Part shown: in pieces, positions 1 to 64,000 of the stretch
How positions within the stretch are numbered: the first letter of the stretch is position 1
How the letters are laid out: every line of letters starts with the position of its first letter
NCBI GenBank assembly: GCA_027596075.1
Contig: JADGJC010000028.1
Span: 157,123-221,122, forward strand
Length of the DNA stretch: 64,000 nt
Direction: 5' to 3'
DNA from: Rhizophlyctis rosea
Taxonomy: Eukaryota; Chytridiomycota; Chytridiomycetes; Rhizophlyctidales; Rhizophlyctidaceae
Notes under the pieces: generated by a model
What the model was told of the DNA's origin: nothing
The model's input: only the letters and a program-made list of their open reading frames with translations
Databases searched by the model: none
Program-made: the position numbers and the translations under genes

Positions 1-604
1 TCATCCAGCAGCTCAAGGTTCGGGAAGGCGGAGAAGACTTTGGATTGGTATTCGGGTGCAGATGCAATGGGACATTGGAGCAGGCTGAGCCGTTTTAGGT
101 TGGGAAGAGATTGCTAATTTGACCGACGATTCGACGTTAGATGTTGCCACTAGGCACTCATAACTCGCCATCATATCTCCATTAACTGATACAAACCAAT
201 GGGTTCAAACATTCATAGTCCGATATTCTGTTGCCCCCAAGATCCAGGAAGACTAATTCCGTGATACCCGCCAATGCCTCCAATCCCGCTCGTATTTTGT
301 TGTCTGTAAGTGTCAACTAAAACAGGAAGAGAGAAGGTTAAGTCCCAAAACGAAGAGGTAAAATCATGATATGGTCCAGTCCAACCTTCTGAAGGTTCGG
401 TAGGCTTGGGAAACCTTCCAAGGAAGTAAGACCGCAGTTGGACAAACTAATAACATTCACGTTTTGGTAATCGGAAAGAGGATGAAAGACGCCTGCGTGC
501 TCAGCAGGTGGGGTGAGAAGTTGCGAAATGGCGGCGATCTTCTGGTTGTCGAAGATTAGGGAGGACACGGTGAGAGGATCCGTGTGACTCAGCAGCTCTG
601 CCAT
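1..604 (-). CDS. ANP32-like leucine-rich acidic nuclear phosphoprotein (5' part, runs off window)
   Basis: Partial gene. Three exons are visible on the minus strand: 386..604, 197..316 and <1..113, all joined in phase. The start is the first in-frame ATG (MAELLSHTDP); the open frame continues upstream without another ATG. The protein begins with an N-terminal cap and leucine-rich repeats such as VISLSNCGLTSLEGFPSLPN, then DNKIRAGLEALAGI and FLDLGGNRISDYECLNPL, the pattern of the ANP32/LANP family. In animals these proteins bind histones and inhibit PP2A. The acidic tail that defines the family would lie beyond position 1, so assignment rests on the LRR cap alone. U2A'-type LRR proteins are the main alternative. 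The gene is divergent from the Pol III subunit gene at 1610. Confidence 0.7.
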
Positions 605-1609
605 CTCGGTAGTAGTTGTTTTGGAGAACGCGAAGTGTACGGGCAAAGGGTGCGTAGGTAATATGGATGATGGGAAGGGCGCAAAGCGGTGGGGACTGTG
701 CTGAATAATAGGCCTTGGAAGGAAAGAGAAAAATTCAAACAGCCCAATGAAAAGCAGGCTTTATCGTCAGGATCAATGAAGATGCGATCAAGAGAAATGT
801 GAAAGAGAGACGGTTCCCAAACGAACAGCCAGGCTTCAAATACAGGCAAATCAAAACAAGCGTGGGGGATAGAGACAAGTAAGCTGTATTTATGCAATCC
901 TCAAAACAGATACACGGGACATGGATGGCAATCACGACAGAAATCCAGCAGGTTCTTTCACACCTACAACCCAGTAACCCATCCAAAGCGGGGTAAGAAA
1001 TAGAGGACCGGGGGAATGGGTGGTGCTCACATCCGCCGCTCCATCGCCTTATCCTCCCATCCCCTTTCGCTCTACAATACTCACCCACCAATAGAAGATA
1101 CAAAGCGCACTTTTTCCACAGGGAAACCGAGGAAATTTCCCCCATTCCCTCACGAAAACTTGGGTGCGCGTCCAATTGGGGGGGAATGCGTGAGCTTTGG
1201 GTGTGATTGCCAAATGACATGCATCCCGCCCTCCGCCGAAGCAAATTTCGAGGGTCAACGGCCCAGGTGTCACCGTATCACGTCGCACAACTGTTACACA
1301 AATGTATCCCTTGTGGTCTCTAAATGGATCCAACTATTCGGTACGCGCAGCTTCAATCTAAATACACTCCCAATATGGCGTCATGTGTCAGAATGACTCA
1401 GGTACAAACAGCCTTGCTTACCCGAGCCACTTCGCAGCACTCTGTGATATTTTTGGGTTGTGCTGCCCCTCCAATGCGTTTCATTGTTTACCCGAATTCC
1501 CATCAAGTTCCCACCCATCAGCAACACCCACTTTTCCTTCTTATCATAAGCACGTTTTTGTCTGCACTGAAGCGCACAATAGAACCTTTCTTAGCAAAGT
1601 ATCCTTGCT
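605..1609. other. Intergenic, divergent promoter region
   Basis: About 1 kb between the ANP32-like gene (minus) and the RPC7 gene (plus). It contains an open minus-strand frame of 169 codons without an ATG start or recognisable domain, which I treat as chance. No RNA gene or repeat was recognised. Confidence 0.5.
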
Positions 1610-2602
1610 ATGAGCCGTGGGGGAGGACGCGGTGGATGGCGCGGCGGTCGTGGAAGGGGCGGGTTTCAGCGCGGGCCTGACATGCCAGATGATATTGTCA
1701 TCCAATACAGAGAAGAACCGCTATTTCCTGTAAGTCATTGGACCGCGCAGTAGCCCGCTCATGCGCCTTGAGGCTTTCGCCATGCCAGTTTAATGGCCAT
1801 ATCGCTGACTTAGCGAATGCTTTTGCAGGAATTTACTCCTGACCCTTTCCGTGAGCTATCTCAATACGAAGAAGAGCTATTCGAAATAGCGAATGACTAC
1901 AAAAAGAAAGTGAAGGATCTTCCATACTACCTAGAGCTTCCTCCTCCAAAACCAGGTTAGAATACGCCCGGAATCAATTCACTCAGCAGAGATGTTGACT
2001 CACGAATTTCGACTGTGGCAAAAACAGATATTGAACGATACTCCGATCGATTCAAAAATAACCGCGAACGCAGCAAGCTAAAATCTCTAGTCAATGTTCC
2101 AGCGAATCTTGCCTTCTTTCCGCAAGAGCTGCATTCAGTAAAGGATCCATCGAAGCGGACGAGTATGTAACGGATCTACAGCTTGTACCGGTGAAATAGA
2201 TCACTAACTTTTATGAACTTCCAAATCAGTGTCCAAAAAGGTGAAGGGGGGGCTCGATCTTAAACGGCTAGAAGCCCTCGAGAGGGAGGAGGCGGACGGC
2301 AAAGGCGATGAGGTGAGTATCTGCCTCTGCGTATCCAAGTTGCGGACTGTTTGTACGGCTGGCAGCGGAACATTGATGATGTGAATAGGAGGTTGTGGAC
2401 GAAGAGCAAGAAGAAGAGATGATAATGGACGAGGAGGAGGAGGATGCATTGGAAGACGACAATGACTATGCGGTTGGGAATTACTGGGATGACGATTATG
2501 ATGCTCTGGATGACGGGGGAGGGGCATCAGGAGGTAAGTCACGCCCTTGCCTCAGAAAGTTTATGCGCTCAATTGATCTGCTTTCCAGGCGAGGAGTATT
2601 AA
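1610..2602 (+). CDS. RPC31: RNA polymerase III subunit RPC7/Rpc31
   Basis: Six exons join in phase: 1610..1729, 1829..1955, 2028..2162, 2230..2312, 2389..2533 and 2589..2602. The protein starts with an RGG-rich stretch (MSRGGGRGGWRGGRGRGG). Then come the family signatures LPYYLELPP and DIERYSDRF, which match the MPYFIE...DIERYS segment of POLR3G, followed by a long Glu/Asp tail (EEEMIMDEEEEDAL, NYWDDDYDALDD) ending in GGEEY. A basic or Gly-rich N-terminus, a conserved central motif and an acidic C-terminus are the normal layout of this subunit. It belongs to the Rpc82/Rpc34/Rpc31 initiation subcomplex of nuclear Pol III. Length is about 200 residues, normal for the family. Confidence 0.88.
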
Positions 2603-2911
2603 GGCTCTATCGGGAGATAGCATCCAATTGCTGAAACCAAAATGCACATACAGCACATGATAATTGTAAATAATGCTATTAGGCCAATAGGCAAAACTTG
2701 AAAATGGTCGTAAATGGGATGCTGTGGCGCAGGCTTGCTGCGCAAATGTCAAGTCACTTTCTCCGCCTTGCTGCTCACAACCCTGTTGCCCCGTCACCTT
2801 GTTTCATATGTTCTCAACCACGTTTGAAGTTATTTCCCACCTAGAATAAAAGGTGGAGACAACTATTTGCACACTTCACTTCCTTGTGGTCTTATCAGTT
2901 TGTTCCTCAAT
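2603..2911. other. Intergenic
   Basis: 309 nt between two plus-strand genes. It holds the 3' end of RPC31 and the leader of the kelch-like gene; nothing else was recognised. Confidence 0.5.
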
Positions 2912-3859
2912 ATGATTCCGACCAACCCATATGCGATGCTTGCAGGTTTGAGCGCAGAAGACGACCGGAGTAATGAGGTAGTCAATGAAGGGAGTGATAT
3001 GGACGACTCCGGAGCGTCAGAACACAGTGATAACGAAATCAGCGGCGACGACGACTACGCCGACTGTGAAGAACATGTCCTGGACAACTCTTTTGACCCT
3101 TCCATCACCAAAGAGATCTTCCTCGCCCACTGCACACCCATCACCGTAACCGCCAACCCAACAGAAGTCAGCAACCCCTACTACACAGCCATGGTCAAAA
3201 GCAAACTCTCCGCCTGGTCCGCATCCTCCCACTTCTTCGGCATTGCCCACGAAGATTACCCACACCCAGTCTGGTGCTTCTCCCGCTTCGGTCAAACCAC
3301 CACTACCCTCCCTCACGAAATCACAACCACTCCCACCTCCCCAAACACCATCCCCTTCACCCTCCCAACCGGCACCAAAATCCTCATAGCAGGGGAACAC
3401 GAAGACAGCTACGACCCCGACTTCCAAATCTACAACGACATAACCCTCATTTTCCCGGATGACACCGTCCAAATATACCAATACCCAACCACTTCCTTCC
3501 CTCCAACCGACTTTCACACCGCAACGCTTATCGATTCCAAAATCTACATCATCGGTAATACGGGGTATACACATGACCGGAAAGAGAGGGTACAGGTGTG
3601 TATTTTGGATCTCACTACTCTGAAGATGGAGGTTGTTCAAGATACGTGTGGAGACGATCCTGGGTGGATCAGTAGTCATGAGGCTGAGGTAGATGGAGAG
3701 GGAACTATCTTGATTAAGGTCTTGGAGGGTACGTTTTGTACGAATCATGGTGGGTGTAGGGTTGGGCATTGGGTGTATCACACGGAGGAAGCGAGGTGGG
3801 AGGAGGTGAATGATGGGGATGGAGGGGTAGTGTCAAGGGAGGAGAGTCCCAACCGGTGA
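2912..3859 (+). CDS. Kelch-like hypothetical protein
   Basis: A single uninterrupted exon of 315 codons. I chose the ATG at 2912 (MIPTNPYAMLAG) because the frame upstream has no ATG. Residues 20-50 are acidic and low in complexity. The rest has the look of an incomplete beta-propeller: WCFSRFGQTTTTLP, then KILIAGEHEDSYDPDFQIYND, then PTDFHTATLIDSKIYIIGN and GDDPGWISSHEA. I recognise this combination (SRFGQ, GGEHED-YDPDF, FPPTDFHTATL, PGWI-HEA) as a kelch-type family found in scattered fungi and bacteria; its function is not known to me. Being intronless next to intron-rich genes would fit retroposition or transfer, but no direct evidence is seen. It converges on TEL2 with a gap of about 260 nt. 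Confidence 0.7.
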   Translation: MIPTNPYAMLAGLSAEDDRSNEVVNEGSDMDDSGASEHSDNEISGDDDYADCEEHVLDNSFDPSITKEIFLAHCTPITVTANPTEVSNPYYTAMVKSKLSAWSASSHFFGIAHEDYPHPVWCFSRFGQTTTTLPHEITTTPTSPNTIPFTLPTGTKILIAGEHEDSYDPDFQIYNDITLIFPDDTVQIYQYPTTSFPPTDFHTATLIDSKIYIIGNTGYTHDRKERVQVCILDLTTLKMEVVQDTCGDDPGWISSHEAEVDGEGTILIKVLEGTFCTNHGGCRVGHWVYHTEEARWEEVNDGDGGVVSREESPNR

Positions 3860-4116
3860 CGGGGAATGTATGCGGGCAACAAATGTGGAAGTGGGATCTG
3901 CATCCAGTCGGCAAACAAGCTTGACATGGCGTTCGTGCATGCATATGTACATATTGTGTAAATAAATGCACTTTTGCAAGGATGGACCAAAGAAAGAAGG
4001 CCAGACGCACAATAATATATTGTCAGTCATTATGGGGCAAACGTATCGGAGTGGAAGTTGCAAGCTCAGGCGTAAGTGGTGGTAGGGAACTTGCAAATAT
4101 ATTTGCGAATCCCACA

Positions 4117-7100
4117 TCAATACCCAATCTGACTAATTGGCTTCAAAAACTCCCCCTGCCGCTCCTCATACAACTCCTTCATAATACTCAAGACAGTCGC
4201 ACACATCCGTATAACCTCCTGATCCGTGTCCTGCTCAATCACATCTGCACCGGCACCACCAAGAAGGCAATCATCAGTTTTCACCTACTCAGGAAACTAT
4301 CCACATCAACCACAAAATCATACTCACCCCCAACCCACTTCTGCACCTCAAACAACTCCCCAACATCTCCAACCACATCATCTCTCGCCCCAAACTCATC
4401 AAACAAAACCGACGGCGGCGTCGCTGTCAATATGACGGAAATAGCGAACAGCAGCTCGGTTTGGATCTTGACAGCCTTGACTTGGTAGGGCACGAAACGT
4501 AGGGACCAGACGAGGTCGAAGAGTTCGCGGGACATTTTGCGGGCATCGGGGGTGTGTGCTGGTGATGGACGTTGTTGAGTCACATGTTCACAAGCGCGAG
4601 GATTAATGGGGAATTATGATAAATGTTACCTGCACAATGTAAAATGATCGCTGCCGTCGTGATAAACTTCTGTGGTAACATCGTCGCGGTCGATCCTCTA
4701 AAAACATTGTATCCATTCCTACATGAACAGTCAAGTCGCAGAACCAGTTTTAGACATTGACGCCAGAAACCAAATATGCCAACAACCAAAAACCGAGCTC
4801 CCCTCCATCAAAAACTCACCCCGCCTTCTGAAAACCCCCCAGAAGCGGGAACAAAAACGCCCCCGCAACATCCGAAAACCTATTCGCCTGCGCTTTCTTT
4901 ACCGGCACCAAAGACTTTCGCGAAAATCTGCGCGTCTTGGCCTTGATTCGTTCCGCGATGATGTCCGTCGCGGATGGAGGGTTCGTACGAGACCGCGAAA
5001 TAGCACTCATCGCCGGCGGGTCGGGCTCGTCTTTAAGTGCGCTGAGTTCCATGGCGGCTGTGGCGAGACAGGTCAAGACGTCAAGCCGTTGACCGAGGGA
5101 GTAGTTTTTCTCGAAGAAGGCGTCGATGGCGTGTCTGTAGGAACATGTCTTTTAGTGAATAGGAACTCTTCAGAAAGCATGACAACAGCTGAACGCCTAC
5201 CTGGAAGCCTGCAGGGGAATTTGCACAACAACTGCCACCATAGCACCCATCCGATTCTTGACAAACCCGTCCAGATCGTAATTATTCTGCAGATTCAGGA
5301 GCGTCCAACAAAGATCTTTGCTGATTTCGGCTGTGTGATGATACAAGTCAGAATGATGAAGTCCATGCACTTGTTGCGCACGATATACGCCGACGGAACA
5401 AAGGGAAGAAGCTTCATTACCCAGTTCTCGTGGTGAGGTACTTCGGATCACGCCTTCCACACTCTGTAAAGCCAGTTCCAGTTTATCTGGATCCTCTTCA
5501 CTCCGTAGCCATTGCATGCAGTCTCGGATGTATCTTTGGACATATTGGTTATCAGCGATCAACAGTTAAGTAAAGTTGGTGTTTTGCTCTGCAATCAGCG
5601 ATGCCCCACCTTGGCGGCTTCAACCGCTTGCCGCCGGATTCTGCGGTCTCGCTCGCGTCTTCGGACATGTCGTACGGTTCCAGGTCCTCGTCATCGCTGT
5701 CGGCGTCGTCTGAAAACATATGATCAATGAGCACGAGCGTCATAGCTGATGACTCTTTCCCAGTTGTTGGCCTACCATTGGAAATGTGCATACTTTTACG
5801 GACAGTATTGCCGCTATCTGGATGATGGCTGAGTATCAATCACAGTACACCTCAAAATCCCGTTGAACATGCGGGTCGCGTCACCTTGAACTTTCGCAAA
5901 CTCAACCTTCGCTTCGTCCTCCTTCTGGCTCGCAACAACAGCATCCTCCTCAACGTGCTCCTCTCCCTCCTCCTCAGTCATCGGCTCAGCCAACTTCCGC
6001 AACGCGCGTGACGCATCATCTTCCTCCAACTCAAAGCTCAACACCTCCGACCCATCGGATATCTTGGAAAAGCATTCGGCCGTAACCTACAGTAACGATC
6101 AGACATTCAAAACCAAAGAAGTGAGGTCGAAAATATGACTAAAAGGGCCGACTCACCATGGCCAACCGCCTCACCCTCGTCACAGTACTATCAAGATACT
6201 TCCCCATCCCAGATATGAACCGGCTCGTCAAATGTTTCTCACTCAGATCTTCCTTCGTGGTGTAACTGAGACAAACTAAGATGCCGTGCGTAACATCTGT
6301 GGTCTCACCAAATGAGTTACGCTCTTCCTGGTGAGATCCAGCAGCCGCACTGAAGAAACTCACATTGCATCTGCTCCCAAGTGGAATGCTGAATAAAGTT
6401 GATGTCGGTCCATACTTCGATAAGTTGCTCAAGAACGCCGTGAACACATAGTTCTGGTGAGGATGTTGGTGGGCGCGGGCATATTGAAGAGTAAATCAAC
6501 GCAATCATACCAGATGTCTTCGGAAATGTGGAGTACCAATGAATCAACACCTTCAGCACATCGTCCCCGTATACACGATCCACTAAGAACTTGTGGCGGA
6601 ATAAGTACAGCAGTTGTGGGTTGTTTTCTACGCTCGATTGACCAACGAGTGCAGACAGGAGTTCGCTGTCCTTTTTGATGGTCAGGAAACCTAAAAATGG
6701 TTGCTTCAGGTAACTGGGACCTGTCCATCAACAATCAAGATTAGACATTACCTGACGATTTTGCCTTCGAAGTACGGAATTGAGTCAACAAGGCAGCGAG
6801 AACACTTTCTGCCTTCTCATGAGATAGGAGGTTCAAAATCTTCTGCCAGAGCGCTTGGACGGATAGGTCTTTCAGGGCATTGAGATTATGCAGTGGTAAG
6901 ACCGAGTCTATCATTTTGGACGTCAGTAAAAAAGCCGCTTTGTCTTCATGTTCGTTGATGCAACCTGCGTGGCCCAACCGAACTACTCTTTCGATCAACT
7001 GAGCTGTGCAGTTTGTAAATTGCTCTTCGTCCTGTTCTATGATATCTTGGTATGGCATGAGCTTTCACTGTGTGGGTTCTTGATATCCCAACACATTCAA

Positions 7101-7879
7101 CCAACCCGCATTTTCCCTGGCAAATGAATGGACCGCCTTTGCAATGCCTTTTCCCAGGAAGGGATAATAATGTCTAAAGACCGAATATTATTGGTATATT
7201 GGAAGTACATACAATCGACGGAACCATTTCTGCTCTGGAAAACATACGTGGGCCAGAAGAAGGGCAAGGCGTTCTTCTCAAAGACATTCGCTATCTTATC
7301 TGGAATGGTACAGACACAAGAAACATATTCGGACCAAGCGAAACGAACGGACGCGGAATTCTTCGCGCCTCCGCTTGGTGAGCCTAAACCGTTGTGGGCA
7401 GCTGTGTAGAACCCGTACACATCGTGCGAGGACAGCAACTGTTCCAAAAGCTTGGTCGCCTCCTTGAGCACATATGAGTGCTCCTTCTGAGATATGGAAG
7501 CTGCTAGTACGCGCAAACAACCGTGCAGATAACTCGTGAGAGGACCTATGGCCGGAGGCACGAAATACGGGTCAAACAGCTGTGATCGCTCACTGCTGCT
7601 CAAAGCCGCTGTCCAGTGAACTGCACACTGCCGGAGTAAAGACTCGATATGCTTCTCGTATCTTTTACTGGAAAAGTTTGCTCTGTACGTCCTCAAAGCC
7701 GCAGGGTCTAGTCGATTGAAGAACGTCGAGGAACGCAAGGCCGCTTTTAGACTTTGAGATGGCGGTGCGCTCGGGGTTTCGAACAAGAAAGTCAGAGGCT
7801 CTGTCAGACCGCGTTTCGCGACGAAAGAGTCGTCAGTCGTACGAAGAGCATTACGAATAGCGTCCAGTGGGTCGTCCAT
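4117..7879 (-). CDS. TEL2: Telomere length regulation protein TEL2 (TTT complex)
   Basis: Thirteen exons join in phase on the minus strand: 7106..7879, 6752..7061, 6364..6690, 6157..6296, 5885..6086, 5776..5817, 5610..5709, 5421..5533, 5201..5330, 4820..5134, 4630..4718, 4328..4558 and 4117..4244, giving about 966 residues. Diagnostic segments in order: a helical-repeat N-terminus; DSDDEDLEPYDM followed by RYIRDCMQWL, as in human TELO2 (DSDDEFVPYDM...YVRDC); FFEKNYSLGQRLDVL; ERIKAKTRRFS; NRFSDVAGAFLFPLL; and LFDLVWSLRF. TEL2 with Tti1 and Tti2 helps mature PI3K-like kinases (ATM, ATR, TOR, DNA-PK class) with Hsp90. The acidic linker probably carries the phosphosites that recruit the R2TP/HSP90 machinery. 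The 42-nt sixth exon and the third acceptor are the least certain joins. Confidence 0.9.
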
Positions 7880-8645
7880 GATGGACGAGGGTGTGGGAGT
7901 AAGTGATCAGAACAACTGTCAAAATAGATCTTCGTTTATGGGTGTCAAAATGTTGAGGGGGGGGTGACTGAGCCGGTAAAATCAAGCAGCTAAAACAAGC
8001 TAGTGCAATGCTATCGGCAATCAGTTGCATGATCGGCGGAGGACCGACGGAGCGGCATCAGGATGGCAATTCTGCCAAATGCGGATAAACAGGCAGGTGG
8101 GGCAAAGCCACGTGTGCCGAACCAGATCCTTTTGCTTGGCCGAAAGTCACGAGATCACATGACTCCAGTCAGTAAAAGACTGGGGTGATTCACCACTCAC
8201 TGAGTCACTGTTGACATGCAAAGGGGTTGTTGGGGTCCGAAGGTCATTGGACATCACCCGATGCTCTGGTGCGGCCAGACCAGAAACCAGGGTCCATACA
8301 TTCCCCTTGAGACACTCACAGAGTCAGACACCGCCCCCGAATTTGACTTCGAGCGGCAAACTGCGGGAAACAGCTCTTCAATGTGATCCAACTGTGCCCA
8401 ATGTTCTGGTCAGAAGGGTGATTGCTGGTGAAGCAAAGATTCGCTTTGTGAAAAAGTGGGTTCAAAATTCCGTGGGGAAAACTTATTCCTATCATATCAG
8501 AAACTGCAATATCAACAACCCACTACTTATCGGTCGTCTGCAAAAGCAGTGAAAAGCACTTCGCCTGCTCAAACTGACAGTATTCATATAACTTCGGCAT
8601 CTACAAAGTCTGTGTGGGAACCGTCGCTGACGGATATACGCAACA
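7880..8645. other. Intergenic, divergent promoter region
   Basis: 766 nt between TEL2 (minus) and the kinase gene (plus). Open frames here are short and unrecognised. No repeats or RNA genes were seen. Confidence 0.5.
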
Positions 8646-10107
8646 ATGCCATACCCCCTCAAGGTTGGGGACGATGACTACCTCCCCCTCACACCACCTG
8701 CATCGCCCTCCCCACGTTCTCCAAGCCCGCTATCTGCTCCCACACAAATAGGACCTTACAGTCTTCTGAATTTGTTGGGCAACGGCACCTTCGGGTCGGT
8801 CCACAGAGCTGTGGATAAGCGGTCCTCAATAGATAGTAGAACCGGGAAGCAGCGCTCCGTCGCTGTCAAGTATGTTCGGAAGGGACTGCGGTCGCATGTT
8901 GGGGGTTTGATGGAAGAGCACATGCTACGACACGAAGCGGCTGTGCTCAAGCAACTACATGAGGGCGGAACGAACGTGAATGGATTGGACGGTTGGACTG
9001 GTGAAAGGGAAAGAATAGCTAGGAGTAGGATTGTCTCTCTTTTGGATGTCATTGATACTAGCGAGTATTTCGCTACAGTGATGGACCTAGCGGAGGGGGG
9101 TGAACTTCACGACATGGTTTTATCAAGAAGTAACTCGAAGGAGGATGTGGGTATGGATGACCATGGGCTGGACGAAGATGTTGCTCGGAGAATCTTCAAG
9201 GAGTTGACTCAAGGTATGTTTTGGAATTTCTCAGTATCGGTATATTGCAATCTACAAAGCATATTAAATCACATGTCACGCAGGTGTCGCGTATCTACAT
9301 CACAGAAACATTTCCCACCGTGACCTCAAACTCGAAAACATCCTCCTCACAAAACGCACTCACGTCAAACTCGGCGACTTTGGCCTCTCATACGCTTTCG
9401 ACCCTTCCTCTCCTTCCTCCGATATCCGCGCCGGTTCCGACCCCTACCTCCCACCCGAAGTCGTTCTTTCCCGCCCAACCGTCGACCTACGAGCCGCCGA
9501 CATATGGGCCATGGGCGTCGTCCTCTACGCCATGCTAACTGCCCGCATGCCATTCTCTAACGACGAAGCCGCCGTGAAAGCAGGAATCCTGGCAGCAGAC
9601 GGGTTCGGTCGGGATCCGGGGGCGGTCGCACGTGCCAACTCCATCAACCGGCGGAAAATGTATGCGCGCATTGCGACTGCAACGTACAGTTTTACACCGG
9701 AGGAAAATGAGGTTTTGTCGCCCGAAGTGAAGGACTTGCTCTCTAGGTTGCTGTGTAAAAATGTGGAGGAGCGGATCACGGCGGAGGAGGCATTATCTCA
9801 CCCGTGGATTGCTTGTGGGGGGACTGGTTGGGAGTTGGACGAGGACGAGCGGGAACGTTCGGAGGAGCCTAAACAAGAGCGGGAAACGGGTCAGGCGGAC
9901 GAAGATTTAGGTCTTATGGACTTGGACACTCCCTATCTAAAGATCTCCTCAAACGGCGAACTAACCTTCGCGGATCTGGGGGAGCGGCGGTACGGGCCAG
10001 CATCGTGGGGTGATCAAGCGTTTGCAGCGCTTGCTAAGGTAGTTAGTGGGAATGGAGGTTTTGACTTTGGCGGAGGCTCATACTGGAATGTGGCAATTGC
10101 TCGATAG
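8646..10107 (+). CDS. Serine/threonine protein kinase, CAMK/HAL-like
   Basis: Two exons, 8646..9213 and 9284..10107, encode 463 residues. After a Pro/Ser-rich leader the kinase fold begins at about residue 37. It has glycine loop GNGTFGSV, VAVK lysine, a long loop containing MEEHMLRHEAAVL, hinge FATVMDLAEGGELHDMVL, catalytic loop HRDLKLEN, metal-binding DFGLS, activation/P+1 region GSDPYLPPEVV and subdomain IX DIWAMGVVLYAML. All catalytic residues are present, so it should be active. The GSDPYLPPEV signature resembles fungal Npr1/Hal-type kinases that control transporters. A region of about 60 residues between the C-lobe strands (KAGILAADG...RIATATYSF) and an acidic tail are lineage features. 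Substrate unknown. Confidence 0.85.
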
Positions 10108-10297
10108 TTTAGAGCTCTGTAACGTTAGGGTTTTGTTGATTCATGTACTGTAACATATTATCCAAGGCACGTTAGTGTCACCATAGGTGATGGTTGTAAA
10201 TATACAAGGCACGTTCTTTATGACTTCCATTGTCTCATATTGATTGGAGATATGTACATCTGAACTTGACGAGATGAAAAGTCCCTTCATCACCTCC

Positions 10298-11182
10298 CTA
10301 CTCTTCTTTCTTTGCCTTCCCACGCTTTGTGTCCTGCGAGAAGAAAGAGGTCAGTTGGGTTTGCCTATCGAAACAATCGCGACTGCGGTTGACACGTACC
10401 GCAACCTTCTTCTTGTCCCGGTTGTAGTAAATCATCTGCGAGACGTTTACAAAGTTCAAACTGCAGGAAATCCCCACCGACACCAAGAGCAGCGGGTCTT
10501 TGACTTCTTGAACAATGGTGAACAGGCGGGCAGCAGATCCACCGAACTGCATAAAAACTGTGGCGCGGGACAACTGACCCGTGCCCTTTGTTTTGAAGTT
10601 GCGGTAGATTTGGGGGACTTTCGAGCTGATTCCGAGTCCTATGGTGCTTGCTTGGAGCACGGCCAGCGTGCTTGTTGGGATTAAGGTGGGATGTGATAGG
10701 AGCGATCCGGCGGCCAAGAGGACGGCGATGAAACCTATTAGACCGGTGGTGTTTCTCGAATAGAACATGATGAGGATGCAGATTAGTACATCGGAACTTG
10801 CGAGGAATGCCACTGTGTAATGAGCAACAGTTAGCGAAAGAAGTTGTAATACTGGCATGGTTAATGGTTACTTACACTCTCCATAGGTAGTGATCGGGTT
10901 CCCAGACCGCCAATTGTACGCCAAACTGATCGCGAAAGCAGCCGTCTCCAACAAATATCCCGCCAGGGATACGCCCGCGGCACTACCAGCGTTGACGATC
11001 TTCAGAAGTTGAGGAATCTTTTGAATAGTAGCGTTGACGATAATGGCTAGGCCCAAAACTTTTGACAGGAGTAGTTTGAAGCAGTCGCCTGCAGCAAGGT
11101 CCAGAGCCGCCACAGCGTGTGCGCATTTCCGACCGACCAGCGGCTCAAGGAAGGCGCTTTGGATGTAGGCTGTGGATGACAT
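10298..11182 (-). CDS. MPDU1: Mannose-P-dolichol utilization defect 1 homologue (PQ-loop protein)
   Basis: Three exons (10876..11182, 10400..10812, 10333..10298) give 251 residues. Two PQ-loop motifs are visible: IQKIPQLLKIVNAGSAAGVS in the first half and SKVPQIYRNFKTKGTGQLS in the second, embedded in about seven hydrophobic spans. The first block continues LAGYLLETAAFAISLAYNWR, as in MPDU1/Lec35. The C-terminus is Lys-rich (KRGKAKKEE), a plausible ER retention signal. MPDU1 is needed in the ER for use of dolichol-P-mannose and dolichol-P-glucose in N-glycan, GPI and C/O-mannose synthesis. Dolichol kinase, another dolichol-cycle gene, lies 14 kb away in this window. Confidence 0.88.
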
Positions 11183-12156
11183 TGGGTATTGGGCAAATGG
11201 CAGAGTGTAAAGGGGAAAAGGAAAGTGTTCAAGAATGTGGAGGAATTAGGTCTGGCACGTCAACACTGCGCCACTCCGACGCACTCCTTCTGCGACAAGT
11301 TACGGTACGCACTTCTTGAAGTTCAAGGATTGCACGATTTCAAACATATACACACACGAACTACCGCACAACAGTACAAACGGATGTATTCCCACCGACT
11401 GGACTTGAACCAGTATCTCCCACCCAAAGGTGGCGCTCGACATTGAGCTACGGCAGAAGTAGTTGTTTTTGGAGCTGGAAAGATATCCAACAACCGTTGA
11501 ATACCCCCAACAGACGCAAACCCCCAAACCTGAGGTGAATGCGCTCCCTAAGGGACTGCTCCGAACCCACACAACATCACCAGCAGAGACTACTAAAAGC
11601 GCGAACGCCTCGCCCAGAGTTCGCCCAAGCACCCCCTCACCCTTACCTAAAGTGAGGCCCGTGGCGCCTGGGCAGTAACTCGGTCAAGTTCGCAAGAAAG
11701 AAGCCAGAAGGAAAAGGAACAGCCATCCTGCTACGACCTAGGCGTCCATACACTCTGCACCCTGTTGCCCTCTCCGAAGATTAGGCACGCCACGACACCA
11801 TGCATAGCCACACCAATGCGCCTGATACATGGATAGGGGTGGAGAGCTCTGGTCTCTAACAATATTGTTATCTGTCCTAGGGTGGCTTCCCGGCTCGATG
11901 AAACGGCCAGGGACGTCGGGATGAAGAAAGAGATTGAAAAGTTGGGAGATGAAGAGTGGTAAAAGAGAAAATGAGAGTGAGAAAATTTCGACTTCGATTC
12001 TGATGACCTGCAGTGAAGATCGACGTCACGCGCCAGCCAAGCCACAAGGGGTCTGAATGACTCACTCTGACCGTACACGCGGGTTCAAGGTCCGCTCTGA
12101 CAGACGGTCAACCCATCTTCCGAAATTTCCTCTATTATGACTGTTCACCTTCTCCC
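11183..12156. other. Intergenic with a tRNA-like element
   Basis: About 970 nt between MPDU1 (minus) and the SUMO-like gene (plus). Apart from the minus-strand tRNA-like element at 11390-11457 I see only short unsupported open frames. Confidence 0.5.
11390..11457 (-). tRNA. tRNA-like element, shortened (possible tRNA-Pro pseudogene)
   Basis: Read on the minus strand, a 68-nt cloverleaf can be drawn. The T arm is perfect (ACTGG, loop TTCAAGT, CCAGT) and contains a full B box GGTTCAAGTCC. The D arm is GCTC/GAGC with a short loop lacking the usual GG, and the A box is TAGCTCAATG. The 7-bp acceptor stem TCTGCCG/CGGTGGG has three G-U pairs. The anticodon region CCACCTTTGGGTGG is too short for a normal 5+7+5 arm. 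A Pro-type TTTGGGT loop would read TGG, but its 3' stem side is largely missing. It could be a decayed tRNA, a tRNA-derived SINE head, or an organelle-derived copy. I would not assume it is functional. Confidence 0.5.
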
Positions 12157-13931
12157 ATGCTTTCAAAAGATAAGATGGCCGACATCGAAATTCTATCAGA
12201 CCCTGACGACGACATACCTATCGCACCTCAGAAAGCCCCAAAACGAAAAGCCAAGGCACCTGCCAAAACGGTAGAAAGAGAGCAGTCACCAGACGAACCG
12301 CCGCCCCAGACCCATTCTGACAGCGAGGAGGAGCGCGCTCCAAAACGACCGCGAAGAAGACCTCCACCACGGCCACAGCCCAACCTAAATGGACCAATTG
12401 ACGAGGACGCGTTGTTCGATCTTGGTGGGGCGACAAAACCTGCGACAGCGCCCCCACGACCTGTGCAACCGAGACGAAGGAGTTCAAGTGAGCACACGTG
12501 AGGGCCCATAGGCAGATTCCACTTGAGGCTAAATGTGTTTCTGCGAAGATCTGTCAAGGACAAGAAGTACGCTCTCAGAGTCTTCAGTTGGATCTGAGTC
12601 AAAGTCGTTGTCACAGACCGATCGAAAAGGGAAGAGACCCGCTTTACAATCAACTCAACCCGACGTGCCAACATTGATAGAAGACGACACGCTAACTTTG
12701 TCATCAAAGTATGTATATCGAATTTTTTGAGATTTGTCTTGAGTTTGCTGGCTTACTTGCCGAATTTTCTTTGCCGCTTCAAGTGAAGAAACGCCGAATG
12801 TGTCAAATCCATCCAATGTTCCACTGCGGCGTGAGCCATCACCTCCCCTTATCCCGCCACCACCAGAGGTAAATCCTACACCTCGAGAGTTGAGGAATCT
12901 TCAGTAAGTCCGCCTGTATCTTCCTCCCCACTTCTCCTTTCCCCACAACCTCATGTATGCTCTCAATCTTGTCAGACGAAGTCTCCAAAAATATGCCTCC
13001 ACCTTTGTGGTGGAAGATGACCCCGATATCGAAATGATTGAGAATCCAAAACCGACCACTACAAAACCCGCAGCATCCGTCCCGCCACCACCCCCTTCAG
13101 AGCCCGTTACAATAAAAGTGAACTTCGTCGTCTGGCCGCCTGATGCAAGTGATAAACCAAAGTCCATCAAAATCAAAATTCAGCAGGTGTGCGATTGGCG
13201 TGCCATCTTCACATGGTAATGAACACGTCACGGCGTTCTTTGACATAACCCTGTTCAACCTAGTCGGATTGCTTCCAAAAAATCTTCGAAGCGCTTGCGA
13301 ACAAACTCAGCGTAGCGCAGTCGGACCTGGTGCTCACTTACAAAAACGCCAAAATATTTTCGTTTGCCACCCCTGCTGGATGCGGGATCACCAGTACTGC
13401 CACCATTGGTAGGTGAAGTCATGGTTTGTTTTCCAAATGAGATGAAACTGGACATCTAAACCGGAACATGTACCCCGACAGAGTGCCATCGCAGCAGAGC
13501 AGCATTTGACGCCTATTGCAAACACCGGGACGAGCAAAAGCGACGCGACACAAAAGCACTTCTTGAAGAGAAAGACACCGTTGAGGAGATCCAGGCAGTG
13601 AACGAAGAAGACAGTGGACCATCTGAGGACATGTACATAGCGATCAAATTGCAAGAGAAAAGCGGCAAAGTATACAAAATCAAAATCCTGAAGGTATGGT
13701 CACCTAATCTTGAAATTGGGGGATGTAATTCGCTCGATTTCGCGCTAAAGGCCCATCGTTCAGACCTCCACTATCGACAAGCTTATCGCCAGTTACATCA
13801 AACTACGAGACGAACCATTGCCGACGGGCGCGAACGTTCGGGTCTTTTGGGATGGAGAGGTGTTGGGAAATGCTACTGTGCTAAGTGACACGGAGATTGA
13901 AAGTGGTGATGTGGTGGAGATTAGGACTTGA
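12157..13931 (+). CDS. SUMO-like domain protein, Esc2/Rad60/NIP45 family
   Basis: Seven exons are proposed: 12157..12487, 12549..12708, 12784..12903, 12976..13186, 13264..13408, 13482..13693 and 13764..13931, about 448 residues; the first join has alternatives. ATG at 12157 or 12175 (MADIEIL) could start it. The N-terminus carries a SUMO-interacting-type motif (IEILSDPDDD) and basic, proline-rich disorder (KRPRRRPPPRPQP). Two ubiquitin-fold domains follow. The first is around VTIKVNFVVWP...KIFEALANKLSV. The C-terminal one, MYIAIKLQEKSGKVYKIKIL with IDKLIASYIKLRD, ends VLSDTEIESGDVVEIRT. Acidic or basic disorder followed by two SUMO-like domains is the layout of Rad60, Esc2 and NIP45. These act with the SUMO E2 and Smc5/6 in replication-fork repair, in the nucleus. 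Confidence 0.8.
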
Positions 13932-13988
13932 TGCTGATTGAGTCGCTTTGGAGATGGTGCAAAATCTTTCTGCCTTTCTGTACATACT

Positions 13989-15066
13989 TTAGGGTTTGGG
14001 AATTCGCAGAGTCTTGCTGATCATGAGGGTTCCGCTGATAGCGTAGACCACGGATAAGGGCTGTATAAAATGTTTAGCTGAACATGCAAAATAAGAAGGA
14101 TGGAGTGTAATTGCAGACGTACGTGGAAGGTCCATCCGAGCAGAATGTATTTCCCTCCCGGTAGCTGTGACGTTGCCGATTTAGATGCTGTGTTCTGCTG
14201 GACTGAAAGACCAAGTGGGCTTACCAGATCGTCGCCAATTTGCCCTGTGTAAACATAGTACACCAGCCCAAGGACTATTGCGCACTGTTAAGAGCGAGAT
14301 GGTCAGTATGACAGCGGCTCAAAGAGACATCAATTCACATACCGATGTGGGTATAGGGGTTCCCTCGAAGAATGTCACTTTCTTCTTCTCCTTGTCCGTG
14401 TTTGCTTCCGCGGTGACATTGTACCGCGCCAGACGCGACACTCCACAATTGACAAAATACAGCAGGAGGACCACATCGTACAACCCTTGAAGTCCGACCG
14501 CGAACCTATTGACAAGGAGAAGTAAGATGGGTTCGTTCGCGCGCATATCGAAAGGCAGCGCCCACTACATACCCAATGACTGCAGGGGCAACACCAAAAC
14601 TGATGATGTCAGATAAAGAGTCCAGTTCCCTTCCCAAAGCCGAGTCAGTTTTGAAGAATCTGGCGACTCTCCTGTGTGGTTTTCACAGTCATTACGTCAG
14701 TCAAAAGACTTCAAGATAAAGACTTTCGCAAGGCGAAACTTATATCTTTGAACCCTACCCGTCCATCGCATCGAAGAAGAACGCGAGCGGTACCAAGAAG
14801 ATCGCTAGATAAATAAAGCGGACATCTCCAGTAGTGACAAATTTAAGAGAGCAGAAGATTGATGAGCTGCCGGAACTGTCAAATTCATGGCTAAAAATCA
14901 GTCGTCTGGCGAGCTATTTTCATATTATACATAATTCGCAGGGTTTTATCACATACGCGCTGTTGCAAAGAGTGATGAGGTCTGCAGGAGTAAATTCCCG
15001 AATCATGGAAAAGTGGTTGGGTGCAACCTTTCCGCGCTTCTTCGCTGCCGGTGTTCGTGTAGACAT
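13989..15066 (-). CDS. CHO1: CDP-diacylglycerol--serine O-phosphatidyltransferase (PS synthase)
   Basis: Seven exons in phase on the minus strand (14957..15066, 14759..14875, 14573..14671, 14343..14505, 14225..14284, 14123..14164, 13989..14060) encode 220 residues. The full CDP-alcohol phosphotransferase motif DG-x2-AR-x8-G-x3-D-x3-D is present as DGRVAR...GRELDSLSD and spans the second intron. Flanking signatures agree: SMIREFTPADLITLCN at the N-terminus, SFGVAPAV after the active site, CGVSRLARYN and EGTPIPTS, then the C-terminus PLSVVYAISGTLMISKTLRI. The enzyme makes phosphatidylserine from CDP-diacylglycerol and serine in the ER membrane. It is divergent from the uridine phosphorylase gene with about 400 nt between start codons. 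Confidence 0.92.
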
Positions 15067-15468
15067 CGTGAGTGTTATTGAGGTAAGGAAATGTGAGGAA
15101 AGCTGAGATGAGCAATTTGCGATAAATAGCAGAGCGGGTGGGATGGACAAGACTCAGAGATGACATCAGGCCTCCGGCCGCCAATCTTGGGCGGTGCAGT
15201 CGCGTTTTGGGGCCGGCCCGACTCGGGCCAAACTTGAAACACCTTCAGTGCCGGCACGTGTTTCACAAGCCACAGAACCCAATTTTCGCGTTCTGCAAGG
15301 GTCCCCGTTCCCATCTTCTCTCATACATCTTTCACCCCACTTTACCCAGCATTTCCCCTCCCACGCGAAACTCTCATAAGAACTTACCTAACTCCGAGCA
15401 CTCAATTGACCACTAGAACCTCACTAGTAGAAGAAACACCCTTGTTCCGCACCCTATTCATTGGAACT
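15067..15468. other. Divergent promoter region of PS synthase and uridine phosphorylase
   Basis: About 400 nt between two divergently read ATGs. C/T-rich tracts precede the plus-strand gene; no clear TATA box or RNA gene was seen. Confidence 0.5.
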
Positions 15469-16723
15469 ATGGCCGCACCCCCACGCGAACCTACTGTTAT
15501 TCCCCACCTCGCACCAACAGAGCTCCCACCCCCACCCACCACCGTCAACCCACACGCCTTTACGAACGCCAACTTTCCAACTGACCACGATGGTCGAACA
15601 TATCACGTAGGAACAAAAAGAGGGGATGGTATGCACGATCCAATACCTCCATATCGAGTCGATCATTCTAACCATCCTCTCCCGTTGCGTCGATGCATTT
15701 AGTCACAAATAGAATAATCACCGTTGGGGATCCAGCCCGTTTACGTGTTCTGGTTTCTATGCTCGATGACAACGGCATGGATGCGCATGCTATTGTCAGC
15801 AAACGGGGATTCACTACCGTAACAGGGAAATTTGAGGGCACCGACGTATCAATAGTAGCAATTGGAATGGTAGGTCGGCCGATCCGTTTCCTATTTTCCG
15901 GTAATTGATCTTCAACCAGAATACTCCAGGGTTTCCCTATGATGGATATGCTGGTCCGCGAACTCAGAGCGACCACTGACGGACCACTGTTGATCGCGCG
16001 GTTTGGGTCTTGTGGTGGGGTGGGTCAGAAGGCGGAAGTGGGGAGCGTTGTTGTGGCACGAGAAGGCGCCGTGATGGTCCAGAGGAATTGGGACTTTTTT
16101 GCACCGCACTATGGGAATAAAGTAGGATTGGCGGAAGATGAGGCACATGCAGAAAAGGCAGCATGGGAGACGAATGACGCGCCGTACCGAATATCCAAGA
16201 TCTGCCCAGCAGATCGAGACTTGTCAGAAGCGGTATGTGATTCAAGTTTTGTCGGCACTTTTCTCGTTGAATGACATTCCACTGTGATCATCAGCTGCTT
16301 GAACGTCTACGATATCATCTTGGCGAGACACGTGTGCATTCTGGCCTGAATGCAACGGCAGATAGCTTTTATTCGTCACAGGGTCGAACAGATCCTGCAT
16401 TCCACGATGCCAACCGAACCCTATTAGCCCGTCTTCCGATCATGGTTCCTCAAATTGAAAGTCTTGAGATGGAAACATACGCGCTACTGCATATGGCTGC
16501 ATGTGCGCGACATCCAAATTCGATTCCTTCCGTTACTGGCCAAGCTCCAGTAACGAATGATGGGGAGGGTGTTCTACGTGTTAGAAGCATACGCGCATCA
16601 GCGTGTGCTATGGTTTTTGCCGACCGTAAGGGCAACGCATTCATAGACCCACTGGACGTAGTTCGGTTAGAAAGGTCGGCTGGACGTGCTGTGCTGGAGG
16701 CCGTAACATCGTGCCCTCTGTAA
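15469..16723 (+). CDS. Uridine phosphorylase-like nucleoside phosphorylase
   Basis: Four exons (15469..15628, 15703..15869, 15930..16232, 16295..16723) give 352 residues. After a Pro-rich N-terminal extension the PNP/UDP fold starts at TNRIITVGDPARLRVL. It continues with ARFGSCGGVGQKAEVGSVVV (phosphate and nucleoside binding) and IESLEMETYALLHMA, the Glu-Met-Glu ribose-binding signature of uridine phosphorylases. The reaction is uridine + phosphate to uracil + ribose-1-phosphate in pyrimidine salvage, probably cytosolic. A segment of about 25 residues near the C-terminus (SVTGQAPVTNDGEGVLRVRS) looks like a lineage insertion. A purine-specific relative is less likely because of the EMETYALLHMA form. 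Confidence 0.85.
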
Positions 16724-16989
16724 ACATGGCCTTTGTCAGTACTATTAACCCATGGACGGTTGTGCGTGGTCTTGACTGATATAGAACAGGATGGAGGCCA
16801 TCATTGTGACCTCAACATGGCCCAATAAAGATACATTTACAATATGTACATGGCAAGACTGACTACCTGCCTCCGCAAACCCTTTGGGGCACCTTGCGGA
16901 GCTTGAAATTTGTAATCACAAACCCTATTTGCATTCACCGCCAATTCCCGAAAACTCAACAAACCGATCTATCCAAAAGCCGCATCATA

Positions 16990-17337
16990 TCACCGAGTGC
17001 CTTCCTGTCCACCTGTCTGGCCCTCCCAGCTGAACAAGCTGGTGAACCAGACGATGGCGTAGAGCAGCAGACCAAACTTCAACACTGTCCATGCCGTCCT
17101 GACCGCTCCCCTCAGCATTCCCACCAACGCTCCGATGACGAAGTAGGTAACGACGCACGCGATGAGTGTTGCGACGATTGGGTGGACGTCGAGACGGGGG
17201 ATGAGACGCAGGAGTTTTGTAATTCCGTTTGGGAGGTGGGTGTAGAGGAGGGAGGTGATGCGGGTTGTCAGGTTGTAAACTTGTGCAACGGATTGGAAGA
17301 GGGCGTCTGTGGATGAGGTGGTGGTGTCTGCGGGCAT
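16990..17337 (-). CDS. Small two-span membrane protein (Apq12-like?)
   Basis: One exon of 115 codons starting at MPADTTTSS. The frame stays open further upstream but is rich in low-probability residues and lacks better starts. The second half has two hydrophobic spans, VATLIACVVTYFVIGALVGM and TAWTVLKFGLLLYAIVWFTS, separated by a short basic turn (LRGAVR), with a short polar tail. This size and arrangement recalls fungal Apq12-type proteins, which sit in the nuclear envelope/ER and affect nuclear pore assembly, but the resemblance is structural rather than motif based. Function should be regarded as unknown. Confidence 0.5.
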   Translation of the reverse strand: MPADTTTSSTDALFQSVAQVYNLTTRITSLLYTHLPNGITKLLRLIPRLDVHPIVATLIACVVTYFVIGALVGMLRGAVRTAWTVLKFGLLLYAIVWFTSLFSWEGQTGGQEGTR

Positions 17338-17764
17338 TGTTTGTGTCAGGGGTGAGTTGCTGGTAGAGTGAGTTTCGGTGTTCTCGTACGTTCTGCTCAG
17401 AGTTGTTTTGTGAGTTGAATCGAGATGGCGAGTATTCGCATGACAGCTGTGTGGAACCAGGAAAAGGGGTTTGCCAACCAACTTGTCCGAAACGCGCAGC
17501 AAGTGTGGCGTGGATGGTGGGTGGCAAAGCATTTGCAGATTCACAGCTGAGCAGGGTGCCAAGCCAGGGTCCTTGTGGGAAAGTGGGGTCAATGAAACAC
17601 GTCCGTCCGTCCATCAGTCCACGAAACATTTCATTTCAACAGATCACCAAATACCATGCCTGATGATGCAATGACGCTAATCAATCAATCAAGACATTCC
17701 ATAATCAACACGATTATGTGCCACGAGACCAAACTCCATGAGCAGTCTCCAAAACCCGAAAAAG

Positions 17765-17772
17765 TATATAAG
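17765..17772 (+). promoter_or_regulatory. TATA box upstream of the hairpin array
   Basis: TATATAAG on the plus strand, 82 nt before the first hairpin unit. It is the best TATA-like site in the interval 17338-18869, where no protein gene is visible. It suggests plus-strand Pol II transcription through the array. Confidence 0.5.
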
Positions 17773-17853
17773 ATCCCCCACCCCCACCACGGTTTCCTCT
17801 CACTCCAAAACGCACAACTTTCCCACGCCCCTCACATCCTGAGACCTCACGCC

Positions 17854-17940
17854 GTTTACAGTCGCAGGCTATCCTCGCCATATTCATCCATCCATTGTCA
17901 TACAGTGCCATGATTCTGGCCGGCAGTCTGACCTGTAAAC
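17854..17940 (+). ncRNA. Hairpin unit 1
   Basis: 87 nt. The outer stem GTTTACAG/CTGTAAAC is 8 bp. The inner arm CAGGC pairs with GTCTG using one G-U pair. The interior is the least paired of the five (GCCA/TGGC and CATTG/CAGTG). Confidence 0.45.
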
Positions 17941-17996
17941 TCGCGTTTCCGTCTCATACCGTTCTTTCCCACGATACTTTTCATCTTCATTGCGCC

Positions 17997-18084
17997 GTTT
18001 ACAGTCCCAGGCATCCCCGCTTTCCACTCACTTAGTGACTTGATAGTCTCACAAGTGGAAAACCCGAGGCCGGACCCTGTGAAC
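17997..18084 (+). ncRNA. Hairpin unit 2
   Basis: 88 nt. The outer stem GTTTACAG pairs with CTGTGAAC through one G-U wobble; the CAGGC/GCCGG stem has one mismatch. A long private inner stem TTTCCACT/AGTGGAAA and GACT/AGTC cap it. Confidence 0.45.
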
Positions 18085-18168
18085 AGTGCTTTCTTCTTTT
18101 CTTTTTTTGTATTTTCATCTCCAAGATGTGGCCCAAGTTTTTCCCATCCGCATTTTATATCGCCCACC

Positions 18169-18252
18169 GTTTACAGTAGCAGGCATTCCCCTCGTTGCGC
18201 TCATCCATTCTTTGGTTGATTGCCAACGTGTAGAGGCCTGACTCTTGTAAAC
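18169..18252 (+). ncRNA. Hairpin unit 3
   Basis: 84 nt. Outer stem GTTTACA/TGTAAAC is missing only its innermost pair context (CTTGTAAAC). CAGGC/GCCTG is perfect. Inner stems are CCTC/GAGG and CGTTG/CAACG. Confidence 0.45.
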
Positions 18253-18304
18253 TGTGTTCATTTTTCCATTCACTTCTCCTTTCAAACCAAGCTCTTTCCC
18301 CACC

Positions 18305-18388
18305 GTTTACAGTCGCAGGCATTCCCCGCTGTCCCTTCCAGTGATGTATGATCACCGATGGGAACCGCTGAGGCCTCGCCTTGTAAAC
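18305..18388 (+). ncRNA. Hairpin unit 4
   Basis: 84 nt. Outer stem GTTTACA/TGTAAAC. The AGGC/GCCT stem is one pair shorter. Inner stems are TCCC/GGGA and GTGAT/ATCAC. Confidence 0.45.
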
Positions 18389-18419
18389 TGTGATTCTTTT
18401 CTTTTCTTGTGCTTTTGCC

Positions 18420-18511
18420 GTTTACAGTAGCAGGCATTCTTCATTCTCCGATCCTCTTTTGATGCATATATCATCACGGATAAGGAAATGCTGAGGCCTG
18501 ACATTGTAAAC
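18420..18511 (+). ncRNA. Hairpin unit 5
   Basis: 92 nt. Outer stem GTTTACA/TGTAAAC and CAGGC/GCCTG are perfect. Nested inner stems are TCC/GGA, ATCC/GGAT and TGATG/CATCA. Confidence 0.45.
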
Positions 18512-18869
18512 AGCAATTCGCTTTTGATTCTCTTTACATCCTGACATGGGTGCGATATATATCATTCCAAATTAATGTTGTGAAAGCTTCTAGCAGAACT
18601 TTACGCCCCACCCTGTAATCACAGGTGAACAAGGCTGGGCATCTATGAGGGTCAGAATGGTATGATAACGTCCGTGTTCGTTACACGACAATATCCAAAA
18701 GTTGAACACACAGATCTTGTTTGGAAAAGAAACTTGCCATGGACCTCCTCTATATACAATAACTTGTGCAACACCAATGACCAAAAAACCATACAACCAC
18801 CCAACCTACATCATGGTACCTAACAACATCCATACACATCCCAATGTACACACAACCAACAAACAACCC

Positions 18870-21621
18870 TCAACGTCCACCACCCCCCACCCTCGCCGCC
18901 CTCTTCCTCTCCCAAACCCCCCTAACAACCCTCCTAACATTCTCAACCTCCTGATGGAAATTCAACCTCGCACTCTCCGCCAACCCTTTACTTTCCCAAT
19001 CCTTCCACTCCAACTTCGAAAAGCCCACATCGCTCGGCCCGAACAACATCTGCTCGCTCACCGTTCCGTTTCGCAAATTCGGCATATATATGAGCTCCAT
19101 CTCCCTGCGGAGGTTCGGTTCACCGTGTGTGCCTTCGCCTCTGGGATCCACGGGCTCGGCGTGGAAGGTTTGGCAATATCTGTCGGAGAAGAATTCGCGG
19201 ATGTGGGAGGAGGGCCACTGCCGTGTCGGGAGTTCTTCGGGTTTTTGTTCTTGGGGTTGGGGTGGTGGGGCGTTGGATAGTTGGGCAATGGTATTGCTGG
19301 CGGCACCCATGGTGGTGTCACTGGGGTTGGGAGAAGGCTTTTCGTGGGTAGCGCCAGGGAATTGAGGGTTGACCGCCGCGTCGGGCGGTGGACGTCGACC
19401 GGTCGCAGGTTCCGGAGATGTGCGGGTCAGCTTGACGTTGAGGCGTTTGGAAAAGGCAGCAAAGTCCGGAGGGATGCTATAAACCGGAAATGCTCAGTAA
19501 GACATACTTCCAACTTACAATTATGAAATCATCAACTTACACATCGCGCTCCACATCGGTACTTGAATCCAACACAAAGACAATATCCACATCCCGTCCT
19601 TCTCTTGTGAAGGCATAGAAGGGCTGGTTGTTATCAACACCTGCAGATTGCCATGGTGATAACAAGTGAGTACACGGAAAGGCAAGCGGGTGTAGTACGA
19701 TGGTTGAATCGTCACTCTTACCCGCATCAATCCACTGAATGCGCTTCGAATTCCATATTCCAGGCTTCTTGACCTCCTGCCCCTTGACAGGGTCATAAAG
19801 CGGATTCCAGTTGAACGATGAGTGAATGAAATGTCTAGCCATGATGTTTTTGATGAAGTCCGATGCGTTTGGTGCCATTAGCTATATTGTGTTGATTACT
19901 ATGTTTGTATGACGGAGGGGCATACTTCACACTTGGCACTGACCATGTTCGTGAGTGATTTTACGCTGTCTGTCAGGGTACTCTTAGCACCTCCTTGCAA
20001 TGTGTTCACAGTGGCAAGAGCTTTGGAGAACGGCAAACACATAGCGCTTGCCGTCAATCTGTTACCGACCAACTCGCATCAGACACCATTGAAATATGCT
20101 CCAGCAATTCAAACGAGATCGAAAAATACCCAAAAATAGTCGAAAAGTTAATCTCAGGCACCTTATCAATACTATTCCCACTAACAAATCGCCTCCCAAA
20201 CGACCAAGTAGGGAACCAAACCCTCAACTCCTCACTCCCAATCTGAAATGGCGAGAATTCAAACCACTGCCACCAGGCTTCCTCATTCTCCACTTCCGCC
20301 ATCTTCTCATCCATTTCCGTTTCCTCGTTTGCCTGATCAAACTCATCCTGGATCTGCTCCAGCTTCTTGCCAGTCTTCTTCTCGTATTCCTCCAAAGACA
20401 TCTTTGCAGTCTCCTCATCAAATTCGCGATCCTTCCAGGGCCTTGCGTGCCGGACGGCGGTGTAGATTGGAAGAGGATGCTGACCGCCGGCAAAGTAACG
20501 GGGTATCTGGGCGGTGAATTTGAAGTCCTCCGGGCGAAACTCGCGGTCATGGGGATGGTGGAAGAAGTGGGCAGCAAGGATGGCGCCGTACAGGTCTACG
20601 ATGCCTCGTGGGAGGCCGCAAAAGTACTTTTGCATGAGTCCGCCAAAGATGAGATAGATGCGGGTAGGGTCTTGGGAGATGATTTCGTCGACGTGGTTCA
20701 GGTCAAAGGGGTGCTTGCGGCATACTTGGACGAAATGGTTTACTAAGGCAGTTGGGGACCCTTCTGCTGCTGTGTATAGGTTTCCGAGGGTCCAACACGC
20801 TCCACTGACACCTGGTTTGATCAATTGTGTTAACACATCTCAATCCTGTGCTAATGTGAGGGCAATATTCTGTTGACTTACCAGATATGTACATCATGCA
20901 GTCCCAGAAACCGAGCTCCTCCATCGCCTGGAAGAACCCAGCAGTTGCGATCATGGCCTTGAACCCACCACCACTGCCCCCAGCTCCAATAATAGGAATG
21001 TCACGGACATCAACCTCCTCCATTGACACCCCAATAAACTTTGCAAAGGATGCGCGCATCGATTCCAGCCGTTCCATTTTGAACTTTTGCTCCTCGGCCG
21101 TGATCATATTTTCCCGGCTGTGATATAATAATTCTTATGGTTGAATATGGAGTACGTGGAACTCTTTTTGTCAAGAAAGGTTACCTGATTGCTGCATCAC
21201 GAAGAATTTCTGGATTTTTCTTGTTATCTTTCATGTCAGCTTCGACTACATCATCCAGCTTTGTGAAGTGCTCGATGTGTTCAATAGTCGAACCTTTCAC
21301 CGACTGTTTGACTAAGGCTTTGACGCCCTTGTACCCGCTTTTCGCATGTTGGTACAGGGAACCCAAAAAGTTCGAGTCTTTAGACTCGGAGTCCTTAGAT
21401 TTTGGCTGCTGGGAAGCACTGGAAATGCCTGGCCCAAGAGGTGACGGGTCAACAGGGAAGGCGAGGCGCTCTGGACGCGCATCTCTGGGGAGGGGCACGT
21501 GAGGATCTTGCATCGTGGTTGGGATTGGTGGAGGTGGAGGTGTCTCTCTATCGAGAGAAAGAGAGGCCAAAATGTTGCGAAGCGTATCCTCGCGAGATGC
21601 TTGCTGCCTTGAACCCATCAT
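18870..21621 (-). CDS. Cytosolic phospholipase A2/lysophospholipase-like l​ipase
   Basis: Multi-exon gene on the minus strand. Exon joins are firm at both ends, but one or two introns between about 19,880 and 20,080 are not resolved. The N-terminus is Pro-rich and disordered. The catalytic fold starts at RDIPIIGAGGSGGGFKAM (oxyanion region), followed across an intron by YISG-VSGACWTLGNLY, which holds the nucleophile Ser of the G-x-S-G motif. The partner Asp is in QWIDAG-VDNNQPFYAF, before RDVDIVFVLDSSTD, as in PLA2 group IV. The Arg of the family motif GSGGGFR is Lys here. Expected role: hydrolysis of fatty acyl esters of phospholipids or lysophospholipids. No signal peptide or C2 domain is seen, so it is probably intracellular, unlike secreted yeast PLB. 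Confidence 0.82.
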
Positions 21622-22590
21622 CGTTGGCAGCCTGACGCGAGTGGTGACGTTTATTTGTTGTGGCTTGGCGATACCGGTACCCAGCGACCAAAGTTGGAGC
21701 AGCGTCGATGGCGTCTTCTATGGATGCTTGACCACTGAGTGTGTTTACAACCTTTCACCGCGTACAATCCAAGCCGAGCGGTTGCAGTTGACAGACCCGT
21801 GCTGGTTACCACCGCTGACTGTTGATTTGTTGAGTTGTTGAAAGGCCGTCGGTTACAGGGTCGCTTACAAGCCGATGTCGACCAAGGGCTCTGAGCAGAC
21901 AATGGTTTCCCCCTAAGAATTGAGATGAACTCTCTGAAGAGAACTCTGCCGTCCAGCGGTCCTCCATCGCAGTGATGCCTTTACAGAATTTGGATTTGTG
22001 TAGAGTTTGGGCGGCGAGGCGCACGAGTCAAGAAGGAAGAAGATGAGTGGACGATGCTCTTCCTGCGATGGCGCCGTCTTTGGGTCACCGTGCCTGCACG
22101 ATAGGATGGCTGTCCCTCCAACCAATGAATAGAACTTTCGACTATGGAAGCGAGAACAAACGGCACTTCTGCTGTATAAGGGCATATTGTCAGTCAGCCA
22201 TCCACGTTCTGGGCTCCGATGCATTCCAGCAGTGCGGCGCGTCAAATGGCCGGCCCAAACTCGGTCAAAGCAAACGCGTTGTGCTGCGCACTTGTCAAGC
22301 CACTTCCTGTAACCAGGGGCCCCTGGCCAGTCTGGCCATGCAATGTGACGTAAATGTACACGGCGTGACAGCCTGAGACTGTTCTGACCAGCCAAACAAA
22401 GGAGCAACAGCACTGCATTTCTGGCCTCGCACGGTGTAGGAAGGGTTTTTGCTAAGCTTGCCTTTGCCTTTCAAAAACTTCCAACACCATATATAATAGG
22501 CACACTTACCCTAACTTCTGTCCGCACATCTGCCTCGACTTCGTTACGTCCTTTCCACCTTCCCGCGACTTCTTCCTCTCTTCATTCAAA
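21622..22590. other. Intergenic, divergent promoter region
   Basis: About 970 nt between the lipase (minus) and glutamate decarboxylase (plus). It holds the GAD TATA box at 22490; other open frames are unsupported. Confidence 0.5.
22490..22497 (+). promoter_or_regulatory. TATA box of the glutamate decarboxylase gene
   Basis: TATATAAT lies 94 nt before the ATG at 22591, followed by a C/T-rich leader. Position and strand fit a Pol II core promoter. Confidence 0.5.
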
Positions 22591-24686
22591 ATGGTCCTTC
22601 TGCAACAAACTGGTCCCGCACCTGCAAACGATGACTTCAAGGAGCCGACTGCCGAGATCTACACCAGCGCAATCTTTGGTTCCAAATATGGGTACGTTGT
22701 TTCCACCGCATAGACCGTCGAGACCTTCGCTGACGAAAATCACAGACGCGAGTGCATACCTCGCCATCGGTTGCCAGAGGTAAGAGGGTGATATTAGGAA
22801 AACTTTCGAAACCTCTTTTTTCATACCTTGTCTAATTACACGTTTTTAGAACGATATGCCTGCAGGTGAGGTAGATCTGATGCCCAGGAACTGCGTGCAA
22901 AGCCTGACGTGGTTGCTTTCTGATAGGTGCTGCCTACCAATTCATCAAGGACGAACTTGCGGTAAATCATCTTGCTAACAATCTCACGAATTCCATAAAC
23001 TAATCTAAACCCCTAGCTCGACGGTAATCCCGTTTTGAACTTGGCCTCCTTCGTGACCACCTACATGGAACCTGAAGCCGAGAAGTTGATTAACGACAAC
23101 GTTGGGAAAAACTTCATTGGTGCGCCCCGCTGTATCACTCATTTGCAATTGCACACACTGAGGAAATAATTGCAGATGCGGAAGAGTATCCTATGAGCGC
23201 GGAGCTCCAGAACCGTTGCGTAAACATGATCGCAAGTGAGTTTTGCGTCCACGCTTCGATGCCCGCATTGAAGTACTGAGTTTTCCTGTGTTTGTAGACT
23301 TATTCCATGCGCCAACCCAAAACGAAACGGACAACGCCATCGGAGTTTCAACCGTTGGCTCTTCGGAAGCTATCATCCTCTCCGTTCTCGCGATGAAGCG
23401 CCGTTGGCAGCACAAGCGCAGGGCCGAGGAGAAACCGACTGACAAGCCTAATATCGTGATGGGCGCGAACGTGCAAGTCTGTTGGGAAAAGGCCGCCCGT
23501 TATTTGGAAGTCGATGCCCGCTATGTTCCCTGCGATGATGAAAACTTGTACTTGAACCCTGACAGGTAGGATCAGAAACTTATGCGTTCGCTGCACCGGC
23601 TCATCAAACTGCATCAGGGCCATCAAGCTGGTCGACGAGAACACGATTGGTGTTGTGACGATTTTGGGCTCTACGGTATGTCAATTAGAGCATTTCACTA
23701 TTGCATGATCTTCAACAAATTGTGCACAGTACACTGGTCATTACGAAGACTCGAAACGCATGAACGATTTGCTTCTTCAGTTGAAGGACGAGAAAGGACT
23801 TGATGTGCCCATGCACGTCGACGCTGCTTCTGGTGGTTTCGTCGCTCCCTTCGTGGCCCCAGAATTGGAATGGGACTTCCGTCTCCCTACTGTCGTCAGC
23901 ATCAACGCATCCGGCCACAAGTACGGGCTCGTTTATCCTGGCGTCGGTTGGGCTGTGTGGAGGGGTGCCGAATAGTGAGTTGCAAAATCAAGATCCTTTC
24001 AACCATTCCGGAATCTGATCATGGATCCTGCAGTCTCCCTGACGACCTCGTCTTTCACGTCAACTACCTCGGCGCCGACCAAGCCTCCTTCACCCTCAAC
24101 TTCAGCAAGGGCGCCTCCCACGTGATTGCGCAATACTACATGTTCATCCGCCTCGGGTTCAACGGCTACAAAAGCATCATGTCCAACCTTTACGCCAATG
24201 CCACGTATCTCGCCGCTGCCTTGGAAAACACTGGCGAATTCCAAATTCTGTCTTCTTGTGACCCCGAGAAGGGCCTTCCCGTAGTCGCATTCAAGTTGGT
24301 CAAGCACCACCACTTCGACGAGTTTGACGTCTCCCGCAGCTTGAGGGAGCGTCAGTGGATTGTGCCTGCTTACACCATGGCGGTAAGATTGTGGATGTTG
24401 TGGACCAGGCCAGTTCATGGCTCAATGCAACGTCGTTCTAATATGATGTCTGTAGGAGAACGCCCAACACATCAAACTTCTCCGCATCGTCCTCCGCGAA
24501 GGCTTCACCCGAAACAAGTGTGATCTGCTCGTGAACGACATCAAGTACGCCTTAAAGCAGCTGATCACTCTCGACGAAAAGTCTATGCGCGTGCACAGGC
24601 AAGCGAAACAGAACTGGAAGATTCTGCTCAACCAACTGCCCAACACCAAGAAGGATAAAAAGAACGCCACTGGTGCTATTTGCTAG
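22591..24686 (+). CDS. GAD1: Glutamate decarboxylase
   Basis: Eleven exons reconstructed by phase encode about 500 residues. Two are very small (NDMPA and [11 protein letters not shown]). Markers of group II PLP-dependent decarboxylases: [59 protein letters not shown] (PLP-contacting Asp and Ala) and [18 protein letters not shown] with the Schiff-base Lys. The product converts glutamate to GABA and CO2 in the cytosol, supporting the GABA shunt, pH and stress responses. The C-terminus is basic and helical ([20 protein letters not shown]), which is where fungal and plant enzymes bind calmodulin; that is inference. It ends in Cys (GAIC). Tail-to-tail with dolichol kinase, about 210 nt apart. Confidence 0.93.
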
Positions 24687-24894
24687 GCGGCAGGATGCGT
24701 GGGGTCGCTGATCGATCTGTAGGATAGTCGTCGATGTTCACATTTTCTTTGCAGGTAGATCTACGTAGTCGTCCTTTCTGTAGGAAGAGATCGAGTTAGC
24801 CAAGCTTTGCGATTACTGCGATGTTTTGTTTTCCAATATATCCAAATTTTGATACCGGATGCTATCTATTACGTGTTGCTTGTTATTGTACAGA

Positions 24895-26968
24895 CTATTT
24901 GAGAAAATTCAGTAAAGTGTATGTATACAAGGGTATAACGATATTGTCATTCTGGTCAGTAAATGCTTCAAGGAGCGCTGGAGCAAGTTTTGGCGACGGT
25001 ATTAGTGACCATTAGGGGGCTTTGGCAAGCTTACATCTACCGACCTGTTAGGATTAGAGCAATTGCTAAAGTCCACCACTGCCAATAACATCATATGTGT
25101 AAGAACCTTGTTCGGTGGTGAGGTGCTCACTTCTCAGCCGACCAACCTGGGAATAGTTGTCCACGACCGGTACACCAAATAACGCAAGCACACCGCATCC
25201 AATGAGAACGCTCACGAAAAACGCTACCGAGCCTTCAACGCTTTTGGAGGTTCCCATCCAACGGGTTCGACCGTATTGTTTCCCAACTGTGGAGGCCTGT
25301 CGCGAGGAGGGTAGCCATACATGAATTAACAGCCTTGAAGGGAACTTCACCTCAAACAGCGCATACCGCAGAATCCCCAATCCCCAACGTCAACACTCCA
25401 ACCAGTCCGGCTACCGGCATTGGGCTCGCGATCCTATCAGAAAGCCAGATGTTCGTCAACATCAAGACAATAGGGCAGAGACATGACTGCTCCCTCCACC
25501 CGACCCAAAACTCACCGACTAAACCAAACCGGCACCGCACACCCAATCAACAAATAAATATGAGACAAAATCGCCGGCCCACTCTCCCGCTCGTCCAAAA
25601 AGCTAGTCAAAAAGTCCTCCAAAATACCACCGAGTGGCCAGACGTGGAAGTATCGCAAGTATTCGACAAATATCATGCCGGCCAGGGAAACTGAGAACGC
25701 TAAGCTTAGGAAGTCTGGCTGCGAGTGTGTGATTTGGGATCAGATGCCGCCGATTTGCAAATGGCATAAGAAGGTGTCACTCACATCCATGTAAAAACCG
25801 GGAATAAACAACATGGTGGCTAGGGCATGGAAATATTTCCGTTTATAGTTGACGACCTTGCCATCGCCCTCGTCTTTTCTATGTACGAGGTGTTTGCTCG
25901 CAACCAATACTGCGATCCCAATGGTAAAGGCCCAGAACAACGCCAAGATGGGGCGCTTGGGGAAGTTTTCCGTCAAAAGGAACTTCAGTACCCTGGGCAT
26001 AGTCAAGACGTTTAGCACAAAAGCCTCTACCAAGGGACGAAACGAGGCACACCATATGAACGGATCACTACCAATCCGTTTAGATACCCAAGGTGATATA
26101 CCCAGGACGACAATTCCTGCTGCCAAAACGTAAAATAGGATGGAAAGATGCCGGTGCCAGTTGTAGATCGACTCTCTACTCGCTGTCTCTCCTTGCTGGG
26201 GATCTCGAAGTGATGCATATTGCTTTCGGATGTGTAGGAGAATGGGACTGGCGACAATTCCGATCAAAAGCATGCCGAGAATCAAGGCTTGCAGGAATGT
26301 AGCAAGTGACTGTGCGGGGTTATTGATCTGTAGCCCAGCTAAGTTCAAGTTTGAATCTTGAGAACGCCGCAATGTGTGTAGTGCTTTACTCACTTCGATG
26401 TTGTCGGCATTGATTGCCGCTTCCATCAAGAGGAGTGTCAAGAAATGAACTACCAGGAGGGATTCGCCATATGTGAAACTACGGGGCAAAACTGATGGAA
26501 CTGCCTTCAAGCCCAGATGAAACAAGGCTGATGCCACAGAAAGCCGTACTGAATGGGTAAAAGTGTGTTCACGATAATGACCCTTCGTCGTGACCACAAT
26601 GACCGGCACATACTAAGATCCTGCGAATGTAATGTTTCTGCACACGCGATCAGAGCTGCGACCATAGCAATGATCATTGGGTGGCTGCGCAGCCTTGACA
26701 GATACGCGTCGACTACCGACACGAGTCCGAAGCATCCGCTGAGTTGCGATATTGTCCGAGCGTGCACTGCGTATGAGCCACTTTGAATGAAGTTTTGTCT
26801 GTTTGGCACGATACACCACGCCCCCTTACTTGCAAAGCTATTCGGCAGGGCCACCACCAAGCTGCTAATCGTCGCGTATGGCAGCAGAACTCCCAACACC
26901 ACGCCATCAGTTGCGTTGGACCTGTTTCCCATGGGTGGTAAGGAAAACGGCATTCCTTGAATGGTCAT
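24895..26968 (-). CDS. SEC59: Dolichol kinase
   Basis: Multi-exon membrane protein read on the minus strand from MTIQGMPFSL. About 10 or more hydrophobic spans. Landmarks in order: GVVLGVLLPYATISSLVV; VVNYKRKYFHALATMLFIPG; then PDFLSLAFSVSLAG and FVEYLRYFHVWPLG; FLDERESGPAILSHIYLLIG; LVGVLTLGIGDSA; GKQYGRTRWMGTSKSVEG (CTP-binding region); and a final exon with LLEAFTDQNDNIVIPLY before the TAG at 24895. These are the conserved C-terminal CTP-dependent kinase segments of Sec59/DOLK. The enzyme makes dolichyl phosphate in the ER from dolichol and CTP, the carrier for N-glycosylation, GPI and O-mannosylation. Some N-terminal intron borders (near 26,370 and 26,600-26,870) are approximate. Confidence 0.88.
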
Positions 26969-27505
26969 GGTTTGCGCTCACCGATATTTGTGCGCAAAGG
27001 CCCGCGTTGTGCTATGACCCCATGTCCATGTAATATGCAGCGTGGCTATACAGAGAGCTCCTTGCACTATAGTCCAATCAGTCAGAAAGTTGTTGCAGTG
27101 AACATGAGCAAGTCAGCAAGACCTGTTGCTTCCAGATACAGGTTGGCTTTCAACAACTTAACCACGCTAAGAGCAGCGGCCAGCACGATTAAGATTGCTT
27201 CACAGGCATATGGAAGCGACCTTATAGGCCTAGCCGCTTCCACCATGGGCGTTTACAGCACACAAGCCGCGCAAAGTGTGAACGTGCGTTTTGACGTGTT
27301 GCGCTGATCTAATAATAGCGTGCCGACCGATAGTGGGTTCTGTTGGTGGGGAACGGTTGGACGCGTCGCCCTTTTATGGGACTGCGACGTGGCTTGGTGA
27401 CGCGCTTGCACAACATCACGTGACAATCGGACAGGTGTTCTTTCGGGAATCTTCAATCGGAGCAAAAGCCCAAGCTAATAATTCTTCTCCCCCGTCCTCA
27501 TCAGA
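26969..27505. other. Divergent promoter region
   Basis: 537 nt between dolichol kinase (minus) and FAM32A (plus). Only short unsupported frames; no repeat or RNA gene seen. Confidence 0.5.
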
Positions 27506-28093
27506 ATGTCGGACGCATACCACTTCGCAACAGGCTCTCTAAAGCTGAAAGGAGGAGAGGATGGAGTTAAGAAGTGAGTTCACAAACCATAGGAGACGAG
27601 CCGTATTTCCTGGCAGTTGTCCTCAACTGTTTGCTCATTTTGCTGCGCACAAGGAAGAAGAAGAAGTCGAAGAAGGACAAGGAGAAGCTCGCTGCCGGTG
27701 TGGCTGCAACAATAGCTGAATCAGGCGGTGGCAGCGGAAGCGGAAGTGGCAGCGAAAAGAATGCACCCGCTCCAAAATATCGGCAGAAAACGGCGGCAGA
27801 GCTGAAGTTTGAAGAAACACAACGCAAACGGGTATGCGAGTACAAGATAGCTGCTTATGGGCCACATGCATTATTTACTGACGCAACCTTCCGAACGACA
27901 GCAAGAGCAAAAGATTGAAAAGGCGGCAGAAAAATCACACAAGGAACGAGTGGCGGTATGTACATAAATGAGCCGTGGACGCGTCTCTGACTCCATCGTC
28001 TGAGTTTGTGCTGCTTACGGTCCCCAGGAGTTCAACACCTATCTGGAGAAGCTAAGCGAACACTACGATATTCCAAAGGTCGGTCCCGGATAA
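27506..28093 (+). CDS. FAM32A family protein
   Basis: Four exons (27506..27573, 27654..27831, 27902..27955, 28028..28093) encode 121 residues. It opens with FATGSLKLKGGEDGVKKKKK, matching the KGPLKLKG...KKKKK start of FAM32A. A Lys-rich region, a Gly/Ser linker and KTAAELKFEETQRKR follow. It ends KSHKERVAEFNTYLEKLSEH then YDIPKVGPG, the most conserved part of the family. FAM32A is known from human C*/P spliceosome structures, where its C-terminus reaches the active site and stabilises the 3' splice site. A nuclear splicing role is therefore likely. It faces USB1 tail-to-tail with 132 nt between stops. Confidence 0.9.
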
Positions 28094-28225
28094 CCGCTAA
28101 AGAGCGATCAGCACGATGGCCAACACATCCCTTCGGACCAACCTTCAACTGTAAAATATGTCCATTGAAATTACATATATATACACTTTTGCATCTTTTG
28201 CATCTCACTCTTCCAATGGTGGCAT

Positions 28226-29517
28226 TCACTTCAACTCCCACGAATATGACCTGTTTCCAACTTTGCAATGGACGTGGGTCACGGGTATCCGTATGTTTTT
28301 GAGCTCTGATTCGAACTCAGCAGTGAGCTTTCTTGCAATGTTGAGGGTGATGGCTTTCGATGGAGCGGAGGCAATTGAAGCATGGAATTTTGGGGGCTGT
28401 AAGCAATGTTCTCAGTGTTTGAGCAGACCAGCAAATCTCAGAGGGTTCACCGACATCATAAAATGTCTGTTGGCGAAACCTTCGCATGACTTCGTCTACA
28501 TGACCAACGAGGTTTTGAAGCTGCTAACAATGTGAATAAGAGTTCGGTGATGGGGGACCAAATGATGAAATAGCGGTCACCTGTTGTTGTCCCTCTGCTA
28601 TATCGATTCCCAAAAAAGATCGTGTTTCCTCCTCATTCGCATAGTAGGATAATCTCCCACAAGTAGCAGAAAATCTGACTTGTTGTCAACATGCCATTAT
28701 GTGAAGGTCGATGTGGTGGATCTACATACCGAGGAACCGATTTCACTTTAGTGCCCAGAAGTTGGACAAATCGTTCGATTTGGAACACTTTCAGAAAGGT
28801 CAAGCGGGAGAGACTGATATGTAGAGACTCATCATCTACCGCGGTCAAGGAGGAATGGTGCGGCTTCGGCACGCGAAATTGAAGTCTTTCGAAGATAGAC
28901 TTCGTCAGCTGCTCCATTTCAAAGTGTCCTCCCACTATGTCCGAAATCTTAGGACGGAACACACCAGAGCAATGCATATAAGAGGGTGCTTGCCTGAGAT
29001 GTAAACAACCGTAGCCCAATTCCCTTCCACGTGCGGCTTGCTCCGGCTTCGTCCACCATGTAACGCAGGGTCATCTTTCCACACTGCAATTTCTTGAACC
29101 GATCAGTTTGACCAATCATATTTATGGCAGTGGTGCGTCCTGCCTTTCTCCTCGTAAAGCGACGAGAACTCTGCTGGCAGTGGAGGTAGCTTCTCGTCCT
29201 TCTGTCTTGGAAAAGGATACGTCAGAAAAACGGTTCAAAAGAATGGAAACTACAAGTGTCATACCTAGACTTTGCTGTCGTCCCCTCGGAGTCGTCCTCT
29301 ACCAATGATGAGTCATGTCTACGCAAACAGTCATAAAACCTACATTCTTCAGATATTGGCCTCCAATTCCAATGTACCTTGCTTTCTTGCGCAATTTATC
29401 CGATGCATCTTTCTCTTCATCCAAGGTGCGCTTCTGTTTTCTAGCAGAGGAGATTGGACGTCCGGTCTCCTGGTCACTTGAACCGCTATCGGAACTCGGA
29501 TAGTCAACCAGACTCAT
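28226..29517 (-). CDS. USB1: U6 snRNA phosphodiesterase USB1
   Basis: Several exons on the minus strand; ends are firm, two middle joins (about 28,960-29,010 and 29,170-29,370) are approximate. The start is MSLVDYPSSDSGSSD, the typical LV-Y-SSDS opening of Usb1. Then KLPPLPAEFSSLY, the motif HVEGNWATVVYI, the first catalytic motif LHISLSR, FVQLLGTKV, HVDEVMRRFRQQTFYDVGEP, the second catalytic motif FHASIA, and the terminal VHCKVGNRSYSWELK. The two H-x-S motifs mark a 2H phosphodiesterase. Usb1 trims the oligo(U) 3' end of U6 snRNA in the nucleus and leaves a terminal phosphate. Its neighbour FAM32A also serves the spliceosome. Confidence 0.87.
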
Positions 29518-29809
29518 TCGTGTCGTGCCGGTTGAATAATCTGACGGTGATGAGTGGGAAGAGAAACGAGCGAGCAAGCAATCAAGCACAGACCTTGGAA
29601 GACAGCGCCACAATTTACGACGGCACGCGCACGCGTCGCGTGACGCGCGGGCCCATACAAACGTCAACAGGCTCGTTGGTTATAAAAAGGGGGATGTGTT
29701 TGACATCCCCTCCACTTGATTTCAGAATAACGATCGCCACCCATACTGCGCATTCTTGATAAGCAATTTAAATACTACTATATAATCATTGTAGAGCACA
29801 ACTATAAGC

Positions 29810-31943
29810 ATGCTGTCATTTACTAGACAACTCATTCGATGTCCACTCTCACGTCTTCGTCCAATAGTTACACCACTTGGCGTCGCACCCTTGCGCGTCC
29901 CACTCAAAGGACGCTCACTATCCACTATTCACTCCGAAAAGGTTACGCCAAGTAGCACTAGCATACAAACCACGGTTCAGTACGTTACGGTCTATATTCA
30001 ATCGCCCAAATCCGGCCGAAGTTGACATGTTTTCTATTTACAGTTTCTCCATACAAGATGGAGTTGGCGCATTAGATGAAGTTCTTCGCGAATTGCGCGC
30101 ACTTAACATCAACCTCACTCGGATAGAATCTCGGCCCAGCAGAACGAAGGGTCTATACAATTTTTACATGGATTTCCAAGCGACGGACAATGATCAAGTT
30201 AATCTGGTGTCCCAGCAGCTGAGGAAGATCGTGAAGGAGATTTATGTAATTGGAACCGGTATTTCGGGGTTAGGTATGTTGCGCACGGAAGTTGACACAT
30301 CATGATGAAGTTTCTCATACTCTGACTTGCTTCATTGAAGCCGCGGTCCAAGGGGTACCTTGGTTTCCACGGAAGATTGCCGATTTGGACTCGTTCGCAG
30401 ATCGTGTGTTATCCTTTGGGCAGGTTAGACTCCTTACAGGAAGCAGATTTTCGTATTGTTTTAAACATTGTTTGCAGGAACTGGATGCAGATCATCCGGG
30501 ATTCAAGGATAAACAATACCGGGAACGTCGATTTCACATCACTGAACTAGCAAAGAAATACCGGCAGTATGTGGTTGCTGGTTCATGTTGAATGACGGAT
30601 GATTGAAGACCACTATCAGCGGCGACAAACTCCCGACCGTACAATATACCCCTACCGAGATCAAGACATGGTATATATAGCCGATACCCATTGTGATCAT
30701 GACCACGAATTCACCGTTTTCTAACAGGGGCATCGTACTAAGAAAGCTGGAAGCATTATACCAAACGCACGCATGTCGCGAGCACCAATACGTTTTCCCA
30801 CTTCTAGTTCAAAATTGTGGATATCGCGAAGACAACATCCCTCAAATACAAGACATATCAGACTTTCTGCGAGATTGCACCGGTTGGACTTTGAGACCAG
30901 TCACAGGTACAGTTTGCAGTCCGCTCGGACCTCCATATCTCAGAGATTCACGGACATCTGTAGGGCTATTGTCGCCGCGAGATTTCCTGAACGCGCTAGC
31001 CTTCCGCGTTTTCCATAGCACGCAATACATCCGACATCACTCCCAACCACTATATACCCCCGAGCCAGACGTTTGCCACGAGCTTCTTGGACACGTTCCA
31101 CTCTACGCTGACCCGGGTAAACTATACATGTGATCCTTGGACGATTGGTTACGGTGTACTGACGGTAACGAAGACTTTGCCGATTTCTCCCAGGAGATTG
31201 GATTGGCGTCCTTGGGCGCGTCGGATGAGGATATTGAGAAGTTGGCTACGGTAGGTACTGGCGCTTAATACCTATTGGTTTGATTGTAACCTGTTGTCGT
31301 TGACTGCCTAGATATACTGGTTCACGGGTAATGTTCATTTACCAGCTTGTGCGCGTTTGCTGTTTATTGATGTTGGTTGATCAGTGGAGTTCGGCCTATG
31401 CCGTCAAGGACACGAGATCAAAGCTTTTGGAGCGGGATTGCTGTCAAGTTTTGGCGAATTAGAGGTATGCTACAGTTGACTGCATGTTTAGGCGTCATAT
31501 AATGATCGCCGAAGCCAGTATGCATTATCCAACAAACCAAAAAAAGTACCATTTGATCCGAAAGTTGCTGCCGTAACAAAATACCCGTATGTGAATCGCG
31601 AATGCCATGTCGGTCTCGTCAAGCTGAATCCGTCATCATTTTAGCATCACTGAGTACCAACCGGTCTACTTCGTCGCGGAGAGCTTCAAGGATATGAAGG
31701 AACAAGTAATGTAAGTAACCCCTGTTTCCAAATGCTTCCGTTAAAGTAGTTGATGATGAAACATGTTCTGGTTTGATTAGGGATTACGCAACCACCCTCA
31801 CGGACCGATCATTCGCACTACGTTATTCGCCACTAACAGACAGCATAGAAGTATTTGATTCGCGGGATAAGATAGTTCGGTACGCTCAGCATTTGAGGGG
31901 CGAGATGGGACGACTGATTGGGGCATTGGAGAGGTTATCATGA
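29810..31943 (+). CDS. Phenylalanine/aromatic amino acid hydroxylase
   Basis: Thirteen exons join in phase from ATG 29810 to TGA 31941, including a 16-nt exon coding IYWFT. An Arg-rich leader without acidic residues for about 40 positions ([18 protein letters not shown]) resembles a mitochondrial presequence. An ACT domain follows ([27 protein letters not shown]), then the catalytic domain: [84 protein letters not shown] and VEFGLCRQ. The iron ligands (two His in CHELLGH, Glu in VEFG) are present. The ACT-linked layout fits phenylalanine hydroxylase, which uses tetrahydropterin to make tyrosine. C-terminal tetramerisation helix is intact. Confidence 0.93.
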
Positions 31944-32336
31944 TTTTGTATAGTTCCGTACTACTTATGCTTGAATCTAGATTCTGAATATTGTATACAT
32001 CAGAGGAATGCTGTCAGCTCATAAAGATTTGAATATCGATTACTACTGCATATTGCAAGTAAGTTGAGTTGATGGTTCATGAATCGTGATTCGAATTTCG
32101 TGAAGTTCTGAACGGACCCTTTCACGTGATCTCTGACGAACTGTGAGTCTAAGACCCTTGAAGTTGGGGTCCGTGGAAGCTGGGGGAGCTGAGGACACGG
32201 CGGTTCGTCCATCACTTCCGCTCTCCATTCTGTCCTTTTCCCACGCAAAAGTGCGGATATAATAGCAAGGTCTGGCGGAGACCGGAGACCTTTCCCTTGA
32301 AAACGCCCTAGCGTCTGTTTTAAAAGTCCGTTCGCA
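31944..32336. other. Intergenic
   Basis: 393 nt between the hydroxylase and the first F-box/LRR paralogue; nothing recognised. Confidence 0.5.
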
Positions 32337-33757
32337 ATGACTGCCGTCGCTCGTTGCTATATCAATTCCTTGCCCGAACACATACTCTTTGCAATTTTTG
32401 AGTTTATTCAGCCTTCTTCTCCTCGTTGGTTTGGGGAAGTTGTTCATGTCCCTGCCGAAGTCAGTTATGTTGCAGGATATTGCTGGGGACCTACAAACTT
32501 GCGAGGTCCCCCATACGAATTGCACCTTGCTCAGGTAAAGGCTTTATGCAACTTGGCCGGTAAAATATTGTTTGCTTGGGTATTTGACCAACTCGTCTGT
32601 GATACGTCTGCAAAACGTTCCGACTTACTGCGTTCCGGTTACGGAGAGGCCGCTGTTTGGATGTACTCGAGTACACTCCCGAACTCTGTGCTGACCGCTA
32701 TCAACGGAGAGCTGACGCGTACGACATATTCCTTCAAGACCCTATGCGAGTGACATTGGTCCGAAGTCTTGTCCTGTGGGATGGGTCCTTGAAACCTCTG
32801 GCCGTTATCGACCTTGGAAAGCTCCTCCATTTCAAATCAGAGTTTTACTACGAGAATGTCAACGACGACAAAGCAACGCACCCCGCTCTCCAACGTGACC
32901 TTGTGAATAAGTTTGAATGCATCGCGAAAGCATTTACAGAGGCAGCAAGCGATGAACGACCTTTGCGCCTGCAAACGCTTCACTTATCTGCTCCGGACAC
33001 AATCGGACGTGCCACAATTGATTCCATCATATTTCGACAGCTTCTGCTTCTACTGCAGAAGGCTCCATTACAAGATTTGGAGTTGAGATTCCACTTTGAT
33101 GAAGAAGACAGCGAAGTGGCAATGTTCCCCTGCAACCTCGTCTTCAAATCCTTGCAAAATCTATTCATCAGCTCCGACATCGTCTTTCCAAATATCGCCG
33201 CAGCAGCGCCCAAACTCCGATTGCTGAAAATTGAGCAGCTCAAAGCTGATCCGACAACTACCTTCACATGGCTGACGAGTCTTACACAGCAGACCCTGAA
33301 AGGTTTCGGTTGGAGGGGCCGCAATTGGGAAACAGTCCTTACCATCCTCCCACTTGATACTCGTCGCAATCTTACCAAACTTACAATCTCTGACGACCTC
33401 CATGGCAGCAGCCGTGAATCCGCCAACGGAAAGCTGGAAAGCCTTGCCAAATCCTTGTTCGAATTACGCAACCTCGTTTCCCTCCGCATCCACTTCATTC
33501 GTTCAATACTTCTTACGTGTGTCAAACTGAGCATGATCCTCTCGCATGTCTCGAAGCAGTTGGAGGAGTTAGACGTCAATGTTTGGGGTTGGGATCACGA
33601 AGTCATAGTGGAAACATTGAAGAAATTTCGGGTGTTAAGGACAGTGAAGATCACTGTCTATGTGAGATTCTCGGAGACGCGTCGTGGTTTGGTGGACGCA
33701 GAAATGAAGCTGCGGGAGGGTTTGGGAATTGGAAATGTTAGGGTGAAGGTCGTCTAG
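32337..33757 (+). CDS. F-box-like/LRR protein, copy 1 (abnormal 3' splice site)
   Basis: Exon 1 is 32337..32534 (66 codons) and exon 2 is 32606..33757, aligned by comparison with the neighbouring paralogue; together 449 residues. The N-terminus has CYINSLPEHILFAIFEFIQ and, after the intron, VCKTFRLTAFRL, an F-box-like helix pair. The rest is leucine-rich repeats (LQTLHLSAP, LQDLELRFHF, LRLLKIEQL, NLTKLTISDD, QLEELDVNVWGW). The intron starts GTAAAG but the paralogue's cag acceptor is tac here, and there is no other usable AG. Either a rare GT..AC intron is used or this copy is a pseudogene. Without splicing the frame stops soon after. F-box proteins recruit substrates to SCF ubiquitin ligases. 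Confidence 0.6.
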
Positions 33758-34207
33758 GTGCGGGGAGGTGCGGAGGTGTCGAGTTAGGAGTAGCTATGTA
33801 TGGATAGGGGTGTCATCCATCCTTGGGTGGGTTCAATGGCGAGTCTGGTGCTTTCGAAATTGTTGTAGGATGATGATGGGAATGAGCCTTCCCGAGGCCA
33901 GATAACCCCATTGTAATGAAGTAATCATGTTGGAATGCATTTGGCAAGCTGTCATCGCCATCATTGAAAACAAATATTCAAGGATTTTGTCAAGAGGACT
34001 CTTACCCACGGGTCCATGACAGTCAATCGTGAGCAATTTTCTCATGAAGCACATTGCCAAGGTTCAGGGTCCCAAATTCCGACCGCCAGACCAGTGGCTG
34101 AGACCACCCGGCGCGTGAAAAACCCCCTCATAAGTCATGAGTCATGCCTCACCTCCTTCTTCACAAAAAACACGTCTTCCAACCTTGCTGACGATTAACA
34201 ACCTACG
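33758..34207. other. Intergenic between tandem paralogues
   Basis: 450 nt; no gene or repeat recognised. Confidence 0.5.
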
Positions 34208-35695
34208 ATGACTTCGACCACTGCGCACTTGGACCCGGCCACTCCGTGCTATATCAACTCCTTACCTGAACACATACTCTTCTCAATATTTGAACACATT
34301 CAGCCTCCCCCCTGGCACCACTTTCATTTCGGGACCATTGTTCGGGTTCCTCCCGAAGTCAGCTATGTTGCGAGACGTCATCATTATCTCGACGGTACAT
34401 CAGAAGGTCCTCTCTACGAACTGCACCTTGCTCAGGTAAACTTGAATTACATCAGTACCTAGTTGTGCAATTTTCGGTTTCTAATTTGTTTTGTCCTTCG
34501 ACTTCGCCAGGTTTGCAAACTCTTCCGAGCTACCGCGTTCCGGTTGCAAAAGGGCAACTGTCTTGATGTCGTTGAGTACACTCCTTGGCAGTATGACGAC
34601 GAAGGCGGTCACGACTCCACGGGGGCTGCGTACGAATTATTCCTCCGTGATCCACTGCGAGTGGCATCTGTCCGAACTCTTGTCTTGTGGGACTCGTCAA
34701 TGGAACCTCTCGCCAAGCTTGATCTCACAAGGCTCTGCCACTTCACACTTCACCTGTCCATCGACAATTACGACGGAACATCACTTGACGCCTTCAACCG
34801 CAAGCGCCTCAACAATATCGAATGCGTGGCGGAAGCATTCACAAAGGCCGCAAGCGAACAGCGACCTCTCCACTTGCAGACGCTTAACATCAGCGGTCCA
34901 AACCTCATTGCGCCGGCTATATTCAGATCTCCCGTATTTCTACAGTTTCTTTTCCTGCTTCAACACGCTCCCCTAAAGCATTTAGATCTTAGTTTTGGTT
35001 ATAGCAACGAACACAATTCTGACATGGCTGTGGATCTCCCTCATGACGTGGTGTTCAAATCCTTGCAGCATCTGTCCATCAGCACCAATATCGTTCTCCC
35101 AAGCATGTCTGTTGCGGCACCCAACCTCCAAACAATCGAAATCGAGCAGCTCGGCACTCCATCGGCGCCCCCAGCATGGCTAAGAACTCTGACGCAACCG
35201 AATTTAACCAGGTTTCAGTGGAGCGGGCATCACTGGGACACAGCCCTTTCCTTCTTACCCATCGACACCCTTCGAAACCTTACCGACGTCACGCTTTCCG
35301 GCAACATCAGAACCAATGACCTCCCCGCCGCCAACACAGGTCTCCACAACCTTTGCAAGAGCCTTATTCAGGGCGGCAAAATCACCAGCTTCAATATCTA
35401 TTTTCATTACCATACATGGCTCACCTGCTCCATGGTGAGCATGATCCTTTCACATCTCTCGAAGGCGTTGAAGGAGTTATACGTGCCAATCACCGATTGG
35501 GACTACGACCTGATCCTGAAGGCCTTGAAAAGGTTCCCTGCGTTAAGAAAGGTCCAACTTGAATTCAATCCGGACGACAGTGTACCTTTGGTTGTAAAAC
35601 GGGGCGGGAAGGAGCTGCTGGAGGATTTGGGGATCAAGGACGTTTCGGTGACCTTCCATGAGCCGACCGGACCCTTAGATTCGGACTCAGACTAG
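34208..35695 (+). CDS. F-box-like/LRR protein, copy 2
   Basis: Two exons, 34208..34435 and 34511..35695 (470 residues), with a normal GT..AG intron of 75 nt. It is clearly a duplicate of the preceding gene: CYINSLPEHILFSIFEHIQ, VPPEVSYVARR, VCKLFRATAFRLQ, LVLWDSSMEPLAKLDL, FKSLQHLSIS and SKALKELYVP all have counterparts there. An F-box-like N-terminus is followed by about seven irregular LRRs and an acidic end (DSDSD). It may act as an SCF substrate adaptor. Same order, strand and intron position show tandem duplication followed by marked divergence. Confidence 0.72.
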
Positions 35696-36297
35696 ATCTC
35701 GTGCACTTAGGAATGTTGGGGATTACTGGGGAGCTTATGTAGCAATTGCACCGTTGTTGTAGTATATTGAGCATCACAATTTCCTGTCCTTTGAACTTTT
35801 TGTCTGCATGGTCGTCTTATGGCTTCAGTTTTTGCCGACCGAGTTTATGATTTGGTATATTTGCAGACGTTGAAAGGTGTTGCGTCCGGTCATCACAAAC
35901 ATAAACAGTTGGAAAGGTGGGAGCATAACCACTCGCCTCAATCTATCAGTGATCCAATCGTGCCAAAGTATTGTCAGCACTCGGTGCTCCGAGATTCATA
36001 TTCCGCGGAGGAGGGTGGCATTTGTCAGCCATTTGGTGTCTGTCCAAACCTCCGGTCGCGCAACGCACGCCGAGTTGCTGACAAACCATGCTATCAGGCC
36101 ATCATGCATCATGTCGCGTCCATCCGTGAAGGGGTTGAAGGGCTTTCCCTCGGTGCCTTCATTCATGATGGTTGACTCCCTTCGCGTCCCGAGGCTATAA
36201 ATAGGCACCCACTCTCCAAATGCTGCTCACATCCTCTCATTAACCCCACCTATTCATCAACTGATTCACCTCCATCGTACAACACCAGATTAAAACA
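35696..36297. other. Intergenic with promoter of the aldo-keto reductase
   Basis: 602 nt. Contains a TATA box at 36196 near its end; two overlapping plus-strand frames of 107-118 codons have no recognisable features and are probably chance. Confidence 0.5.
36196..36203 (+). promoter_or_regulatory. TATA box of the aldo-keto reductase gene
   Basis: A consensus TATAAATA lies 95 nt before the ATG at 36298, the clearest TATA box in the window. It suggests a regulated, possibly stress-inducible gene. Confidence 0.6.
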
Positions 36298-37311
36298 ATG
36301 ACAGCTCTACCCACCATTGTCTTCGGTTCCGGAACCTTCATGGCCGGCGACGTCGAGGAGGCAAAACAATTCCTTGACCTGTGCGAGAAGCTGGGCATCA
36401 AGCACATCGACACTGCGCGCATTTACGGGGAGGCCGAGAACGTCCTTGGTCAGCTGCAAGCCGATAAGAAATTCGTCATCGACACCAAAGTTCCCGGCTT
36501 CGGCTCAAGGCAAACAAAGGATGCAGTCTTTGCTGCGCAAAAGACGTCATGGGAACTTCTGAAAACTGACACCGTAAGTTTGAAGCAATGGCATCGATTG
36601 TTTGGAGTTGACGGTCGCCTGACATCCCCATGCTCAAACCAGGTCGACATCTACTACCTCCACTCCCCCGACACCGAAACCCCCTTCGAAGAAACCCTCG
36701 CCGCAATCAACGACCTCTACAAACAAGGCAAATTCAAACGCTTCGGACTCTCCAACTTCACCGCCCAGCAAGTCGAAGAAGTTCACCGCATCGCCTCGTC
36801 AAAAGGCTATGTTCTCCCCACGGTCTTCCAGGGCAACTACAATCCCATCTCCCGCCACATCGAAACAGACCTTTTCCCCACCCTCCGAAAACTTAACATC
36901 GCGTTCTACGTCTACTCTCCCATTGCTGGCGGGTTCCTGAGCAAATCCGTTGAGCAGATCAAGGCTGGCGGTGAGGGTCGGTGGGATCCCAACACTTTCA
37001 TTGGTCAACTCTACCACAAGTTGTACAACAAGCCAAAGGTCTTGGAAGGATTGGAGGAGTGGAGCGCTATTTCGGAGGAGTCGGGTATTCCTAGGGCGGA
37101 GTTGGCGTACAGGTACATTGCGTACCACTCGGCGGTGGACGCATCCAAGGGGGATGCCATCATTGTCGGGGCATCGAAGTTGGAGCAGTTGCAGCAAACT
37201 GTTGACGGGTTGAAGAAGGGCCCGTTGCCCAAGGAGATTGTTGCTCGTGTTGAGAAGGTGTGGGAGTTGGTGAAGGACGAGGCGCCTGTCAACAACTTGG
37301 CCGCAGCTTAA
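36298..37311 (+). CDS. Aldo-keto reductase (AKR7-like aldehyde reductase)
   Basis: Two exons, 36298..36573 and 36643..37311, give 314 residues. Catalytic tetrad positions are visible: Asp and Tyr in HIDTARIYGEAENVLG, Lys in VIDTKVPG and His in YYLHSPD. The substrate and cofactor motifs FGLSNF, FQGNYNPISR, FYVYSPIAGGFLS and IIVGASKLEQL match AKR family 7 (aflatoxin aldehyde/succinic semialdehyde reductases). It likely reduces reactive aldehydes with NADPH in the cytosol. The 69-nt intron is a multiple of three with no stop, so a retained form would add 23 residues in front of VDIYYLH; the family alignment favours removal. The reductase could take up succinic semialdehyde from the GABA shunt, but that is speculation. 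Confidence 0.9.
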   Translation: MTALPTIVFGSGTFMAGDVEEAKQFLDLCEKLGIKHIDTARIYGEAENVLGQLQADKKFVIDTKVPGFGSRQTKDAVFAAQKTSWELLKTDTVSLKQWHRLFGVDGRLTSPCSNQVDIYYLHSPDTETPFEETLAAINDLYKQGKFKRFGLSNFTAQQVEEVHRIASSKGYVLPTVFQGNYNPISRHIETDLFPTLRKLNIAFYVYSPIAGGFLSKSVEQIKAGGEGRWDPNTFIGQLYHKLYNKPKVLEGLEEWSAISEESGIPRAELAYRYIAYHSAVDASKGDAIIVGASKLEQLQQTVDGLKKGPLPKEIVARVEKVWELVKDEAPVNNLAAA

Positions 37312-37690
37312 ACTGCGAGACTTGGCGCTTTGACGTAGGATGGATAGGGTTAACCTTACCACATGTTCATATTGTACAATATACATATCTGTCTTTTGCT
37401 GAATAATGCGTTGTGGCGGCGGTCTGGTTACAAGGAGCAGATTTGATTGTTCAAGTGTGTGGAAAGACAAGTGTCAGCCACCAAATCAATGAAAAATTAC
37501 GAATGCTATTGTTACAAGTACTGATTGCCTATATGTTTACATTGCCCTTCCAAAACAGCATGAATAATGCTTGCACATGCTAAAAATACTTCCTTCCAAG
37601 AGTAACTCCGACACACCAGTCTTCCTACATTCCTACATATGCCCCAAACCCTACTGGATAAGCCAAACCTCCAAAACAAGCACCGAGTCT
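37312..37690. other. Intergenic between convergent genes
   Basis: 379 nt holding two 3' ends; no further gene recognised. Confidence 0.5.
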
Positions 37691-40600
37691 TCATGCCGCT
37701 CCAACGAGCCCCACAGCACCAACAGCACCATCACCTCCCCCAACACCATCCCCCTCTCCATCCCCATCTCCACCCCCCCTCCTCCTAAACAACTCCTCCT
37801 CCACCGACCCCCTAACAACAAACCTCGCAATCCTCACCCGCCTCCTCTGCCCGATCCTCACACACCTGGCAACACCCTGCATCTCCGCGCCCACCGCATG
37901 CTCCTCCACCTCATCCCAAAACGGATGCAATATTACCACATGACTCGCCTCCGTCAAATTCAGTCCACTAACCGAATCCGTTGCGGAAAGAATGATGACC
38001 TTGACCGGATCCGCCGCATCGCCGAGTAATCCCGCCCGGAACCGCGCAAGAGCTTTTTCGCGAATGTTCCAACCGCCGTAGAGGCGGACGTTCGAGACTT
38101 TGAAGCTGTTGAGGGCGTCACTGACGAGGGAGGCTAGGTCGGCCCATTGGATGAAGACTACGATGCGGTGGGTGGGGTCTTGGGCGAGGACGCGGTTGAT
38201 GTAGGTGACGAGGTAGCGGAGTTTGGAGCCGAAGGTCGTTGTGTCGACGCCTTCCAGTTCGGGGTCTGGTATGTTGGATGGTCCTGCTTCCGGTTCTTTT
38301 CCTTTCAAGGATGTTTCTGCGTGCCGACTGGGCGCTTCGAGGTGCATGGCTTGTCCGATTGTGAAGGGTCGTCGGCAGTTGGGGCATGTGCCGGATTTGT
38401 CGAAGTTGTTGCAGAGGCGGATGGCGCAGTCGGGACAGGTGCAGTGGCCGCAGGGGAGGATTGCTAGGTTCTGGTCTTTCATGTCGTCTTCCAAACACAC
38501 AGGGCACGAAAGCTCAGCTTTCTCGAGGTAGGTGGTCGTGAAATTCGCAAAGAAAGTGTACTGAGATTTGATGGGATTCAACTCAGCGAGAAGCTCATGC
38601 TTCCTCCCATTCAGCTTTGCCAAATACTTCGTCGCCTGATCCACCCGTTTCTTCAGCCTCGCATCCTTTAAACCCAACTGATCACTCTCATTCTTCTCCT
38701 TCTGCACCGCCTCAAGCTCCCTCGCCGCCTCGTCTATGAACGGCTGATGCTTCTCCAACTTTTCTTCCAAATCCGCAATCCGAACCACCCTCTGCCCCTG
38801 AATCACCTCCACCACCTGTTCAATGCTCAACGCCCCATGATGCAAGTTCCCTTCCTTCCCCATGTCCCCCTGCACAAGGTCCGCAATCTGGTGGTGCGAA
38901 CAGAACATCAACAAATCCCTCATGTTCGCCTCCCTAACGTCGCGCATCTGGCGGTACACCACCGATTCCGGCACCGATGGCTGAACCCAGATAGTTTCGT
39001 TGATCGGGTCTGGGTATTCCGGATCTGGCTCGTTCCTCCTGACCCTATTAATCACGAACCGCCTACTCTCAATCGCATTATGCACCCACTCCTCCGGATC
39101 CAACTTCAAAATCTCCGCAAAGAACTCCACCCTACTCGTATCCTGCAACCTCGGCGTCCCCGTCAAACCCCAAATATGATCCGCACTCATCATCCGTATC
39201 TGGTCCCGAATCCCCGCCATCTTGTCCGAAATCTCATGGAACTCATCGAAGATAATACGGTGGAAGTGGACCCACGTAAGAGCGAAGGAACCCTTTTTGT
39301 GAGCCACGAAGCGACGGACTTCAGAGGGATTTTCCCAGTCCCAATGTGTGTTGAAGTTGCCCAACCAGCGCGAGGCGGTTTTTGAGCCTTTGTAGCAGCT
39401 GTTGGTGAGCATCGAGTAGGACATGATGATGATGTCGGCGGTGAGGATGTCCAAGAAGTCGACTTCTACATACGAAGCTTTCCCCTTCAGGCAGATGATT
39501 TTGAGCTTGTGGTCGGCACCAAAGCATTTGAGGATCTCCGTCTCCCATTGCTGGCATAGGTTATTAGGAACGAAAATGACAGAAGCTTTTGAGATGAAGC
39601 GTTCGTAGTCGAATTGGTAAAGGTATTCCGATTCAGGAGTGGTGAAAGGTCGGTCGTGGATCAACGCAAGAGTCGTGATCGTTTTGCCGACGCCAGGTTT
39701 GTCGGCGATAACGCCTCCCCGCACATTTGTCTCCAACAACCCGCTATCCAGACCCTCGTGTAATGTTTCCTTCCCCAAATGCACAAACGTTTCCCCGACC
39801 TTCGCGACACTTGGACTATAAAACCGATCAGCATTTCCAGCCTCGACGTCCTTCATCCATCCCAGGGAGCGAAGTTGATAGTCGTAAAGGTTCAATTTGA
39901 ATCCGTTGTCGGGCTGTGTTGAAGGGTCACATTCGTGGGTAGCGGGGATGGCACATAAGGACATATCCTCTTGATTCACAGGTGCGTCCTCCACACCGGG
40001 AATGACGTATTCACTGGTGTGGCTTTGGAGCGGCTCCGCGCGGTCGGGAAGCAGGTAATGGAATTTACGTGCTGGTACGTGTAAATGGAGATTGGGAGGG
40101 GCGGTATGGCGCGCGTAGATTTCCAAACGTGCGGTAAGGAGGTTGCGATTGTTCTTTGGCCCTTCCAACGCAAGGATGTATCTTACGGTGCTGTGGTCTG
40201 TGTTTTCGAGGTTTCGCGGAAATACTTCCGGGAAAAGCATATGCAATGGCGCAGCAAGGGTGTTGTCTGATACGTAACGAAAAACGTAGTCCTTCTCGAG
40301 CGGTGGGTAGATTTCTTGATTTTTTCGATAGACATTGGCATTCAGCGTCCAATAAGTGTCGTAGTTGTAATACCAGTGCGATCGAGACGGCGGGCGGGGA
40401 GCGGTATCAGGGAGTGGAAGACGGATATCCGCGTGACGATAGCTGTTGTAAACTTGGACTGTTTCCAATGCGAAAGTGATCTCTTCTCTCCTGCCGGACA
40501 CTTGGCAAACATTGTGCGACAGACTGACATAGGTCTTGTCGTCAATGGATTCTGTGATACGTTGCGAGTAGACTGCTATCGGAGTTTCTCCAAAAAGATC

Positions 40601-40839
40601 TGGAACATCTGAATACAATCATTTATCATTCATCATTATTATCGAAATAGCTGCTAACTCTTACACCTCACACAACTCCTACCTTCGGCCAGGGACGGTC
40701 CAGCTGAGGGTTCATCTACTCGCACAGAAGCTCCTGAGGGGCCACCACAGTCTTCTTCTTCACCAAGTCTTGGGGCCTTTGATGGTCTTTCGAGGTCCTC
40801 GTGTTCCCCTTCGAACTTGCGGGTTTTTGCCGTAGCCAT
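37691..40839 (-). CDS. SNF2-family ATPase with inserted RING finger (Rad5/Rad16-like)
   Basis: Two exons, 40665..40839 and 37691..40608, give 1030 residues. Start is MATAKTRK with an acidic/basic leader. SNF2 N-lobe: LYDYQLRSLGWM, Walker A IADKPGVGKTIT, FVPNNLCQQWETEI, IIMSYSMLTN, Walker B FDEFHEI and WGLTGTP. A coiled-coil-rich insert follows (LEEKLEKHQPFIDEAARELE), then a C3HC4 RING: CPVCLEDD, LPCGHCTCPDCA, CPNCRRPF. The C-lobe has VVFIQWADL, ILSATDSVSGLNLTEA and EMQGVARCVRIGQ. The RING between lobes is the Rad5/Rad16/HLTF/SHPRH plan, combining DNA translocase and E3 ligase. Motif II is DEFH instead of DEAH or DEGH. The C-terminus ends in a Gly/Asp/Val-rich tail. A HIRAN domain is not recognised, so direct Rad5 orthology is unproven. 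Confidence 0.85.
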
Positions 40840-41341
40840 GTTCTTGCCACCTGAAAAAGCTGGTTGATAAGGCAACCGAAGACGACTCGCCCTCTTGAAA
40901 GCGACTGCTGCACATACCTATTGTTGTCACAGTGAGCGACCGTGACAGTTTACAGTGAAGTGGACGCTGCCCCCAAATTGGAAAGTGGGAGTGGAAACTT
41001 GTAAGGTTGCTACCAATAATTCGCCCCCAAGTTGACAGGTTTTATGGATGGAGTGAAACATGGCAGATGGGGCTGTACGCCAAGTTGCTGCGGATTCTCG
41101 AATTTGGACAGCGCCCTCCGATGTCATTAGACTATATAGAGGCAAATGAATGAGACATTGAGCCTTGGGACCCACTCAGGACTTACTCAGGACCCATCAC
41201 ATCATCCCCTCACAAAATGATAAGCACGTGCAGAAGCACGCACAACTTGTTTATTACTTTTACTCCACCATCTTTTGCACTTCAACCCTGAATAGACGGC
41301 GCGCTCCCTACAAGTAGTACAGGGTTCACTCGTGCATAGAC
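40840..41341. other. Divergent promoter region
   Basis: 502 nt between the SNF2-RING gene (minus) and the lipid kinase (plus). A short direct repeat ACTCAGGAC occurs twice near 41175-41195. No RNA gene recognised. Confidence 0.5.
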
Positions 41342-43154
41342 ATGGCGTTACAGTGGTATATAATACTAGTAGCTGGAAAGCCCTCAGCCTTCACTCTTCG
41401 CGAGGACTCAATTCACTTGTCCCCAAACCTGTCGCTTTTGGGCGCGAAGTCGTATCCTCTCATTCACGTATACGGTGTGACTTCCCCAGCCCCTTCCCAC
41501 CTAGCACTTCACCTATACACTGACCGCGGTGAGGCAGAAGCAACCGTTAGCAACGCTGCTTTTGGCCTCGTCACCTTGAACTTGTATACCATCGATGAGT
41601 CTGCAGCTGCAACCCTTACGTTACAGTCATCGATAGGAACTGGACCAGCCCTGCCCAACATCATCGTGGACTCTGATACTAAGCTACTAGATATTGGCCA
41701 GAAATTTCAGCAACTCCTCTCACCTCCCCCAATCAATCAATCTACCACACCACTCCGCCATATTCACGTCTTCGTCAACCCCTTCGGAGGCGCTGGGAAG
41801 GCGTTGTCAATGTGGACAGATGTAGTGTACTCGATGTTTGTCCATGCTGGATGGGTGACAGAAAGCCAAATGGACGATGGAAGTACCACGTTTGCCGTCA
41901 CAATCACGCAGAATGTTAAACATGCAGAGGATGTTGCAAAGGCCATGGTTGAATCCCGCAAGTGGACGGCACCAGGACGGGAATTGACAGTGGTATCGAT
42001 TGGAGGTGAGGCGGCCACATCGCAAAACAGGAAGAATGGCATGTGCTAACACTGGCATGCCCGCGAAAGGTGACGGGCTGATACATGAGATCGTGAATGG
42101 CCTTCTGTCAGCGATCAAATCTTCATCAACAACATTGCCTAAAATCACCCTTGGAATCGTACCTGCCGGCTCGGGTAACGCTATTGCAACAACCTTAGGC
42201 ATCACCACTCCTGAGTATGCAGCGTTCCACATCATAAAGGGGCATCAAACAGTAGCCTTGAAGGTTGCCAGTGTCCATGTTGGTCAAGCTACAGTAGAGG
42301 GAAGTAGAATACGATGGGCCGGAGCAACGGACAATGAACTATTGCCACCTATCCTCAAATACAGCCTTGTTGTCGTCAGCTGGGGACTGCACGCACAGAT
42401 CGTGAGGCAATCTGAGTCCCTCCGAATGCTGGGCAATAAACGCTTTAAGGTGAGCAAGGTCTATCGTGGTTTATCAATTGGAATCCTCGCTGACAAAACA
42501 CTTCAAGGTTGCAGCGTATGCGCAAATAGCATTGAACCAGCAGTATCCTGGTGTTTTGTACCTGCAGGATGCACAAATACTAGACCGCGCTCCATCAAAT
42601 GCATCCACAGAGCCCCATTTCACCCCGATTGGGAACGCATCAAATTCGTCAGATGTATTATTCCAACCCCATAATGGAGATGATGGGAAGGTGACGAACT
42701 TTTCCTACTTTGTTTCAACAAAGGTGAGGGTCCATAGACAACACTTAAAACTTCGACCAGCATCTCATCCTTCACATCCCAGCAATCATCCCTAGAACCC
42801 GGTTTCAAAATCGCCCCTCACGCCCACCCTTCCCAACCCACACTCGACCTAGTCCTCTGCACCTCCCCCGACCGCTCCCACGTCATTGAGATGCTCACGA
42901 AAGCTGGACAAGGCGGCGCACATGCCTCTTTGCCCTTTGTGCATTACGTGCGAACAAAGGGGTGGACGCTCCTACCGTCTACTGCTGCGGGGAGGTCAAA
43001 GCAGGGATTGGTGGAGAGAGTGGTGGGTGGAAAGGACGAGAGGGTGCATGATTTGTGTGTTGATGGGGAGATGGTTCAAGTTGAGGATGGGGGTGCGGTT
43101 TGGGTGAGAACTGTTGAGGGAGAGTTGGGGAATGTTTTGAACGTTTTTTGTTAA
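41342..43154 (+). CDS. Sphingosine kinase-like lipid kinase
   Basis: Four exons, with introns near 42007-42069, 42450-42508 and 42724-42782, all phase consistent. A PH-like N-terminal region leads to the diacylglycerol-kinase catalytic fold: HIHVFVNPFGGAGKAL (C1), VVSIGGDGLIHEIVNGLL (C2, with the catalytic GGDG split by intron 1) and LGIVPAGSGNAIATTLG (C3). Then SWGLHAQIV and the C-terminal beta domain with GFKIAPHAHPSQPTLDLVLC and DGEMVQVEDG. The order and the GGDG and PAGSGN motifs match sphingosine/ceramide kinases. Predicted reaction: ATP-dependent phosphorylation of a long-chain base to its 1-phosphate. Substrate choice between sphingoid base and ceramide is not settled by sequence alone. 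Confidence 0.88.
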
Positions 43155-44373
43155 TGGTGGAAGGTTGGTTTGGTTTGTGTATGTGTATATGTAAATATCA
43201 AAGAATTGCCACGTTCGAGGACAATGTGAGCGACATATGTAGCTTTGGCGTATTGATTTGATTTGATAATGGTTGGAAAACAAATGAAGTCATGACAGGT
43301 CATTTAGCAAGATTTTTGTGCGGGGGAAACCCCTTGAGGACGTGGCTTGCCGGCATGGCGATGTGTCCACCCTTCCGGACACCACAAACGCGTCAAAGGG
43401 TCCAAAACCCCCCTGAAATTTCACCTCCTCAATTCCGACCACCTTGTAACACCCCACCCTCTCCACCTTCCCCGACTGTTACACGACGTAGTTCTCAAAA
43501 GGACTGGCACCCCCTGCACCTCCATCCATAAAAAGCGCAGACAACACCTCCCCCTCCCACCCCCTACCCTACATCGAGTGAGGAGTCGCTTCCTGCCTCT
43601 GCCTTCAAAGCCACCTACCAGGTAGCTCCTTACAATCTGACTCCGATCTCGGACAGGGGCTTAGGGAGGGTATGAAGCCACACTTCTTCGATGGGGATGG
43701 AGGATTATGGAGGAGGTCGAGGTTGATGTTGGGTGGAATGCTCCGAAGCTCTAGAGCCAAGAAAAATGTGTGCGGAGTTGGAAAATGATGGGTGTGCAAC
43801 TTGCAATTTGCGACCCACATCGATTGTTTTCTGTCCGGGAGCGGGAAATGAGCGATGGGGTCGAGAACTTTAGCAATGTGAAGCCAACCCGCGCGCTGCC
43901 TCCGTCATCCATGGTGCTGACACCTGGTCGAGTTCTATGACAGTTGCGTATAAAATGGATCCTGTCATGCTGGAGACCCTCGTTGCTCCTTTCCGGTGGA
44001 TTCAAGTCTCTTAGCACAGATAGCAGGTCTACTGTGCCGGAGATCGAGAAAGGCGAGCCTTCGGGAGTTCATCAGTGCAATATAAGGTAAGCAAGAGGAA
44101 TATTAGAAATTATGGATGACTGGCATTTTGAAGATTGGCCAAAAGTCCAGTTCATATGTTGCAATGTCTGAAGCAGAGTCTATGGAGGGATTGCGGAAAT
44201 GCCACGTGCTATTGAGAAGATACGGCATGATGGATGCCAATGAAATGTATTTGCCTGAATTGTTGACAGCATGCCCCCGTCTACATTTGACACCTCCCAT
44301 TATGTATTCATGGTGAAGACTGGCCATATAACTCATCAACACCTTCTGCCTTCCTTTTGCAAAGATCCCCAAA
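43155..44373. other. Intergenic, 1.2 kb
   Basis: No convincing gene. The 5' part is C-rich with simple low-complexity frames on both strands; the 3' part is the leader of the CE18-like gene. No tRNA or repeat array recognised. Confidence 0.45.
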
Positions 44374-47300
44374 ATGAAACCGCTCCACTCAATCGCCGCG
44401 CTGTGCGCCGCGATCATCCTTCTGGTTCAAATGACCTTCGCTCAATTTGTCATTACCATCGGCGGTGAAGTCATTACGCTCCCCGTTGGCATTCCCACTG
44501 ATATCATCGAGACTATCATTGGCGGAGATGATGGCGTTGATCGCACCGTCGTTACTGGTGGGTTTACTACTCGGACGGCGGTTACCAGCGGGTCCGGTGG
44601 AGTTACTCGTACTGTTGTGACGGGTGGGGGTGTTACAAGGACTGTTATTACTGGTGGGGGGAATACGAGGACTACTTCGACTACTCGCCCAACCACCACT
44701 ACAACGACGACCACTACTAAATCTACCACAACCACGACAAAACCCACCACTACTTCTACCACAACGACTACCACAACGAAGCCTACAACCACCCAACCTA
44801 CCACCACCACCACCACCATAACTACCAAACCTACGACTACCACCACGACCACTACCACGAGCACCACAACCACAACCACCAAACTCACCACGACAACCAC
44901 CACCACAAAGTCAACTACTACTACAGATCTTCCAACTGAAACAAGGACGACTACCACGACCAAATCTACAACCACTACGACGACCACCAGTCCTACTCCT
45001 ACGACCATGAGCACCACCACAACCACCACCACAACCACCACTACGACTACCACCACAACCACCACGACCACCTCAACGACTACAACCACCACTACAACTT
45101 CCCCTACCTCAACTCCCACCCCATCTCCCGGCACAACCATCATCGGCCACAAAGTGCTTTACATTGCGAAATCCGACACTGACCGCCGCGCTGTCGAGAA
45201 TGCTCTTTTGGGGTACGACATTCCATGGGATGTCCTCATCATCCCTCAGGCGGGGTATAACAACACGTTGCCGCTTTACGATTCGGCCAAGAACCCGTTG
45301 TATTCGACGATCATTATTCAGCCGGGACAGTTGTTGTACGATTATGGGACGAAGGGGTATTTGAGTGCTTTGACTCAGGCGCAGTGGGATGAGCTTGCTG
45401 CGTAAGTGTCGTTCAGTACGGTGATGGGCATGGCTAGATGGATGTATGTCCTTATCCGCCTTCACAGATACGAAGCCACCAACAAAGTCCGCCGCGTCCT
45501 TCTTGACGACTCCCCGCGTGCAGAGCACAACACTGCCGTTGCGAACCCTTCCGTCTGGAGTTGCTGCAACACCGGCGTAACTCAAAACATCACCGTGACG
45601 CTCCCCTCATCCTGGAGCTACATGGGTCTCGTAAACAATGCCCAACTCACCAGCTCCGGCCTCTACCACGTTCCAGGGACCATCACAAACAGCACCACCA
45701 CAACTGCCTTCCTAACCTTTGGTCCCAGCTCCGACGGCGGCTTCACCTCCTCCTCCGTCGCCGGCGTCGTCATCAACTACGGCGACGGCCGCGAAGTTAT
45801 GGCTTTCTACATCGACTTTGGCTACTGGTCCGCAACCTCCACCTTCCTCTCTCACATCTACATCCCCTGGTCCACCCGCCAACTCTACCGTGGCTTCCGT
45901 CGCGTCTACCTCCAAATGCAAGTCGACGACATGTTCCTCTACACCGAAGTCCCGAAAACGGGTTCCGTGGCACCTTACCAATACCGTCTGGACGCCGACT
46001 CGGTCACCAACGTCGTGAATTGGCAAAACTCGTTGCAATCTTCTGTTCTCCCCGCGGGGTCTTCGATGAAACTCGTGATTGGGTTTAATGGCAATGGAGT
46101 GTGGGAGCCGATTCAGTCAAAGTACTATGTTGATACTGTGGAACCGGTGGCGGATTATAGCTATATTATGCCGTTGGGGGGTGGGACGACGGTTTGGCCC
46201 AAGGATTTGTCGGTGTATAAGGGTTTTACGGTTACGGAGATGAGGAAGGATTCGTTGTTTGCGAAGCTTTTGGGGAGTTCGAGTGATACGGCGAACTTTT
46301 GGTGGTGTAGTCATACTTATACGCATGAGTCGTTTAATAATGCGAGGTGAGTTGAGAGATATTTGAGTTGTTGGGTCTGTTTGCGTGCCAAAGACACAGC
46401 ATGCACCACGTATTCTGATAGAAAAACGTGTTCGACATTTTTTTGCACAACAGTCGCTCCGACGTGGACAACGAGCTCCAATTCAACCTTGACTTTGCTA
46501 AGGTCGCGGGTCTCACCGCCAGCTCTGCTTGGACTGGCGCAACTATGATCACTCCAGCTGTACGTTGATGTCATGTGGACAATGACCCTTTCTCTCCGTA
46601 TTTAAAACTTCCCCATTCAGATCTCTGGTCTCCGCAACGGCGACGCCATCAGCTCTATGGTCGCACATGGCATTTCTATGGTTGTCGGCGATACCTCTCG
46701 TGCCGACATCACCAACCAAACCAACCCTCACCATCCTTGGATCACCACCAAAGCGTCTTCGAATTACGATGGCTTCATAGGTAATCATGCTCTTCTCTTG
46801 TTCTTTGTTTGCAACCCCCACTTACTTTTCCTTCTGTGCAGTCATCCCCCGTCAACCCACCGCAATCTACTTCGACGCCAGCACCCAAGCTGAAGACCTC
46901 GCCATCTACAACGGCATGTACAGCCAGACCCAGGGTGTCAAAGACTTCCAATACCTGATCGACCAAGAGTCGGATCGTGTGCTGGCACTTCTCCTCCAGT
47001 TGCGTCACGAAAGTTACATGTTCCACCAGGCCAACCTTCGCAGCTCCGACCAACCGTCCATCACCTTGAACGGTCGCACCAACAAGTACTCTCTCCTCCA
47101 GCAGTGGGCCGAGCATGTCCTTGGGAAGCTCTTGCAGCTTGTCAAATGGCCTGTCGTTGGTGGTGCCAGCTTTGATGAGTTGAACGATGCGTTCATGACG
47201 CGGTTTGCTGGTGATAACTGTGGAGTTGAGATGAGGTTTGAGAAGAATGCGACGCACATTGTGGCTGTGAGGGTTACCGGTGGTGGGAGCTGCACTGTTC

Positions 47301-47449
47301 CCATCACTGTACCCGGGGCTGTGGTCAAGGATTCCACTAATGCCGGCTGGAAGGTTGAGCAGTTGGGTGTGGACCCGGCTACTGTTTGGGTGCCGCTTAC
47401 GGCCGGAGCCACGCAGAGGTTGGTCTTGAGCCCTGCGTTGAAGTTGTAG
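44374..47449 (+). CDS. Secreted Thr-rich CE18/Agd3-like polysaccharide deacetylase
   Basis: Five exons, about 900 residues. It starts with a signal peptide (MKPLHSIAALCAAIILLVQM, then TFAQF). Residues 50-95 carry a degenerate repeat (TRTVVTGGG, TRTVITGGG). Residues 105-250 are almost pure Thr with Lys/Pro, a heavily O-mannosylated stalk. The globular part starts at HKVLYIAKSDTDRRAVENAL. It includes MQVDDMFLYTEV, whose Asp pair fits the catalytic/metal Asp of CE18 deacetylases, and WWCSHTYTHESFNN, the H-x-x-x-H metal motif, then IPRQPTAIYFD. These motifs match Agd3, which deacetylates galactosaminogalactan in Aspergillus. Predicted to remove acetyl groups from an extracellular amino-sugar polymer at the cell surface. 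No GPI signal was seen at the C-terminus. Confidence 0.83.
44690..45115 (+). repeat. ACC/ACA/ACT trinucleotide-rich coding repeat
   Basis: About 425 nt of imperfect Thr codons within the deacetylase gene, with runs of six or more Thr broken by Lys-Pro or Lys-Ser. It is imperfect in codon use, so it is not a freshly expanded microsatellite, but length variation between strains is likely. Confidence 0.8.
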
Positions 47450-48368
47450 GCAGTCCTTTTGTCTTAGATGATAGAGAAGTAGACAAGAATGTTCCAATAA
47501 AACAATTGCATTGTCTATGCTACAAGTCTTACTCGACAATGCCGTCTGATCTTGTACCCATATTTGGAACGAGACTTTGTGAAAGTACGCATAGCTATGT
47601 ACGGTGTTGACGTGGGAAAGATGATAGTGGGGGACAAAAGGAAAAACGCGTGACGATATTGATAAAACCGTCAGTCATCAGACATCACCGTGGCAGTAAA
47701 TTAGGTTCTCCTCCAAATGAGAAGGCAAATGATGAGTAGAAGATGTGTATTTTTGATTTTGTATTGAGATAGGTAGGTAAGCAGCACAAAACGTACGGAA
47801 AAGGTACCAAAGTCAAAAAATCTAAAAAGTTGCAGTACACGGTGTGACGATCAGGGTCCAGATCTGTTGCGGACGGTGGCAATGTGTGGCGGCGAGGCCC
47901 AGAACTTGACATGTAACCCTCTTTGGGGGTGGCGCTTGACAGTATCAGCTATTTTTGTACCACCGAATGTCAATGTTGGTGGCTGGTGTTGGGTGTTACA
48001 ATCCAGACTGCCGGATTCAACTTGTCCCTCCTTGAACGGGTTCCTGCACAGCACACTCAGACACCCAAATGGCACGATTGCACCCAATGAACCCAACCCT
48101 CCTTCCCTATCAACACCGTAACATCCGTTTGCTGACATTTAGAGGGAAGGCGTTGCTTCCACCTGAGTGACATTGCTTGGTCAGGTTGACGGGAGTTAGT
48201 TTGCTTCGTATTCTTCGTCTTGTCGGCTTTAGGTACGCAACATTTGGCTTGCAAGAGAAGAAGGTGAGAAGAGGTTTGTCAAATCACCCACAATGCGCGT
48301 TTCGTTTCTGACTTCTAGCTCAACATCGTAGAGCACGGATATAAGCCTTCTAAGCTGAAATCAACGCA
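47450..48368. other. Intergenic
   Basis: 919 nt between two plus-strand genes; several short unsupported frames, no recognised RNA gene. Confidence 0.45.
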
Positions 48369-50122
48369 ATGGGTTCAGGGTTAAGCAAGGAGCAGGCGTC
48401 TCTGCCTTTTGCCTATGTGCGGATAGAACCCTCACCTGCCGACGCGACCGAAGCTGGCGTCAAACCAACACCTTCTCACGAGCCACCAGTCCTATCCGAT
48501 ACCGCTTCGTTGAACGAAACCATAACCTCCCGACAACGCTCATTATCCACTTCCACCCCTCCACGTCCAGCACCCATAACACATTCTTATTCATTAAATG
48601 ACTTGGATGCCATTTTGTCGGGAAGAGGAAGGTTTAGGGCGGGGACACTGGGGCCTTCGGATCGTCCTGCTATTGGGTTTGGGGTGGAAATGAGTGATGG
48701 CGACCAGGATTTTGAAACCGAAGTAGAGGATGAAGAGGAATGGGATGCATATGGTCGCAGGGCACCGCAGCGTGCGGAAGACGAGCATGATGCCACTTTG
48801 AAGCCAATCACATTTGGGCAGCTGACGTCTTTGGCAACCATCGGGTTGTGCACGCAGTCATTGATCAAGGTGTCTCCCAACATAGGCTTGCTACAGACTA
48901 CTACGACACTTCAATTGTAAGTGTTCAAATCGTAGATGGGCGATTCCCCTTGAATGATCACAGTTGCGCATAACGTGACGTGATGATATAACCCATCTGC
49001 TTTTGCTATGAGTAGGCATCCGTTGATGCAAATACTGACCGCTTTTTTCTTCCCTTTTGTAGATGCTGCAACGATCTATCATATATCCCACCAGAGATTG
49101 GACATATGAAGAACTTGACCCACCTGTCTGTAGCTCGCAATCGAATCACACATCTTCCCGATACGATTGGCTACCTCACAAAACTAGTCGAACTGAAAGC
49201 CTCCGAGAACCTTCTCACCACCCTTCCCTCGTCCATCCGCACACTCACTAAGCTTACAGCCTTGCACTTGGAACAAAATAGATTAACATCCCTTCCCGCC
49301 GAAATCGGCCATCTCAAAAACCTCGCCATCCTCGACATATCCGACAACGCATTAATCACCACTGTCCCCGCCGAAGTTGGTCGACTAAAATTCCTCCGTC
49401 GCCTCCGCATCGATAACTGCCCCAATCTCTTGACCTCCTTCCCCTCCGGTCCCTTCACTGCTACTCCGCCAAGCTTGAAGGAGCTCGCTGCGCGAGTAAT
49501 AGTCCGACACCAACTTCCCATCCTCTCCATAACACAAGAGCCGGTGAAGCAGTATCTCTCCTCGGCGCATACATGTTCGTTCTGCGGCGGCCCGTACTTT
49601 GAGTCGTACGCGTCGAGAGGGAAAATGGTGGAACGACAACCTGACTCCCCGAAGATCCCGATGGAGTACAGACTGTGCGTGCCACATTGGGGAACTGACG
49701 AAGAACGTGTTTCTATGATGTTTTGTCCGTTGCCCGATACCGCACCCACTAGTCCGTACGCAACACCTAAAGCTTCGCCTCTTGCATCTCCCGTGATGAG
49801 CCGTCGGCGAGGAGGTCCGCTTTCCACCTCCAGTTCGTCCTCCTCTCTATCTTCCCTCCGCCAGGCCGCCTCCTCGTCCGCAACCACAAATCCGCTTCCT
49901 CATCTTTCCAATGTGACCGCTGATGGAACTCTACGAACCTCATCTTCTTCATCGTCGTCTGTCCCTTTATCTAGTTCGATACCATTGAGCGCGCTGACAA
50001 AAAGTCCTAGTTTGCCTAGTTTACCGGTTGCGGCGTTGGAGGGTCGGAGTTTTAAGAAGAGGCTTTTGGAGAAGGGTGGGCTAAAGCCGAAAAGAGCCAT
50101 TAGTTACGGGGTTGTTGGTTAG
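48369..50122 (+). CDS. N-myristoylation-type leucine-rich repeat protein
   Basis: Two exons (48369..48916 and 49063..50122) give 535 residues. It begins MGSGLSKEQ: Gly2, Ser6 and Lys7 form a textbook N-myristoylation signal. A disordered acidic stretch follows, then six typical LRRs (LSYIPPEIGHMKNLTHLSVA, HLPDTIGYLTKLVELKA, TLPSSIRTLTKLTALHLE, SLPAEIGHLKNLAILDIS, TVPAEVGRLKFLRRL). After them comes SLKELAARVIVRHQLP, EPVKQYLSSAHTCSFCGGPYFE and IPMEYRLCVPHW, a Cys/His-bearing cap seen after LRRs in LRRC58-type proteins. The tail is Ser-rich and basic. Likely a membrane-tethered adaptor; no enzyme domain is present. Confidence 0.75.
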
Positions 50123-50752
50123 ATTTCAGGGAATCGCATTTTTGAGGTTTTTTGGGGTGGATTACTATCAGAGGTAAACGATCAGAGGGCGTGGAATGGG
50201 GATGTTAGTTGGAGAATACGTAGGTTGTTCCCTTTTCCACATGTAGCATAGCAAATGTAGTGTAGCTGTTTTCATTTAGGAGATGTTGGCGGGTTTTGTA
50301 GATATGTGTGGGGACGGGCTATGTAAGTGTATATTCTAGCATAGCCGATAGATTTCACTTGCTTTACTCTATTTTTTGGCGTTTTTCTACTCGTGTGTCA
50401 TACTTTTTTTTTTTTACAGTAGACCGTTTCCTTCACAAGAGTTGGGTGTCAAAGTTTGACAACATTACCGGGAGATTGGCGCAATGCGCTGCGCATGCAA
50501 GGATGTCTGTGCCACTTCCAAATCCGATCGGGCGAGCAGTGCCACCCGGCGACTGCTGCCACATGCTGCACACTGGGCGACTGAATGGGCCGACATTCAC
50601 TCACCAGCTCACCTTGTCTCCTTTCCTCATTCATCGAACACCAGAATAAATCTCCCACGCTTGCTTGTCCGCTCTCATTCGACCGGACGTTAGATTCCTC
50701 GGCGACCCCTACCCCAAGCCGCTCTTGCCACACATAGGCGGACGACCGTAGG
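50123..50752. other. Intergenic
   Basis: 630 nt; includes a T-run at about 50407-50417. No gene recognised. Confidence 0.45.
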
Positions 50753-52961
50753 ATGCCCGCGCGTTCCCGTCAGGGGAGTGACGTGAGGACAAAACCGCAA
50801 GCCAGACCACGATCTCAGTCGTTCCCACGCCAAGTAAGAAAGCGGAGAGTTCTGCTCTTTGTATATCTAGTGGGCTGGACTGTGCTTCACGATCTCCACG
50901 GGGCTTTTTGGAGGTCTCTTGCCAGCTTTTTGCGTTGGAACCTGTCAAGGACTGCTTTCCTGGACCTGACGTGTGGACGGGCTTCTCAGGAACAGCTGGA
51001 CAATCGTCTTCAGCCGCTCAAAATTTAACACAAAACTTAGCACCTTCCATCAGACCCCAGCGATATCTTGACCCTTTCCGATCGGAAAGGAAAACACCGT
51101 CCCATATCAAGAAGTGCCACTCCTCCTCCCACCACCGCCTCACACAAAAACCTCCGCACACCACCATCCGCACATATCAGCAGCTCAACGTCCACTTTCA
51201 AATGGCCAGCCGCAAGCTACCCCTCCGCCGAACGGAGCGAGTCGCCAATCGCAGATTCACTGGAAGAGGCTCCATCACGCTTGACATCCAAAGACAAGCA
51301 TTTGAGTGAAATTATTCGCGAGATCTCTGCTGCGAACAAGCTATCTGCCGATTCGAGATTGTCTTTCGGGGGAGCGTCATCATCCAGCGATGTTTTTGAT
51401 GAATCAGCCTCATATGCATCTTTCCCACATAATATCGGAACGTCTTATTCTGATCCTCATGATGCACCGAAAACACGGCGAGTCGCGGAAGGAAGTCCGG
51501 CACTGGACGTTGTACCCTCGCCAAACGTTGAAAGTGGTATGAGCTTCTACCCCCTTGTCAAATAAAAGCGCTGGAGAAGACTTTTAATAACCTACTTTTA
51601 CAGCCGCTGAGAAATCAGAAGAGAGCTCATCAGCAGTCACGCCCGAGCAACAAGATACCCACACGACCGGAAGCGCACCGGATGTCAGCGGCAACGACAC
51701 AGAAGACGAAGTTACCACCGCCGAACCCAGAGCCAGTACATCAACACTACGACGATCACCCTCTATCCCCGATTCAGTCGTCGGACCCCCGCAAGTGGAA
51801 AGAAACACCCGAATGTGGAGACTATGGCGAATGTGGCTGATCGTGCAATCAATAGCACTATTTTTCATGTTTGGTTTCTCCGTCGTTGCACTCGTGCGGG
51901 ATCGGAACAATGTCTGTGATAAGCGGCTTTATGATTATGCGACGGTCAATGCTGCTTGTTTGGGGTTGGAGCTTGTTACGTGTGTTCTGTTGTTTGTTAC
52001 GTTGCCGTGGCGGCCGGGGTGGACGTGGGGCAATCATCGGCGGTGAGTTGTGGGATTTTGGGGTCTGAATTGATTTGTTTATTTACATTGCGGTTTGCAG
52101 GGTGCGAGTTTCCACAATTTTCTTTGGAATTGGAATGGCACCGTTTCTTGCCAATGCCGTCATGGTACCGGTCGGGTTTGGATTGATCAGGACCGCGCGA
52201 GATACTTGTGTCAGTATCAGGATTGTCGATCATTGTTTCCCATTCGTGACGTCTCAAGTCTAATCGCCTTCTTTTTCTGAAAATATCTAGAATACTGCAG
52301 AAAGCCACATTGCGGATATGACATATTATTTGCTACTGATTGAAGTGACTGCATTCGTGCTTGTTTCCATTCCAATTTGGTGTTTGGTAAGTACAATTTG
52401 GCTCATGAAACTTCCAAGTCCATTCATTCGGCAACTCAATCATTATCTAATTTTGCCAATTGCTACCAGCCATGCCTAATCACCCTCCTCGACGTTCCTG
52501 AATACCATGGCGTGTCTCGGAGCACATTCCGAAATCTTCCCACCGTCACGATACACGCAGATGTCGAGAACGCTCTCAACACATCTTTAGAAATGGACGC
52601 TGTTAGAAGACCGGAAGTCGCTCACACGTCAGGAGGCACGCCGCATACCGGTGGAAGTTCGGACCGGGAACCTTCTGTACAGGACCGTCCTTCCACGCCA
52701 ATACCAAATCAGCAGCAGAGTGGAACGGTGTCGGGGAGGCGGCCGAGGGGGCGACTAAAGCTTAAGAGCAGTGTTGGGGTAGCCACGGTGGCGACGGCGG
52801 CGGATTTGGGTTCTGATACGTGTGTCGTGTGTATGGAGAGTTGGAAGGCGAAGGAGAAGGCGAAGAAGTTGCCGTGTGGGCATGCGTTTCATGTCGATTG
52901 CATCAAAGTCTGGCTGGATGAGCATAGCCAGTGCCCCATGTGTCGGCAGACTATTCAATAA
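50753..52961 (+). CDS. Four-span membrane RING-H2 ubiquitin ligase
   Basis: About seven exons. The first encodes MPARSRQGSDVRTKPQARPR; the second and third joins (introns after 50833 and about 50981-51050) are inferred from phase. A long Ser/Thr-rich cytosolic part precedes four hydrophobic segments: WLIVQSIALFFMFGFSVVAL, LGLELVTCVLLFVTLPW, STIFFGIGMAPFLANAVMV and YYLLLIEVTAFVLVSIPIWC. The C-terminus holds a RING-H2 finger, CVVCMESWKAKEKAKKLPCG then HAFHVDCIKVWLDEHSQCPM and C, with all eight ligands (C-C-C-H-H-C-C-C). This is a transmembrane E3 ligase layout with the RING at the C-terminus. Substrate and organelle are unknown. Confidence 0.78.
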
Positions 52962-53184
52962 GTCATAGCCTTAAGCAAGTTGAGAAGCCGGTCTAGACAT
53001 AAAGTTTACACGTAATTGTATAGTACAATTTTCTATAATTTACCGGCACCAGCAAAAAACTACATTCAAATGCAACCAAGAACTGTGGAGAACAAATGGG
53101 TTGGGGGCACAGCTACGGAGGTGGCTTTACTGCGGGTGTCTTCCACAACTGATGGCGCGAACAAAACCCTCCAATACGTCATCC

Positions 53185-54870
53185 TCATCGCAGCCATTTC
53201 CTAAAATACTTAAACTCCCTGGTAATGGTCGGCACATCCTCTCCAAACCTATCTATAACCTCGTCTAACAAATCTCCCGACAACCCATCATTATCCTCCA
53301 ACGACAAAACCTTCAAATTCCGACAACCCTCCAAAACCGCCCTAATCCCTTCATCAGTAACCAACTCCTTCTTACACCCGTTCAACGCCAAACTTTCCAA
53401 CCGATGGCACTTTGCCGCCATCTCCCTCGCGAAGTGGTTGCTGACGTCGCAGAATGATATATCCAGGGTGCGGAGTTGGGCGCCGCGGTTTTGGACAAGT
53501 TGTAGGAGGGGTGCTTCGGAGAGGGTGTCACGACCGTCGAGGAGGAGGGCTTGGATGTTGGGCGCTTTCGCGAGGCAAGTGATGGAGGTGTCCGATAATG
53601 ATTGGCGGTAACCTAGTGCTATGGCTTCTAGTTGAGGGCATTTATCTACTAAAGCAACCACAGATTCGTCGCCGAGCCTTTCACAGCCGTTCAGTCCTAT
53701 GACGCGAATTTTAGGGCACACGGAGACGAGGTATCGGAATCCTGCCGGGGATACTTCTTCGCAGTCGCGGAGGAAGACTTCTTCTACGTTTGGGCAGCAG
53801 GATGCGATGCGTTGGAGGATTGTGTCGTCTATGAGGGAGGAGCCGAGATCTAGGTGGCGGACGGTGGGGTGTTTTGTTTCCGAGTCGAAGAATCCATCGT
53901 AGATGTGGAGGGGTTCTATTTGGATGTGGAGGGCTTCTACTTGGATTATGCGGCTTAGGACGGCTTTGGCTAGTTTTAAATCGTGCGTGAACCTTCCGCC
54001 GCTGATTTCGTCTGGTACTACAACTTCTACTTCATCTTCTAAATCTTCTGGCGAGCGCGTTTGGCATTCGAACTCTCTGATTAGTGTGCCGAGACGGCGA
54101 TTGCTTTGGAGTATAACAGCTAGTTTGAAAAGGCGGGTGCAGACGACGTCGTATTTTGGGTGACGGATGCTGATGTAGGTCCATAGTCGGGGAAGGGTGG
54201 CAGCGTTCCAAGCGCGGGAGACTAGGCTCATGGAGCATTGGGTTGAGCGATCCCGGACGTGAGCAGCTATTTGCCATAGGATGTCGTCTGGTAGATGAAG
54301 GTAGCCAGCTGTATGGTTGGCTGGGGGAGCCACGAGACCGTTATTGGACAATGCTTTGCTCTCTAGAATCCCAGTCACCTGTAGAGTAGTATTTGTATGT
54401 TGATTCCTAGATACAATGCGAGGACTTATGATTGTACCTTTGTTCGAGATGCTTGCACTAGAGAAGTCCAGTCCTTGATGGTGTCGTTTGCCCAGTTGTC
54501 AACCAACGGGGCTACCAACTCCAGGGCAGCCAATAGTCGGTCTGTATCAGCACGAATCTTGGCTGCTAGATGATCACGGCGAGAAGATCGAGAGGTTGCA
54601 AGCGCTGCCGTTGTGCTGATCAAGTCTGGGATGGTCGTCAGCCACATACAGAGAGTGTCGTTCACAAGAGCTCGAGAATATGGTTGAGCGTCCATCCTGG
54701 TCAGGAAAAGATTGAGTTGAGCAAGTCTGGCACCTGCTTTCAGTCCAGGTCGGTCAGTACCTGTAGTAAATTCTTCTGAAAGTGCTCTTTGTGAAAGGAA
54801 CAAGTCTTGCAATAGTCGCCGATGGCGTTGTGAAGTTTTTGGGAAGGAACGCCCACAAAAGAACAGGAGA
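53185..54870 (-). CDS. F-box and leucine-rich repeat protein (FBXL type), 5' end unresolved
   Basis: Two exons are clear: an upstream one ending at 54438 and 53185..54378. The F-box is HLPDDILWQIAAHVRDRSTQ with LVSRAWNAATLPRLW. It is followed by at least eight Cys-containing LRRs (VRHLDLGSSLIDDTILQRIA, VEEVFLRDCEEVSPAGF, IRVIGLNGCERLGDESVVAL, LESLALNGCKKELVTDEGI), the AMN1/FBXL2 pattern. The part before the F-box is helical and unrecognised. No ATG is present at the start of the open frame. Either translation starts at MDAQPYSR (54695), or an exon further upstream is spliced to a good acceptor before 54870 (CTAAC branch, TTGCAG). Probably an SCF substrate receptor. Confidence 0.75.
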
Positions 54871-55021
54871 CTGCAAGTTAGTTTTGCCAGGCCACCAATT
54901 TCTCCCAATGCAGTATTGATTGTCAATTAGCTAGCTAGCTGGTATGGGTATCCTGGATAGGGGTTTCCCAATATGAACATTCGACACGCCACTCGGCCCA
55001 CTCCGACCATCTCCGGCCCCA

Positions 55022-56650
55022 ATGGCAAATGCCAATTTGCTTTCTGGAGTCTGTTTCACAGGCCTCACCTCTTTCCTCCATCTTACGCCTAACCACTCAT
55101 TTCAACGGCGTACGCTTTTCTCAATAGCCATGAGTGCTGATATACTTGAAGAGTTGAAGAGCGACTTGCAAAAACTGACGCTGTCAGATGACAAGCGTCG
55201 TGGAGGGCTGCCCGCTCCAGTATGTCTCCCTGTCATGGTGACGATGAAACACTTGCTAAACCTACGCTGTTACAGGTCCTTCAAAAACTCTTCCGGTGGT
55301 TTGATCCTGCGACATATCAGAAAGTTGCTCCTTTGGTTTGCAAACGCTGGCATGTGGTGGCACGTAGGGATCTTGTTACCGGAAAACCTTCCCCGCGAGT
55401 CGTGCTGTTGAACTTGAAGCTGTAAGTTTGCCGCTCCGCGTTTCAGCGTCCCGTTCCCCGAACTAACGGTTCTCCCTATTAGGCGCCTGACGCCAGGTGG
55501 TCAACCTAACCTGCAACCGACCCGCGGTCGATGCACTTGCACCACGCCTCTCCCTCTTGAGCTCTTCGTGACACTTCCCGAAAGATATGTCAAAGCAACT
55601 GGCACGCGGGTGGCAGGCGAAGGGCTGGTCACTACCGTGGATCTACAGAGTTTTCCATCAGACAGGGCCAGCCTGCAAGCATTCTTGACATGCACTCTGA
55701 AAGCTCTGACCGATCGACTTCCATCCAATCCCCCTCCAAACCTGTCTGTTGTCCCATGGGAAGTTGAAGTGAGCAGTCCGTTGCCCTTCACGGACGCGGA
55801 TAAGCAGACGCTGGCGTCTATGTTCTCAACCCTCACCCCGCACGTGATCGGCATCGACTCACCACCGCCCGACATCTTTACATATTTGCCCAAGACAACG
55901 GTTGCCCTTCGTTTGACCTCCATCCAAGAACCGTTGAACTTCGACCGCTTACCCGAGCAGCTTCCATTCCTTGCGCGTCTTGACTTGGATGGACCGACGC
56001 CGAAGATTGCCGGATCGGATACAAGCTCAACATCATCTGACTCTTCCATGACTGCCGAGAGCTTCTCCTCTCTAGCTGCTTTGGCATCAACTCTCCATGA
56101 CCTCCGTCTCGGCCAGTGGTTCCCAATCGATTCCTACACGGCCCTCCTACCCACCCTGAATGCTCTTACCAACCTGAACGTTCTCCATATCCCGGGATTA
56201 TACCAAGGCGATCAAACGCCCAGTCAACTTGCGGACCTTCTCGTTGCTCTACCTAAGTTGAAGGAATTGCATGGGCTGGGACATGTTGACCATGAGTTTT
56301 GGGATGCTTTAGATGCTAAATGCGGAACTGGAGGGCCCTTGCAACTTCGCGCGCTCACTTTGGAATGGGAGGCGGCAAATAGGGATGTCATCAAGGCCGG
56401 GCTGGCGGGGATCACGAAGTACATGCCCAACTTGGTAGATGTAAGAATCCGGATCATGGAAGATGGGGATGGCGCGAGCGGGATGGATGTGGTGTTGGAT
56501 TGTCTGGGCGAGTTCATTCGGGAAAGGGAGAAACAGACGAAGCTGAAGATCGTTCGGGTGCAGGGTCTAGGGATTCGGGTTGAGGATATTCCACGATGGG
56601 CGACCTTCAATCTGAGCAATACCAGCGGGATCCGTGTTACGCTGGGTTAG
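55022..56650 (+). CDS. F-box protein with leucine-rich C-terminus
   Basis: Three exons; the first intron splits before VLQKLFRWFDP, the second after VVLLNLKL. ATG at 55022 or the later one at MSADILEELKSDLQKL (55130) could be used; the latter looks more natural. The F-box-like segment is LPAP-VLQKLFRWFDPATYQK with VAPLVCKRWHVVARRD. The rest has weak leucine-rich repeats (LPFLARLDLDG, STLHDLRLGQWF, LTNLNVLHIPGL, LPKLKELHGLG). Not a close relative of the 32-35 kb pair. Likely an SCF adaptor; target unknown. Confidence 0.7.
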
Positions 56651-57425
56651 GGTAGGGGTTTCGTTTGTATTTCATTGCACATAGCTTTCTTTTATAGTTT
56701 CGCAATAGTAATGTCCTGTTACATGAAATCGAGTGGTAGCAGCAAGTTAAGGCTGATCTTCAATCGTCAGGGAAGGCACCATACAAAGTCGGCAATTCAT
56801 CGCAAACTTTGGGCCACGATAAATTGGGAAATCTAACATTGTGCGGACAGGACTCACGAAGGACACCTTTGAATTTGATAAAAAGTATGGGAATGCGTGG
56901 CCCGCAATGGTTGCCAGCAGCTCATACGCAGCAGGCATTTGAAAAGATCATATCGAGCAAGCGGCAAGGTATAGGGAGTCTTGAAAACCTGACGACGACA
57001 TAGTTCACCGGTAGTAGATTTTTGCAGTTAGTTGAACCCCAATCAATTCTGCTCATGCAGTTTCATGCGACGTGGCGGAATGCTTTTGTTCACGCCAACA
57101 GGTATCGACATTGCTGACTGGAGCAACACCACTGAGTGGTTTGTCATCAAGTTTTGGCAACACTAATGCTTGCAAGTGGTCACAAACACACTGATGCACA
57201 TGCCCTTGCTTTGTTAGAGAATGACGTGAGATAAGTAACACAACCATTTCAGTTGAACGGAATGCTTTTGTCACTGCATCAGCAGTCAACACTTGGTCTG
57301 GCAATAGGACAGCACAAAAAGACACGATATCACACAAGTTTGAACTTTCTTTGGTGTTGATATTAGTGTATTATACCATCTTATATCACATTACAAAGAA
57401 GCATAATGATGTATATGCATCAATC
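56651..57425. other. Intergenic
   Basis: About 775 nt. CGGAATGCTTTTGT occurs twice about 200 nt apart (near 57,075 and 57,270). Short frames on both strands are unrecognised. Confidence 0.45.
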
Positions 57426-57956
57426 CTAGCCAAGGAAGCGCTCAATCGCTCCTTGTTTCCAGGGCCCACCACGAGGAGGTGTTGATGCTACGAGTCCCGC
57501 TATAAATACAATGTTAGTAACTTGATCATTGTATGTAGTGTAAAACTTGGATTGTAAGGGGGAAAGGAATCGAAAAGGCAAAAAACAGGGGGATTACCCG
57601 ATGGACTGCCCCCACCGCTAGGCGTTCCACACGACGTGCACTGGCACACGTCAGCGCACGTATTAACTGCGCGAGAAGAATACGTGTTACTTGATGAGTT
57701 CCACACACGTTCGAAGGTAGAATACTGCGTAGGATTCCCTCCCGCACGACCACCCAAGGAAGTCCCCGCGAACGGGAGCATGCAGCGAACCACATTGACT
57801 TACAGGACTTAACTCCCGCGGTGGATGAGGGAGGAGTGTCCCGCTTGAAAGATAGAACAGAAGAAGGAGACGCGAGATCTAACTATCAGAGCTACCACGA
57901 CTGCGGTTGAATGCAGCAATCCCATGGGGCGTCACTACCCTAGCGGCTTGTGACAT
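57426..57956 (-). CDS. Possible small Cys-containing protein
   Basis: Tentative. Four exons (57939..57956, 57804..57843, 57598..57738, 57426..57499) join in phase with introns of 65-98 nt and good splice sites (GTAGTG, GTAAGT, GTAATC), giving 90 residues. The product has the core WNPTQYSTFERVWNSSSN, a Cys cluster NTCADVCQCTSC, a Gly/Ser linker and the ending GGPWKQGAIERFLG. A TATA-like TTTAAATAG on the minus strand near 58,185 could drive it. I do not recognise it, and the first 18-nt exon is speculative. A non-coding transcript is the alternative. Confidence 0.38.
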
Positions 57957-58620
57957 TTGAAATCCGTCGGCCGGGAATTAGACTTCCTATTCTTGGTGGT
58001 AGGTGATTGAGAGGTGTCTCTGAAATATGGGGAGGGGAGCGAATGCGAATGGTGAAAGATGCTAAGGGGACAACGAGAGGGGGCTTTGAAGACCTGGGGC
58101 TTGTGCGACTGATGTGCGACTTCGCTTTTGGCTGAGTCGACTTTGCTGTGGCTTGTATTCATCAATCCGGCTGGGGCTTTCTATTTAAAGGCCTCTACTT
58201 ATCAGGTACGCGATCATTGACGTCACAGCCCATGCTTACGTCAGCAAACCATGTGATTCTGACGATCTCATGCAAACGACGTCATGAGTGAATCATGAAT
58301 GCAATCCAATGACAATCACCTCATCCCAAACACTCTATATACCCGCAGACCCCTGGCAGTGCCATGAACTGACTCGCACAAGCACCTGTATATACCTGGA
58401 CTCCGCTAATCCCTACAAACTTTCCCACGCTCTTTACCTTGCAACTTTCGTGACCTCTTGTAATTTTCTTACTTTTGTTTTCTTCCCATCACTGCTATCG
58501 CCGAAAGTAAACAACTCGACTCGGCAACAATCCCATACTATCTTTAGCCATCGCAGAGAAATTCACACAAAGTTTACACCTTTCTACCCTCGCCTTTTCC
58601 TCCCGTCAATCCCACACATC
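57957..58620. other. Promoter region of the LEA-like gene
   Basis: Contains TATATA-like sites at about 58336 and 58388 and a C/T-rich leader before the ATG at 58621. TGACGTCA-like and ACGTCA half sites occur near 58219, 58232 and 58276, compatible with bZIP (CREB/stress) control; this is inference. Confidence 0.4.
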
Positions 58621-61600
58621 ATGTCTGAAGGTCCTAGCGTTTTCCCCCAAACCCCAGGAGGCTCCGCTGACGCGGAGAACTCTGTCATTGATGAATACCA
58701 GGTGCCCGAAAGAATCCAGGTAACGTATACAGCGCTTTCTCACGAACGGAAAAGTTTTGAGCGAGTGCTTTACACTCCTTCATATTAGGAGCCTTCAACG
58801 ACCGCAGCGGTAGCGAATGTTGAGCCTGTGGAGGGTGCCTCACTCGCCAGTGTTGGCACCACCGCGTTGATTCCGGACAGGATCCTGGAACCGACCACAA
58901 TCGCAGCAACCGCAAATGTTGAGCCCGTGGGAGCCACTACTCTTGCCAGCACTGGAACAGACGCAATAATTGCGCGGGACGTTGATGTTGTCATGCCTGG
59001 TGCATTGCCTGAAGAAGATGGTGAGTTTGCGGACTTTGTTCTTCCAGCTTATGTGTGATGGTTGAGATCCAGATCGTCTTGATTACATCATGTGTATGAG
59101 CGGAGTAGACTCACAAATTCGTTGCTGTCCTCCCTGCCAGTGAGATTCTACGATTCGGACGAAGAAGAGCCCACTGTTTCCGACGCCCTCAAAACTGCAG
59201 CACATAGCGCGCAAGAGACCCTGGGATCGGTTGTTGGGACGGTGTCATCTCTTTTGTCGTCAGTTCGGAGAAAGTCAATCAATGCCACCCGCTCTGTCGC
59301 CCCAGCGGATGCAGCATCGGCTGGCGCAACAACTGGGTGAGTTCCACCGATCAGAATGTGAATTGATCAAATTGGAATTTTTCTTGTTAACATGTTGACC
59401 ATCGCAGCTCGGTTGTTGGAACTGTTGCTGGCACCGTTCACGCCGTTTCGGACGTCGTCGCTGAAGCTGTCCGTCCTTACCTCCCTCACAAAGCTCCGGC
59501 TGGTAGGTCTGCTCATCCTTTCCTACGTTTCCACACTTAAAACTTATGCCCCATTGTGACTATTGTAGCACCTGTGGATCACGAGGTTCATACCCCTCTC
59601 CCACCACCTGTGACGGCCTCGGAGCCCGCTCAACCAACGCTCGGCGAAAAGGTGCAAAGCGTCGCAGGTACCACCAGAGACCTTGCTGCCTCCGCATACC
59701 AAACTGCTGCGGAGAAGGCACAAGTAGCTGGTGCAGTGGTATGTTAACAAATCCGAGTGCCTCATCACTACAACTTACACATTCTCACAATGTGCGATCG
59801 TAATGTTTTTCAGGCCGGAGATCTTGCCAGTACGGCAGCTGAGAAGGCAAGCGGTGTTGCGGCTGTTACGACCGAAAAGGCCAACGTCGTTTACGACAGT
59901 GCTGCCAATGAGGTGAAGAAAAGGGTTTCTGCGTTTCCACCTGTTATGGGGTCGCTAAACATGGCGTGCTGTGTACAATAGGCCTTGAATGCAAGGGCTG
60001 CTGCTCAAGTGTCGGCCAACCAATCGTATGAGCAGTCGGCACAGAAGACTGAAGCTGTTCTTGATCTCGTAAGTCTTGCAAAACATGATCTTGTCGCGTT
60101 GCTTTCTTTTAACATGATATAATCAGCTCAAGGACAAGGCATCAACCGCATTGAACTACGTTGAGGGCGCGGTGGGAGTTGCGGTCGTAAAAGCAGCAGA
60201 AGTGGCTAGCGCTGTTCAACATGGTGCCGAAGCGACCCTCCACAAGGTACATATTTGAGTCATATACACTCGAAGTCGAGCAGCGATTTCGGATGGGAGT
60301 TATTGAACAAATGGTTGATTGCTCTGAATTGTCAGGCGGCGGAAGCTTCAAACTCTGCATACACACAGGCTGCAACTACGGCCACTGCTGCGAAAGATCG
60401 AGTCGTCGGCGCCGGTGCAGCTGCTTACGACACGGCCGCAACCACAACTCAGGCTGCCAAGGAAAGAGCTCTTGGTGCGACCTCCGCCGCATACGGCGCA
60501 ACCGCGTCCACCGTCGGTGCAGCGAAAGATTCCGTTGTCGGAACCGCCGCAGCAACCCGGGACGCCATCGTCGGTGCAGGTTCCGCAGCATACAACACTA
60601 CAGCATCAACTGTTGGTGCCGCAAAGGACTCGGTTGTGGGAACTGCTGCCGCAACGCGAGATGCTGTTGCAGGCGCCGGTTCCGCAGCATACAATGCTAC
60701 TGCATCCACTGTTGGTTCGGCAAAGGAAAGTGTTGTCAACACAGCCAACACTGCGTACGAAACTGTGGCGGGCAAAGCCACTGAAGCTAAGGAGCGTGCT
60801 CTCCCTGCGACCGAGGCCACCGGACCTGGCATCATCGAAACAGCGCAACAAAAGCTTGCGGCTACAGGTAAGACGCAAAATTGTTTGTGCATTCAATAGT
60901 CCATCAAAAATAACACATCGTACAGCGGCTGCTGTTTCGAGTGGAGTATCCAACACAACTTCCTCGGTCACCAACAGTGCATCCAACCTCGCTTCCACTG
61001 TTGCCAGCGCGCCATCTGCTGCACTCAACTATATTCGGGGTGTCCCTGCTGAAGGCGAGGCTGCTGACGTCCAACCATCTGGCCTCGTTCCGGCTACTGG
61101 CGCCTTCGTTCCAGAGTACACTCAGGGCGTAGGGGCACCGGCTGAGGAGTTGCCGAAAGAGTACTCTACCGAGGAGATCAAGGATGCAGAAGAGGCTGAG
61201 CGGGCTAGGAGGGACAGGCCTGGGGAAACCGCCCGTCAAGGTACGTCTCTTCTCTGCTGACGATATGTCAATATGATCATGTATTGATGGATCTGTCCAG
61301 CCTTCGAACATGCTCGGCAAGAGGCGGCAGCATTCTCCAGTGGCATGCGCGAACACCTCGGCGAATCGGCATCCATTCCTGCCCTTGCGGTCCCCAGACG
61401 CGAACTCATCCGTGAAGCCGAAGAAGCTGAGCGTTCTGAAAGGACTGAGGCTCAGAACGTTCAACGGGGGTTGGCGGAACAACAAGCACGCTTGTTCTCT
61501 GAGGGGCTGAAGGATGCTGCCGGCACTGACCACCTCCACTCCGCAATCGATGTCGCTCGATCCGCACAAATCAGTTCTGCTGAGGAGAGTGAAAGGGAAG

Positions 61601-63280
61601 CCCGGGTGAAGAGTTTGGAACCCGCCGCAGCCCTTGCTGTTGCGGCAGCCGTGCGGGAGGGCTTGAGTGCTGACGATTCTGCTGCAGTGGGAGTGGTAAG
61701 GCGTCAGTGGGTTTCAATCTCGCTGATGGACACTAACTCCTACTTGTGCAGGCCCGACGGGAGGTTACGCGGGACGCAGAGGAACAAGCTCGCCAAGAGA
61801 AACTCAACACCGAAGCCGGAGAGCGCTCCATTGCTAAGGATCTTGCTTCAGCCTTCGAAAAGGGCATCGCCGACACCCAGTCCGATGCCGCGGACGTTGC
61901 AAGGCTTGAACGAATCAAGGATGCGGAGGAGCAAGAACGTGCGGAACGGATGCAAGACTGGAAGGCAGAGGGTCTCGCTCACGAGCAAGCGCGCATTGTC
62001 TCCTCCGGTCTCGACTCCGTCGACCTTCGCCACGTGTCTGACGGTCAACAAGTCAAAGATCTCATTGATGCGGAAGAGCAGGAGCGTGACCGCCGCATTC
62101 GTGAGGCCACTGAGGAAGGGCACAAGTCTGAAGTGGCTCCTGCTGTGGCAGCAGCGGTGGTTGAGGGTTTGCAGAAGTCTCACGAAGTGGGCGGCATCAC
62201 AAATCCCGCCATCGGCATCGCCAACCGCGAGATTGAGAAGGATCAGGAGGAGCAGGAGCGGCAGGAGAGGATCGACAGTGGGGATGTGTTGAGGAACGCC
62301 GGTGCGCCAACCCAATCCGCCTTCGCAGTCAGATCCGGATTGTTGCATGAGTCGAACCCTGCCACGGCGGTTGCACGCAAAATCGCTGACAGTGAGGTGA
62401 GGTTAGGCTGCATTTCTTTGTACCGGCATGATTCTAACTCCATGATAGGGCGTCCAAGAGCCGCTGCCTTCAGTTGCTGGAAGAGGCATCACACCGTCCA
62501 CCAGCAACGCCTTGCCTTCCCCAACCAAGACCGCCTTCGATACCATCAAAAGCGACGTGAGCCAACCTTCCCCAACCTCCATCCCCATCACCGACTTCGG
62601 CACGAACCCCTCTTCCAAACTGCTGGGTGCTGAGCCTTTGGCAGTCCCTGCTCGTACGTCATATCAAACTTTGGAAGCCTGGATGTAACATATGACAAGT
62701 AACTCACAACACTTTCATTGCAGCTGCCACCCCTGAGCGTGCAGACTCTATCGCCGCCACGCAAGGTTCCATCGTCACCGAAGACAACGAAGCAGCTCGC
62801 GCCATCGACTCCGACGAGAAGAAGCCCTCTCAGGAGGAGGATGTCGGGCTCCAGAAGCTTCGTCCATCTCCATCAGACGTCGTTCGCGAATCCGATATCG
62901 TCGATGACCTTGCACCTTATCAAGAAGACAAGGACTCCTTGAGAGTTCCGGAGAAGGGCGAGTCGCAGGCGACCCTCGGCGAAAGATCCGTCAGCCCGGA
63001 AAGCCGCGAATCCCGCAAATCTACATCTTCGATTGACAGCAACGGCAACAAGAAGCCAAAGAAGATTCACGGCTTGTACCAAAAGGCTATTGGAAAGATT
63101 GAGGTAAGAAGCAATCGAATGTGGGTTGCGCAGCGTATGTATCGGAACTGATTCCTTTCCTTGCTTTAGCTCGGAATTGGCAAGATCACTCACAGCGAGC
63201 ACTTGAAGGAGCGCGGGGAGGAGCTGCACGCGGCGGGGGCGGCAGAAATTGCTCAAGCTAGGGAACGTGCCGCGAAATGA
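58621..63280 (+). CDS. Large Ala-rich LEA/CsbD-like stress protein
   Basis: About fourteen exons read in phase, roughly 1200 residues. The N-terminus is acidic with two copies of TTxAAxANVEPV. From about 59,640 to 60,850 the protein is an Ala/Thr/Lys helix-former with repeats of the type STVGAAKDSVVGTAAATRDA. From about 61,150 to 62,400 there are about seven degenerate units of about 50 residues built on DAEEQERxxRI...A..V..GL. A disordered, Pro/Ser-rich segment follows. The last exons encode KIHGLYQKAIGKIELGIGKI and then THSEHLKERGEELHAAG, a CsbD-like motif. LEA_4 and CsbD-type proteins protect membranes and proteins in drying or heat. No signal peptide or enzyme domain was seen. Function is inferred from composition. 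Confidence 0.75.
60482..60780 (+). repeat. Three tandem 99-nt coding repeats
   Basis: Three 33-codon units start SAAYGATASTVG, SAAYNTTASTVG and SAAYNATASTVG. The first two are nearly identical through AAKDSVVGTAAATRDA; the third has diverged. 33 codons equals three 11-residue LEA motifs. Confidence 0.8.
61150..62400 (+). repeat. About seven degenerate ~50-residue coding repeats
   Basis: Units begin IKDAEEAERARR, IREAEEAERSER, SSAEESEREARV, TRDAEEQARQEK, IKDAEEQERAER, LIDAEEQERDRR and EKDQEEQERQER. Each is followed some 20-25 residues later by an Ala-rich helix ending in GL or GI. Spacing varies by a few residues and introns do not mark unit borders. Confidence 0.75.
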
Positions 63281-63609
63281 AGGGGGCATACGGGAGATAG
63301 GGAAGATTACCATTGATGTATGTGCTGGGAAGTCGTGATAGGGCCTTGTATTACTTTTTTTCTTTTCTTCTGTGCAAACGCAGCGTGTGTCATGTTTTAT
63401 GCAATACAATATATGCAATTTGTTAATACGTAAATATGGTTGTGTTTTGGTTTGCGGGTAAGAACGATCATCAATGCCATACATATGATACACATACCAT
63501 GGTCGACAATTTAACAATTCTGAATGGCAATCGGCATCACAAACAACTACACGCACTTCACAGAGCTTTTTGATTCGAAATTTTTGATTGTATATTAAGT
63601 ATATTTAAT
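63281..63609. other. 3' flank of the LEA-like gene
   Basis: Contains a T-rich stretch near 63353 and AT-rich sequence near 63580-63610; nothing coding recognised. Confidence 0.5.
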
Positions 63610-63701
63610 ATCTCCCGGCGGGATTCGAACCAGCACCTACCGATTCTTTCCCACCGTTCAGAGGGAAAGGAAACAGTGCTCTACCATTTAGCTACGGGAA
63701 G
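63610..63701 (-). tRNA. tRNA-like element with internal hairpin
   Basis: On the minus strand a tRNA-like fold of 92 nt. It has a perfect A box (TAGCTAAATGG) and B box (GGTTCGAATCC). The D arm GCTA/GAGC has a normal AATGGTA loop. The acceptor stem CTTCCCG/CGGGAGA fails only at the first pair. The T stem GCTGG/CCCGC has one mismatch. The middle is unusual: CTGTT/ATCGG would be a poor anticodon stem, and inside it sits a strong 7-bp hairpin CTTTCCC/GGGAAAG with loop TCTGAACGGT. It could be a class-II length tRNA, a tRNA with an intron, or a tRNA-derived element. No TTTT terminator follows closely. Isotype not assigned. Confidence 0.5.
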
Positions 63702-64000
63702 TACCTCTTTCGAGGCCCAGTTGCAACCCAATCGCCCTCTACCCCCATCCATCCCCAGCCCCACTGCCAGTCCCCTTTCTCCAAAGATAAGAGGAGCAAC
63801 TTGGCACAACACCACCAACCGGTGGTATTGCTGTGAGGTGGGAACTTCAAGAGGCGACGTTGGCTGTAGACCCCCTCTCCCTTGGGAGGTAACGTGTACA
63901 GCTAGGCCGGAATTTGCAACTGGAGTTAGTAGGGGTCAGTATGCGTTGGTATAGTTCGTCGATGCTGTGGGAGGGGAGCGAAAGGACGAAGGGGTCTAAA
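63702..64000. other. End of window
   Basis: About 300 nt upstream of the tRNA-like element; a short unsupported plus-strand frame only. Confidence 0.5.

Follow-up and report, generated by a model that had tools for sequence, protein, structure and literature searches.

Polycistronic miRNA clusters of animals carry several hairpins per transcript. In fungi, conserved families of hairpin RNAs are scarce: a review of milRNAs reports that no mature sequence was common to the libraries of different species, and that 25 loci were conserved in several species (PMC9757828). The supported mi/milRNA loci treated there usually have a loop of under 20 nt, and for milR22 the review describes selection on the duplex region with a freer loop (PMC9757828). 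The main text of the same review contains neither “chytrid” nor “cluster” (0 occurrences of each; PMC9757828). The dictyostelid Class I RNAs provide a further point of comparison, as the account in PMC7919456 describes an RNA class of its own in which a terminal stem encloses a free interior and a conserved motif adjoins the 5′ side of that stem. Among the best-ranked literature matches, none was recognised, from titles and the first lines of abstracts, as dealing with small or structured RNAs in Rhizophlyctis rosea.

The analysis of the window, by which we mean the whole 64,000-nt stretch of R. rosea DNA under study, reveals five tandem hairpins of 84–92 nt at 17854–18511 on the plus strand, downstream of a TATA box (Table 1). 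The original prediction of a five-unit array with complementary ends was confirmed, the units lying as direct repeats where it had placed them, and so was its TATA box upstream on the same strand. Its statement that no protein frame crosses the array also held, with no ORF of at least 100 aa overlapping 17630–18701 on either strand. The longest plus-strand ATG ORFs have 41 aa in this array and 46 and 39 aa at the two related loci described below, and a protein-coding reading was rejected on these lengths of 39–46 aa at three loci. Overall, we consider it very likely that the array belongs to a small, conserved family of functional structured non-coding RNAs with two promoter-led arrays.

Table 1. 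Parts of the hairpin array in the window, with the span and length of each unit from GTTTAC to AAAC
Feature	Position	Strand	GTTTAC..AAAC span (length)	Remarks
TATA box (TATATAAG)	17765..17772	+		82 nt ahead of first arm; −87 counted from unit 1 CCG
Leader	17773..17851	+		C-rich 3′ of TATA box; resembles C621 leader
Hairpin unit 1 (U1)	17852..17940	+	17854–17940 (87 nt)	Subfamily A; constant 5′ arm 17853–17873
Linker 1-2	17941..17994	+		74% pyrimidine; resembles C621 linker 1-2
Hairpin unit 2 (U2)	17995..18084	+	17997–18084 (88 nt)	Subfamily B; constant 5′ arm 17996–18016
Linker 2-3	18085..18166	+		82 nt, 72% pyrimidine
Hairpin unit 3 (U3)	18167..18252	+	18169–18252 (84 nt)	Weakly subfamily B; constant 5′ arm 18168–18188
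Linker 3-4	18253..18302	+		50 nt, 76% pyrimidine
Hairpin unit 4 (U4)	18303..18388	+	18305–18388 (84 nt)	Subfamily B; constant 5′ arm 18304–18324
Linker 4-5	18389..18417	+		29 nt, 79% pyrimidine
Hairpin unit 5 (U5)	18418..18511	+	18420–18511 (92 nt)	Subfamily B; constant 5′ arm 18419–18439

The family was investigated across the genome of this chytrid (Chytridiomycota, Rhizophlyctidales; 44.1 Mb in 634 contigs), which yielded nine copies spread over three loci: the five units of the window, three units (V1–V3) on the minus strand of contig C621, found by a DNA search with window positions 17700–18600, and a single decayed copy (W1) on contig C534. The exact pattern GTTTACAGTNSCAGGC occurs at these nine places, and with one mismatch it matches five off-family places against nine control hits. 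Allowing up to three mismatches, the 21-nt 5′ arm matches 22 places (27 for the reversed control); nine of them are the family copies, eight matching exactly and U1 with a single mismatch, and the other 13, all off-family, have three mismatches, while no place has two. Of five places matched by the 3′-arm pattern GCCTGACN{0,3}TGTAAAC, four belong to the arrays, and the fifth, on contig C34, does not form a hairpin of this type. The copy count rests on pattern searches, so that copies carrying more than three base changes in the 5′ arm could escape it. With the C621 array or the C534 unit as query, DNA searches gave no new locus at E ≤10, which is weak evidence of absence because the C534 query found only itself and missed its known relatives. 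Near the three loci, a covariance model at full sensitivity returned the nine units and their reverse strands, with all else at E >1. Two further sets, viral_contigs and genome_contigs, gave 0 matches to two patterns; both hold viruses or prokaryotes and have little bearing on fungi.

The promoter layout is shared between the arrays. A TATAWA element stands at −87 in the window array, at −89 on C621 (TATAAAA) and at −255 from W1 on C534 (TATAAATA); the 64-kb window contains 22 plus-strand and 18 minus-strand occurrences of this motif. The proposal of a polycistronic, TATA-led, structured-RNA locus on the plus strand is supported by this second TATA box at nearly the same distance. Moreover, a comparison of 45 pairs (linkers, leaders and tails) gave 57% identity between the leaders of one array and the other (z 3.1, reached by 0/200 shuffles) and 63% identity between the linkers U1-2 and V1-2 (z 4.0). 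From the similarity of the leaders and of one linker pair, we infer that the two arrays are probably old duplicates, promoter included.

In a six-frame blastp comparison of the flanks, nearly all hits lay over the arrays and no shared neighbours were shown, the exceptions on the window side being two weak hits (E 8e-4 and 6e-4) of 24–26 aa. The right-hand neighbour, an ORF at 18870–19310 on the minus strand, had no scored homologue, Pfam gave no match on three flanking ORFs, and a PDB search with 16985–17338 (minus strand) gave none. Elsewhere in the window, tRNA matches were observed on the minus strand at 11390–11457 and 63610–63701, the latter at 30.4 bits against a cut-off of 29 and longer than usual, and a 975-aa ORF at 37691–40618 (minus strand) matches the 1024-aa R. 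rosea DNA helicase rad5 with 100% identity along the entire ORF.

Each of the five units folds better than 200 of 200 dinucleotide shuffles, with z scores of −3.98, −2.93, −6.03, −3.84 and −5.37 for units 1–5, and the inner stems that had been named for particular units were found in the individual folds. In a fold of the whole 769 nt, the GTTTACAG arms pair with their own 3′ arms (mean P 0.99, 0.99, 0.98, 0.85 and 1.00), a pairing that is kept despite near-interchangeable arm sequences. Taking both arrays together, all eight units have own-arm pairing with a mean P of at least 0.85 in the whole-transcript fold, so that both putative mature arms lie within the stem-loop, as in a miRNA precursor; W1 is the exception, with an own-arm P of 0.02. 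It should be noted that hairpins with as many pairs are common in this genome, at about 69 places with at least 34 pairs in the 240 kb of strand surveyed (family units included), which makes the folding alone unremarkable. The remarkable feature is the repeated conserved arms. On C534, an unrelated minus-strand hairpin of 38 pairs in 99 nt lies between W1 and its TATA box (L019:2527-2627; z −3.83, 1/200 shuffles as good); it was not counted as support, since stems with as many pairs occur at about 27 places in the same 240 kb of strand.

The constant 5′ arm comprises about 21 nt (about CGUUUACAGUNSCAGGCANYC). In a MAFFT alignment of the nine units built without structure, 16 of its positions (columns 4–14 and 17–21) are identical in 9/9 copies, including column 5 (C), which is constant though it faces no pairing partner, and the free positions of the stretch, columns 15–16, sit near its middle. 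Eight columns of the 3′ arm (83, 85, 89, 93, 94 and 97–99) are likewise identical in all nine. Across 13 core pairs and nine copies, no change was observed on the 5′ side and ten on the 3′ side; counted by hand, the latter amount to about seven events, or five without W1, which was itself found through its 5′ arm, and the resulting asymmetry of five to zero is suggestive, not decisive. The imperfect cells of the 16-pair stem comprise eight G.U, two A.C and four others, and the outer stem occurs as CGC/GCG, CAC/GUG and UGC/GCA. The proposed rescue of arm changes by G-U pairing stands for one G.U in unit 1 and two in unit 2; it does not extend to an A.G mismatch that unit 2 also carries in the shared register. 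The arm pairing of unit 4 includes a C.C.

Selection on RNA structure, as claimed for the units, was borne out in part. Paired cells make up 95.8% (17/500 shuffles as high), and sliding the 3′ partners by 1–3 columns lowers paired cells to 18–38% (37.5% at most) and the covariation score to at most 0.036. The covariation itself is modest and constitutes no proof: two of 16 pairs (three cells) changed on both sides, a number reached by 87/500 shuffles, the score of 0.151 compares with a shuffled mean of 0.120 (17/500 shuffles reach it), six further pair types were matched by 372/500 shuffles, and the RNAalifold covariation term is −0.34 kcal/mol. The dominant signal is the one-sided sequence constancy of the 5′ arm. 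This arm has stayed constant while interiors, leaders and linkers drifted to 57–65% identity at best, which argues for selection rather than recent copying.

The interiors, which had been described as private to each unit, fall into two diverged subfamilies once the C621 array is included. Eight of the 36 interior pairs reach z ≥3.9 at 59–65% identity, namely U4-U5 (z 6.2), U4-V3 (5.6), U2-U4 (5.3), U1-V2 (5.2), U1-V1 (4.7), U5-V3 (4.7), U2-V3 (3.9) and V1-V2 (3.9). Subfamily A thus consists of U1, V1 and V2, and subfamily B of U2, U4, U5 and V3; the U3 interior shows weak similarity, at most z 3.3 (to V2), and that of W1 hardly any (z 2.1 to V1). The subfamily folds retain inner stems, with two-sided changes in 5/34 pairs of A and 5/25 pairs of B plus U3, but covariation contributes an unfavourable term of +3 in A and one close to zero (−0.08) in B.

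Evidence for the plus strand as the RNA comes from the excess of G.U and from the TATA boxes that the arrays share. Folding energy gives no support for it, the minus strand folding more stably in six of the nine units. A palindromic GATATATATC lies at 18554–18563, just 3′ of the last unit, and could act as a TATA-like element for the minus strand.

A miRNA-like cluster is the best reading of these observations, tentative and unproven as it is. One arm held constant, its partner held mainly by pairing, and loops and linkers left to drift is the profile of paralogous miRNA precursors, and in this family arm conservation exceeds loop conservation, with all 16 listed 5′-arm positions constant against interiors of 59–65% identity at best. 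The locus would be a non-coding RNA gene of R. rosea with a TATA promoter, probably read by RNA polymerase II into a single transcript bearing five hairpins of one family. Dicer would most likely cut each hairpin into a duplex of ~21–22 nt, from which the constant 5′ arm would be retained as the Argonaute guide, the 3′ arm being the looser passenger. The C621 array would yield the same guide from its three hairpins, with C534 keeping one decayed copy. Transcription, polymerase, dicing, guide loading and any target are all steps that we infer from the DNA. The genome holds candidates for the machinery, with 22 Piwi-domain matches on 11 contigs and ten RNase III matches on eight, and on contigs C66 and C6 a Dicer dimerisation domain adjoins two RNase III matches, so that both Dicer-like and Piwi-domain genes are present. 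The Piwi-domain matches lie on C92, C408, C58, C611, C606, C257, C301, C197, C624, C190 and C535, some of them with internal stops, which suggests an expanded Argonaute set with pseudogenes in R. rosea. No Rfam match above cut-off was found at the array, and thus no sign of derivation from a known structured RNA.

Compared with the supported fungal mi/milRNA loci, the chytrid units are likewise intergenic-looking hairpins with a constrained duplex region and a freer loop, whereas they share one arm within one predicted transcript and have about 44–55 nt between the putative duplex arms (computed from the unit lengths), against loops usually under 20 nt (PMC9757828). These long loops disfavour a standard fungal milRNA, and so does a strict test of the stems: with internal loops held to 3 nt or less, counting from the apical loop, 3/9 units reach a stem of at least 33 pairs and the other six fail. 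As in animal miRNA clusters, several hairpins stand in one presumed transcript; in contrast to them, the conserved arms lie at the hairpin base, with about four pairs below. Plant-type targeting is unsupported, as near-complementary sites to the 21-nt arm are not in excess: 13 off-family sites have three mismatches and none has one or two, against 27 control hits. A search with GCCTG-N4/5-TGTAAAC gave ten off-family sites against nine control hits, several of them resembling intron 3′ ends. The eight invariant 3′-arm columns are more than a passenger strand needs and count against the miRNA reading.

Some of these 3′-arm columns also bear on the main rival, a stem-closed non-coding RNA working like the dictyostelid Class I RNAs, which we regard as rather unlikely on balance. 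With a terminal stem, a constant stretch next to it on the 5′ side and an interior that drifts, the units follow the Class I plan; the constant C of column 5 without a pairing partner speaks for this reading, and so does the constancy of columns 89, 93, 94 and 97–99. The hairpin anatomy would appear to fit this plan nearly as well as it fits the miRNA reading. The differences lie in size, tandem layout, promoter and pairing: as given in PMC7919456, the D. discoideum RNAs have 42–65 nt and a DUSE about 60 nt upstream, and their motif is not described as paired, whereas the chytrid units measure 83–94 nt from CC to AAC, stand in one row behind one TATA box (TATA being the only element sought) and carry the constant motif in paired form.

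A third reading, in which an untrimmed long non-coding RNA presents a repeated protein-binding hairpin as a sponge or scaffold, is improbable; the tandem arrangement of identical stem-loop-stem ends with pyrimidine-rich linkers between them would suit it, yet no protein partner is known. Less probable still is a spliced transcript with the pyrimidine-rich linkers (63–79% pyrimidine) as introns and the hairpin interiors as mini-exons. An acceptor-like CAG|GC in the 5′ arm and a donor-like GTAAAC in the 3′ arm would agree with it, as would several off-family GTTTACA-N4/5-CAGGC matches that by eye resemble intron 3′ ends; such matches, with TTTAC and then CAG shortly after, were observed in L015, L016, L052, L053 and L056 around 1501. 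The donors near these off-family sites, however, read by eye GTAAGT, GTGAGT and GTATGT, GTAAAC lacks the usual donor G at +5, and W1 has no GT at the donor-like position.

A mobile-element remnant (MITE) or a snoRNA cluster is equally improbable, despite the inverted ends, the polycistronic layout and, by eye, a CUGA in the 3′ arm that resembles box D. The original prediction had named many dispersed copies flanked by target-site duplications as the finding that would make the units MITEs; the searches gave nine copies at three loci, of which eight stand in two arrays, each confined to one strand and both alike in promoter layout, no further site within two mismatches of the 21-nt arm occurs in the 44.1 Mb, and MITEs were rejected on copy number and layout. 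Its snoRNA-like alternative found no support either: inspection of the nine aligned units by eye showed no RUGAUGA, the box C motif, adjacent to the stem, the best snoRNA match in Rfam (snoU49) stayed below its cut-off of 35 bits at 18.6 (E 2.1), and as no Rfam family passed its cut-off near the array, snoRNAs and the other families were dropped. Readings as a kink-turn, a hammerhead or a Y RNA were also weighed and dropped.

Such findings allow us to propose, with some reserve, that the array is a polycistronic cluster of the miRNA type or a new Class I-like class of non-coding RNA, characterised by an arm of ~21 nt that is constant in nine hairpins, against about 60% identity in loops and linkers. 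If a miRNA-type cluster is the true reading, an early-branching fungus would possess a conserved small-RNA family in the style of animals or plants, and a cluster in which several hairpins carry one guide would allow a direct test of a miRNA-like system in early-branching fungi with an exact 21-nt sequence. If the units instead represent a stem-closed class of non-coding RNA, they would form a new RNA family in their own right.
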